NCBI RefSeq assembly: GCF_004210375.1
Contig: NC_134833.1
Location: 20,577,396 to 20,641,395 of the forward strand
Origin: Tachypleus tridentatus
Lineage: Eukaryota; Arthropoda; Merostomata; Xiphosura; Limulidae
Direction of reading: 5' to 3'
DNA length: 64,000 nucleotides
Part shown: positions 1 to 64,000 of the stretch, piece after piece
How the letters are laid out: each line of letters opens with the position of its first letter
Position numbering within the stretch: position 1 is the first letter of the stretch
The notes under the pieces: model-generated
Told to the model about the DNA's origin: nothing
Databases searched by the model: none
Seen by the model: the letters and a program-made list of their open reading frames with translations, nothing else
Position numbers and translations under genes: made by a program

Positions 1-789
1 TACTTGTTGATGTTGTTCTTAGAACAAAACAACATTAGTCTGTCTGTTGTGTTCATCTCGGGTAATCGAACCCGAATATCGGCGTTCCAAGTCATGGGAT
101 TTACCAATATTCCAGTGAGGGGGCGATTTAGTTGCTTGTTCTTTTGGATCAAAGTCACACTAGGCTAACTGCTGCATCTATCATGGGAATATAACCCGAA
201 TTCTAGCGTTGTAAGTCCATAAACTTACAGCTGTCCTTCAAGAGGACACATACTTTAGTCTGAGAGTATAATAGTAAGATTATTCTTATGTTATAAGAAA
301 AGGTTAATAAGATAGGAAAGAGATAATCTTTATTTTCAAAATTTAAAGTGATTTTTTGATCGATCAAGTACTTGTCACATTTGACAAAAAAGTAAAAAGG
401 GTGCTTTCGAAAGCGCTACGGCTATAAGGTTTTCATTTTAGAACTAGGACTGTAAGTTTGTTTATTTTGTTCTTAAGTGGGAAAACTGCACAAGAATAGT
501 GTACGCTGTTTGAGTGTTGTTCCTCAAACAACGTACGAGAAAGCAAACAAATCTGGATAAACGATAGTAAGATATGAACTTATGCGAATAAACGAACATT
601 TTTTCTAGTCGGGCTGTAGAAACCGTGTTCTGAAACTAATTCTATTTTTTACAACTCGATGAAACGTCTGCTCGAAACGTCGCACAAAATAAAATATTGA
701 AAAACGTTTTATTTTAGACATGTTAATTTTATCTTTGTTATGAGTTGTCTAAGTCTGCACTGTGCCTACGGCTCAGTTCGAAGCCTGAG

Positions 790-1066
790 CCCTGCATGGC
801 CAGGTGGTTAGGACGCTCGATTCGTAATCTGAGTGTCGCGGGTTCGAATCCTCATCATATCAAACATGCTCGCTTTTCCGTCCAGGGGGGCGTTATAATA
901 TGACGGTTAATCCCACTATTCGCTGGTAAAAGAGTAGCCCAAGAGCTGGAGGTGAATGGTGATGACCAGGTGCTTTCCCTCCAGTCTTACATTGGTAAGT
1001 TAGGGTCGGCTAGCGCAGATAGCTCTCGTGTAGCTTTGCGCGAAATTCAAATTCAAATAAATAAAC
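790..1066 (+). repeat. SINE-I (tRNA-derived), near full length
   Basis: The head TGCATGGCCAGGTGGTTAGG (A box) and GGTTCGAATCC (B box) show tRNA origin. The body includes GTTGGTAAAAGAG-like and GGTGATGACCAGG sequence, the tail TAGCTTTGCGCGAAATTC. Full-length copies are about 270-285 bp. Confidence 0.95.
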
Positions 1067-2400
1067 CGAAGCCCGCTTTTTAGAGTTACTTCCTATCAAT
1101 TTTACCGTTTAGCAACCAGTGAACACATCATTAAGATGAAACAAGTTCTAAGAATTTAAGTCTCTTAAACGTAACCCCAAATGATTAAGTTTATTTTTTC
1201 TTAGCGAGAGTTTAAGCAATTCTGCATGATATAATTATGTTTTTATATATGATAGAATGATATTACTAAACAACATAGAAATATATATTTGTTTGGTAAA
1301 TCTCAGAAAATAGTAAAAGTATGTCAATGGTACATTTGGTAAAGGCGTTTCTGATGACGTCAGCTGTTACCTGTATACTCCAGTTCGTCTGTCATGTGGA
1401 TGTGCCAAGAAAATATTGTTAGAGTTGTTGTTGTAGTTGCACTTTGTTATTAATCAGAAAGCTGCACAAATGGTTATCTGTGCTCTGCCCATCAATGGTA
1501 TCGAAACTCCATTTCTAGCAGCATTAGCCAGCAAAGATCGAAGTCAGATAAGGGTAATTTCAGACAGTTATCAGTTTTATAAAAAAAATGAGTTCATGTA
1601 ATCCAGAAAACATTTAATATATTAGATGGTAATTCTAATGGAATCGTGTTCTATAATTAAAATAGTATTTATATCTTTAACGAGTTTAACATAAAATAAA
1701 ACATTTAGAAATATTGAAACTTTACATGTTATCTGATATTTCACTTGTAACTGTTAAAAATTCTTGACAGAACAAATAGCTGTTCGACACTATAAATACC
1801 ACGCTACTTTCGCATTGTTGCAACGATACATGAAACAGTGACACAATACTGTAACAATGTTACAAAAAACGTACAGCTGTGTATCACAATATGACTATTA
1901 CAGCAAGGTTGTAACAATATGCAACTTATTTGTGCCACTATACTTTAACAGTATTACACTGTGCAACATCTGTCTGTACTATTATTAGAAACATTATAGA
2001 ATACCAATTATGTTATTATATTACCGTATAAAAGAACAGGTGTAATAATAGTTAACGTTCATGAGACAATAACAAATGATTTTCTAACTACTAGAACATA
2101 CGAAACGTTGTATGAGCAGTTATATTTTGTATCGTTTGCTATGTGAGAAACGTTTCAGTCATGCTTTTTGTGTGACTGATTAACGGGTGGGATATTTTTT
2201 TTCTGAAAGTTCGAAATCCCGTTTCGTCTTGGTTAAAAAACGAAACGACATATAAAAAACTATATTCTTCCTTTAGTTGGATCAGACATACCAGAAACGA
2301 TCTTATATGATAGATTTAAAAGCCTCATTAATAAAACGGAAGCAGTAAAAATTGTTTTACTTATAATATAATAGATTTAAGTTTGAGGTTTTCATAAAGT
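1067..2400. other. intergenic, no gene seen
   Basis: AT-rich. A SINE-II fragment (reverse) lies near 1475-1530 and a GTAACAATGTTAC-rich stretch at about 1820-1980. An isolated TGACGTCA at 1355 has no TATA or exon near it. Confidence 0.6.
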
Positions 2401-2409
2401 GATAGTCTG

Positions 2410-2530
2410 TGTGTATGTCTTCTTATAGCAAACCCACTTCAAACTATCAGCTGTGTTTACCGAGGGGGAATGAAACCCCTGATTTTGGCTTTGTAAATCC
2501 AAAGACTTACCGCTGTCCCAGCAGGATACT
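2410..2530 (-). repeat. SINE-III, diverged
   Basis: Reverse copy with CTTATAGCAAACCCACTTCA and GGAATGAAACCCCTGATTT. Confidence 0.75.
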
Positions 2531-2554
2531 ACAAAGTAACAAATTTACTTTTGG

Positions 2555-2835
2555 GGCCCGGCATGGCCAAGCGTGTTAAGGCGTGCGACTCGTAATCTGA
2601 AAGTCGCGGGTTTGAATCCCGGTCGCACCAAACATGCTCGCCCTTTCAGCCGTGGGGGCGTTATAATGTTACGATCAATCCCACTATTCGTTGGTAAAAG
2701 AGTACCCCAAGAGTTGGCGGTGGGTGGTGATGACTAGCTGCCTTCCCTCTAGTCTTACACTGCTAAATTAGGGACGGTTAGCACAGATAGCCCTCGTGTA
2801 TCTTTGTGCGAATTAAAAAAAACAAACAAACAAAC
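2555..2835 (+). repeat. SINE-I, full length
   Basis: GGCCCGGCATGGCCAAGCGT head through the tail, ending in AAACAAACAAAC; close to consensus. Confidence 0.97.
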
Positions 2836-3235
2836 TTTTGGATTTGTTTATGTAAAGTAAGTGACTTATGTTTGAGGTTTATTCATATAAAGTGAAATGT
2901 GAAAACAGAACACTTTAACAGAACACTTTCAAGGAAACATCTCACATGAAGAAATGCGTTACTTCACCACACCAAAATTAGTGTCACATCTTTTACTTTA
3001 CTATATTTACAAATCCTGTAAAATAAATGCGTTACTGACACATGTGTGAGAAACAACAAGGAAAATAATTTAAATCTTACAGTATTTCAGTCATTTGTAG
3101 CTACGATATTCAAATTGGTATTTAGTTGAGGAGATGAACATGTTTATTAATTGTTTAAAATCATTGTACATTTTAATACAATTTTTACTACAATATGTAC
3201 CACAAATCACTATACAATTTTTTTTATGTTAACTT

Positions 3236-3365
3236 CCTCCTCTTCAATTGGTACATCGGAATGGATGCGGACATATAATTGTAGAAACCAGGTGTCGATA
3301 CCCGTGATGGGCAGAGCACAGACAGCCCATTGTGTAGCTTTGTGCTTAACTTCAAGCAAACAAAT
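3236..3365 (+). repeat. SINE-II (second tRNA-like family)
   Basis: The body reads GGTGTCGATACCCGTGATGG then GCCCATTGTGTAGCTTTGTG. Full copies are about 115-125 bp with a B-box-like GTTTCGATACCC and an AAACAAAC tail. Confidence 0.85.
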
Positions 3366-3606
3366 ACTTATGTTAATTTCAATATCTGATAAATATAAAA
3401 CCTAAGGTTATTTCTGAAGACTTTTTATTCAGTCTTGCTTTATTACAAAATATTTTTTGAGCATAAATGAACAGATGACTCCTATTCAGAAGCCATAATA
3501 ACTTATAACTACCTGCAAGATATGTGTTATGTCAATAAATTTAATATTCTTTATTAAATACTCTTACAATAGAAGAGAAGTGACAGAACAAAAGTAACTT
3601 AATTCG

Positions 3607-3883
3607 GAGCACGGCATGGCCAGGTGGTTAAGGCACTCGACTTGTAATCTGAGGCTCGCGGGTTCGAATCCCGTCACACTAAACATGCTCGCTTTACCAG
3701 CCATGGGAGCGTTATAATGTTACAGTCAATCTCACTCTTTCTTGGTAAAAGAATATTCCAAGAGTTGGCGGTGGGTGGTGATGACTAGCTACCCTCCCTC
3801 TAGTCTTACATCGCTAAATTAGGGGTGGATAGCGCAGGTAGTCCTCCTGTAGCTTTACGTGAAATTCAAAAACAAACAAACGA
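3607..3883 (+). repeat. SINE-I, full length
   Basis: CACGGCATGGCCAGGTGGTT head, B box GGTTCGAATCCC, tail with AAACAAACAAAC. Confidence 0.97.
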
Positions 3884-4417
3884 ACTTACGTCCCACTTCT
3901 TTCACGAAACGAAACGAGCTGTCTTTAACAAATGTATCTCAGTAACCTCGGCGTGGTGAAAATAATTGATCGATTCCATTAAACTTGATACCCATAAGAA
4001 AACTAGATAAAATAATAAGCTAAGTTGTCTGATTCCAGTGTGTCGAAGTAAGCAGAGAAGTGAGCAATAAAATATATGGCCCCATGGGTAATATTTGCAT
4101 CCATGATGGATGGGTTTGATTGCGTTCAGATTTATATGCAAAGAGTGCTAAACTTTAGAACCAGTCACACCGAGATAACATTCAAATGTTAATTAAAGTA
4201 TGTCTACAAGTGACTATTAATGTATATCTTAGGCCTTACAAAATTTTTAGACGTTGTTCTATGATAGAAGACTGTGAAGAAATGTTTGTATCTCATTAAA
4301 AGTTTTATTGTTAATGAAGCTGTAATTTAAACTATGGATGTCACATTTTCTTGAAATCTCTCATGTCTTAAACGTAATAAATATTAATTGTTTGTTTGTT
4401 TGTTTGTTTGTTTGTTT

Positions 4418-4893
4418 AATGTTACTTCCAGGAAACAGTCTAGACAAAACAAAGTTATTTTGTGTTGGTTCTTCAATTCAACAATGTTACTTCCAGGTAA
4501 CAGTCTAGACAAAACAAAGTTATTTTGTGTTGGTTCTTCAATTCAACAATGTTACTTCCAGGTAACAGTCTAGACAAAACAAAAGTTATTTTTGTAAGTC
4601 TTTCTTAATTCAACAATGTTACTTCCAGGTAACAGTCTAGACAAAACAAAGTTATTTTGTGTTGGTTCTTCAATTCAACAATGTTACTTCCAGGTAACAG
4701 TCTAGACAAAACAAAGTTATTTTTGTTGGTTCTTCAATTCAACAATGTTACTTGCAGGTAACAGTCTAGACAAAACAAAGTTATGTTTTGTTGGTTCTTC
4801 AATTCCAGAATGCTACTTCCAGGTAACAGTCTAAAAAGACATGAACATGTTTTTGTTGGTTCTTCTATTGAACACTGTTATCTTTAGGTAATG
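4418..4893. repeat. 65-bp tandem repeat, about 7 copies
   Basis: The unit starts AATGTTACTTCCAGGTAACA and includes GTCTAGACAAAAC. The last two copies are divergent. It is preceded by a TTTG microsatellite (about 4389-4417). Confidence 0.95.
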
Positions 4894-5572
4894 TACCCAT
4901 TTATAATGCACCAAAATGAATTTAATAAAAAAACATGTTTTATGCAATATATACTAGGTTAAGTAAGAAATTAAAAATTAACATTCTCTCATCGTATTTT
5001 TGTAGTGCATGTGATGGCGTAAATCTTCTGATCATGGACGAAATATATGGAATCCTCCCTCAAAAGAAACATCAGACACACCAACTTGTACATTTTAAAA
5101 TTATGTTTACATTGAGAATATACATATGTACATATCCACAATATTCTTGGTTTATTGATAGAAATCACAATAGAATAAAAGTGATTGGACAAGATGCATC
5201 ATCCTTATTCTACTGCTAACAGAATTTCTTCAACCAAACATTTATGACTTGATATGTGATATCTCAAGCTGATCCATATTTCTTTCTTTCTAATGTCATT
5301 CACTTGAAGATATTTTCCTGTTTTGATTTGTTTGTTTGTTTCTGAATTACGAGTCGAGTGTTTAACTACCTGGCCATGCTGGGCCTAAATATTTCTCTAT
5401 ATGCTTATTTTTAGACGTAATGCTTTTACATAAGAATCGTGTATGTCTTATAATCCCTGGTCCACAAGATTTCATTCTGAAAGACAAACATGTTGAGAGA
5501 ATATTTACCTATGGGGGTAATGAATTTTCCCATTTTCTGTGTATAAAACTCATCCCAGAATCCATTGACTTT

Positions 5573-6072
5573 NNNNNNNNNNNNNNNNNNNNNNNNNNNN
5601 NNNNNNNNNNNNNNNNNNNNNNNNNNNNNNNNNNNNNNNNNNNNNNNNNNNNNNNNNNNNNNNNNNNNNNNNNNNNNNNNNNNNNNNNNNNNNNNNNNNN
5701 NNNNNNNNNNNNNNNNNNNNNNNNNNNNNNNNNNNNNNNNNNNNNNNNNNNNNNNNNNNNNNNNNNNNNNNNNNNNNNNNNNNNNNNNNNNNNNNNNNNN
5801 NNNNNNNNNNNNNNNNNNNNNNNNNNNNNNNNNNNNNNNNNNNNNNNNNNNNNNNNNNNNNNNNNNNNNNNNNNNNNNNNNNNNNNNNNNNNNNNNNNNN
5901 NNNNNNNNNNNNNNNNNNNNNNNNNNNNNNNNNNNNNNNNNNNNNNNNNNNNNNNNNNNNNNNNNNNNNNNNNNNNNNNNNNNNNNNNNNNNNNNNNNNN
6001 NNNNNNNNNNNNNNNNNNNNNNNNNNNNNNNNNNNNNNNNNNNNNNNNNNNNNNNNNNNNNNNNNNNNNNNN
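5573..6072. other. assembly gap of 500 N
   Basis: Exactly 500 N, a fixed-size scaffolding placeholder rather than a measured distance. Any open frame reported across it is meaningless. Confidence 0.99.
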
Positions 6073-7005
6073 TTAAGTATGCTAAACTGCGCGGAAGACT
6101 GAGCGCGTTATTTTTAAGACTGTTTGTAATACGTAAATCAGCAAAACGACGACCACTGTAAAGTTGCAGCAGAACAGAAAGCATGTATCAAAACTACTTT
6201 TAGTCTTTTGCAGAGAGTATGAAGAAACCGACGGAATAGGTGTGCAACAGTCCTTTAGGACGCAAAATATCCTTACACTTAGTTCATAAAGACGTGTTCA
6301 GATCATGTCGAAATATCCTTACACTTACTGGCGTTCGATAAAAAAAAATAATGTGGATTAACCTAGGGTATCAGGAAAATTTAGAAAGAGACTTTCAACA
6401 AGTCGTACCCAGCCGAGATAAGCAAAATTAGACGTCTTGTATCAGATAAAAATCCGTGAACAAAAATTAGCGAGACAAAAACACTTCACATGTCCCAGGC
6501 AACTGTAGGCAATTTTAACAGATTTTCTATTATATATTTTTCTATGTTTGTTTTAGTTAAATATATATTTATAAATGCAAGTAACTTATATTGTTAAATG
6601 TGTATTGTGAAAGTTCTGCCTATTCTCTACATTTTAGAAGATTATGAGCATAAGAACCAACAAGTTACTAGATATGCGTGTAAATTACTAATGGACGCCA
6701 GTATTATTGCCAACTAAAATCTCAAACCCCTGACTTAAAGTTTATAAGTCAATGCGCGAAGAGGCAGTTTAATGTTGTTGGTTTGCTGCAGTTAGTATAC
6801 CAGAAGCCTCGAAAGTTATAACTGTGATTAGCACTTATTAATTGTGAAAGTACAAATATTCGAACATTACCAACCGTTTACCTTCAGTGAATTAACTTTA
6901 AACGATAGTATTTTTACGAGAATATTAGACATCTTCGCCAGAGAAAAGTCAATTTGTAAGCGGTGTAAGACCAGTCAAGAAAAGTTAGCTAGCTAGCCTT
7001 TAAGC
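6073..7005. other. intergenic between gap and hAT element, no gene seen
   Basis: Unique-looking sequence with no frame above about 60 codons and no recognised repeat. Confidence 0.6.
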
Positions 7006-7219
7006 CAGCGTATTCCAAACTCGGTTCACGGCGCCCTTAGTGTCTCAGCAATTTTTCACGGCGCCCCTTGGCAAAAAAAATAAAACCTAACATTCTCGTT
7101 TATTAAGTATTAGGTCCAAACAACTTAATAATTATTTATGTCCTAACAACTTAGTAGTCGTTTGAAAGAATACGCAAACTGAAAGTAAAAACATTTTACT
7201 TCATTTTAAATAACCACAA

Positions 7220-9077
7220 TTACTCATGGAATATGTGCGCCTGTTGGGCACTGTACAGCTTCTTAAACCTTGGAATCATATTGGACACCGCCACCATCAT
7301 TTCCTGTTCCATATTGATTTTAAAACAATTCCAGTATTCGTTGGTAAAAGAGTAGCTCAAGTGTTGGCGGTGAGTGGAGATGACTAGCTGCCTTTTGTTT
7401 AGTCTTACACTACTAAATTAAGGTAGCCCTAGTGTAGCTTTGAGCGAAATTCAAAACAAACCAAAACCAAGACAGCTCATTAAGATTTTCTTCTTCTGCA
7501 GAGGTAGATTCAGATGGGGCTTTAGCTCTGAATGTGTCTTGAATCCATGCAAATTTCTCCATATCTTCTAGAAAGTAATTTTCAAACCAGTCACTGAACT
7601 ATGTCAGGTGCTCCTCAGAAACCGATTTTAGTTCGTGGGTCAAATCAAGTTCATTGGATGTAACAAACTGTTGCAGCAGGGGAAAACAGTCTTTGTCACC
7701 ACCTTCATTTATTTTTCTTCTCCATGACAGTAACGTTTTTCTAAAGGCTGAAACATTCTCTGCGAGTTTCAGAATGTGCGTGTTGCTTCCCTGCAAAGAG
7801 AGATTCGATGCATTTAATTTTCGAAGAGATCGCACAGATATGTTAATTTTGACAAAAAAATCAGTATCCAATAAGCTTTTAGCACACTCGTATTCTTCTT
7901 TTTTGAGATAAGAGTAGAGTTCCTGTCGTAATTCGAACACACGGGTCAGTACATTCCAACGCGAGAGCCATCGCGAGCTACTGTACAACAAAGATGTGTG
8001 CTCAGACCACATATCCACCACACAGTGTTTTTCCAAAAACCCTCGCTTTTTGTGGCTGAGTTTTTATAAAGTTCATCACTTTCAACACGTTTTCCAGGAC
8101 TAGGTTCAGTGGAAAACACATGTGCTTTGACGCAATGGCTTCCCTGTGGATTATGCAGTGGGTCCACAGCGCATCAAGAGCTTTGCTTCGTATGAGTGTC
8201 TGCAATCCTCCATAACAGCCGGACATAGAGCGACCACCACCGGTACAAACGCCAACGCACTTCATCCAGTCTAAGTTGTTTTCACACATAAAACTGGTAA
8301 GAATCTCAAAAAATGTCTTGAGTCTTTGTACGTGTCGTGATACTTTACAAAGAAAAGGTCTTCCACAATTTTGCCACCATCCACGAACCATATGTAGCAA
8401 ATCAAATGAGCATCCTTGTTATTATTTGTTGCCTCATCTAGCTGGTGTAACAAATCAAATTAGCATCTTGTTGTTATCCCTTGCTTCATCTAACTGTAAC
8501 CTGAATTCCTTCCCTTTCATTTTTTCAATTATCTGATCGTTGAGATCTTCGGCCATGTGTTGGATTCTATAACTGATAGTATTGTTGGATAAAGGCACCT
8601 TTGAAAGCAGTCTTTCCGTAGATTCACCAACCATAATGTTCATCATATCCACTGAAGCCGGTAAAATCAGTTCTTCTGCGATGGTGTGAAGCTTTATACA
8701 TTTCGCGACTCTATATGCCACCTTGTAGGATGCTAGCAAAATATTGCTTAGTATCAATGCTTGTTTCAAAATGTACCTTTTTGTCAATTCAATTTTTTTA
8801 ACTTTCCGGTAAAATAATCACAGGATCTACTAGCCATGTTAAGATGATTAGTCTCTAAGTAGCGTTTTAGTTTAGTTGGAAGCATGCACTCTGGACCTGA
8901 AACTTTTAGACATAATGCACAGTGTGGACACTCTTCACGATTGACATCTATTGAAGAAAAACCAAAATCTAGATAACTATCATCATATTTCCGATATTTA
9001 CGTTTCTTCACAACTTTGCCACTGGTCTGTGCTTCGCCATCATTTTCTTCACTCCCACTCTTCTTATTAATGTTCAA
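7220..9077 (-). pseudogene. hAT transposase remnant with BED-like zinc finger
   Basis: From the Met at 9077: a BED-type finger (CPHCALC, then LKRYLETNH); then IAEELILPASVDMMNIMVGE and PLSNNTISYRIQHMAEDL; then LQLDEA; CVGVCTGGGRSM; HCIIHREAIA; SSRWLSRWNVLTRVFELRQEL; and, near 7320-7250, a C-terminal block NMIPRFKKLYSAQQAH. This order is that of ZBED5/FAM200/SCAND3-like hAT transposases. The pieces lie in at least three frames. About 52 bases around the LQLDEA block are duplicated in tandem (about 8397-8448 and 8450-8500), and a SINE fragment splits the C-terminus. It is inactive. Confidence 0.8.
7331..7463 (+). repeat. SINE-I, 5'-truncated, inside the hAT transposase
   Basis: Starts within the body (CCAGTATTCGTTGGTAAAAG) and runs to the tail; it splits the C-terminal part of the hAT coding region and so is younger than that insertion. 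Confidence 0.9.
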
Positions 9078-10330
9078 AATTTTTTTATTTTTATGTACAA
9101 GGACTAAAAATCAACAAAATAATTCATTGAACTTCGCCAGACCTTCAGTTATTTCGATTACTGACATACCCGGAGAGTTGACAGGCATTTATATACAAAA
9201 TATTAGAAACGAAAAACTTCGAGAAGTTACTGGCGTAGCCAAAAGTACAAGTAAACAAAATCACATCTCAAACATTCGACAACGTCATCGAAAGGTATGT
9301 AGCGCGATCTAGTGTTAAAACTGTGAACTGCCTCGAGCTTGTAGTTCGCATGGTGTCCGACAGATGCCAATATCGCTGTGTTTCCCTCAACTTTTGAAAT
9401 AACCCGCGGCGTCCTGAGGCGGCGCGGCACAACAGGGGAACCACTGCGTTGAGCGAAGTGTAATACCAACTCACAATTAATTCGCTCATTATGAACCGTC
9501 GATAAAATGTTCAGTTCCAAACCAGAAAGAAGACTCAGTATCGTTTGTAAGTTTGTAGAACTTTTGTCTATAAATCATTGTTTTCAATAACAGTTTGTAG
9601 TAACCTTCATTACAAGTTGTGTCGTTCTTTGCATATTAAAATATATTTGTGTTAGGAAAAAAAACTGTGTGTATCAAATATTGTGGACAAATATCATAAA
9701 AAAATTATAGGTATTGACATTTAACAACCTTCTAAGTCCAAATCTTAATACGTAAGAAAATAAATCGGAAACTCATCAGAGATAGATTATAATACGTAAC
9801 ATAATATGTTTATTATATGAGTTACGTTGCAGGGCAGTTGTCAGATGCATGTTCACAAAACGAAATATGACAGAGATTTGGAGACAGGAGTGTAACTACA
9901 CGTTCAGACACCAAAATATTTTCATTATAACAACCTCTGTTTTCATCCGTATCTCTGATTTCCTTAAATTTTTTTTAAGGAATATCTAAATCCAATATCT
10001 ACATAAATCTTACTAAGCATTTCCGACAATGTAAATACGTAAGAAAATTAAATCAACCCATGGCGAGAAATATTGCTCGAAGCCTCAAGCCAAATATGAA
10101 ATGTGATTACAGCGCTGTGTGGTGTTAATTACCTAAACAAATGTCTTTCTCCAGCAGAACCTTCGATTAATCGTATTCTATTCTTCAGTTGTTTTCAACT
10201 GAAACGAAGTGTGCTTACAAATTAAACTACTGTAACTTTAATAAATCTAAATCAATACCCCTGATTGTGGGTTGTTGGAATAATCACTTAATTTACTTTT
10301 TGCCTTAGTGACAGTCATCCATCGTCACTG

Positions 10331-10607
10331 TTTGTTTGTTTGATTTTGAATTTCGCGCAAAGCTACTCGAGGGCTACCTGCGCTACCGTCCCTAATTTAG
10401 CAGTGTAAGACTAGAGAAGGCAGCTAGTCATCACCACCCACTGCCAACTCTTGGGCTACTCTTCTTACCAACGAATAATGGGGTTGACCGTCACATTATA
10501 ACGCCCTCACGGCTGAAAGGGCGAGCATGTTTGGTGCGACCGGGATTCGAACCCGCGATCCTCAGATTACGAGTCAAACGTTTTAACACACTTGGCCATG
10601 CCGGGCC
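10331..10607 (-). repeat. SINE-I, full length
   Basis: Reverse copy from TTTGTTTGTTTGATTTTGAA to CCATGCCGGGCC. Confidence 0.97.
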
Positions 10608-10711
10608 TCTCCATCGTCACTAACGAGGTATTGTGAGCATCTTCGAAGTTTAAATGAAGCCATAACTTCAGCTTATCCATAAAATAAATACGTTCAGCTA
10701 ACAAAGGTAAC

Positions 10712-10957
10712 GGCCCGGCATGGCCAGTTGGGTTAAAACGTTCGACTCCCCGTCGCACCAAACATGCTCGCCCTTTCAGCTATGGAGGCGTTATAATGTG
10801 ACGGTCAATCCCATTATTCGTTAGTAAAAGAGTAGCCCAAAAGTTGACGGTGGGTGGTGATGACTAGCTGCCTTCCCTCTAGTCTTACACTGCTAAATTA
10901 GGGATGGCTAGCGCAGCTAGTCCTCGTGTAGCTTTGCGCGAAATTCAAAAAACAAAA
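10712..10957 (+). repeat. SINE-I with deletion in the tRNA-like head
   Basis: The head GGCCCGGCATGGCCAGTTGG jumps from TTCGACT to CCCCGTCGCACC, losing about 28 bases including most of the B box. Confidence 0.95.
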
Positions 10958-11355
10958 TACTCACATTGGAAATAACAGTCACTCTATTAAAACCTGTTCT
11001 TTTAATACATTCATCGTCCTATACTTACAACGTATTCAATAATCGATTTACGAATGCTATGTACGTTAGTTGATCTATTCAAACATGTGCGGTACTCATA
11101 TAAGCCATTCCATTAAAATATTTTCAATGTGTATATCAGATGCAATAGGAACACAATAACGTTTTCTTCAACGTTTCATTCATTCATGTCGTCTTCCTCC
11201 CATGCCTTGCAACGCTCACGGCGAACACTCAGAGAATGTACTATTTCTCGCTTATTCATCTCTTGTATCGCCATGTTTCGGGGAGGGCGCTGAGAACATC
11301 TTCGATTTACCGTCAACGTGATCGTCCGTTTGTTTTCCATTCCTTTATCTTTGCT

Positions 11356-11628
11356 GGGTCCGGCAAAGCCAGTTGTTAAGGTACTCGACTCGTAATCCGA
11401 GGGTCGCGGGTTCGAATCCCCATCGCACCAAACATGCTCGCCCTTTCAGGCATGGGAGCGTTATAATGTGACGGAAAATTCCCACTATTCGTTGGTAAAG
11501 AGTAGCCCAAGAGTTGGCGGTGGGCAGTAATAACTATCTGCCTTCCCTCTAGTCTTACACTGCTAAATTGGGGACGGCTAGCGCAGATTGCCCTCGTGTA
11601 GCTGTGCACGAATTTCAAAACAAACAAA
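11356..11628 (+). repeat. SINE-I, full length
   Basis: GTCCGGCAAAGCCAG head, intact B box, tail CAAACAAAG. Confidence 0.95.
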
Positions 11629-12159
11629 GACTCGTTTATCTTCGTGTTGAATGTTCTTTGTGGCAGAGAATTTAGGTGTTGTTTAATAAGTTGAAGAACC
11701 ACTGGATATGTTGCCTCTTGAGGTATAACAAACTGGTCAGTTACTTTCCACTTATTTCGTCTTGATGTGTTTTGTCTCTAGTTATTAACACCAAGAAATT
11801 TTCCGTGGCACCTCAATTCTGCTTTGAGAAAATTTTATTTTAAATTCAAATAATAAGCACTGTTTTTGTGTACAACGTATTTTACTCATTACGTGTTTGA
11901 CTGTGATATTTAACCAATCGAGAAAATGCCAGACATATATTTAAAGTCATTCTAAGAACTTTCCATGTCTGAGAAACGTGTCATAATTTAGTCTTAACTG
12001 TGCCACTTGACTCCATAGATGTATATATGTAAACTCCATAGATGTAAACCGTTTGGTTTAAGGGTTTGAGTAACTTATAATCTTTGTGCATAGCAACAGT
12101 GTCTCATTTAAACTCGTGTGAAATAGTTCATAATATTTTCCTTCAAGATTTCTTCACTT

Positions 12160-12330
12160 TTGTTGTTGAATTTCGTGTTAAACACGCAAGTGATATCTGT
12201 GTTAGGCATTCCTCATTTTGCAGTGACAGACTAGAAAGTATGAAGTTAGTCAACATCACCCACCGCCAACTCTAGAACTCCTCTTTATGAAATAATAGGA
12301 TTTGACCCTAACTCTTATAATGCATCCACC
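12160..12330 (-). repeat. old SINE-I fragment
   Basis: Strongly diverged; CACCCACCGCCAACTCT and a TGAATTTCGTGTT tail remain. Confidence 0.75.
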
Positions 12331-12550
12331 GCCCCAAAGTACGGAGTAGGATTTTTTTTTTAATTTTGCGGTAACAGGAAGCGATCCAAAGTCCAGTGCA
12401 CTAACCATTTGGTCCAGTTTTCATATTTCTGAGCAATTTTTTTACATATATACTAATTTATTTACGTAGTTTTGTTATTTTTTTATGATTTACAGGTATG
12501 GATAACAAGTGTCAGAAATCTGTTATGTTGTAAGTCCTATTTCGTAAGCC

Positions 12551-12745
12551 TTTTTGTCGAATTTCGCGCATAGCTACCCGAAGGCTACCTACACAAGCCG
12601 TCTCTAATTTTGAAGTGATAAATAAGCGGGAAGGCAGCTAGTCACCCATCGCCAACCCTTGAGCTCCTTATTACGAGTAACTAGTAAGAATGGCTGTTAC
12701 ATAATAGTGCCTTCACGACTGAAAGAGAGAGCACGTTCAGTGATG
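12551..12745 (-). repeat. old SINE-I fragment
   Basis: TCGAATTTCGCGCATAGCTAC tail side and GACTGAAAGAGAGAGCACG remain; the tRNA head is lost. Confidence 0.8.
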
Positions 12746-14517
12746 GTTCAATATGTTTATCAGAACTTCAGTATGCATACTGAACACACAAACAGAAGAA
12801 ACTTGTGATATATTACTAACATCTTGTAGTTCTGCGAAGCATCATACTTTACTATGAATTCCTTTCATCTAATCAATCAGTTGAAGCCTGGCAAATAAAT
12901 CCTGGCATTAGAAGAAGAGGGCGTTTATATAATTACTGACGTCACACTTGAAACAAGAAACACGTGCAAGTCTGATTTTGAGTTTCTATAGTATTAAAAA
13001 TATTAATATTTCAACCCGAATAGCATCTGGTGCAACCACGTGGTTAAATCACCACGTCAGAAATCCAAAAATTTGGACATAGTAATTGCTAGGTTGGAAC
13101 CGCTAACCAGAGAGAAAGAGTAGTCGTCAATGGATACCGCTTACCCAGTTAGTCTTAGTTGAATAGGGAATTGACTGTTATTCTCATAATGCGAACACAT
13201 TTGAAATAGTAAGGCGTACCAAGTGACGTGCTCCAGGCTCGCCCTCGTGATCCTTTGGATCTGCAGCCCGTCATCAGGAAGCATTAGGCCATGCTCATCA
13301 AAAGCAAATAATCTAATGATGTGATTCTAGTAAATTAATAGGAATCTGTAGTTAAGGAATTAGCACTTGTTGTTCTAATCATTCACAAAAGCGCTAAGTT
13401 TGCCCTCTTGGGATATATATATAAAACACAAAATGTAAAGCGAGTATGATAAACAATAAGCTGTACTTTTATTTCGCTTTAAATTTTACTAACGAGTTAC
13501 CAACTTGGCGCCGCTTCTTCAAAAGATCGTCGTTGTGAGTTTAATTTGTAAATATTTTGTATCTAATTTGAAATCAGAAGAGGGAAGAGTTTTCGAATAA
13601 ATATTGTGCTTTTTCAGAAATATTTCTCTCAGGTCAACTTACCAGTAACGTTAAAACCATTCAGTAAAACATTGCGTATGTAGTATAAAAGTTTAAGCCG
13701 ATAGATGCCGCCATTAAAAAAAAAAACTTTAATATTTTTTTCAGCTTATGTAAGCGTGTGCAACCAATGTATCCGAATTGCGATTTCGAGGATTTATGGT
13801 TCGCGACCTGTTAGCGCAAGGTCAAGCTCTGTACTTTAAAGTTGTTAATGAATCCGCAAGTGATTGCTGCCCCATGTTCCTGGAAGGAATCGAGAGGCAA
13901 AAAAAATAATAATAAAGAATTAGTGTTGGTTCCTGTAGGCTAGCTGCTTTCCTATCGTCTGTCACTTCAACATTAAGAAGTCTGTGTGTAGATTGTCTTC
14001 TTTAGTTTTGCACGAAAATGTTAAACAAAACAAAACAAAATTGAAAACATTGTTAAAATCCCATTTGTTTATCATGTCACAATTATTATAATCATATTTA
14101 TGTAAGAAATGTATTTCTTAAACAACTGAGTACATTTCCTGGAGAAAAGTTATATAACTTCATGATTAATGAAAGATGATCTTAAGACATGAAAAGTTGC
14201 TTCCTTTATACGTAGTTATAAAACACGCCCATAAAAACTGCAAAACACAAGATGTGAAATGGTAACTTTGTATCTATCACTTCATTCATACCGCATTCGT
14301 TGAAAAACCATCGATATGGTAAAAACCAAAAAAAAACCCATAAAAACTGCAAAATGCAAAATTCAAAACTGAAAATTTGTATGTACCCCCGAGTGGACCT
14401 AATAAACCTCTGTGACAAAATAGTTTCATGGACATACAATAAACTGTATTATTATATTTATATAGATACCATAACTTAATTAAATCATAACAAATGCTAG
14501 CCATACTAAATCATATC
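12746..14517. other. intergenic, old repeats only
   Basis: A very diverged SINE-like body near 13060-13260 and another near 13925-14030 (GCTAGCTGCTTTCC, tail TTGCACGAAAATG). No gene seen. Confidence 0.55.
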
Positions 14518-14634
14518 CTCCCAGTGGCACTGCGATATGTCTGAGGACTTACAACGCTGGAAGCCGGGTTTCGATACCTGTGTTGGGCAGAGCACAGATA
14601 GCCTATGGAAGCTTTGTGTTTAATTCCAAACAAA
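14518..14634 (+). repeat. SINE-II, full length
   Basis: CCCAGTGGCACTGCGATATG head, GGGTTTCGATACCTGTG, tail TAATTCCAAACAAAC. Confidence 0.92.
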
Positions 14635-14636
14635 CA

Positions 14637-14914
14637 GGCCTGGCATGGCAAGGTAGTTAAGGCATTGGACTCGTAATCTGAGGATCCGAGTTCGAATCCC
14701 CGTCCCACCAAACATGCTCGCCCTTTCAGCCGTGAGGGCGTTATAATGTGCGGTCAATTCCAGTATTCGCTAGTAAACGAGTAACCCAAGAGTTAGCGGT
14801 GGGTGGTGATGACTATCTGCCTTTCCTTTCAGTCTTGCACTGCTAAATTAGGGACGGCTAGCGCAGACAGCCCTCGTGTAGCTTTGCGTCAAATTCTAAA
14901 ACAAATAAACAAAA
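14637..14914 (+). repeat. SINE-I, full length
   Basis: Begins GGCCTGGCATGGCAAGG directly after the tail of a SINE-II, so it inserted at that tail. Confidence 0.96.
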
Positions 14915-15270
14915 CTACAACGTGACATTTAAAATGAACAATAATATATAATTGTTTCTGAATAAATGTTATTGTAGTTAACAAACTTTATGTAACATAA
15001 TAATAGAATATGGTTTGTTCAATGCAATGATATAATACTAAGATTTTTCCTCAACAAGTGGTACATTGGTTATTGTTATGGTTTCATGTTTCTAAACCAA
15101 GGACATGGTTGAAAAGAAAAAAAACAAGCACTAAATCGCACTAGTAAAATAAAACTTAGAAAAGTGCTAATTTATTTGGGTAGCCTGATAATTATTAAAT
15201 ATTTACACACACACGCACGCACACAAATTTTGTGTTTTAAGACAAACTGTTGGCTTTTGACCTACTCCTT

Positions 15271-15550
15271 TGCCCGGCATGGCCAAGCGTGTTAAGGCGT
15301 GCGACTCGTAATCTGAGGGTCGTGGGTTCGCATCCCGGTCACTCCAAACATGCTCGCCCTTTCAGCTGTAGGGCGTTATAATGTGACGGTCAATCCCACT
15401 ATCCTATTCGTAAAAGAGTAGCCCAAGAATTGGCGGTGGGTGGTGATGACTAGCTGTCTTCCCTCTAGTCTTACACTGCTAAATTAGGGAGGGATAGCAC
15501 AGATAGTCCTCGAGCAGCTTTGTGCGAAATTCAAAAACAAACAAACAAAC
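15271..15550 (+). repeat. SINE-I, full length
   Basis: TGCCCGGCATGGCCAAGCGT head through an AAACAAACAAACAAAC tail. Confidence 0.96.
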
Positions 15551-15689
15551 CTACTCGTTTATTTTTATTTAAAATAGATAATATTTTTGTAAAGCTTTTA
15601 CCCACTAGAGTTTGAAAACTCGTGATATAATTTTATCGATGTCGTTTTTCCAAACAAAACTAAATGGGTGAGTTTATACATTTGCTACT

Positions 15690-15884
15690 TTGAAACCCGG
15701 AGTTTGATTTCTGTGAGTGAGTAAAGCGCATATAGCCCAGTGTGTAGCTTTGCGCTAAAGCAGAACAAACAAACTCGCCTCTAGCTTCCATCGGTGGGTC
15801 AGTGGTGAATTTGCGGAGTTAAAAAGCTAAAATCCAAGGCTCGATTCCCATCGCGTAACTTTGCGCTCAAACGAAACAAACAAA
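15690..15884 (+). repeat. two SINE-II-like copies in tandem, ending at a splice donor
   Basis: 15690-15773 and 15796-15884 each end with a TTTGCGCTxAA and CAAACAAAC tail. The second tail touches position +5 of the receptor exon's donor. Confidence 0.8.
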
Positions 15885-15889
15885 CTCAC

Positions 15890-16655
15890 CTCTAGCATGT
15901 TCGGATACATCTTGGAGCAGGTGGTGGTAGGGAACCTCAGGCAGCGTTTCATCGAAATCCCGTTCATAATAATCTTTCTTGTTGAGAGCGTGGAGACAGC
16001 ACCGAGAGTAAAAGCACAGTTGGACTTGCCGCGGGAACGATCCTTAAAGTTATGATAGAGAAACGCCACTATTCGCCAGCTAAAGTTTAACAACATCTGC
16101 TGGAAAATGTGCCCAATCTGAGAATAGGAACCATTCATACGAGTCAATAAAGAATAGAACTTGGCCTTGTAGTCAAAAGAGTCGATCTGTCCGCCGGCAG
16201 ACAGTATCGGAATCTCCCAGACCGCTGTGTATCGAGCCACTGGTGCCAGGGCGTACGGACAGAGTGGACCGAGAAAAACATCAACGAGTTGGCTGTAATA
16301 CATGTCGATGCGGCCAAGGGCCGTAAGTGAATGAGCATTTCGTGTCTCGGGCGTAAACTTTGATGGTACGATCTCCTAAGATGCCCTGGTCCTGAACGGA
16401 TTTCACGGCGTACTCAATGGAAGGAAGAATCTTATGACGGGCGTATGGTAGGCTGTGGTTTTCTGGAACGAGAACTAACAAATTGATAGGCCGTTTATTG
16501 TGGTCAACTTCACGTTTATATTGACCATTGGTCAAACTGGACACTTCCACGTGCTTTAGGGTATTGTTAGATACTCTCCTGATACCTTCACCTTTAGTTT
16601 TTACAGTTAATACCGCGAAACACAAGACTACATGAAGTTTAAACAACACAGACAT
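15890..16655 (-). pseudogene. natriuretic-peptide-receptor-like ligand-binding domain, first coding exon with two frame breaks
   Basis: Reads from 16655 downwards: a signal peptide (MSVLFKLHVVLCFAVLTV), then the start of an ANF-receptor (periplasmic-binding-like) ectodomain with INLLVLVPENHSLPYAR, VYARDTKCSFTYGP, DVFLGPLCPYALAPVARYTA, WEIPILSAGG, LLTRMNGSYSQIGHIF and FDETLPEVPYHHLLQDVSEH. It resembles NPR-C and receptor guanylate cyclases. It ends AGAG before GTGAG, phase 1. Continuity is broken at about 16312-16325 (net loss of two bases or gain of one) and at about 15988-16000 (net loss of one); both sides align to the family without a gap otherwise. No further exon of the receptor (rest of ectodomain, membrane segment, cyclase) is visible down to position 1. 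It is either a decaying paralogue or a gene with assembly indels. Confidence 0.8.
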
Positions 16656-17473
16656 ATCTGGTCAAAGTAATTATTACCGATACTAGAAGCTTAAAAATTC
16701 AACAGTTAAATATTTTCCATACAAACAGATGTATGGAGATTCTCGCTGTCTAATTTTTTTTTTGTGTTTTTTTTTCACCTTTCTGCCAATCAAACGTTAA
16801 AGAAAACTGGTCATAGTTCGTGTTTCAAAGTTACGGAAGTTTATTTTACGGACAGGTGGATTTTTAAGAAATGGGGAAAGCTCTTATCGTGTTTAGGTAA
16901 ATCTCTACACCGTAAGTGAATAACTTTACAACGAGTACAACTTATTGCCACTGATGAGATACATCTGTTCTACTGACTAGTGGACTTACTGCTGGATCTT
17001 AAATAAACTGCGTCGACAGCCCATAGATTCTTTATGTGGCTCAAGAGCTTTTCAGATGTGGCGCCCTCTCGTAGTCAGTACTTCTATTCTGAAGAGCGTT
17101 TGATCGAGTCGGTGATTATAAACTTTCTGTTTGTTTTAAAGCATAGTGGCGACGTATCGTAACGAAAACTAACATAATGATATTTCGAACTAAACGTATG
17201 GTTCAGTTTAAGAGCAAACTGTTTTCCAGTTTTTCGGACTTTGCGAAATGTTCTAAGTTTTTAAGCCAACCGATTTACCGCTTAACCACTGCGTTGGAGG
17301 GAGGATTTGACTTTCATATCACGTATTATCAGACAACAAAAAATACACGAGGTCAATGCTAATGAACGTATTGTTTTCTGTCGTGTGATATTTTTTTCTC
17401 ATTACGTAATAGGCTGTATTTCGGAATGCTATTCTTTCAAGTCCTGTCTCCACATGTTTTCACTCTCACTCAC
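16656..17473. other. upstream of the receptor exon, no promoter assigned
   Basis: Should include the 5' UTR and perhaps the promoter of the receptor on the minus strand; no convincing TATA box or initiator was identified. Confidence 0.4.
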
Positions 17474-17587
17474 GAGAGGTATTGCGGTATGTCTGCGGAC
17501 TTGTCATGCTAGAAACCAGGTTCCGATACCCGTGTTTTGTCCAACGGATATTCCATTGTATATTTTGTGCTTAACTACAAACAAACC
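17474..17587 (+). repeat. SINE-II
   Basis: GGTATTGCGGTATGTCTGCG head, GGTTCCGATACCCGTG, tail TTAACTACAAACAAAC. Confidence 0.9.
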
Positions 17588-17589
17588 GC

Positions 17590-17745
17590 GCTTTCAGGTG
17601 CGTGATTAGAGTGACAGTTAAATCTCATTATTAAATCAGAGTAGTCTAAGAATTGCGCAGCGACTGATCTATTTCTTCAACATTACGAACGTCTATCACA
17701 CGTAGTTCTTGTCTAGCTTAACGCGAAAAATTCCGAAAATAAATC
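17590..17745 (+). repeat. old SINE-I fragment
   Basis: Diverged body with GTGACAGTTAAATCTCATTA and AGAGTAGTCTAAGAATTG, then a tail AGCTTAACGCGAAAAATTCC. Confidence 0.7.
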
Positions 17746-17788
17746 ATTATATCGTAGTATAAACAAACACATTACATTAACTCAATTT

Positions 17789-17990
17789 AATGTAGTGCGT
17801 TAACAAACGCATCAATTTCTAATGTAGTGCGTTAACAAACGCATCAATTTCTAATGATGTAGTGCGTTAACAAACGCATCAATTTCTAATGTATTGCGTT
17901 AACAAACGCATCAATTTCTAATGTATTGCGTTAACAAACGCATCAATTTCTGATGTAGTGCGTTAACAAACGCATCAATTTCTGATGTAG
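17789..17990. repeat. 32-bp tandem repeat with internal dyad, six copies
   Basis: The unit is AATGTAGTGCGTTAACAAAC followed by GCATCAATTTCT. Each unit contains TGCGTT-AACA-AACGCA, a perfect 6-bp inverted repeat. One unit has three extra bases. Confidence 0.95.
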
Positions 17991-18747
17991 TGCTAACACA
18001 TTTCTTCAAATTGTTTTTTACAAACTAAAAATTATAGCAAATAGAATACGTTAATATTTGTGATATGGAAAAATAGTCTGAGAACTAGTTCAGTCCTTAC
18101 TATCTATTTAACAAATGATAATAACTGTAATTTCCACTTTATTTGACGACTCTTTAGTCCACTTACAATATTTCAAAACTCACCAACTTTGTCTTTATAA
18201 CAGCAGCAAAAAGCCGTACTGTCTATCCACCAATTGCATTCATTAAGATTTCCCAGACTTAGGCTGCAGTGATCTTCCATCTTAAAACAAACAGACACTT
18301 AAGAAATGTCAGGTGTATTCTCAAGACGGCTGACATGGTATGTTTCAAATATCTGATTTGGTTACTTAATCAGTAATATTATTCACCACAGCTTTCAGAG
18401 TGTCAAAAACCACACACTCAACATTTTCACATAATTATCCTAACCTATTTCCATTAAAAGACAGACTGATAGATTGCTCGTTCCGCAACTTTAATAAAAA
18501 TTAATATAAAAGTGATTTGTTAACAGAAATTGATCGCTACATCATACGTGATGTTGTTGGAGCTGAGTGTCTCTGACCATTAAATATCGACGTTAAAAAT
18601 AATACCACCTGCACTAGACATTAAAATTATTTTACCAAGAGTTAGATATCACTATGGTATTTAAAAAACAGCATTTTATGTATAAACACACGATGGTGAA
18701 TGAATATCTCTTGTGAACAAGTGTAATCTGATTTCGAAACCAGTTGT

Positions 18748-18998
18748 GTTTGTTTGTTTGTTTGTTTTGACACCAGCTACTAAGGAGCTATCTGTAGCTA
18801 GCCGTCCCTAATTTATAGTAAGACTAGAGGGAAGGCAGCTAGTCATCACCGCCAACTCTGTTCTTTTACCAACGAATAATGGTTGACTGTCACATCACAG
18901 GCCCTCACGGCTGAAAGGGATATGTTTGGTGCGACGGGACTCAAACCGCGATCCTCGATTATGAGTCAAACGCCTTAACACTTTGGCCATGCGCGGCC
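18748..18998 (-). repeat. SINE-I with many small deletions
   Basis: A reverse copy with repeated small losses, from a TTTG-rich tail to GGCCATGCGCGGCC. Confidence 0.92.
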
Positions 18999-19061
18999 AA
19001 GAAACCAGTTGTGACCGTACACGACCAATTGAAGCGATATACTGCGGTTTGAGCCGTTTGC

Positions 19062-19350
19062 GGCCCGGCATGGCCAGGTGGATTAAGGCGTTCGACTCGT
19101 AATCTGAGGGTCGCTGGTTCGAATCCTCGTCACACCAAACATGCTCGTCCTTTCAGCCGTAAAGCGTTATAATGTGACAGTCAATCCCACTATTTGTTGG
19201 TAAAAGAATAGCCCAAGAGGCTGGCGGTGGGTGGTGATGACTAGTAGCCTCCCTCTAGTCTTACACTGCTAAATTAGGGTCGGCTAACGCAGATAGCCCT
19301 CGTGTAGTTTGCGCGAAATTCAAAAAACAAACAAACAAAAACAAAAACAA
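19062..19350 (+). repeat. SINE-I, full length
   Basis: GGCCCGGCATGGCCAGGTGG head through a long CAAACAAACAAA tail. Confidence 0.97.
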
Positions 19351-19941
19351 AGCATTCTCTGCCTTTGTCAGCACAACTCTTCTTTGATACTAATCAGCTA
19401 AGCCGTTCAGTTTTGTGCTAAATAGACAACGTGTACTTTACAACTGCGTGTCTTCATATAACTGGTTTTAAGGAAATAATTTCAACAATCTATTAAAACA
19501 TGCTCAAATTCTATAAACTTCCAGTTAAACTTGAAATTTTGCTCATCTAAGAAAATGACATTTTCTTAGTTTTTGGAAAATAGGAAGTCGGTTATCGATT
19601 TATTTCTAATAAAGGACAAATAAAGTCTAATACCTGATCAGATTTCCCGTTTGTTTGCTGTTGTTTGTATTTCATTGGTAAGTGCATAGGTTGCCAACGT
19701 TTTTCATGTTTTTAAATATAATGTAATTGCTGAGTCATACATTCAAGCCCATCGATGACTCAACGATAAGTCTGAGGGTTTATAAAGCTGAAAATTGGGG
19801 TTTCAGTTCCTGCGATAGGCCAAATAGAGAATTTCCATTTTGTGTCTTTGTGTTAAGCAATAAGCAAAGATAAATACATGGTATCATTTAAAGAAAACGA
19901 CATGAGCACTTCGTAATAAAACGCTCTTACTGAACAGTAAT

Positions 19942-20249
19942 GGTTTGTTTTGTTTTTGAATTTCGCGCAAAGCTACACGAGAGCTATCTGCGCTAGCCGT
20001 CCCTGATTTAGTAGTGTAAGCCTAGAAGGAAGGTAGCTAGTCATCACCACCTACTGCCAACTCTTGGGCTACTCTTTTACCAACGAATAGTGGGATTGAC
20101 CGTCACATTATGATGCTCCCACGGTTGAAAGGGCGAGCATGTTTGGTGCGACGAGGTTTCGAACTCATAACTCTCAGATTACGAGTCGAGCGCCTAAACT
20201 TATCCGTAGGCCCGGCATGGCCAGGTGGTTAAGGCGCTCGACTCGTAAT
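19942..20249 (-). repeat. SINE-I reverse copy abutting the first 41 bases of a forward copy
   Basis: 19942-20204 is a reverse copy; 20209-20249 is only the head of a forward copy (GGCCCGGCATGGCCAGGTGG to ACTCGTAAT). The heads face each other. Confidence 0.92.
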
Positions 20250-20387
20250 TATTTAACTCGATTACATTTATTGAATGAACTGGCGTTTGTGATTTAAACA
20301 TTAATTTCAAAGTGCTTTCCTTTACGAATATACTGCGTGTCTTTTAAATACTTCTGTTATGTTATACTAGCGAAATATTAAATATAG

Positions 20388-20650
20388 GCTTGGCATGTAC
20401 TGGTGGTTAGGACACTTGATAAGAAATCTGCAGGTTGCAGGTTCAAAATTGTCACTAATCATGCTTACCTTTCAAACCGCGGAGCATTATAACGTGAAGA
20501 TCAATCCCTTTTTTGTTGGTAAAAAGTCAAGTCTTGGTGTTGGTTGGTGTTGACTAGTTGACTTCCCCTTAGCCTACCATTTCTAAATGAAGAACTGTAG
20601 ACAAACACAGTTAGCCCTCAGTGACTTTCCCCAAAGTTCAACAAACAAAC
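20388..20650 (+). repeat. SINE-I, diverged
   Basis: GGCTTGGCATGTACTGGTGG head and an ACAAACAAAC tail with many substitutions between; an older copy than most. Confidence 0.9.
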
Positions 20651-21864
20651 CAATCAAAATTTGCATTTCTTTTCGGAATTATCAATTACTTAACGAATTA
20701 TAAACAAAAATATCACTTATTGTGTAATGGTTTGAATTAACGAGCCAATTACCTGATACATCACTTGACCTCAAAACAAGATATTGAATATTGTTTCTTT
20801 CGAGCTTTCAAAACGTTATCAAATTTTACTATAATGGATTACAAAATAAAGGTCTAACAATCCGTATACCATACTACTGGTATAAATAATTTATTCTGGT
20901 ATATATAATCAAAAACCGAATTTTTATCCGGTTTACTTGCAGAAGTGGTTTCAACTCCGAGTTTTACGCCTAGCCTTCTTGTCCGTACGAAGGGTGTGTC
21001 GTAAATTGTTTAATCTGTTCAACTTTGTTTTAATAATAATTTCTTTGTATTGACACGCTTATTTCTATTTCTTTATATTTTTTTCTTTTAACCCTTAATA
21101 ACGTGTTAAAAACAGCTTAACTTTATATTTTTTTCCGCTTTATATAAACATTTAGTACTGTATAACTGAATAATAAATTCGTTTCACATCTTAATGCAGA
21201 AACAAACAGGACACTATCCGCCTCATGACAGATGTAGCCAAGTGGATAATAAATATAAATAGAGCACAAAATGTTGTTTCTTTCAGTATCTGCTCAGCAG
21301 ACTTTCAGATACCTCAGCAGATGTCGACGTGGTTAATTTTGTTTTCCAAAGTGACCTTTTAAACGAAAACTCTTTCACAGAATCTGTTTTATATTTTGTC
21401 AGTCACGCCTTTCATGTGAGTTTAGTAAAAGAGTTGCAGATGTACATGAGTTTAATAAGCCCTGAATTATTATTGGTAGAGAATTTGAAAGCTGGACCAA
21501 TCATAGCCAGGTTTAAAACGTTGTTTGTATTTCCTCGATAATTAAGAAGCGGTAGTTGTCGTCTGTGATATAACAATAAAAATACATGTGAGATTATGCT
21601 TTTGATATACATACAGCGTTTGGGATATTTGTAGCACGAGAATTTATAGCACGAGAAGTTCTAAAATTACGTTTTTGATATTATCTAAGAAAGGCTATAC
21701 TTAATCTTTTTCAAATGTACGAGGTCGCTTTATCACTAATACTGTCAAGATTTTATTAACATAAATTAGTTCACATATGAATCGACAGATGTCGCTACAA
21801 ACTGTCAAACCTGTGACATAAAATGCGAAATTGCGTTCTCATGTCAATTGTATCTTTCTTTGTG

Positions 21865-21917
<53 letters not shown>

Positions 21918-22606
21918 GCTTAGTTATAACTTATGTTCTATCTCTCTGTTATCGTTTCAATAACTGCAGCACCATTTAAATAATACAGTTGGGTAAATAT
22001 TTCATCACATCGAAATTTCGATGGTTTGTTTCGGTTCTAGTGCTGGTTTAAACAGCCAATTATTCTTCCTACCCCTACAACAAATTTGTAGGGTTTTCTT
22101 ACCCTTTATTATTATTATTAAATGATATAAATTATTTGATTTTGTATTTAATCAATGAATCTTTTTAGTGTGATATTAAGGTATGTATTATCTGAAAGAA
22201 GTTTCATAATTAATTAATTTAATTAAGTGTTCCTTCTGTATAATAGAATATTATGAATAGCTATCCAATCTAAATCTATGGACAAATTGTATTTTTCAGT
22301 TGCTATGTATATATATATATATATATGTTTTAGAAATAATTCAAATGTGGAAAACATTACAAGTATTCAAACTGGGAAATTTCTAGGGCCTATCATTTTG
22401 AAATTTAAAAAAATATTTAATCAATTGTTAGAGGATAAGTGTTTGTTTGTTTTTCATTTTTGTTATTATACTTGCCGTGTCCACCGGGTATCAAAATCCA
22501 CCTTTTGACATTATAAACCCTGAGACTTTCTGATTAGCCCACGAAGGGCGAGAGACCAGTGTAATACAAACATTTCCGCCCCAGGGAGGAAGTTCTAGAT
22601 TTAAAT
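20651..22606. other. intergenic, no gene seen
   Basis: A 70-codon frame at 21329-21541 shows no recognised motif or splice context. Otherwise AT-rich sequence with microsatellites at 21867 and 22309. Confidence 0.55.
21867..21916. repeat. TA then GA compound microsatellite
   Basis: About 16 TA units passing directly into about 9 GA units. Confidence 0.95.
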
Positions 22607-22877
22607 GGCCCTACATGGCCAGGTGATTAAGGCACTCGAACCGTAACTCGAGGATCGTGGATTCGAATCCCTCACATCAAACACGCTTGTCCTTTCAACC
22701 ATGGGGGCATTATTATGTTATGGTAAATCCCACTATTCGTTGGTAAAAAAAGTAGCCCAAGAGTTGGCGGTGGGTGGTGATGACTAGCTGCCTTCTCTCT
22801 AGTCTTACACTGATAAATTAGGGACGGCTAGCGCAGATAGCCCTCATGTAGCTTCGCGCGAAATTCAAAACAAACCA
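22607..22877 (+). repeat. SINE-I, full length
   Basis: GGCCCTACATGGCCAGGTGA head; standard body; short tail. Confidence 0.95.
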
Positions 22878-23016
22878 TACCAAACCTAGATGAAAATAAC
22901 TAACCTGCAGAAGATGACATTGATATAGGTGCTGTCAACGTGAACCGTACCTTATACACTATACAAACTAAACTACTAGATCACATACCTTTCGGACATG
23001 GTCGTTCATATTTTTT

Positions 23017-23275
23017 GGCCCGGCATGGCTCGGTAGTTAGAGCCCTTTACTCGCAATCCGGGGATCGCGGGTTCGAATTCACATAACACCAAACATGTTC
23101 GCTCTTTCAACCATGGGGTCGTTAGTCAATCCCGCTATTAATTAGTAAAAGAATACCCAAAGCGTTGTCAGTGGGTAGTGGTGAAAAGCTGCCCTCCTTC
23201 TAGTCTTTCTCTGGGAAATTAGGGTTTGCTAGAGCAGATATCTCTTGTAGCTGTGCGCGAAATTCAAAACAAACC
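23017..23275 (+). repeat. SINE-I, diverged
   Basis: GGCCCGGCATGGCTCGGTAG head, B box GGTTCGAATTC, and a body with small deletions. Confidence 0.94.
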
Positions 23276-23479
23276 AAACCCTGTTTCTGAATTGCTGGTG
23301 AGAGGTAAGGCAACCAGTCAGCTGTATCCATTACGCGGTTGCTATTAACCAACTAGCGGAGATGATAGTTACAGTTATAACACCCATACTGAATGTGTAG
23401 AGCGTGTTCTGCAACATCTCGCGAATTGAATCTTCTAATCCGCAAATTCTCACGCTAACCGTTTGGTCACGCGCTGGGA

Positions 23480-24951
23480 AAACCAATCCAGTTTCATTAC
23501 GTACCAGTTCCGTTAATTGTTCGCAATTATTGGATGTAAGTAAATAAACAGATAATGATTACAACTACACCATTTCTTATAATTAATTATTCAATAGATA
23601 TCAGCTACTAATATATTAATATGTTTTTAGTGTTGCTGTTGTTAATGTAACGTAATAATGTTTGAGCTAATCTTAACAATAGTGATATAGTTTGTATAAC
23701 TATATAATTAAGTATAGTTTTCTAAACTTATATATGTGCATATAACACAGAATTTCAGAACGTATGGTCTGATATCAAATCAGCACAATCACAGACTCTT
23801 CAACACGCTGTTCGTATTTTCCGCTGATGTCACGAATTTATACAATTTTAATTTTTCTAGTAACAAACAAAATTGTTACTCATTTGAGAAACACCAATCA
23901 AAGTGACAGGCTGTTAGTATCAGGACCTTAATTCCATAAGCACAGAACAAAATATAGTAGACCAAAACGTACGATAACGTATCTTCGATCGTGCCTCAGT
24001 AATGTAAAACAATTGCGCAAACATATGTGCAGATGTCATCTAAAAGAACGCAATCATACAGTAATGAAACAGATAAACAGCTGAAATCATTTTACTTCAC
24101 TTGGAAAATTATTAGTGTGCGTTTTTCTTATAGAAAAGCCACATCGGGCTACCTGCTCAGCCTACCGAGAGGAATCGCACCCCTGATTTTATCGTTGCAC
24201 ATCCGGAGACATACCGCTGTACTAGCGGGGGGCGAAATTATTAGTAGTACCATGATATTGAAGCTTTCACAGGTCCTACAATATCCAGATGAACAATATC
24301 ATAAATAATGGACTATTTAAGACTTTTAAACACCTTTGTAGTAAACACCGTAACTGAGAACACAGGGCTTTCCTTATTTCTATAATGTTGCTTAGCAACA
24401 CAACAACATACAGTATCATTGATTGGAAGATAAGGTAGATGTATCGCGTACCTGAAAGAAAGCACCTCTACATATACATTCATACATATAGGTAATATAT
24501 ATTTATTTATGGTTTCTTTACACTATCAAGTATATATACGTTTTATCGTAGTCCTTCTTTGTCCAGAGATAGATAGATTCATCTAAGTTTCAGTTTTAAG
24601 TTATTTAACTTTATTTATAATACTTTCGTACATTCGGTCGGAATTGAAAATATAACCCAAAATAAAACATTTAGTTAAGTTCCTGACTTATATTTATTCT
24701 TAACCCTAATTCTCACTGGTATTGCCATAAAGTATGTTTAAACAAAACGTGCTAAGTGTATAAACATTTAGACTTTTTAACTGTCAAAATATAACGTTTC
24801 AATCAACGTTATATATCGTTTTGTGTTTTTCTATACCTTAATTATTAACATTCAGTTGTTATATAGTTAAGTTTAGATTACCGAGAATAACAAAGAGTCA
24901 TATTTCAAAAATATAATTTTTTATTAATTAATTACTTAAGTTATACCTTAA

Positions 24952-24952
<1 letters not shown>
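23480..24952. other. upstream of the sulfotransferase gene, no other gene seen
   Basis: Apart from the SINE-III at 24118, AT-rich sequence without recognisable coding blocks. Confidence 0.55.
24118..24232 (-). repeat. SINE-III, full length
   Basis: Reverse copy with CTTATAGAAAAGCCACATCG and an identical CATACCGCTGTACTAGCGGG end. Confidence 0.88.

Positions 24953-24987
<35 letters not shown>
24953..24987. repeat. TA dinucleotide microsatellite
   Basis: About 17 TA units lying directly upstream of the sulfotransferase first exon. Its 3' edge supplies the TATAAAA noted as a possible promoter element. Confidence 0.95.
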
Positions 24988-24993
<6 letters not shown>

Positions 24994-25020
24994 CGCTACG
25001 CGCATGCGTGATTTAAGTTC
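24983..25020 (+). promoter_or_regulatory. probable core promoter of the sulfotransferase gene
   Basis: TATAAAA (24983-24989) at the edge of a TA microsatellite is followed by GCGCATGCG (25000-25008), a near-palindrome resembling an NRF-1/EWG site, and a TCACTA initiator-like sequence near 25019. This lies about 120 bases before the start codon. The motifs are visible; promoter use is inferred. Confidence 0.4.
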
Positions 25021-25136
25021 ACTACGAGCATTATACGAAATCGGACTCGGAACACAAAGGGCGGAAGTAACGTTCACGCAGTATTCGTGCGATAATTTGA
25101 ACAGTTTTATAGGAAAATAAGTGGAATCTAATTAAA

Positions 25137-25374
25137 ATGAGGTTATTTCGTTTAATTAAAAGCGCTCTTATTTCTGGTATCATCACCTTTACCATTGTTT
25201 TAGTTTTGTACGATTTCGAGCACCGTTGTCCTAAAGACACTGATAGCAGCGTACGCGTCAACACCGATTCGAAAAGTCCTTACAATCAAACCAGGTTAGA
25301 AAATCAAGATGAAAAAACGAACCACCTGCGAGAGATGAAACTAAAACGACACAGTGCGAAACACGTTAGTCCAG
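25137..25374 (+). CDS. pip: sulfotransferase exon 1: start codon and membrane anchor
   Basis: Begins at the ATG of MRLFRLIKSA, followed by a hydrophobic stretch (LISGIITFTIVLVLYDF) that makes a signal anchor, then a polar stem region containing NQT. It ends CCAG before GTAACG, leaving phase 1. It was chosen as exon 1 because the phase matches exon 2 exactly and because a type II anchor is expected for this family. No upstream in-frame ATG is evident in the promoter-proximal sequence. Confidence 0.88.
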
Positions 25375-28300
25375 GTAACGCTTTGACTTTTAAGATATAT
25401 CGATCAAAATAACGGTAATTTTAAAGGTGATTTTTTTTACTGCTTCGGTTTTATTTTATATTTTGGGCTCGAAATGTAAAAAAAAATATATATCTATATC
25501 TCATTTTTAATTTATATAGACTCGTACGGCCCGGCATGGCCAGGTGGTTCAGGCACTCAACTCGTAATCCGAGGGTTGCGTGTTCGAATCCCCGTCACAC
25601 CAAACATGCTCGCCCTCCCAGCCGTGGGGGCGTTATAACGTGACAGTCAATCCCACTATTCGTTGGTAAAAGAGTAGCCCAAGAGTTGGCGGTGGGTGGT
25701 GATGACTAGCTGCCTTCCCTCTAGTCTTACACTGCTAAATTAGGGACGGCTAGCACAGATAGCCCTCGAGTAGCTTTGTGGAAATTCCAAAAAACAAACA
25801 AACAAACTATAAGTTTCCAGTATAAAACAAATACTCCCTGACACCTAACTATAAGTTTCCGGTATAAAAGAAATACTGCCTGACACCTAACTATAAGTTT
25901 CCAGTATAAAAGAAATACCGCCTGACACCTAACTATAAGTTTCCATAATAAAAGAAGGACCATATCATAAAATTGGCTGACACCTAATTATGAGTTTCCA
26001 TTATTTTTAGAAATGTCTTCTTGAATGCATATAATTGATATAGTTTTCTTAAACCTAGTCACGTGTTCTACTGCTCTAACCGATATTTTTCCTGTTAGAT
26101 TTCCGAAGTTATCTGTACAATGCATCACTGACTAACTGCATCAGGTTGTGATTGACAGACATGTCAACATTCTGCTGACATCTTCAACTTTAACACTTTG
26201 TTGTTGTTTTTAATGCTTTTTAGAAATAAATAACCTTATCGCATTTTTGTGCGAGAAAGGAGTAAATTTTGTTCGAATCTTTAAAATTGGGTCTTGGCGA
26301 AATAGACCTCAGGAACAAACGCAGACGGAAGACTTCCTGTATACAGTAAGTAACCCTGAACTATATCCAGTGAGGTTTGCTTTCGTTTTAAAAAAAACCA
26401 ATCTCTTCTGCGCAGAAGTAGCATTTCATTTTTAAAATCGTTTAAGAAAGAATCGTTAGGAAACTTAAACTTATGTATTTCTTCTTAAGTCGAGCTTTTT
26501 CTTGTGGTTTCCATGCTCAGACTGTGAAGACAAGGGTTTCCGGTCCGCTACCGAGATCCCTAACAGTATGGTTATGGATTCACTATAAGGACGGCCTAAC
26601 CCCACTATTTGATCGAAAATGTTTTCTAGGCCACACGCGCACCAAAAAATAATAAAAAAATGATAAACGGGATTTGACCTTCACTTGATTTTACAACAAA
26701 GTGTTTCAGTAACATTTTATCTCCAAGTTTCCTGTATAACCACTCCGTTGTTAACATGTACTATCCGGTAATATGTAGTGTTGGCTTTTTATCAATCCAG
26801 ATTTTGTGCTTTTACGAGAGAATAAGTTATTTATCACGAAACGCATTTAGAAACCATATAATCATTAAGATATTGCGTAACTACATTTAGAAACCACATA
26901 ATCGTTAAGATATTGCGTAACTACATTTAGAAACCATATAATCATTAAAATATTGCGTAACTACATTCAGAAACCATATAATCATTAAAATATTGCGTAA
27001 CTACTTTTAGAAACCACATAATCGTTAAGATATTGCGTAACTACATTTAGAAACCATATAATCATTAAAATATTGCGTAACTACATTCAGAAACCATATA
27101 ATCATTAAAATATTGCGTAACTACATTTAGAAACCATATAATCATTAAAATATTGCGTAACTACTTTTAGAAACAATATAATCATTAAAATATTGCGTAA
27201 CTACATTCAGAAACCATATAATCATTAAAATATTGCATAACTACATTTAGAAACCATATAATCATTAAGATATTGCGTAACTACATTTAGAAACCATATA
27301 ATCATTAAAATATTGCTTAACTACATTTAGAAACCATATAATCATTAAAATATTGCGTAACTACTTTTAGAAACCACATAATCGTTAAGATATTGCGTAA
27401 CTACATTTAGAAACCATATAATCATTAAAATATTGCGTAACTACATTTAGGAACCATATAATCATTAAAATATTGCGTAACTACATTTAGAAACCATATA
27501 ATCATTAAAATATTGTGTAACTACTTTTAGAAACCACATAATCGTTAAGATATTGCGTAACTACATTTAGAAACCATATAATCATTAAAATATTGCGTAA
27601 CCACTTTTAGAAACCATATAATCATTAAAATATTGCGTAACTACATTTAGAAACCATATAATCATTAAAATATTGCGTAACTACTTTTATAAACCACATA
27701 ATCGTTAAGATATTGCGTAACTACATTTAGAAACCATATAATCATTAAAATATTGCGTAACTACATTTAGAAACAATATAATCATTAAAATATTGTGCAA
27801 CTACATTTAGAAACCATATAATCATTAAAATATTGCGTAACTACTTTTAGAAACCACATAATCGTTAAGATATTGCGTAACTACATTTAGAAACCATATA
27901 ATCATTAAAATATTGCGTAACTACATTTAGGAACCATATAATCATTAAAATATTGCGTAACTACATTTAGAAACCATAATCATTAAAATATTGTGTAACT
28001 ACTTTTAGAAACCACATAATCGTTAAGATATTGCGTAACTACATTTAGAAACCATATAATCATTAAAATATTGCGTAACCACTTTTAGAAACCATATAAT
28101 CATTAAAATATTGCGTAACTACATTTAGAAACCATATAATCATTAAAATATTGCGTAACTACTTTTATAAACCACATAATCGTTAAGATATTGCGTAACT
28201 ACATTTAGAAACCATATAATCATTAAAATATTGCGTAACTACATTTAGAAACAATATAATCATTAAAATATTGTGCAACTACATTTAGAAACCATATAAT

Positions 28301-31300
28301 CATTAAAATATTGCGTAACTACATTTAGAAACAATATAATTATTAAAATATTGTGCAACTACTTTTATAAACCACATAATCATTAAAATATTGCGTAACT
28401 CTTAAGTAACCATTTCTCCCTTTTTCCCTTCCATATATATTTTGTCACGTAATTTCTATAGAAGGTTTGGTTTTCGTTTTCATTTTAATTACGCGCAAAG
28501 CTACACAAGAGCTATCTGTATTAGCTGTTCCTAATTTAGTAGTATAAGACTAGAGGGAAGGCAGCTAGCTATTCATCATCACCCACCGCTAACTTCTGGG
28601 CTACTCTTTCACCAACGAAAAGTTGGATTGACTCTCACATTGCAATGCCCCACGGCTGAAAGGGCGAGTATGTTTGGTGTGACGGGGATTTAAGTCATTA
28701 CATCTGTCAAAACAACTTAACACAACAAATATTTAATTCATTATGTCTATTAAAACAACTTTAACCCAATAAATATTTAAGTCATACATCTGTCAAAACA
28801 ACACCATAAATATTTAATTAATTACATCTGTCAAAACAACTTAACAGAATAAATATTTAAGTCATTACATCTCTCAAAACAACTTTAACACAATAAATGC
28901 TTAAGTCATTACATCTGTCGAAACACATTTAACACACTGTTTAACAGATGCACCGTATTCATGGTCTATTTATTAAGTTTTCTCAGAACCTTACTATATT
29001 CTTATTGTTGTTTTATCAGTATAATTAGAAACATAAATTTTTAGCAATTTGTTATAAGTGTATATTAGAAGTTTCACCATGCATTAAGACAAGGCTTCCT
29101 AAACTTTCTCAACACAAGGTCCCTCAATTTATTCTAATTGAGGCATTTCCATCAAATACATTTTTAAGATACTGAGTATTTTAACAATTTTTCTGAGCCC
29201 CATGGGTCCAAAACCACCAATATGGGAGCTCCAGCAAAAAGAAAATGGTTAACCGATATAAATCGAGACCCGAAAAACGATATATCTTCTTTAATAACAT
29301 TATGCAACACAATTTTTACTTTTTCTTGTTCCTGGACAGAAAGTGTTATTTCCCAATTGCTTATGCCTAAGATAATTGGAAAAGACCTAATTTTCTCTTC
29401 AAACTTTGCTTTTGTGACCTGGGTAATGAAATTTTCAAATTTACCCATTTTCCAGAACATTCCAGGTAGATTCAGTGCTGAGTAGCTGATAGAGAATTCT
29501 CTCGAACTTACAAGAATTTTCAACTACTTTCTAGAATGTTGTAGAACTTATGAGAATTTTCAAGAACCTTTCAGAATTTTCTAGAACTTTCCATAGCAAT
29601 ATATATATACAGGGGCTCACCACTCACCATTGCAATTTATTGAACACATAGACCGATCTGATTTTATCACAGATGGCATCAAGAAGTTGCAAGCATTCTC
29701 CAGACAAATTCTGCTATATATGTGGCCAATTTATCAAGACAACAGTGAAAAAGTACTCTGTGACAGCGTCTGCTAAAATATGTGAAGCCTACAAGGCATA
29801 TTTCAGCATGCCTATCGGTGACCAAGACAAACCCTGGGCACCTCATTTTACCTGCGAGCACTGCAAAAAAACTCCAGAAGGTAAGACGGACAATTTTTGC
29901 TTGCTTGAGTAGTAAGATCTTATATTATATAAATTTTATACCCTTTAAAATTTAAATATCTTTTTTTAAATTTCCAATAGTATAGAAAAGTATCATATAT
30001 AAAATATTTTGCATGAACCTCTTACACATTAGTTGTGGATGAAAGAAATTTATTCTTCATAATAACAATTTTATTTTGTTCTTTTACAGGATGGTACAGA
30101 GGGGAAAAGAGAGCTATAAAGTTATCTATTCCAAGAATTTGGCATGAACCCACTGACCACTCAAACAATTGCTACTTTTGCATGGTGGACACTTCCAAAT
30201 GTCGGGCTGGCAAGAATACATCTGTTATCATGTATCTGGACCTTCCATCATCCATTGCCCCACCTCCAAACTGCCCTGAGCTCCATGTACCCATTCTGCC
30301 AGAGAGAAAGCAGCAACTCAGAAGAGGAGGTAGACATTGAAGATCCAGATTACAATTTCAGAGGTGCAGCTGGTGAGAGAAACCCATACTACCCCAACCA
30401 AAGAGACCTCAATGACTTGATCAGAGATCTTGGTCTAACAAAGTGGAATACAAAGACTATAGTTAGGGGCTGAAACGTGAAAGTGATTTACATTACAGTT
30501 AGAAATCTCGAAAAACTACTCACTTCTAAACATTTCTGTATAACTTTAGTATAAATACATGCACATCTTGATTCATATGTTGTTTTATTCAAACCTTATG
30601 TGAATGAAAATGTGCAAATTTGCCTGTTTTTACATAGAAAATAGGTTAGTTTTTAAATTTCATTATCCAGGTCACAAACGCAAAGTTTGAAGGGAATAAT
30701 GGCCATTTTCTGTACTTTTACAACATAAGTAATTAAGAAATTACATAGTGTTATTTGTATTACATAGTGTTATTTGTGTTACATGGTGTTATTATTAAAT
30801 CTTATGAATTGGATATTTTAAGAGACCGTTGATAGTTGTACAATGGGCTATCTATTTTCCGCCCACCACGGGTATCGAAACCTCGTTTCTAGGGCTGTCA
30901 ATCCACAGACATATATCTGTGCCACTGGGGAGGGGAGGTACACTCTGTGAGAAGAATTACAAATATATTTTATTTCTGTAACGTAGGAAAGCCTATCATG
31001 AAATCAACAGTTTCTAAGTCTCCATTTGATGTCAAGAGGAGCATCGAAAGTGATCGTCCCTTAATTAATAATACTAGAACGTATGGCCCGGCATGGCCAA
31101 GCGCGTTAAAACGTTCGACTCGTAATCCGAGGGTCGCGGGTTCGAATCCGGTCGCACCAAACATGCTCGCCCTCCTAGCCGTGGGGGCGTTATAATGTTA
31201 CGGTTAATCCCACTATTCGTTGGTAAAAGAGTAGCCCAAGAGTTGGCGGTGGGTGATGATGACTAGCTGCCTTCCCTCTGGTCTTAAACTGCTAAATCAG

Positions 31301-34300
31301 GGACGACTAGCGCAGATAGCCCTCGAGTAGCTTTGCGCGAAATTCCAAACAAACAAACAAATACTAAAACGTTTCTCGACAGTTTTAATCATACCATTGT
31401 CAGAACCGAAACCAATACCTAAAGATCATTCATAATCTTCTTAACCCTAACGACATGAACAGTTTCTGTGATGTAAGAACTGCTAAGACTACTCAATCAG
31501 TTTTCAGCATTGGTAAGAACGTAATTTAATAAGGCTGTTGGAGGACATTGTCTATTGTAATAAGATTTTAGCTATTTATTTATTTTATAATATATACCGT
31601 ACAAAATTCAAGAATAGCATATATACCATAATGAACCAAACAAACGAAATTCTTCACGCTTATTCTCTCTTATATGCTTACATCATTATGTCTAACCAAC
31701 TTCCACTAAGTGTTTGTTTAAAAGCGTTGTCCGCTTCTAACTAAATGTTACAGTTTTATAAACAGTTTCTCTGTTCATAACAAGTTCATCACATGCATTT
31801 AATAAACATCGCTTGTCTCCCTGGTGTTTAAACATGTTTAACAATCATAAAAAATGGGTGGTGTGAGAGAGCGAGTGGTTGAACTTGAGTGTGGACATGT
31901 TGCCTCTTTGTCTTTGGAGCAGCTTCCCTTTTTTTCTGTTCATATAGGGATCAAGGAGACAGATCGCCGCATCCTGATGTATAATCGCGTCCCCAAGTCT
32001 GGCAGTGAGGCTATGACTGTGTTTATTTCTAAGTTGTCTCACCTCAACCACTTTGACCACCACAGATCTTCAGTTTTCAACAAGCGACAGCTCACTAAAG
32101 ACGAACAGGTAACGAACAAAGAATTTTATTTTCTCTACGCTGTTGCAGCTCGTGTTTATATGGACTTTGTACACTTCTGCTTACGAAATACATGTAATTA
32201 TATTTTATGTTCAAATTTTTTGTTTCTTTTCAACTTTTGCGCAAAGCTGAACATGAGCTATCTGCGCTAGCCGTACCTACTTTAGCAGTGTAAAACTAGA
32301 GGGAAGGCAACTGATCATCACCACCCACCGCCAACTTTTGAGCTACTATTCTACCAACGAATAGAGGTGTTGACAATAATGTTATAACGACCCTACGGCT
32401 GAAAGGACGAACAGGTTTTGTGTGATGGGGATTCGAAGCCGCAACCCTGAGATTGCGAGTCAAGCCCCCTAACCACCTGACCATGCCAGGCCAGTTTCCG
32501 AACGTTCAAATCCTGAAACAAAATGTTACAATAAATTTTATTTAAAATCTTAGAAATTAGATTTGCTCAGAAAATGTTAAACACCTAAGTAATTTCAAAC
32601 ACACATTTTTTTCAAACCATTTCAAATACTGTGGTCATAGACTTATTGCCTTTTACGAAAGATAGAGGTAGGAACTGTTACACGTGCTTAACTGATTGCC
32701 AAACCACGTGTCGTTTTGTTTTGTAGGAGTAAATTACGATGTGTTAATACCAGAAGGCAACGTGTAAGACAACCAATTCGTTTTAGTTTCAATTCGTACA
32801 AAATGCCTATTACACATTACATGAGTAGGTTCATCTTGGAGCGTGAAGTTAAAAATGAATTACAGATAGGTGCAAATGTTGTAGCAACTTTACAATAGGA
32901 AAATACGAGGTCTGTTCAAAAAATACGCGGACTGTTTGAATTGCGCGGCTCCAGTTGGTTCCAGGGGCATCCGCTTGGTGTCGCTAGGTTTGCACAGATC
33001 AGCTGATTACGACGCCATTTCCCGATTGCAGATATCTTCATTTGTCTATTAGCCACGCGGTTTTAAGTGAAGTGCGATTTTTTCGTTTGGCGGATTTCAG
33101 AATGAATGACCTGAAGGAGCAACGACTTGCTGTGAAATTTTGTGTTAAACTTGGAAAATCTGCGACTGAAACTTTTTGCTATGCTTAACACGGCTTACGG
33201 TGATGTTGCTATGAATCGTACGGCATGTTTCAAGTGGCATGAACGTTTTAAGGATGGTCGACAGTCCATTGAAGATGATGAGCGTCCTGGACGTCCTTCC
33301 ACGTCAACTGACGACCCACACGTCGACAAAATCAACACCCTGGTGCGGGCAAATCGACGTCTGACTGTCAGGGAGCTTGCTGAAGAGTGTGGGATATCAG
33401 TTGTATCTCGTTACGAGATTTTGACGAAAAATTGAAGATGCACCGCGTTGCTGCGAAATTTGTGCCTCAGAACACGTGAGTTTTTGGCCAAACACTCGAT
33501 CACTGTTCTTCTCCACCCCCCTACTCACCTGAACTTGCTCCTTGCGATGTTTTCTTGTTCCCCAAACTAAAAAGACCCTTGAAAGGAAGAATATTTGAGA
33601 CGATTCCCGAGATTAAGGCAAATGCAAGAGGACATTACAAAAGAAGCGTACCAGAACTGTTTCAACAAGTGGAACCACCGTTGGGATAAGTGTGTGCGTT
33701 GGGGAGGAGAGTACTTTGAAGGGGTCCCAGACCTGTAACTTCTAAATAAAGTACATTTTGTTTTATGACGTCAGTCCGCGTATTTTTTGAACAGCCCTCG
33801 TAATTACCTAATTTACTTCGCAGGTTCGAATCCCCGTCACACCAAACATGCTCGCCTTTTCAGCCGTGGGGGGCGTTATAAGGTTACAGTCAATCCCACT
33901 ATTCGTTGACATGTAAAGAGTGCGTATGTCACCACCCGGAACGTCTTAATTCGTAGTTCAATTTAACATTTTTTCAAATTCAGTTATTATTAAAATAGCT
34001 CATTTGTTACTTCGTTGTAGACCTACAATTTCCAACCTGGATTTCATTTTAGCGAAAATCTGGGTCCTGTATCAGAAGAACTTGTATTTAGTACTCCAAA
34101 GCGCTACAGAAGTATCTACGTATTTTTAACTTATAACAGTATTTAAAACAATCTAATCTTTAAAGAAAAACTCAGTAATTACTGAAACTTTTAAACAAGC
34201 AAACTTTCTCAGAACATACAATAATAAAACTATAACTACATAACTATCGCTTTGCTCCAAACTTATGAAATACAGTTTGATAAATTCCCTGCTAACTGCA

Positions 34301-37300
34301 TACTATAGCCTAACTCCAAATCTATAAATATGCTTGCTTGATTTAGCAAAACCACATTGCTCTATTTGCTGTGTTCAGCGCAAGGGATCAAACCCCAAAT
34401 TTTAGCGTTGTAAGTTCATAAACTTACTGGTGGCCCGGCATGGCCAAGCGTGTTAAGGCATGCGAGTCGTAATCTGAGGGTCGCGGGTTCGCATCTCCGT
34501 CGCGCCAAACATGATCGCCCTTTCAGCCGTGGGGGCGTTATAATGTGACGGTCAATCCCACTTTTCGTTGGTAAAAGCGTAGCCCAAGAGTTGGCGGTGG
34601 GTGATGATGACTAGCTGCCTTCCCTCTAGTCTTACACTGCTAAATTAGGGACGGCTAGCGCAGATAGCCCTCGAGTAGCTTTGCGCGAAATTCAAAAACA
34701 AACAAACAAGCTTTTCAGCAATTAATATAAAAGTAAAAAAACACACAGTGTATGTGACCTACATATAGTTTGTGAATTTTAACAACTTCTGTGCATATAT
34801 ATGTTTGACGTTGTACTAAATTCTAACAGACACCTTGACATACGTATCTCTCCACTGCGCATGACTACACAACTGGGGACAGTCATAATAAGAAATAAGG
34901 AAACGACGCTTGTGTATTAATCCTAACAACAAAGGACTTGCTTATCGAACGTTCTATTTTAGTGTACTTAAGACAGTTAGAAAGTTGCGAGTTATAGTTT
35001 GGAAACTAATTTACTCAAGATAACAGATATTCTCCAAATTGTTGCTAACGGCTTCAAACTGTAAGTGTTTTTTGTTTGTTTGTTAATGTTGTTTATTATA
35101 GAGCAATGCCACAATGGGCTTTCTGCTGTGACAACAGTAGAAAATCGAATCTCATATTTTAGAGTTGTAAATCTGTAGGCTTACGCTGTTCCACTGAGAG
35201 GCAAATCTGCACAGAACTTTTAATATTATTTGGATGGTAAAATATCATATATTATTGGTGTTACGTCACTGCCTATTCTGGACTTTAAAAACACGATAGA
35301 AACTTTTGTATAAGTATAGGGTTTCTCTACAAACGATTCAAAGTTATGTAAAACATCTAATATTAACACTTTCTTATATTTGCGTCTGCGCTTTACTTGA
35401 TAAGACCACGATGTTATATCACGTTATCTTTAACTTTTTTACTTCACGTTAATCATTTCAAATCAAAGGTTGTTTCAGTCCTAAGTTTTAAATTTCGTGA
35501 ATTTACACAAAAATGAAATAGTAACACATATTAACACTCCAAGTGCCTTGGAGTAACAGGAAATGTATTATTTGTGTCGTAGTTTTCAAGTTGAAGTTGA
35601 TAACACTTTACATGTACGTTGTGGTCAGACTATTTTAGCTGTTGCTATAATAAAGTTTATTTCATTAATATGCCGACCATTCATCGACCATTGTTTTCAA
35701 TATTTTATTTACAGAGGGCCTTCGTCCTTGATGTGATGAGAAATAAGCCTCCTTTCGCTTACGACAGACACGTTTACTTCACGAATTTCTTCCAGCAAGT
35801 TTAGGACCATTGTTTCTATAACCATGGGCTAATTTTACTAGATAAATAACACAATCATTGTTGAATATAAAACGATCAAAATATTCTCCAAATAGTTGTT
35901 GATATTAATGTCATGTTAAATTAAACCAGATCAACATTTAAATTTTTATGTTTGTTTTGGAATTGTTTTTGAATTTCGCGCAAGGCTACACGAGGGCTAT
36001 CTGCGCTAGCCGTCCCTAATATAGCAGTGTAAGACTAGAGGGAAGGCATCACCACCCACTGCCAACACTTTTACCAACGAATAATGAGATTGAATGTAAC
36101 ATTATAACGCCCCCACGGCTGAAAGGTCGAGCATATTTGGTGTAACGGGGATTCGAACTCGGGACCCTCGGATTACGAATCGAGTGCCTAATCCACCTGG
36201 CCATGCTGGGCCATAATTTTTATGAATTAGCAATATGCGATGGTATTTCTCAAACAGCTGTTATTGTTTGATATATCTTTGTTTATCAAACATTCACACT
36301 TTAGTTCCTTTTTGGAAAGTCATTTTCCTTACAGTTTTATTTGAAAGAGTACTTTATGTTTTTATCATGTCTTGATTATATTGTAGCAAGAAAAAGTTCC
36401 CGTTTCCAGTGACGGGTGTGTTTCGTGTTTTACTTATAGCAAAGCCACAAAGGGCTATCTGCTCAGCCAATCCAAGGGGAATCGAACCCCTGATTTTAGC
36501 GTTGTAAATCCGGAGACATACCGCTGTACTAGCGGGGGGCCCAGTGACGGGAAAAGTTAATTTATCAATTTAAACTATTACATGGACTTTAAAAAGATTA
36601 ATTGTGTTACAGTCCTGATCATTGACGAATTTCGATAAGGGCTAGAGGGATCTCAGTCCCAGGGCACATGGTCTTAATGGAGGCCCATTGATAATTGCAT
36701 TTAACGTAAAATTACATGGGATGTAGTGCCCACAAACGTTATTAGCCTCTGGGCTCACAAAACCTTAAATCTATCACTGCTCCTGAGTCAAGTCACAACC
36801 ATAACCCTGAGTTACTTACATCACTCACTGTGAAAAGTAATTGTTGAACATTTAAGCCATGCTAGGAACGGCTCCACAATAACATACGGGAACTCTATAT
36901 TTTTGTTGTTTAAGTTACGTCACACTTTGAAGTGTGAATAATAGTGCAATTAATTCACAACAATTTAGACCCATTATGGTCACCCACACAACATCCGTTT
37001 CCCACGTTTTAACAGTGATTAGGACTTAAACATTACAAAAAAGCCAGATCATTAATTATACTGATAAAAATAGAATATGCATTGAAAAAACTGAAATGTG
37101 AAGGGTGAAACTGAAAAATATGCAAATATATGTGTGGAAAAATGTCAACCCATGGGTTTGGTTTGAATTTCGCGCAAAGCTACTCGAGGGCTATATGTGC
37201 TAGCCGTTCCTAATTTAACAGGGTAAGACTAGAGGGAAGGCACCATCCACCGCCAACTCTTGGACTACTCTTTTACTAAAGAATAGTGGGATTGACCGTC

Positions 37301-40300
37301 ACATTATAACGCCCCCACGGCTGAAAGGGCAAGCATGTTTGGTATGATGGGGATTCGAACTCGCAACCCTCGGATTACGAGTCGGGCGCCTTAACCACCT
37401 GGTCATGCCGGGCCCAGCCAATAGCGAAGCAGTAATAAGATGTTGATACATACATTTATAATGTGAACGTATTCACTTATGATGTGAACGTATACACTTA
37501 TGATGTGAACGTTTATCTTTACACACTGCAAATACATTATCAATAAAACAACCTAAGCTTTTCTGAACTTTATTCTTTAACATGGCTTATTATACATTTA
37601 AACCACAAATTCGAATTTATGAGGATCAGTTCCTGACAAATATCTGTTTTAGTATTTTGCCGTAGTTTTAATACACTAGCACAAAGTATGCACAAATTAC
37701 ATAACATTCAAATTAGACTGGTTACAATTACATAACATTTAGGTCAGACTGGTTAAAATTACATAACATTCAGGTTAAACTGGTTACAATTACATAACAT
37801 TTAATTTAGACTGGTTACAATTACATGACATTTAGGTTAGACTGGTTACAATTACATAACATTTAGGTTAAAGTGGTTCCAATTACATAACATTTAGGTT
37901 AGACTGGTTCCAATTACATAACATTTAGGTTAAAGTGGTGACAATTACATAACATTTAGGTTAGACTGGTTCCAATTACATAACATTTAGGTTAGATTGC
38001 TTACAAGTCATATGTGATACTACAGACTCAAGACATAGCAAGTACACAGTAAAATAACCATATATTAGTTTCAAAACCAGAATTTTGTGCAGAAGTTTCA
38101 CATTACTGTATTTAAAAAAAATACATTATTCTCAAAAAGAAAATAATAATTCCCTTTGCAAGGCGTACAAGGCGTATTTTCCATTCCAAAACCTTTTATT
38201 AACTAAACACTGGTATGTTCCTATAACAAATATTTAACGTAATTACTGTCACTGAAAATGTCTTTTAAATATGTTTTAGACGATCGCTTTATTCTATTTA
38301 CTATTATTTCAGGCCCCGGCATGGCCAGATGGGTTAAGGCTAATCTGAGGATCGCGGGTTCGAATCTCCATTGCACCAAACATGCCAGCCATTTCAGCCG
38401 TGGGGGCATTATAATGTAATGGTCAATCCCACTATTCGTTGGTAAAAGAGTAGCCCAAGAGTTGGCGGTGGGTGATGATGACTAGCTGCCTTCCCTCTTG
38501 TCTTACACTACTAAGTTAGGCACGGCAAGCACAAGTAGCTTTCGTGTAGCTTTACGCGAAATTCAAAAACAAACATAAAATGCATTTATCCCCTCAGATT
38601 TAACCACCCTAACCCGATTTACATAAACACTATGCGGGACCCTGTGGAGAAGGTTATTTCCCGATTCTTCTTCTGGAGAGTTCCCGGTATTCCAGTTTTC
38701 GAAGAGCTAAAAGCGGCTGGAAAAGTAAACATTTCTAAAACACAATGGCTTAAAAAGGTGAGATAACCGAGTTTTATTTCTTCTAGTATGACCTCGTGAT
38801 GAATTTCTTTAATAATTTTGTTAACTTTGCACGTGTTTATTCATTCAACAGAATCTGCTCTGACCCATCGTTCAAGAATGGATACGAACACAAATATTCT
38901 CAATTATATTAGGGAAAACAATTACATTAAAGTCGATATGTGGGACAACAACGAGAGTCTGACATTTCCAGGTCAACTCCTTCCTTGTTAAGCCTTTTTG
39001 TTTTTTTCGTTTTGGAACGAACTCAAAACACAGTTTTTATTTCACTTTTTGATAGCCTATCGTAATACATGATAACATGAAAAATTCGAGCAAACAATTA
39101 GAACCATGACGAGAAATTATCTGCCCAAATTAACTCGGGTACGTTTTTTTTTAATCACAGTTTTATCTCGGGCAAATCACAGAAGAGGATATTCTGGGTG
39201 TCCACTTTATTTTCAGTCCCTTTCTATTTTTTGTTGTGATAATAGCCTGTTTGATTGCAGTTCATTTGTTGAGAAAAATGGATTATAATTGGATCCCCTG
39301 ATAAAGGCACAGGCTTACACCAGTGAAGAACTGAATGTTTCGACATTCACGGACCCGGCATCACCAGCTGGTTAAAGCACTCGACTCGTAATCCGAGGGC
39401 CATGGGTTCGAATCCCCGCCACACCAAACTTGCTCACTCTTTCAGCCGTGAGGGCATTATAATGTTACGGTCAATCCCATTATTCGTTGGTACAAAAATT
39501 GTTGCCTTTAAGTATAGTCGTTCCGAACCGTATATATATATATATATATATACGTTCAACATAGAAACATGCCGCCGATATTTCAGTATTGTTTAAGATG
39601 TTGGTTGTTTAAGCAAGAAAGAGATTGTTGACGATTCTACAGTAAATCACGACACCAATGAAATCTACTTAGCTCTTTATATATATAATGAAATCTACTT
39701 AGCTCTTTAGATATATAATGAAATCTACTTAGCTCTTTAGATATATAAACTCATTTAAGGCTTATCTGCTCAACACGAACGTATTGCTATCTAATATCGC
39801 TCCCCCCCCCCAGTGGCATAGCGCTATGTCTGCAGACTAACAACACGAGGAACTGGGTTTTGATCCCTTTGATGGGCAGATCGTGTAGCTTTGTGTTTAA
39901 TTACAAACAAAAATCTAGCCTCGAGTGCCAAATGTAAAGTATGTTGGATTATGTTTGTTTGTTTGTTTGTTTTTGAATTTCGCACAAAGCTACTCGATGG
40001 CTATCTGTGCTAGCCGTCCCTAATTTAGCAGTGTAAGACTAGAGGGAAGGCAGCTAGTCATCACCACCCACCGCCAACTCTTGGGCTACTATTTTACCAA
40101 CGAATAGTGGGATTGACCGTCACATTATAACGCCCCCACGGCTGAAAGGGCGAGCATGTTTGGCGCGACGGGGATGCGAACCCGCGACCCTCAGATTACG
40201 AGTCGATTATTTTTGGATCGGTATGAAAACTGCACATTAGTTCGGTTATTATTAAGAAGAAAACTACGCAATGAGTTTTCTGCTATAACCACCAGGGGTA

Positions 40301-43300
40301 TCGAATCTTGGTTGTTAGCATTATACGCGTTCAAACTCACCACAAAAGCATTTGGGGATCTTCTACATTAGAACCAAGAAGTTTCTAAAGTTAATTATTT
40401 TTAACCATTTTAACCATTAGCTATGATGATAATATAATCATAAGTAATAGAGTTAATATTGTCAAAATGTTGTTGTAATAGAATGGGGTTAATATTTTCT
40501 AAATAGTGCCGTAATAGAAACAGGTTTGTTTCATTTTGTTTTCTGATGACCGATATAAAACAATTGAAATTTCATCTTTAAGTAAACACAGAATCTCATT
40601 TTTAATATAACGCTAAAACAAAACCATCGTTTACTATGTGTTTTTTTTTTTTTAGGATTTTGAGGAATGTGTCCGTTCGGCTGATCCCGAATGCTCATTT
40701 ATAACTGGGAAGCCTTACGACCTAGCTATTCCTTACTTCTGTGGCCACGAGGAGGAATGCACGTGAGTTACGTAACTAGTAAAGTATTGCTGATTCATTT
40801 CCAAGAATCTTCAAGAGACAATATATTTCAACCAAATTAGAACCTGTATTAAGAGTAAAACGCAACGTTTTGGGTACAATGCAAGATACTCGGCATGGCC
40901 AGATGGTTAAGACCCTCGACTCATAATCTTAGGGTTGCTGATTCAAATCTCCATCATACCAAACATGCTCGCCCTTTCAGCCGTGGGAACGTTATAATAT
41001 AACGATCAATTCCACTATTCATCGATAAAAGAGTAGCTCAAGAGTTGGCGGTGGGTGGTGATGACTAGCTGCCTTCTCTCTAGTCTTACACTGGTAAATT
41101 AGGGACGGCTAGCGCAGATAGCCCTCGAGTAGCTTTGTGCGAAATTCAAAAGAAACAAACAAATCAGTTCCTTGTACTAAATAAAGAAACAGTGAATGTC
41201 CTCAGTGATGACGAGAAACCCACTTGTTGAGAAATTTATATGCAAAAACGGCTCGTTTGGGCTGAGAAAACACTTTACATAAAAGAGCGAACAACGTTTC
41301 GACCTTCTTCGGTCATCGTCAGGTTCACAGCCCAAACGAGCCGTTTTTGCATATAAAAAAGTGAATGTCCTCGACTCGCAATCCGAGGGTCGCGGATTCG
41401 AATCCTCGTCACACCAAACATGCTCGTCCTTTCAGTCGTGAGGACGTTATAATATGACGGTCAATCCCACTATTCGTTGGTAAAAGAGTAGCTCAAGAGT
41501 TGGCGGTGGGTGATGATGACTAGCCTTCCCTCCAGTCTTACACTGCAAAATTAGGGACGGCTAGCGCAAATAGCCCTCGTGTAGCTATGCACAAAATTTA
41601 AACAAACCAAGCAATGCAAAATAAACTCTTTATTATTTGTTTCACTCGATTAGTTTCCATAACATAGTTACCATCACCAGGGTTTTTTAATACAGTGCTA
41701 TTTTAGCCATATCACCATTTTATTTAGAAGCTCCAAAATTATTCAGTTGATAAAAAATTTACCTTTCATTGTAGCTTAAAATGTAACTTGCGTTTTTTTT
41801 TACTCTTAGCACGCAATAGTGCAATTTTTCTGAAAAAAATAGATTAATACCAATTAAATGATTTGGTTTGTTTTGAATTTCGCACAAAGCTATTCAAGGG
41901 CTATCTGCGCTAGCTGTCCCTAATTTAACAGTGTAAGACTAGAGAGAAGGCAGCTAGTCATTACCACCCACCGCCAACTCTTGTGCTACTCTTTTAGCAA
42001 CGAATAGTGGGATTGACCGTCATATTATAACGTCCCCACGGCTAAAACGACGAGTATGTTTGGTATGACTGGAATTCGAACCAGCAACCCTAAGATTACG
42101 AGTCGAACGCTTTAACCCACCTGGCCATACCGGGCCCATAATTAAATGATTCTTAAGTTTTGCCTTAACTCTGTTTACTTTGGAAACATGATAAACCGTC
42201 TATTTTCTGTTTAAATGGCGGCTCTGACTGGAAGAAGTGAATGTAATCAGAATGCATCATAGAAATAATTTATTCATAAATTATTAATCTATTCAAAATA
42301 TTAAAAGTCTGGAGGTTCAACAGTTTTCGGGAAAGATGAGTTAATTAATTAATTAATTAATTCCACGAGTGAAACACTTCTGAACTTTTATCATTTTTTC
42401 TCAACTTAGTTTTTAACTTAGATGAAAACTTGAAACTCTGTAGACCTGTTTATGGGCGTCTAACACTTTGACTGATGGTGTAGGAACTTAATCAAATATC
42501 GTTTACGATTTTTTTTTCTAAACCAAACTATGTTATATTAGCTTCGACCCTTTATGTATCCGTGATTTGGCAAAACATATATCCGCTTATAATTGGCGAA
42601 CCGTTGAACAGATTGTCACCAAACTTTCTTATACCCTTAGGCCCGGACCGGCATGATCAGTTAAGGCGCTTGACTGGTAATATTATGGTCCCAGGTTCAA
42701 ATCCCCGCCTCACCAAACATACACAGTCTTCCAGCCATGTGGGTGTCATAATGTTACAGTAAATCCCACTATTTGTTGGTAAAAGAACAGCCCAAGATTT
42801 AGCGGTGTGTGATGATGACTAGTTGCCTTCCCTCTAGTCTTACACTGCTAAATTAGGGACGATTAGCGCAAATAGCCCTCGTGTAACCTTGCGCTAAATT
42901 AAAAAATAAATAAAAACTTAGGCCCCTACGAAGAGATACATAAAAGTAGGTGTTCACCCCCTCTTATGTCTTTAACGTTCGTTCAACAGTGACGTCAGAT
43001 ATATACAGTTGATGAGGAAGGAAAAACCTATGGAAAAGAACCAGTTGAACTTCGTAATAAAGTTTAACCGAATCATCACAAACATGCTTCGCGCTTATTT
43101 TCGCGTTTTAAATTACACATATTAGAAGACTTTAGTATTAGACTAATCACATTTCTAAGCACTACTTTCTTTATCTGATCCCTTTAAAAAATTAGAAGAG
43201 CGCATAATAATATTGTAATAATCATATCTTTTATGGACGATATCCAGAGCGATTCAGACCAACTGGGATACGACAAACAGTAGTGGTTGTAACACTACAT

Positions 43301-46263
43301 ACATAAATCATTTGTTGTTTCACCATCTGACTGAAATATTAAAGTTGTAGAATCTGAGAAACATTTTTTTTTTACTTTCAGTATGTTGAATAATAACGCA
43401 GCATTACAAAGAGCTAAGATGAACGTCCAGAGATATTACACTGTTGTCGGTGTTTTAGAAGAAATGAATAAAACGTTGGAGGTACTAGAAGGTTACATAC
43501 CCCATTTTTTCAAGGGAATTTTTTCTTTATACACTCTTAAATGTAAGTAATTCGTTTCTATACAACATATTTATTCTTAATATACCCTGTCAATGTTTAT
43601 ATATATATATATATTAATATAAGTTTATGAATATGTTGGGCTAAGGGTTCCTCTACAGTGGGTGTCAGTGATTTGCTGACGATAAATTCCACAATAAACG
43701 AAGAGCAAAAATGCCACCTCTTTTTAAAATTATATAAATATATATATTAGAAACAAGTTGAGCGTTTATACAAAATTCATTACACTTTCAAGGTCATAGT
43801 TGTATCTTAAATACTGCACAGTTCTCTTCTTTTTGTCAAAGGTCCACTTACGCCTATTCAATTGCTTTAGAATTCAATTGACAGGCCGAACTTTTTTCCA
43901 TTTATCTCCATTGCAATAGCGGTTATTGTCGTTAAGTTACTCTGATGGTATTCTGTGCTTCAAAAATCATCTGCTTCCTTTTTTCTATTTCCAAGAATCT
44001 CCTGCCTTTTGTCAGGCGGGTTCAGTTAGTTTGGAACGCCCCTTGACAAACAAACTAGTATCTTTATTTCCTTCAAACTATTAATCTCACTCTAACATAT
44101 CAACCATTAGGCCTATCGCTCCGACGGCGATTAACTTTGCGTTTTCTAACTTTTCTCTCACCAAACTTTCCTTTCCAGTGACTTTATTTTTTACTCTCTC
44201 TCTTATTGCTCGTCTGGTCGCAACTATTTAAATGTCTACATGACTTAGGCCTTCTAGAAATTTCTATATCGTTGACACCAGTGGATTGCACGCGGCTTTC
44301 GATGACCTAAACATCAGCAAATCATTTATACAACATCCGGTTATAACCGATTTACGAAATCAAACTTAAACTTGTCATAACTATCGCTTTTAAAATAACT
44401 GCTTTTAATTCTCTTGTTATGAAAAAAATACTAAACAGTCATGAAATATTCACTCACAAAATTAATTAATTAATAATATTTACACTAAACAGTCTTTTAT
44501 ACATGACACACCCTTAAAGGTAGGTAATTTGTATCCACGTATTTCTTCCTTACGTACACTTAAACGTAATTCTTTATATATAGTGTATCCCAGGTGGTTA
44601 GGGCGCTCCACTCGTAATCTGAGAGTCGCGCATTTGAATCCCTGTCGCTCCAAACATGCTCGTTCTTCAGCCGTGAGGGGATTATAATGTGCCAGCCAAT
44701 CAACATTTTTATCAGTTTTGATCCATCATTTCACTACTTTTTTGTTTGCATTAGAAAAAATCAGTAGCCAATTTTTAATTAACAGAACTAGACTATACCG
44801 GTTTCTCTTCAAAAAGTCCCTCCAGCGTCACAGTTAACTCACACTGCTTGAAACCGGGTTTCGATACCCGTGGTAGACAGAGTACAGATAATAGATTGTG
44901 TAGCTTTGTGCTTAGCTTCAAATAGACTCTTCAGATAACAAACCTGTTTCAGTTTTCGAGTCACTTAATGTTGTTTAAGAATTTACGACGAATTATTGTT
45001 TTGAAATGCACTAAAAGAGCACTTGCTCATTTCGATCTATTCTCAGGAGATAGAAGTGTTGGATGATGGTGTATTTTAAAGATTGTTTTTACTAGTTTAT
45101 TACAGTGTAGTACGTGCATAATAAATTTTAATTTCAATTTAAAATTAAATTATTATAATAAATTATGATATTTTGTGTTTAAAATTTGTTCTTAACTTTA
45201 ATTAATGCTTCTGGGTTCCAAGTTGCAACAATTACTTCAAGTTTTTTCGAATGGTTTTATTCGGTTATTAAAAAGCTTGGCTTGTGCTATTAACGTTGAT
45301 GGCCTGGCATGGCCAGATGGTTAAGGCACTCGCCTCGTAATTTGAGGGTTGCAGGTTCGAATCCCATGTCACACCAAACATGCTCGCCCTTTTAGCCGTG
45401 GGGGCGTTATAATATGACAGTCAATCCCAATATTCGTTGGTAACAGAGTAACCCAAGAGTTGACGATGGGTGGTGATGACTAGTTGCCTTCCCTCTAGCC
45501 TGACACTGCTAAATTAGGGATGGCTAGCGCAAATAGCCCTCGTGTAACTTTGCGCGAAATTCAAAACAAACCAATTAACTTAGATTTTCTTTATTCTCAA
45601 ACTAACGCAACTAAACTGAGAACGCTGGAAGAAGTCGAGCATATTTCACATAAGTATCGATCAATCCCACAATTCGTTGGTAAAAGAGTTGGTGGTTGAT
45701 GGTGAATACTTCAGAAGCATGTCTTCCCACAGACTGATTATAATTATGAATGAATATTGATTTCACTGAATTTCTAGTGTACCCAGTTTTTATAACAATT
45801 ATTTCTGTTTCTAAATGTTATGGTTCTCAACTTCAAGATAGTCTGTATGTATTATGTTAACATAATTATGTTATATTATGTTAAAAAACGTAAACACATA
45901 TTTACCAAACACACAGCACTAATGTTAATCGGTTAAAAACTATTAAGTAGTTTGAAGTTTACAATATTATGGTGTTTTCTCACGGCATACTTTTGTATGT
46001 GTTATATATTAATAAATATGGATTTAAAATGATAAATCCATTGAAAAAGGTGTCAGATTATTTATTTTTCTACGAGTCTGTTGTTTGACTTTGTTTGTTT
46101 TTATTCCATAGCAGAAATCCAAAACAGGAATTCGAGGAAGAAGATGGTCTCTGAAGAAGTAAAGAGAATCTTAAAGAAAAACCTCACTATGGAATATGAA
46201 TTTTACGAGTTTATTCGTGAAAAGCTCCACGAACAATTTAAACATTTAAGGCTAAAGAACTGA
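25137..46263 (+). CDS. pip: Pipe/UST-type uronyl 2-O-sulfotransferase, complete seven-exon gene
   Basis: Seven exons (25137-25374, 31948-32108, 35715-35794, 38598-38757, 40656-40762, 43382-43542, 46112-46263) join in frame into 352 codons plus TGA. The protein should be a Golgi type II membrane enzyme moving sulfate from PAPS to the 2-O position of uronic acids. Seen: short basic cytoplasmic tail and one membrane segment (residues about 10-27), a PAPS-binding loop NRVPKSGS (92-99), catalytic-type His152 in DRHVYF, the 3'-phosphate motif RDPVEKVIS (173-181), paired cysteines at 218/226 and 242/248, and a C-terminal MEYEFYEF block typical of UST and Pipe. N-glycosylation sites occur in exons 1, 4, 6 and 7. 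The stretch WLKKDFEECV then DPEC is closer to Drosophila Pipe than to vertebrate UST or HS2ST, as I recall those sequences. The usual length is about 350-410 residues, so it is full length. The substrate (glycosaminoglycan or glycoprotein) cannot be told from sequence. Introns are 1.9-6.6 kb and full of repeats. Confidence 0.93.
25528..25807 (+). repeat. SINE-I, full length
   Basis: GGCCCGGCATGGCCAGGTGG head to an AAACAAACAAACAAAC tail; it runs straight into a 42-bp tandem repeat. In intron 1 of the sulfotransferase gene. Confidence 0.97.
25806..25998. repeat. 42-bp tandem repeat, about 4 copies
   Basis: The unit CTATAAGTTTCCAGTATAAA plus a second half ending CTGACACCTAA follows directly on the A/C-rich tail of the SINE-I at 25528. 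Confidence 0.9.
26843..28402. repeat. 40-bp tandem repeat, about 39 copies, with a duplicated 480-bp block
   Basis: The unit is CTACATTTAGAAACCATATA plus a second half ending TATTGCGTAA. A variant with CACATAATCGTTAAG recurs at intervals. Positions 27361-27840 and 27841-28318 carry the same 12-unit pattern, differing only by a 2-base deletion. It lies in intron 1 of the sulfotransferase gene. Confidence 0.97.
28466..28692 (-). repeat. SINE-I, truncated in the tRNA-like head
   Basis: Reverse copy from the tail to GACGGGGATT, where a tandem repeat takes over. Confidence 0.93.
28693..28945. repeat. about 42-bp tandem repeat, about 6 copies
   Basis: The unit includes GTCATTACATCTGTCAAAAC and AATAAATATTTAA, with indels between copies. 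It begins at the truncated head of the SINE-I at 28466. Confidence 0.9.
29494..29593 (+). promoter_or_regulatory. heat-shock-element array upstream of a multicopy gene
   Basis: GAA triplets occur every 10 bases at 29494, 29504, 29514, then 29534, 29544, 29554, 29564, 29574 and 29584. TTC triplets sit five bases out of step at 29519, 29529, 29559, 29579 and 29589. This is exactly the alternating pentamer geometry (nGAAnnTTCn) bound by heat shock factor. A TATATATA stretch follows at about 29600 and the ATG at 29673. Binding is inferred from the pattern. Confidence 0.75.
29673..30473 (+). CDS. two-exon gene of a multicopy cysteine-rich arthropod family, one frame break
   Basis: Exon 1 (29673-29880) encodes MASRSCKHSPDKFCYICGQF and a zinc-binding-like CxxC, then APHFTCEHC. 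The donor is GTAAGA. Exon 2 starts at 30090 after CTTTTACAG, in matching phase, and encodes WYRGEKRAIKLSIPRIWHEP, CYFC and a proline-rich segment. Near 30315 the frame changes: the family's acidic tail and final NDLIRDLGLTK block continue in another frame to 30473. I recognise the pattern (CKHxPDxFCYICG, WAPH, PxIWxEPxxH, CYFC, LNDLIRDL) from uncharacterised proteins repeated many times in arthropod and cnidarian genomes; no function is known to me. It sits in intron 1 of the sulfotransferase gene on the same strand. The intact intron argues that it did not arrive as a processed copy. Confidence 0.7.
30838..30935 (-). repeat. SINE-II
   Basis: Reverse copy: CAATGGGCTATCTATTTTCC, then ACGGGTATCGAAACCTCG. 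Confidence 0.9.
31085..31360 (+). repeat. SINE-I, full length
   Basis: GGCCCGGCATGGCCAAGCGC head through an AAACAAACAAAC tail. In intron 1 of the sulfotransferase gene. Confidence 0.97.
31948..32108 (+). CDS. pip: sulfotransferase exon 2: PAPS 5'-phosphosulfate loop
   Basis: A polypyrimidine tract ending CATATAG gives the acceptor; the donor is CAG before GTAACG. Residues 80-133 include RILMYNRVPKSGS, the 5'-phosphosulfate-binding loop, and end LTKDEQ, matching the LTKNEQ position of vertebrate UST. It enters in phase 1 and leaves in phase 0. Confidence 0.93.
32221..32492 (-). repeat. SINE-I, full length
   Basis: Reverse copy starting about 110 bases after sulfotransferase exon 2, ending CCATGCCAGGCC. 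Confidence 0.94.
32906..33800 (+). mobile_element. internally deleted mariner element
   Basis: Flanked by TA (32904-32905 and 33801-33802). The inverted repeats of about 29 bases differ at one position and begin CGAGGTCTGTTC (left) and CGAGGGCTGTTC (right, read inward). At 895 bp it is shorter than a full element of about 1.3 kb. It lies in intron 2 of the sulfotransferase gene. Confidence 0.9.
33103..33740 (+). pseudogene. mariner transposase remnant
   Basis: Starts MNDLKEQRLAVKFCVKLGKS, has a one-base frame change after ATET, then continues with WHERFKDGRQSIEDDERPGR and VRANRRLTVRELAEECGIS (helix-turn-helix DNA-binding region). The catalytic middle is largely missing; reading resumes near 33510 with YSPELAPCDVFLFPKLK, the segment holding the third catalytic aspartate, and a C-terminal piece. 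This is the SETMAR-related mariner type. Confidence 0.85.
33822..33915 (+). repeat. SINE-I fragment beside mariner
   Basis: Only the B box (GGTTCGAATCCCCGTCACAC) and early body remain, starting 20 bases after the mariner. Confidence 0.9.
34341..34431 (-). repeat. SINE-III, diverged
   Basis: ATCAAACCCCAAATTTTAGC and GTTCATAAACTTACTGG identify it; SINE-I 34432 adjoins. Confidence 0.7.
34432..34709 (+). repeat. SINE-I, full length
   Basis: GGCCCGGCATGGCCAAGCGT head; it abuts the head side of a reverse SINE-III. Confidence 0.97.
35080..35205 (-). repeat. SINE-III, diverged
   Basis: TATTATAGAGCAATGCCACA then TTAGAGTTGTAAATCTGTAG and CGCTGTTCCACTGAGAGG. Confidence 0.7.
35715..35794 (+). CDS. pip: sulfotransferase exon 3: catalytic histidine, GC donor
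   Basis: Follows TTTATTTACAG and encodes residues 134-160 with YDRHVYFTNF, whose His aligns with the catalytic His142 of HS2ST. No usable GT donor keeps the frame: reading on meets a stop after FFQQV. A GC donor (GCAAGT) at 35795 ends the exon in phase 2 and joins exon 4 to give NFFQFNHPNPIYIN, as the family requires. Confidence 0.88.
35951..36212 (-). repeat. SINE-I, small internal deletions
   Basis: Reverse copy ending CCATGCTGGGCC; part of the GGTGATGACTAGCTGCC block is missing. Confidence 0.95.
36421..36541 (-). repeat. SINE-III (third tRNA-like family), full length
   Basis: Reverse copy: TTACTTATAGCAAAGCCACA, GGGGAATCGAACCCCTGATT (B box), ending CTGTACTAGCGGGGGG. Confidence 0.88.
37156..37414 (-). 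repeat. SINE-I, full length with small deletion
   Basis: Reverse copy from GGTTTGAATTTCGCGCAAAG to CATGCCGGGCC. Confidence 0.96.
37440..37515. repeat. 21-bp tandem repeat, about 3 copies
   Basis: Copies of ACTTATGATGTGAACGTATAC in a short run. Confidence 0.85.
37693..38005. repeat. 31-bp tandem repeat, about 10 copies
   Basis: The unit is TTACATAACATTTAGGTTAG plus ACTGGTTACAA, with variants TTCCAA and AAAGTGG. It lies in intron 3 of the sulfotransferase gene. Confidence 0.95.
38312..38576 (+). repeat. SINE-I, 21 bases upstream of exon 4
   Basis: GCCCCGGCATGGCCAGATGG head with a loss in the tRNA part; its tail ends just before the branch/acceptor region of sulfotransferase exon 4. Confidence 0.95.
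38598..38757 (+). CDS. pip: sulfotransferase exon 4: 3'-phosphate binding motif
   Basis: The acceptor is TTTATCCCCTCAG and the donor AAG before GTGAGA. It enters in phase 2 and leaves in phase 0. It encodes IYINTMRDPVEKVISRFFFW, which contains the Arg-Asp-Pro and Ser of the PAPS 3'-phosphate site, then a family-variable loop with an NIS glycosylation site, ending TQWLKK. Confidence 0.95.
39351..39492 (+). repeat. SINE-I, 3'-truncated
   Basis: Head GACCCGGCATCACCAGCTGG through the CCATTATTCGTTGGTA block only. Confidence 0.93.
39658..39748. repeat. 30-bp tandem repeat, 3 copies
   Basis: Copies of AATGAAATCTACTTAGCTCT followed by TTATATATAT, nearly identical. Confidence 0.9.
39803..39910 (+). 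repeat. SINE-II
   Basis: CCCCCCCAGTGGCATAGCGC head to an AATTACAAACAAAA tail. Confidence 0.9.
39953..40207 (-). repeat. SINE-I lacking the extreme head
   Basis: Reverse copy; it breaks off at ATTACGAGTCGA. Confidence 0.95.
40656..40762 (+). CDS. pip: sulfotransferase exon 5: disulfide region
   Basis: Follows a run of T ending TTTAG; the donor is GTGAGT. Residues 214-249 carry ECVRSADPEC and YFCGHEEEC, the two cysteine pairs found at the same place in HS2ST, UST and Pipe. It enters in phase 0 and leaves in phase 2. Confidence 0.95.
40889..41163 (+). repeat. SINE-I, full length
   Basis: ACTCGGCATGGCCAGATGGT head; 125 bases after sulfotransferase exon 5. Confidence 0.95.
41204..41359. mobile_element. 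short foldback element, Penelope-terminal-like, with target duplication
   Basis: Flanked by the 13-bp direct repeat AGTGAATGTCCTC (41191-41203 and 41360-41372). It starts AGTGATGACGAGAAACCC; arms of about 28 bases (TATATGCAAAAACGG... and its complement near 41329-41355) enclose a middle with CAACGTTTCGACC. A second member is at 50477. Confidence 0.7.
41373..41607 (+). repeat. SINE-I, 5'-truncated, next to a foldback element
   Basis: Starts at GACTCGCAATCCGAGGGTCG, immediately after the 3' target duplication of the element at 41204. Confidence 0.94.
41863..42137 (-). repeat. SINE-I, full length
   Basis: Reverse copy from TTTGGTTTGTTTTGAATTTC to CCATACCGGGCCC. Confidence 0.96.
42641..42916 (+). 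repeat. SINE-I, full length, modified head
   Basis: The head reads GCCCGGACCGGCATGATCAG; the B box is GGTTCAAATCC. Confidence 0.94.
43382..43542 (+). CDS. pip: sulfotransferase exon 6
   Basis: Follows TTTTACTTTCAG; the donor is GTAAGT. It encodes LQRAKMNVQRYYTVVGVLEE and then LEVLEGYIPHFFKGI, the conserved helix and VG-LEE block of the family. NKT is a possible glycosylation site. It enters in phase 2 and leaves in phase 1. Confidence 0.95.
43613..44583. other. intron 6 sequence, nothing recognised
   Basis: No repeat family or coding block recognised apart from a short TA run near 43598. Confidence 0.5.
44584..44705 (+). repeat. SINE-I, truncated at both ends
   Basis: From CCCAGGTGGTTAGGGC to CCAGCCAATCAAC. 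Confidence 0.88.
44834..44928 (+). repeat. SINE-II
   Basis: GAAACCGGGTTTCGATACCC then TGTGTAGCTTTGTGCTTAGC. Confidence 0.88.
45301..45573 (+). repeat. SINE-I, full length
   Basis: GGCCTGGCATGGCCAGATGG head; a second small piece of SINE-I body (CAATTCGTTGGTAAAAGAG) follows at about 45660. Confidence 0.96.
46112..46263 (+). CDS. pip: sulfotransferase exon 7: C-terminus and stop
   Basis: Follows TTTTTATTCCATAG. A second AG four bases on is excluded because it would create a stop at the junction. It encodes the last 50 residues, with VSEEVKRILKKNLT then MEYEFYEFIREKLHEQFK, and stops at TGA 46261-46263. Confidence 0.94.
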
Positions 46264-46469
46264 TAAGAGAATGGATATTTTCTACTTTCAAACTGAAAAG
46301 AAGCGAAATTTGCAAGTTTCCTGTTAATTGTTGTTTATTTGTTTGTTTGAAGTAAGAATTAAGGTGTTAACAATGGACAAAAGTTACTTTAGTTTCAGGT
46401 CAAGATGGACAACACGTGCAATTTGACAACATTGGAATCCTGTTTCTGTATGGTTATTTATTTTATTCG

Positions 46470-46529
46470 TGGATGGCAGCGCACAGATAGCCCATTGTGT
46501 AGCTTTGTGCTTAATTCAAAACAAACAAT
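46470..46529 (+). repeat. SINE-II tail fragment
   Basis: GTGGATGGCAGCGCACAGAT through TTCAAAACAAAC; lies in the possible 3' UTR of the sulfotransferase gene. Confidence 0.88.
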
Positions 46530-47084
46530 TTATTTCATAATTTTATAAAAAGTCTGAGAAGATAAATATTCAAACGAGTTAAACTGTTTTTGAAATACTG
46601 TAATATTGCCGTAGGAAGGAAAAAAATATAATTCGCATGCCGTCTCACTGTCAGTAAGTATTATTTCTCTTATATCCTTGTGAAATTAGAAGATGCTTAA
46701 TTTATTTTAGCGACCGAGTCATTTCTCACATTTTATCAACAAAGTTGTCATCACATTCGTTTTTAGTATTAGCCAAATTTTTGTGGACTTTCTCGTATGC
46801 ACGATTCGTTCAGAACCATATGCTTATCACTTTGGAAACAAACTTTTAGACATTTCTGCATATTCAGCTAAATTTTCCTTCAACACAACTTTAAATTTAC
46901 TTTACTTTGCAATAATTTAGCTTCGATTTGTTTATCTGCATTTTTTTCACTGTGGGTTTTATTCTTCGTTTTTGTAAATTTATTTGTTTATTTAGTAAAA
47001 ACTGGATCATAACTGTTTCATACTCTAAGCGATTGTATGAATACCATTGCTTTACTTTATTGTTTACGTTACGTATAATTTTAT

Positions 47085-47113
47085 TAAATATATTAAACCA
47101 ACACATCAATAAA
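47085..47113 (+). terminator. possible polyadenylation signals of the sulfotransferase gene
   Basis: ATTAAA near 47085 and AATAAA at 47108-47113 lie about 0.8 kb after the stop codon, with no clearer hexamer nearer. The 3' UTR would include a SINE-II piece at 46470-46529. Use is inferred only. Confidence 0.25.
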
Positions 47114-47212
47114 GAAAAAAATTATTGTTTACAGCAGCGATAATCTAAGCAGAGTAAAAGTCGAAAATTGTAGATGAAATACCACAAACTTATTTGTTCG
47201 TCGTGAAGTTAC

Positions 47213-47306
47213 AAAATAGACTATCTGTGCTACAGCCAACACGGGTATTGAGACCCGGTTTCTAGTTGTATAACTCCGCAGACATCCCGCTGTGGCACTG
47301 GGATCC
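47213..47306 (-). repeat. SINE-II
   Basis: Reverse copy with ACACGGGTATTGAGACCCGG and CCGCTGTGGCACTGGGA. Confidence 0.88.
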
Positions 47307-47539
47307 AGCTTGTGCTGGAAATAGATTTTAGAACAAATGTTTGTTCATTTCCTTTTAAACAGAAAAAGGTGTTAGTTTTCTCTTTAAGTAAGTTTAATCA
47401 TGATTTTCAAACCAAAAATGATGATTTGTGACCATTGTGAGCTCGATTAAGTGTTTATTTAAGTGTATGTATGTATATATATATGTATGTGTTTATTTTG
47501 TTTCTTAACATACTGAGTTTTCGTTTTGTTTCATGTCCT

Positions 47540-48840
47540 GAGTCCCAGGGAATGTATAGTCAAGTGCGGGTGATTTTTCTGTGGATTTCTGTTTTGAATT
47601 GTGTATTAGTTATTTTGATCTTGAGGTTGAGAAATGCTATATGGTTAGTTGGTTTTTTTTCCTGTTCACAGGTGAACTTAATGTGAGATGTATCAAGTTA
47701 ACGTGGTTGAAAAACTAAGTATGTGTTCTGTAGATGTGAATCCAGCAATTGTATCATCAACATACCTGTACCAGTATAGTGGTGGATGTAAGGATGAATT
47801 AATCGCTTGAGATTCAGTCTCTGTCATGAACATGTTGGCTAGAACTGGTAGCATGGGATACCCTACACTTAGGCCATTTATTTGTAAGTAATTTTGGTCA
47901 TTGAACATAAAGTTAGTATTAGAGGTATGAATTTTATAAGGGTTGATAATTAGTTGCTGGGGGTGTGTATTAATGGATTAAGATCTTGGATATAAAGTTC
48001 TAAAGCTATCTTACAGACTTCGGTAGTTGGTACGTCTGTGAAGAGGAAGACAATATCAAAACAAGCCAATAATTAGTTTGGCTTTATGGTTTACTTGATT
48101 AATAATACATTTAAAGTTAAAAGAATCTTTGAAAAAGAATCTGATGTTGCGTATTTAGAAAACACCACCCACGCTATGTGTCTACCGAGATTGTAACTGA
48201 ATGATTCATAGGTCGGCATTGTGGATTTTAGTGGACAATCGGGTTTGTGAGGTTTGGGGGGTGCCGTATAGTTGTAGTGTCCGTGAGTCGGTCTTGCATA
48301 GGTAATAATAAAAGTTTTCTGAGATTGTGTCGTTGTTGTTTTTTTTTCATTTTGTTTGATCGGTTTTGTGTATTTTTGTTGAATTTGTTTGTATTTAATA
48401 TGATGTTATTCATTTCTTTGGACGTATTCATTTGTGTTCATTATAACTATGGCATTGCCTTATTCTGCTTTCAGAATTTTGATGGTGTTGTCCCGCTTTC
48501 GGTTGCTTATAGAATTATTACATTTCTGTCTAAGATTTTTACCTTCCTTTTCTATGAATAAAAGTTATGTTAATGGTTTCGTGTAAGAATTATTTGAAAA
48601 TGTTTATTAAAATACTGTTTTGAGGTTCTTCGGGGAAATAAATGTTTTCGGCTCCACTTGGAAAGACAGGTTGTTGGTCATTCATTGATTTACTGTCAAA
48701 GTTGTCTTCTTTCTGGTGGATGTTTCCCGTTGTTTTGCTGGTGTTCTCGGTTTGTGTAGAATGAATCACTAGTCTTCTCGCTAAGTCTTCCAGCCAGACT
48801 TGTATTTCTACAGATAGAATACTACTTGGTGTCATTTCAG
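47540..48840 (-). mobile_element. Penelope-like retroelement fossil (reverse transcriptase part)
   Basis: On the minus strand, from high to low coordinates: a linker-like piece with FPEEPQNSILINIFK (about 48600), an RT block FLFTDVPTTEV (about 48030), a block GLSVGYPMLPVLANMFM and the YWYRYVDDT catalytic box (47740-47880), then KFTCEQEKNQ (about 47660). Order and motifs are those of Penelope-like RT. The element is broken; the endonuclease part is not seen. Confidence 0.75.
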
Positions 48841-49276
48841 AGTACTTAATTGTCGATTGGATCTGTTAATTACGAGGTTGGTTGATGGATCTTCGTGTTG
48901 GCGTCCTTTTTGTTGTTAGCACCTCAGCTGATCCTGTTTTTTTTCTCGTTATCGTGAATAATTTTTTTTTTATGTTTATAACAATTCACTTGTAATAATG
49001 TACTCTGTATTTTATATTCCTTTTAGTTTCAGTTATTTGAGTTCCACAAACTTATTTTATTTTATAAATGCCTGTTCTTCCATTGTATTAATTTTATCCT
49101 TGGTTTTATTTCATAAATTATTAACTTTATTAATATGTTTATTAACAAGATAAAAGATTATTTATAGAAAATATTAAAATCTTGGCAGCTATATAGGGCA
49201 AGATTAACCCTTCCTTTTAATTTCTAAAATTATTTCATCACATTACAATTGACATAATTCTTGTTCATAAATATGG

Positions 49277-49469
49277 GGCCCAGCATGGCCAGGTGGTTAG
49301 GGCACTCGACTTGTAATTTGAGGGTCCCTGGTTCAAATTTTCGTCACACCAAACATGCTCGCCCTTTCACCCGTGGAGCGTTATAATCTTACGATCAATC
49401 CCACTCTTCGTTGGTAAAAGAGTAGTCCAACATTTGGCGGTGGGTGGTGATGACTAGCTGCCTTCCCTT
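49277..49469 (+). repeat. SINE-I, 3'-truncated at a tandem repeat
   Basis: GGCCCAGCATGGCCAGGTGG head through GATGACTAGCTGCCTTCC, where the 52-bp repeat begins. Confidence 0.95.
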
Positions 49470-49680
49470 CTTTAAACAGTAAGTGTTCTAAGACTCTGGC
49501 TAATCTCAGGAGTTAGATCTTCTTTAAACAGTAAATGTTCTAAGACTCTGGCTGATCTCAGAAATTAGACCTTCTTTAAACAGTAAGTGTTCTAAGACTC
49601 TGGCTGATCTCAGGAGTTAGACCTTCTTTAAACAGGAAGTGTTCTAAGACTCTGGCTGATCTCAGGAGTTAGATATTCTT
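49470..49680. repeat. 52-bp tandem repeat, 4 copies
   Basis: The unit contains CTTCTTTAAACAGTAAGTGT and GATCTCAGGAGTTAGA. It starts exactly where the SINE-I at 49277 breaks off. Confidence 0.93.
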
Positions 49681-50476
49681 TCTTCTGTGTTAAAATGATT
49701 GTAAGCTGATCGTTTTAGAGAGATGTATCTATTTCTTCTTAAGGATGAACTCAATGAAACCAAATCTTTGTACCAAAATATTGCCCAACCACTGATAAAC
49801 TAATGATAATTCGTTTAGTTTTTATATGAAAACTATTTTGTAATTAATTTCTCTAATTATTGTCTTCTCCACTAAACTGTAATCAAATAACACAGAAAAA
49901 ACTGCAAACTTAATATGTTCATTATGGCTATTAGAATATGATAATCCATATGGAGTATAACACAAGTTGCCCCATATATCTTCTGTTCCATTTATTCTTT
50001 GTTTTCACTTACGAACTATTTCTAAATAAATTTGAAGAAACAGATAAATGGACAGCTAATGCAAAAAGCATTTATATGTACTACGTAAATAAGAAACGCA
50101 ATGTAAATACATTTAGCAAGTTCGTTATTGTCGTTCTGTTTTAGTTTTTAGAAATAAATTAGTTTTAGAACTATTATTAGAACCCTTTACATTCAGTCGC
50201 ACTATAAGAAGCCACGATGTTCAAACATAATTAATAGTTTCAAGCATATATCGTTAAATCTATTAGCTATTGTCCTTTTAGACTATACTTATTACACATA
50301 TTCTGATTGTGCTTCACAACACAATTATCAGCATTAATATGCGAATCAGTACGAGAAAATTAAATGCACTTAATACGAGTAGTTTAGGAAGAGATCGCAT
50401 ATGGTGTTTGTGCTGACATCTATTGAAACGAGTAGGAAGGAAACGATAAAATGAAATGGAATACGTCATAATCCCA

Positions 50477-50625
50477 GTGATGTCGAGAAACCCACTTGTT
50501 GAGAAATTTATATGCAAAAACGGCTCGTTTGGGTTGAGAAAATATTTTGCATAGAAGGTCTAAACGTTGTTCGCTCTTCTATGTAAAATATTTTATCAAC
50601 CCAAACGAGCCGTTTTTGCATATAA
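50477..50625. mobile_element. short foldback element, second copy, long palindrome
   Basis: Flanked by the 14-bp direct repeat ACGTCATAATCCCA (50463-50476 and 50626-50639). It starts GTGATGTCGAGAAACCC like the copy at 41204. Arms of about 45 bases pair almost perfectly around a short loop containing CTAAACGTTGTTCG. Confidence 0.75.
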
Positions 50626-51080
50626 ACGTCATAATCCCACTACTACTTTTTGACCACAGATGGCAGCAAGAGCGCAAAACTACATAGGTTGAGTCACTGA
50701 GCAGATGCACGTGAATTACGACAGATTTTTTAAAGTGGCATCATCAAATCATATAATAACCACCTGACATGGGTGCTGGTGGTAAAGCAGACAACCTGTC
50801 TTCGGTACAAACATTCGATGTCGAATCCCAGTTGACAATGAAAGCACCAGTGTGGGCATGACGTAAGGCGCCATCTGTCTGTTTCATTTCCCAGGTTACT
50901 CAACAACTCAAAATCGTTATTTATACTTATCAGTTTAGTCCACATTCTGGGCCTAGTTAAACCCACACAAAAATATCGAGTTTAATTATTTCATACAGAA
51001 GTGAAGTTAAGTATTTTGTAATAGTATACTTGTAAAACATTCGGTTTGTATAGTGTTGTGCAATGAACAATTAAATTAAT

Positions 51081-51305
51081 TTGTTCGGTTTGTGTTGAAC
51101 ATCGAGCAAAACTACTCGGGGATTAACTACGCTACCTATTCCAAATTCAGTTGTGAGAAATTAAAGGGTGGGCAGCTAGTCAACACTATCCACCGTCAAC
51201 TCTTGGAGTACTCTTTTTACCAACGGATAGTGGGTTTAACTATCAAATTATAACGCCCCCACTGCTGAAAGGGCGTGTTCGATGAGAGGGATTCGATTCC
51301 CAATC
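51081..51305 (-). repeat. SINE-I, diverged
   Basis: An old reverse copy; the GGATAGTGGGTTTAACTATC and GCTGAAAGGGCG blocks remain. Confidence 0.88.
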
Positions 51306-51400
51306 AGTAAAAAAAGAGTGGGTAGCCCAGTTGTTATTTTCTAACAACAAATCAGACACACTATTTAAATTCTGAAAAAAAAAATCACAATTACGATAAC

Positions 51401-51492
51401 ATTTGTTTGTTTGGAATTAAGCACAAAGCTACACAGAGGCTATTTGTGTTCTGCCCACCACTGGTATCGCAACCCGGTTTCTAGCGGTGATT
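51401..51492 (-). repeat. SINE-II
   Basis: Reverse copy from TTTGTTTGTTTGGAATTAAG to AACCCGGTTTCTAGCGG. Confidence 0.9.
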
Positions 51493-52387
51493 ACGATAAG
51501 GATTTGTTTAACACTAAATGATTTATTTTCTAGCAACAATTATTAATAATTATCACGTTTGTGAATCAATCTACTGTTCTTGATTTCGTACTAATCCTAG
51601 GATAAATGAAACACATGAAACGCATTCCGTTTCAGGGTGCGAAACGAGAAAGCTCTTCTTACACTTGTGTTGCAAACATAAACGTGTTAAAACCTAGATA
51701 TAAATAAAGTGGTAAAGCTGATATCCAAAGGCAGAGCTGACGATCTGTTTGAAAAGAAGCTTTACAAATTCGGTTCATCTTAGAGAATAATATAACCTCT
51801 AACGCTTTTATTACTGTATTAATAATTATTAATGTTATTATCACCTATCTATGGTCTTCGCAGTCTTTATCAAGTTTGTTTATTTTGCCTTTATGGTTCA
51901 GCTGACTTAATAATGGTCGGTCTGGTGGCTCTCTGAAGTTCCGTTTTAAAGGTAGCTTTGATTTTTGCCAATATGCTAAAAAATTTCCACAACATTACTA
52001 TAAAACATACAGGCCAGACTTTCTTAAGTGTCTAATTTGATGAAGCCAGTGTTCTAAGGCAAATTTCTCTGAGTACGTACCTGATGAGTTATAACATTTA
52101 ATTTCGAGGTTCGATCCCTAAAGCTCACCCAGACCACTGTGTAGCTTGTGCTGAAACGAAACAAACGTACTCGATAACATTAGCACATTTAACAATGAAA
52201 CTGAGGTGTTTAGTAGCTAAAAGGCTGTATTATAACTACAGCTGTATTTGAACAGCATACATTGTATTTAAAACGGCTGTTATTGTTTTATACAACCAAA
52301 ATGCCATATTCTTTCATTTAAAACGTTTTAATATTTTGAGAAAATGTCTCGAATAGCATAGAAATAATCACATAAAATACATTACAG

Positions 52388-54805
52388 CAGGGGTGGATAC
52401 AGGATATTTTGGTAGGGAGGGGGGTATGATCGCCTAAGAAACAGTGACTTAAATCCGACCCCAAGTAAACTTTTCCTTGTTACTGCAACATAAATGTCAT
52501 GGAATTTGTTTAGAAACAAAGAAAAGAAACATACATGACTATGAACTGTCATTTATTGATTTTATTCTAAAATATCAAGTTACAAGTAACCATACAGCAC
52601 TATATTGAATCACACAACATAGTGCATGTTACAAGTAACCACACAGCACTATACTGAATCACACAACATAGTACATGTTACAAGTAATCATACAGCACTA
52701 TACTGAATCACACAACATAGTGCATGTTACAAGTAACCATACAGCACTATACTGAATCACACAACATAGTGCATGTTACAAGTAATCATACAGCACTATA
52801 CTGAATCACACAACATAGTACATGTTACAAGTAACCACACAGCACTATACTGAATCACACAACATAGTACATGTTACAAGTAATCATACAGCACTATACT
52901 GAATCACACAACATAGTGCATGTTACAAGTAACCACACAGCACTATACTGAATCACACAACATAGTGCATGTTACAAGTAATCATACAGCACTATACTGA
53001 ATCACACAACATAGTGCATGTTACAAGTAATCATACAGCACTATACTGAATCACACAACATAGTGCATGTTACAAGTAACCACACAGCACTATACTGAAT
53101 CACACAACATTGTACATGTTACAAGTAATCGTACAGCACTATACTGAATCACACAACATAGTGCATGTTACAAGTAACCATACAGCACTATACTGAATCA
53201 CACAACATAGTACATGTTACAAGTAATCATACAGCACTATACTGAATCACACAACATAGTGCATGTTACAAGTAACCACACAGCACTATACTGAATCACA
53301 CAACATTGTACATGTTACAAGTAACCATACAGCACTATACTGAATCACACAACATAGTACATGTTACAAGTAACCATACAGCACTATACTGAATCACACA
53401 ACATAGTACATGTTACAAGTAATTATACAGCACTATACTGAATCACACAACATAGTGCATGTTACAAGTAACCATACAGCACTATACTGAATCACACAAC
53501 ATAGTACATGTTACAAGTAATCGTACAGCACTATACTGAATCACACAACATAGTACATGTTACAAGTAATCGTACAGCACTATACTGAATCACACAACAT
53601 AGTGCATGTTACAAGTAACCATACAGCACTATACTGAATCACACAACATAGTACATGTTACAAGTAACCATACAGCACTATACTGAATCACACAACATAG
53701 TGCATGTTACAAGTAACCATACAGCACTATACTGAATCACACAACATAGTACATGTTACAAGTAACCATACAGCACTATACTGAATCACACAACATAGTA
53801 CATGTTACAAGTAATCATACAGCACTATACTGAATCACACAACATTGTACAAGTTACAAGTAATCGTACAGCACTATACTGAATCACACAACATAGTACA
53901 TGTTACAAGTAATCATACAGCACTATACTGAATCACACAACATAGTGCATGTTACAAGTAACCATACAGCACTATACTGAATCACACAACATAGTACATG
54001 TTACAAGTAATCATACAGCACTATACTGAATCACACAACATAGTACATGTTACAAGTAACCTTACAGCACTTTACTGAATCACACAACATAGTACATGTT
54101 ACAAGTAATCGTACAGCACTATACTGAATGACACAACATAGTACATGTTACAAGTAATCATACAGCACTATACTGAATCACACAACATAGTGCATGTTGC
54201 AAGTAATCATACAGCACTATACTGAATCACACAACATAGTACATGTTACAAGTAATCATACAGCACTATACAGAATCACACAACATAGTGCATGTTACAA
54301 GTAATCATACAGCACTATACTGAATCACACAACATAGTGCATGTTACAAGTAATCATACAGCACTATACTGAATCACACAACATTGTACAAGTTACAATG
54401 AACTTTCATGTATTCCTAAATAACATGTTACAAGTAAACATACAGCACTTAGGCCTACAGCAGTATATCGAATCACGTACACAGCATATTAACATGATCT
54501 CTTTAACACCACAGTACATATGACCATGTACTCTCGTTTATTCCAAATCATTTCTGAGGGGAAGTAAGTGACGGCTTAGTGGGTTGATCTAGCCAATACT
54601 ATAAAGTCACTCGGTCTGAGGTCAATTTAGTACTGGTCAGACAGTAGCTCCTTGTTCCTGGGGAAATCCCACTAAGTGGTCTACGTAATCAAAAATATTC
54701 TGATTGAGATGATCAGTACTTTATATTTCTGATTTCCCACTAACCTACACAATTTTGGTATGGCCAGTGGGGGGAATGCACTACCCCCCTCTGTATCCAT
54801 CCCTG
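52388..54805. mobile_element. nonautonomous hAT element containing a 49-bp satellite
   Basis: The left end CAGGGGTGGATACAG and the right end, read inward, CAGGGATGGATACAG differ at one of 15 bases, and G-rich sequence follows in both. Flanks CATTACAG (52380-52387) and CATTGCAG (54806-54813) match at 7 of 8, an 8-bp hAT-type target duplication. No transposase frame is present. About 1.83 kb of its 2.42 kb is a tandem array. Confidence 0.8.
52582..54412. repeat. 49-bp tandem repeat, about 37 copies
   Basis: The unit begins ACAAGTAACCATACAGCACT and ends CATAGTACATGTT. Copies differ at a few recurring sites (CCA/TCA/CCAC/TCGT near the start, GTGC/GTAC near the end), so several variant classes are interspersed. 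There are no unique spacers, so it is not a CRISPR array. A stray partial unit follows at about 54424. Confidence 0.97.
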
Positions 54806-55287
54806 CATTGCAGTAACGCGTTAAGATTTGCATAATCCATTAAAGATGTCAGTAAAGAATGGTTTATTCATTTCACGTCAGTGTTTATTTTAAACACATC
54901 AGATATATTAATTAAGATGAACCGTCAGCATTTCATACATTTCTAATATGGATATTATAGCGAGTAAATGTTTACATTAACTTGATATCCGTCGCATAAC
55001 ACTATGGTGGAACATAACTTGACATTCGGTATATCTTCACACATCAAACTAAATAAAAATATCTCTGACCATTTTGACTGCGAAAACCTGTAAAAGCATT
55101 TATTCTTTTCGTGTAATGTTTACAAAATACGAACTACGTTTCTTCTAGAATGAATCTTTGCAAGAGACCATATTATACGACTGATTACTGGTGTTGAAAG
55201 GTAATAGGTTTGTCTAAGCTAATTGACAGATCAAAGGAGTCCGCCTCTGAACTGCATTAGCTTGTAGCATGAAACTTGCCGCCAAGT

Positions 55288-55442
55288 TGACGTCAGGACT
55301 GCCAAAAGACGGTATAAAAGAGACGTTATAACTTTCAGGCCAAACCCAAACTCCTCGTTGTCTTGGTAAAAATTTCGAAGACGAACGACAAAGGAGGTCC
55401 AGTTTTGTTAAGGCAACTTCTGTTATTTTCGAGAACTACAGA
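55288..55442 (+). promoter_or_regulatory. CRE and TATA promoter with probable 5' UTR exon, likely of the kinin gene
   Basis: A perfect palindromic cAMP response element TGACGTCA (55288-55295) stands 17 bases before TATAAAAG (55313-55320). A TCAG initiator near 55337 and an ATG-free stretch follow, ending at a strong donor GTAAGTA (55443). This is the layout of a non-coding first exon. The nearest downstream coding exon on this strand is the kinin exon 3.3 kb away. The link to kinin is inferred from position and from CREs being usual in neuropeptide genes. Confidence 0.55.
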
Positions 55443-55602
55443 GTAAGTAAACATGTTTGTAAATTAGAAGTCTCGATAATATTTTGTGAAATATATGGAT
55501 CCTCCGACGTTTTAATTGCAGTATGCCACGAAAACCTTTGTTTTGATAATAATATCAAATTACTTTTAAATTTCCTATTATATAATTTATAGGTGGCTGT
55601 TG

Positions 55603-55728
55603 TCGGTTTGAATTAAGCACAAAGCTACACAATGGGCTATCGGTATTCTGCCTACCACGGATATCGAAACCCGGTTTTTAGCGTCATAAGTCCGCAGACA
55701 TGCCGCTGAGCCACTGGGAGGCAGGTGG
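55603..55728 (-). repeat. SINE-II, full length, in the probable kinin first intron
   Basis: Reverse copy: AATTAAGCACAAAGCTACAC to GCCGCTGAGCCACTGGGAGG. Confidence 0.92.
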
Positions 55729-56024
55729 TTGTTAAAAAATGGTGTCATAAAACATCTAACAAAAACTTAGTTTCAATTAGCAGCGTCTTAGGAACTTTCA
55801 CAATAGGTTATTAACACGTAATTAACGCATCTATTATTAAGTTTATTTGTATATCATTAACACGTTATAACTTGTACATATAATATGTATGTGTGGGTGT
55901 GTATATAGACATACGATTGACCCAACCATCTATAAAATCTCTATGTATATCCTTAACATAATTAAACTTAACTATTTGTACACTCTACATATACACACAT
56001 ATGTATATGTAAATTTAAAGACAG

Positions 56025-56294
56025 AGGCCCGGCATGGCCAAGTGGGTTCAGGCGTGCGACTCTTAATCTGAGGGTCGCGGGTTCGAATCCCCATTGCACC
56101 AAACATGCTTGCCCTTTCAGCCGTAGGGGCGTTATAATGTGACGGTCAAGCCAACTATTCATTACTAAAAGAGTAGCCCAAGGGTTGGCGGTGGGTGGTG
56201 ATGACTAGCTGCCTTCCCTTTAGTCTTACACTGCTAAATTAGGGGCGACTAGCGCAGATAGCCCTCGAGTAGCTTTGCGCGAAATTCAAAAACG
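56025..56294 (+). repeat. SINE-I, full length
   Basis: GGCCCGGCATGGCCAAGTGG head to a GCGCGAAATTCAAAAACG tail. Confidence 0.97.
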
Positions 56295-56944
56295 AAGGAA
56301 TGATTTAAAGACAGGTATTTACAAATAGTTGGGTAAATGACGAAAATAACCGTGGTATCAGAGAGCTCAAAAACTAATTTTAGAAACATTTTATTTTTAT
56401 TTGAAAACTTAACATCTGTCGGAGAAATTGGTTACTAATTGTTAACTAATACTATTACTCTTTTATAACAGTCCAACTTATTTATTGTAGTGTATAATTT
56501 ATGTTACCTTGCACATATTGTAATCACACTGTATGTTCTGTAATATAACATTGAAATCGCCGACTTACTCATAACATACAAATCTACTCATGTACTTCCT
56601 CAAAGCGATGAAGCGATAAAACTGAGACAAATTCCTATATCTATTGTCCATCCCGGTCGGACAACGGTAAGTTTACAGACTTGCAACGTTGAGATTCAAG
56701 ATTCGATTCCCCGCGGTTTAGAGAGCTCAGGTAGCCTATTTTCATGATCCATTAATTAATAAAACGCCAGGCCAAGTTCCATTGAACCAAGGAATGATTC
56801 CATGTAATTTGTTGAGCATGCGCATATCTATCAACTTGTATGCGTGTATACATTTGCAAATGGGGAATCTGGAATAAATAATAACAATGTGAAATCTAAA
56901 CAAAAGCATTTAGAAGTCATAACAAATATAACTCCGGCAAATGC

Positions 56945-57342
56945 CCCCCAATGGCACAGCGTTATGTCTGCTGACTTACAATGCTAAAAACTGGGCTTCG
57001 ATACCTGTTTGTTTGATTTTGGATTTCGCGCAAAGCTACACGAGGACTATCTGCACTAGCCGTCCCTAACTTGACAGGATAAGACTAGAGGGAAGTAAGC
57101 TAATCACCACCACTCACCGCCAACTCTTTTACCAACGAATAGTGGGATTGACCGTTACATCATAACGTCCCCACGGCTGAAAGGGTAAGCATGTTTGGTG
57201 CGACGAGGATTCGAACCCACGACACTCAGATTACGAGTCGCGTGCTCTAACCACCTGACTATGCCGGGCAACTTCGATACCTGTTGTGGGCAGAGCACAG
57301 ATAGCCCATTGTGTAGCATTGTGCTCAATTACAAACAACAAC
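56945..57342 (+). repeat. SINE-II interrupted by SINE-I
   Basis: The left half is 56945-57007 and the right half 57272-57342. Together they make one ordinary SINE-II with a duplicated CTTCGATACCTG. Confidence 0.93.
57008..57271 (-). repeat. SINE-I inserted into a SINE-II
   Basis: Flanked by direct repeats CTTCGATACCTG (56996-57007 and 57272-57283) that belong to the interrupted SINE-II. Confidence 0.95.
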
Positions 57343-57607
57343 TGCTGCAAATAGTGATGTAAGCAAGCTAAGTAAGTTATCTGTAGTTCTACGTTGTGTA
57401 TAAAAGTTAAAACACCACTTTACGTCTTCCTAGAAACTTACGACACACGCACACACTAAACTGTGTGGAAATAATAATCAGGTTTATTTAAACCAAAATT
57501 CAAACTCGTTCCCCTGTAAACCTGTTTTCACTGTGATGAACGTGTTAGGAAATGTGTCAAGCATGTAAACCTTAAAGATGGGGATCGTTTTGTAAAATGA
57601 TAGCATG

Positions 57608-57893
57608 TTTGTTTTGTTTTGTTTGTTTCTGAATTTCGCACAAAGCTACTCGAGGGCTATCTGTGCTAGCAGTCCCTTATTTAGCAGTGTAAGACTAGAG
57701 GGAAGGCAGCTAGTCATCACCACCCACCGCCAACTCTTGGGCTACTTTTTTACCAACGAATAGTGGGGTTGAACGTCACATTATAACGCCCCCACGGCTG
57801 AAAGGGCGAGCATGTTTGGAGCGACGGGGATGCGAACCCGCGACCCTCAGATTACAAGTCGCACGCCTTAACACACTTGGCCATGCCGGGCCT
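57608..57893 (-). repeat. SINE-I, full length
   Basis: Reverse copy close to consensus, ending CCATGCCGGGCC. Confidence 0.97.
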
Positions 57894-58741
57894 ATGATAG
57901 CATGAAAATCTGAAGTATAGGAAGCGTGTTAACGCGTGAAGATGTCATCACTCATTACATTAGATGCACCAAAAATGCACAAACTGACATTTAAATACAA
58001 AAGATATAGTTACTATTCACATACCTAACAGAACGTATCTTACTATAAAGATAATTGCTACATGTGTGCGTGTGTCAGTGTGTCTTATGGTAACTGGAAA
58101 TTAGCAGACGATTTTTAAGTTATTTTATTTTAGGATTTTTGTTCCAAAACGGAGATAAGAAAAATCCCTTAAAATAGGGCATATTTAAATTTTTTTCTAT
58201 GTTTTTTGCTCTCACAATTGGCTCGTTCGATTATTGTAATTTTTTGTATGAAAACTGGAAACTGTCTAACGGTGCACATGCGCTATTTACTCTATCATTT
58301 CTTTCCCAAGAAAATAAATAATAAACACCGGCAACTGGGCCACGTCTTCACTTTTAGACTTTTCTCTTTTAATTTAAAGACACAAGTAATTAATAAGTTA
58401 AATGACTCAATGATTATCTACACAAATCACGGCTTGCGATTAGCATCTAATGAGATCATTGGGAATTTTACTGATAAGAAAGGAGAGCATTATCTAACAT
58501 TATTATTTATACAATATTTACTTTCTTAACAATAACTGGAAAATGATCAGTTTACCCAACTCTCTGTGTCTCGTTGTTACTGTTCTAAAATGTTGTGGTT
58601 TCAACTCTCTACCTATTCTAATGCCACAATTTATAGCCATGTCACGCTTTTAAAATACTGTATTACTCAGTCGCCCTTCATAAACGTCTTTGTTTGCACA
58701 TTAGTTACCATCTCATAACTTATTCTTGTTTCTAAATATAG

Positions 58742-59358
58742 ATGACGAACCATTGCACTTTAGCGCTGCTTTTGAGATTTGGTTGATTGGAATAACACGT
58801 GGAGGCGTGATCGAAGTCTCAACACGATCTCCCAATGAATATCTTACCGTTTCTCATAAAGAACACTTGAAACACTTACCTTTGGAAAGTCACGCTGCCG
58901 TTTCGCCTTCTGAGTTCTTCACGAAAAACTTGGAACAGGATGACTTATGGGAGTCCATGATGGATGACAATGGTGAAGATAAGATATTTCTTTTACGTAT
59001 TTCTCCAAATACTCTGGATGATGGTTCCTGGTATCTTTACAGACAACATTTTCAAGTTCCTGGAATAACGAAGAGTGGCAATGATCCTCAGAAACGTCAG
59101 TTTGTATCTTGGGGTGGAAAAAGGGATACTGAAGACAAAGACATTCAGAAACGTCAGTTTGCCGCTTGGGGTGGAAAGAGGAATGCTGACGATTTTGAAC
59201 CTCAAAAACGTCAGTTTGCCGCTTGGGGTGGAAAGAGAGATTTCGTTCCTTGGGGTGGAAAGAGAAAGCTGGACTACAAGTATAACAAGAAAGATTTTAA
59301 TGCTTGGGGTGGAAAAAGAGGACTTGAGCCAATGAAATATGACGGTAGTTACGAATAA
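58742..59358 (+). CDS. kinin (leucokinin) neuropeptide precursor, last coding exon
   Basis: Encodes a secreted prohormone for five kinins with the FxxWG-amide core: QFVSWG (59098-59115), QFAAWG (59155-59172 and 59212-59229), DFVPWG (59239-59256) and DFNAWG (59293-59310). Each is followed by Gly for amidation and Lys-Arg for cleavage, and preceded by KR or KK. Gln-first copies may become pyroglutamate. About 115 residues of spacer precede the peptides; an 11-residue acidic tail (GLEPMKYDGSYE region) follows. The frame opens upstream without a Met, and TTTCTAAATATAG gives a phase 1 acceptor at 58741, so the signal peptide must lie on an earlier exon. Kinins act through a GPCR on Malpighian tubules, gut and neurons in insects; arachnids also have them. 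The stop is TAA at 59356. Identity is certain from the repeated motif; the 5' structure is not resolved. Confidence 0.93.
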
Positions 59359-59553
59359 ACGTTTTTGGAGACTGTGAATCAGTTTAGGCAAGTGACATAA
59401 AATTAGCTTGTATACTAAAATATATCTCTTTCGATACAGGATAATAATCATATTCTTAAAATCAAATTCATATTTTTAAAAATATCTGTTTACTGAAGTA
59501 GCTGACGGTAGATGTCAGCACTATGTGAGACAAGAAACGCACTGGAAAGATGA

Positions 59554-59559
59554 AATAAA
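59554..59559 (+). terminator. polyadenylation signal of the kinin gene
   Basis: AATAAA about 195 bases after the kinin stop codon is the first canonical hexamer downstream. Confidence 0.6.
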
Positions 59560-60721
59560 ACTTACAAAAAAATCATATATTGTTGTCAATTGTCTAGTAA
59601 CTATATTAATATGTAAGCTGTTTCATCACCCTAGAGATAAAAAGTTACCAAAATAATACAATATATTTAATTCAACATTCCACGATTTTGAAATAACGAC
59701 CCCATTATATGACAATGCTGTTTAGTCTCCGTGTCAGCAAATAATAATGCATTTTTGTAATAAATCACTTCAGTACATAGTACCTTTAACCTTGATTTTC
59801 GAAACGTGGGGATTATAAATATTTTTCAAAAACTAAAACCTTGTAAGGTCATAAAAGCTGATCAAAATTAAGTTAAATACAAATATCTCAAAAATTAACT
59901 TCAAAATTGGTGAAGCTAGTTTTAAATAACCTTTTCGAAAAGTACATGATGTCAAAAATTAACGCGCTAGAAAACTACATTGATTTGGAATACACTATCC
60001 CATCATTTGAATATCCTTGCTAATAAGGATATTTACAGCTGAAAACTCAATAATATCTCGCAAGGTTTGTCCTATTTAAGATACTTAGGTTATCTCTATA
60101 TCGGTATACTATACTAACGTAATTTAAGCAAAATATTATTTTTGTACAGGAAAACAAAAATCTGACGTCAACAAATTTCTGGGACTACCTTGCAAATAGC
60201 TATATCGTAACTAGAAAACTGTTAACAAAATCTAAATATATTGACATCTTAATGTAAAATGATTACATACCAAACAGTAAACATGTTTATTCCAAGTGAC
60301 CGACTCAGAGTCTATAAATTCAGTGAATACCCGGATTAAATATTTGGAAGGAGTTGTGATGAGTGACTCCACCATTCATTCAGAAAACTTTCTTCAGCTA
60401 ATCCAGTGAGTCTGATGGTTAGTTAGCTGTAAAATCCGTCTATAAAGCTGGTTCCAGATGTATTCCTTAGCTTGCAGAAAATAGTCCATCCTCACAGCAG
60501 TATCCTGTATGTTGTGAAGAATAGCTGCACAAACACCACAGGTACAATAATTATTGTCCAACAAATTAAGTCAGGTCTAACGACATCAACAAACAAACAA
60601 AAGAATATTACACTAGGTAAATTAATCAAAGTTTATTATTTCCAACATCAACAGTCCTAATTCCGTTATATTTAGTCTATTATTTAAATGTAATAAAATG
60701 AAAAACACATGCTGTATAGAA

Positions 60722-60862
60722 TTGATGAGTAAAACTGAATGATTCTTATTGTCGAGAGACCACCTTGGATACCAACAAAGACTCCATAAATTAAGAATCA
60801 TGAATTTTGGGGATATACAAAACTCGTGTGACTTTTAAAAGCTAATGGAACTGGCTTTGCAA
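60722..60862 (+). repeat. dispersed repeat, copy 1
   Basis: Aligned without indels over about 115 bases to 63063; shares TTCTTATTGTCGAGA, ACCACCTT, ATCATGAATTT and GCTAATGG. Family not recognised. Confidence 0.75.
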
Positions 60863-60871
60863 AAGAGAGAA

Positions 60872-61110
60872 GTTTAGTTTTTTTGAATTTCACGCAAAGC
60901 TACACGAGGACTATCTGCTCTAGCCGTCCCTAATTTAGCAGTGTAAAACTAGAGGGAAGGCAACTAGTCATCACCACTCACCGTCAACTCTTGAGCTACT
61001 CTTTTACCAACGAATAGCTGCCTTCTCTCTAGTCTTACACTGCTAAATTATGGACGATTAGAGCAGATATCCCTCGTGTAGCTTTGCGCAAAATTCAAAA
61101 CAAACAAACT
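60872..61110. repeat. SINE-I snap-back pair (reverse half joined to forward half)
   Basis: 60872-61015 is the 3' half of a reverse copy; at CAACGAATAG it switches without a spacer to CTGCCTTCTCTCTAGTC, the 3' half of a forward copy. The outer arms are self-complementary. Confidence 0.92.
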
Positions 61111-62640
61111 ATTCTAATATAATTATGCGAACAAGATGCTTTTACTTAATTAAAACTGAACAAAATCAACAAGTTAACTAAGACTTTTTTATGGAAATTA
61201 TAATAAGGCGAATGTAGTAATTGAATATATTTACCCGTCCGAAAGATAAGGAAGTATTTTTCAAACTGTTTGTTAGAATACTGTTCTTCCATGGTATCTA
61301 CTAGCTAAGAACCATATTTTGTTTATGATGTTTATCACATTCTGGTTTACAAATTTTCTCAGCATCTATTAATTATCATTAGCCCCCAAGTTGTTTTTGT
61401 TTTGCTTCGTGTTTAATCTTTCGAAAATTTCTGAAATAGTCACAACATTTCTTAAATACCACAAATTTAAACAATGTTAAAGTAACGACGCTTAGGTATT
61501 CACTAATTTATAACAGCTTTCTGAATATTTACCAATCATCAAAAATTCTTAACTCTTGATTTATTCTCAGTTGGACTTGTTTCTCTTCAGAATATTTGGA
61601 CAATTTCAATCCGTGAACGAAATGCAGCATATTTTCTGTATTTTTCAGAAATCTCGAATGAAAGGTAGAAGTAGAATTTATACCAGACTGAGAAGATATA
61701 TCATTATATACGCGAAAAAATTCTTTTCCAGACCACTTGCACTAACCACATAATTGTTATATGCATCCTGTTTGAACAATGGTAAATTTACAGGCTTCCA
61801 ACTCTAAACTTCAGGGTTTGATTTCCCGTGGTAGACACATCAAATAGCCCAATGTGGTTTTGTTCTAAAGCAAAAAATAAAATAAACTGTTGATCATTCC
61901 CATCGAAAAATAAGAGAGGTTATAATCTTAAGAAATCACCTGTCTCACCAGAGAGAAAAAAGATCACTATTTACGTTCACATATTCTGTTCTTATTTATA
62001 GAAATCTTTGCCACAAGACAGTGCACGTGATACCCTAGGTGAATGACCCAATGCAATAGATAATTAGAATGAAAGAAAGTTAACTACTTCCTTAACCAAC
62101 AGTCTGTGTTAAAACAATATATTCTCATATATATTCACACTTTTGAAGATTTTTCTCTTAAATAAGAAGGTATAAAACATGTGATATGCCTGATTTATGT
62201 ATTCTCAAAATTAATTAATTATCACTGGCACTAGCAACGATACTGAACTGATAGTTTTTGAGATGGAATGTTGGAATCAAACCAATGATAAAAGACATGT
62301 AAGTACTTGCATTACAATACAAGATAATAATGAAATATTGTAATATAAGAATTCTATTCATTAATTTACTAAATTGCGTTCCGAATTTACACTGAAATAT
62401 TAAACTTTGTATAAAAATCTATCGACAGTTGGATGATTCAAAACTTGGGCATTTCACGTTCACCTTGATATCATACTTAGCATTTCTTTAAAGTAATATT
62501 ATTCAGCCTTTCAAAGAATAATGTAAAATAATAATTCATATGGATGAAATTTAAAAAGTGATAATAACTTTAGATCAAGAAAACAAGAGAATGATGCGTT
62601 GTTGCATTCTATTGTAACTGCAAATAGCTCATTAAAAATA

Positions 62641-62735
62641 TATCTCAGAACGGCTGGTATGGGTATTAACACTTTTGCTGATAAGAAGAGACCAACGTTT
62701 CGACCTTCCTAGGTCATCTTCATGTTAGGAATGTT
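62641..62735. repeat. Penelope-terminal-like motif
   Basis: Contains CAACGTTTCGACCTTCCTAG and AGGTCATCTTC, closely matching the middle of the foldback element at 41204. It looks like a solitary remnant of the same terminal sequence. Confidence 0.45.
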
Positions 62736-63062
62736 TTATTAGTTGATTTTTGTTTAAGTTAAGTGAATATAGAAATCACAAAAGTTACATAAAATTTCAA
62801 AAGCTTGGTTTTTACAGAATACCTATATAGAATTTAAAATCCACTTATCCTAGTGATGCAGTTGACATTTATGAAAAAAATATAGTGTGAACAACAAAAG
62901 ATGTAAAAAAAAAAAAGATGGCTCTTCTAAATTATGTTTCAATTTCCGAAAAACGGATATAAGAAATTGAATATATTCTGTTTCCGTGCATCGTATAGAG
63001 GACTACTTGATACCTGACAAAGAGTTTACTGGTTTCTCACGTCAGTTTAGCTGCAGGGAATC

Positions 63063-63200
63063 GATGAGTAAAATTAAATGGTTCTTATTGTCGAGAAACC
63101 ACCTTGAATATCAACAAAAACTTCATAAAGTCCGAATCATGAATTTCGTGGCTATACAAAACTCATGTAACGTTTAAAAGCTAATGGCTTTACAAGGGCT
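63063..63200 (+). repeat. dispersed repeat, copy 2
   Basis: Partner of 60722, 2.3 kb away in the same orientation. It contains a short open frame whose stop aligns with the copy 1 stop, but differences are mostly transitions in all codon positions. Confidence 0.75.
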
Positions 63201-64000
63201 TCATTGGAATATTTGTCCTGTGTTGCGAAAACAACTATGAGTATTCAGGTTCATTCCAAAGGATCCATCTAGACTATACCATGCTTGATAGAGGTAAAAC
63301 AAAATATAAATTAACATTCTAGAAAAGAATTAGGGTCCAAAAGAGGCGAATTAAAATACCAAATAAAACCATTACTCCTACATAACAGAGAGGAGTCTGT
63401 TTTTTCATTTGTCTTATATTCAAAAGTATTATAAGTTATAACCAGCCAGCGTAAGTAAACAAGGGTAAACTTGTCCAACTTACAATTGTATAACCTTGTT
63501 GTTACTAAAAGTCAGTAAAACAACATAACCTAGAAATGACGAATACATTAATACTTATATATAAGATGTTTAAAGTGAGCACGATCTGAGGATTGTAATA
63601 CATGTAGCAGGATAAATAAATAACTTATAATCGAATGTGGTTTCACTGTATTGTATAGGGTAGTAAAATCAGCATTTTATATGAGATGTTTATTATTTTC
63701 TGATGCGCATAAAGTGAGATGGCGCATAAGTAACATAAAGTTTTATATCTGTGGGTTCTACAGGGTTGTGTTGCACTGGTGGTGCATGTGATTTTTGGTG
63801 GGTGTTATTTTGAAATTGTTATTAAAATTAATAGACCATTTATATTCTGAGGTAGGTATATAAAGATATTTCCTATTTACACTAGGGTTATAAATATGCT
63901 GTTTATCATGAACTTTATTGTAATTTTAGGTGCATTTATTTGTGTTAAAATTAGTTGTAAGCTTAGCATTAGAAACGGTAGGTGGTTGATACTAGTTGTT

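Follow-up and report, generated by a model that had tools for sequence, protein, structure and literature searches.

Heat-shock-element-like arrays upstream of predicted transposase genes of a multicopy DNA transposon in the horseshoe crab Tachypleus tridentatus

A long run of alternating GAA and TTC triplets directly upstream of a TATA stretch and a start codon raises the question of what kind of gene carries such an arrangement, and whether the run and the gene occur together elsewhere in the genome. The locus lies in a 64,000 nucleotide stretch of the Tachypleus tridentatus genome (NC_134833.1, positions 20,577,396 to 20,641,395 of the forward strand), which is referred to as the window throughout and to whose first letter all positions given without a contig name refer. 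An initial annotation of the window, made from the letters alone, had described a cysteine-rich two-exon gene of a many-copied and possibly mobile family with its own heat shock factor (HSF) responsive promoter.

The array and the transposon copy in the window

Our analysis confirmed that GAA and TTC triplets alternate on a 5-base grid. Twenty slots begin at 29494+5k, the last one occupying 29589-29591, and read GAA CTC GAA TAC GAA TTC CTA TTC GAA TTG GAA TAT GAA TTC GAA TTT GAA TTC GAA TTC; 14 of them are perfect, four carry one mismatch and two carry two. When the window was dinucleotide-shuffled 200 times after removal of N, the best run was 4 to 6 in 199 shuffles and 7 in the remaining one. 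The reversed triplets AAG/CTT, used as a control in the window, gave a best run of 6, and the best alternating GAA/TTC run in the window minus 29301-30800 was 5. The grid pattern, as it had been described initially, is thus real and far above chance. The array is positioned upstream of and near a TATA box (8 bases), as at HSP70, and the ATG of the window copy follows 3' of the TATA stretch at 29673. Tandem heat shock elements (HSEs) permit cooperative binding of HSF trimers, and a nearby TATA box makes for an HSP70-like promoter, a likeness that is drawn here because the TATA box lies 7-8 bases from the array.

The gene downstream of the array did not turn out as first read. A two-exon gene up to 30473 had been proposed, but with a GT/AG junction placed by eye at 29880/30090 the spliced frame stops at 30340, and the open reading frame ending at 30473 lies in a different frame, so that the proposed gene joins two frames. 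Since both of these exon 2 stretches are mostly in one frame in the five relatives translated, we consider the window copy to be frameshifted. It is also without the segment that longer copies carry at ~30449/30454. An inverted repeat formed by 29379-29452 and 30637-30710 is 81% complementary, 31 of 38 other copies lose their homology on the left side at 29287-29297, and right-side homology ends ~36-40 bases past the base equivalent to 30745. The exact left end of the window copy was derived from 29 other copies whose ends could be read and its right end from the family, a readable right end being absent from this copy. We conclude that ~29298-30788 probably represents one copy, internally deleted, frameshifted and by its looks dead, of a cut-and-paste DNA transposon that is abundant in the genome and bounded by terminal inverted repeats. 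The cysteine-rich gene described initially is not a functional gene; it corresponds to the 5' portion of the transposase gene of a transposon copy that is itself broken. An Rfam search of 29200-31400 gave no match. The features of this copy are listed below together with those of the second transposon family.

Table 1. Features of the window copy and loci of the second, piggyBac-type family. Positions without a contig name are those of the window.
Feature	Position	Strand	Basis or remark
Left terminal inverted repeat region	29298..29452	+	Family end CACTATGTAAC..., window variant CATTATGCAAC...
Heat-shock-element-like array, 20 alternating GAA/TTC slots, 14 perfect	29494..29591	+	Grid count and shuffles
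TATA stretch, 8 bases past the last HSE unit	29600..29609	+	Sequence reading
Predicted exon 1 of the transposase gene	29673..29880	+	69 codons and one base; two CxxC pairs
Predicted intron, GT...AG, retained among copies	29881..30089	+	Copies align across
Exon 2 remnant, to the stop after the frameshift	30090..30340	+	Open reading frames compared with relatives
Exon 2 continuation in another frame, ending just past the internal deletion junction (~30449/30454)	30341..30473	+	
Right terminal inverted repeat region	30637..30788	-	Local 19-bp tandem expansion at 30740-30793
piggyBac family locus with HSE array, TATA and ATG (L064)	C1:55586190-55587290		
piggyBac family locus with HSE array, TATA and ATG (L065)	C1:65450716-65451816		
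piggyBac family locus with HSE array, TATA and ATG (L066)	C1:95598273-95599373		

The further proposal that the first intron of a sulfotransferase gene harbours the element found no confirmation. The open reading frame at 31854-32270 had no Pfam match, a 49-residue piece of it had no match among PDB sequences, and the 13 Sulfotransfer_2 matches listed genome-wide all lie outside the window. Elsewhere in the window, an open reading frame at 58726-59358 (plus strand) encodes repeated ...WGGKR units and resembles a neuropeptide precursor of the allatostatin-B type, with no Pfam match at E 0.01. Large tandem arrays occupy 26844-28400 (40-bp unit x 39) and 52579-54398 (49-bp unit x 37). Positions 5573-6072 are 500 bases of N, and open reading frames there are therefore unreadable.

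The transposon family in the genome

The family is multicopy and amplified, as the initial annotation had supposed for arthropods. A 21-base exon-1 pattern with at most 3 mismatches matched 2662 times genome-wide vs 16 times for the reversed control. A DNA search of the same genome gave 3834 candidates, and all of the 40 that were scored align over most of the query with the intron included; their similarity to the window is 82-90%, apart from the window itself and L002/L009 (99%, segmental duplicate). In this last case window positions 28600-31600 are duplicated ~345 kb away (L009, C9:20950907-20956386) with the flanks included, which argues for segmental duplication and not for transposition. 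Searching the genome with the exon-1 protein yielded 6224 initial candidates, and the 150 that were scored and listed are mostly stop-free. Retroposition is argued against by the retention of the intron, through which the copies align, and a retrogene reading was rejected.

Both ends were readable in 29 of 39 sequences, mostly as CACTATG...CATAGTG or near it; the window was excluded from this analysis for want of a readable right end. Identical 3-mers flank 17 of these 29 copies (11 TTA, 6 TAA), a number reached in 0 of 20000 permutations (permutation mean 8.9), and 15 of 27 copies after one of each of two flank-sharing pairs (L010/L013 and L016/L018) had been removed. Identical flanks of 4 to 8 bases were not found in any of the 29. 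Dispersed copies, inverted ends and TTA/TAA target-site duplications characterize a DNA transposon with terminal inverted repeats and bear out the mobility that had been suspected. The surroundings of the window copy hold a tRNA-like dispersed repeat at 31080-31360 and 28560-28690, which by eye looks like a tRNA-derived SINE and which matches the flanks of several other copies.

Nine of the 15 copies examined represent a longer form with an additional 0.86-1.03 kb, the extra part joining at window position 30449/30454. In four of the five longer copies that were translated, it codes for a conserved domain with the signature DFKMV...KFPCYLC; the domain of the longer copies is transposase-like. 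Among the best 150 of 5466 candidates in a search with the C-terminal domain, no open frame exceeds 325 amino acids and no intact copy was found; as no longer open frame occurs among these 150, the transposon family may be extinct. We take the encoded protein to belong to a family of 'uncharacterised' proteins that is widespread in arthropods and Hydra. Pfam searches with exon 1 and the transposase pieces gave nothing significant, a PDB profile search for relatives returned only six weak matches (E 0.27 to 1.2, villin and interferon-beta), and no relative was present among 332 pattern stretches in viral contigs.

The placement of the family among known superfamilies was considered from its ends, duplications and protein pieces. 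PIF/Harbinger elements combine a TWA duplication with a Harbinger transposase; the TTA/TAA duplication is seen here; the transposase pieces matched no transposase family in Pfam. The family resembles CACTA and CMC elements (PMC1636069, PMC4592977) in its CACTA-like ends, in short duplications and, in some copies, in a CxxC past a conserved Asp of the C-terminal domain. The CMC signatures given in PMC4592977 are C(2)C and H(3)H in the DDE domain; by eye, the C-terminal domain here shows CYLC in L022 and L045, a W for the second Cys in L023 and a stop in its place in L019, and HxxxxH instead of HxxxH. Animal CACTA relatives have been described with ends that begin CCC, with duplications of 2 bp and with a Transposase_21 domain (PMC1636069), whereas the family described here starts with CACTATG, shows 3-bp TTA/TAA duplications and gave no Transposase_21 (PF02992) hit at E 1 for any of the four transposase pieces. 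The genome holds three sub-threshold Transposase_21 matches, none at the copies fetched. Nor is a CACTA start specific to CACTA elements, since a piggyBac element with the ends CACTAGA is on record (PMC4298943). Because no Transposase_21 match was obtained and a CACTA start also occurs in that piggyBac element, we did not file the family as CACTA.

Arrays at transposase and HSP70 genes

By definition, an HSE consists of three or more nGAAn units that are inverted relative to one another and follow a 5-base grid. The window array has this structure, as have 83 of the 84 copies compared, in which at least 3 perfect alternating units occur in the 300 bp that precede the predicted start; at least 5 are present in 73 of 84, with a median of 8 units and a longest run of 28 slots. 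Starts were transferred from an ungapped alignment and can be some bases off. The set comprises the window, 38 copies chosen by DNA similarity to the window, array included, and 45 copies taken from the 150 exon-1 protein matches, for which the array had no part in the choice; the segmental duplicate L009 was removed from this set and from the array consensus. The protein-chosen copies gave at least 3 units in 44 and at least 5 in 39 of 45. Control triplets reach at most 5 in the same 300 bp upstream, and GAA/TTC units at most 3 in the 300 bp downstream of the start. L107 is the sole copy of the 84 with no array, and the arrays of L042, L045 and L052 are no better than control triplets. In 74 of 84 copies a TATA-like string lies at most 60 bases from the last perfect unit, and in 35 of these the offset is 7. 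The initial annotation had named copies without the array as a finding that would speak against its reading, and the opposite was found: the array accompanies the gene and travels with the transposon.

A second carrier was recognized in L064-L066, which had been selected for their differing HSE string. By eye, an array of 7-8 perfect units is followed in these loci by TATATATA and then the ATG, TATA included, and on the outer side of the array L064 has TTAA followed by CACTCCTACG, which L065 has in mirrored form, one end being seen. A DDE_Tnp_1_7 domain was detected downstream of the HSE array. Specifically, PF13843 matches were scored on C1-C6 and on C7 as far as 121.66 Mb, and of these 53 matches 24 have an array 202-747 bp upstream, as sought within 2 kb on the 5' side, where 0.006 would be expected; the distance is 383 bp in four cases and 410 bp in another four. 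For the other 29 of 53 no such array was among the HSEs listed. Judged by its domain, this piggyBac family is an unrelated transposase with its own putative HSE-type promoter. It resembles the family of the window in that one family combines HSE array, TATA and ATG, and differs from it in the unrelated transposase, the TTAA at the one end seen, other spacer bases and a shorter array.

The host HSP70 genes were inspected for the same layout. Five HSP70 upstream regions (L056-L060), which form a cluster on C8, carry by eye TTC-GAA-TTC-GAA just 5' of the TATA box; as these copies are in tandem, the cluster amounts to one independent case. Among three other HSP70-family regions, which may not be promoters, L061 has three units and L062 and L063 have none. 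The layout of the HSP70 promoter matches that of the transposon promoter, with fewer units. A complete HSF DNA-binding domain was found at one locus (C1:40248549). Partial matches to this domain, three of them with stops, are present at C5:40845897, C13:19094986, C13:208316812 and C11:6636561 and represent pseudogenes or exon pieces.

Proposed HSF-type promoters in mobile DNA

The reading that we regard as likely is a transposon with a tandem-HSE promoter at the TATA box driving its transposase. Tandem HSEs directly upstream of the TATA box would drive the transposase gene, and active HSF trimers, present upon heat, other proteotoxic stress or through germline or embryonic HSF activity, would bind the array cooperatively and switch the transposase on. 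Every insertion would then leave an HSF-type promoter behind. HSF control of the transposase is most likely, while HSF binding, induction and a benefit to transposition are parts of this reading that we infer from the sequence.

In plant CACTA elements, subterminal repeats are bound by the transposase and are present at both ends. The array might be a repeat of this kind, with the HSE pattern as a by-product of palindromic 10-bp units, and the CACTATG ends, the 3-bp duplications and the position of a 10/20-bp tandem repeat 0.2 kb from the left end would agree with it. Length steps between copies would agree as well: array length ranges from 20 to 142 bases among copies (L038 left out), many steps being ~10-20 bases, and slippage alone can alter the array since it doubles as a 10/20-bp tandem repeat with such steps. 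We nevertheless consider this explanation unlikely, because the 3' end has no array in any of the 29 copies measured, the terminal 330 bp reaching only 1-2 units, the TATA-like string accompanies the array in most copies, and the same kind of promoter occurs in the unrelated piggyBac family.

Somewhat less probable still is a neutral minisatellite within the transposon that looks like HSEs by accident. In its favour are the unstable array length and the departures of single copies from the consensus, which are about as frequent at triplets (58/912, 6.4%) as at spacers (33/608, 5.4%; p=0.51). In the consensus of 16 alignable arrays, however, diversity over nine decamers is 0.13 at triplets vs 0.46 at spacers, a contrast that ranks 6 among 210 choices of six positions; G, A, A and the first T are invariant over the nine decamers and the spacers vary. 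Four of nine TTC slots of the consensus are off by one base (TAC twice, TTG, TTT), which counts against the HSF-promoter reading. Chance also leaves the placement at the TATA box and the recurrence in a second transposon unexplained. Since triplets vary less than spacers in the consensus and single copies differ equally at both, the pattern suggests that selection kept the array triplets in the active lineage only, as seen from nine decamers that are related and not independent. That the copies are working host genes of a multicopy family under heat-inducible promoters was rejected as highly improbable. The mostly stop-free exon-1 matches and the kept intron would speak for it; against it are the inverted ends, target-site duplications, exon 2 stops and frameshifts in the five copies translated, internal deletions and unrelated flanks.

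With the tandem-HSE promoter as the preferred reading, the best reading of both families is that two unrelated cut-and-paste transposons acquired HSF-type promoters, which suggests that mobile DNA repeatedly hijacked the host stress response. In its broadest form, which to our mind has an even chance of being right, convergent HSF-array promoters in the two transposons would tie transposition to a stress or germline HSF programme, and thousands of dead copies would now hold most strong HSF sites, acting as an HSF sink and as a supply of heat-responsive promoters. Stress-activated transposons are an old idea (McClintock's 'genomic shock'), and to our knowledge the clear cases are retrotransposons and Helitrons. 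ONSEN of Arabidopsis is a heat-activated LTR retrotransposon. In Cryptococcus, the LTR elements TCN3 and TCN12 carry two and one putative HSEs, respectively (PMC12810828). HSEs in the own promoter would couple mobilization to heat in ONSEN and TCN3/TCN12 as in the families described here (TCN: PMC12810828); those elements are LTR elements with few HSEs, whereas here transposase promoters carry arrays of up to 28 slots.

A close precedent is provided by the Helitrons of Caenorhabditis, a DNA transposon family with clustered HSEs, in genomes where most HSEs lie in transposons (PMC6927752). According to that study, almost two-thirds of the HSEs of C. elegans lie within Helitrons, HSEs upstream of the Helitron transposase number 14 in C. 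elegans and 85 in C. briggsae, HSF binding was shown and the own transposase of the elements is heat-induced. Unlike these Helitrons, the carriers described here are two unrelated kinds with inverted ends and have their arrays at the TATA box, and HSF binding is in their case predicted from the arrays. In the literature searched, as judged mostly by listing and abstract start, there was no report of a genome in which two unrelated kinds of inverted-repeat transposon have transposase promoters made of HSE arrays, and no paper brought together horseshoe crab, transposase, HSF and heat shock. The proposed mechanism is legible in the sequence of two unrelated cut-and-paste families of one genome that resemble the host HSP70 promoter, and the convergence on HSF is directly testable because it can be read in two families beside that promoter.

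It would be predicted that transposons are the source of most strong HSF sites in this animal. A five-unit HSE pattern (GAANNTTCNNGAANNTTCNNGAA) matched 1897 times in the genome vs 12 times when read backwards, palindromic arrays possibly being counted twice. A string of the inverted-end transposon family accompanies 1032 of these matches and one of the piggyBac type 254, so that family strings, which are not proof of membership, cover 1286 of 1897. Among the first 100 matches listed, all on C1, the family string is present in 72 and the piggyBac-type string in 12; of the remaining 16, which have neither, three sit 30 bp from a family match; when the C1 sample was merged within 100 bp, the two strings accounted for 69 and 6 of 86 places, respectively. 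Five-unit HSEs with neither string at C1:25577972, C1:31394050, C1:117286316 and C1:121312321 might belong to host genes or to further carriers.
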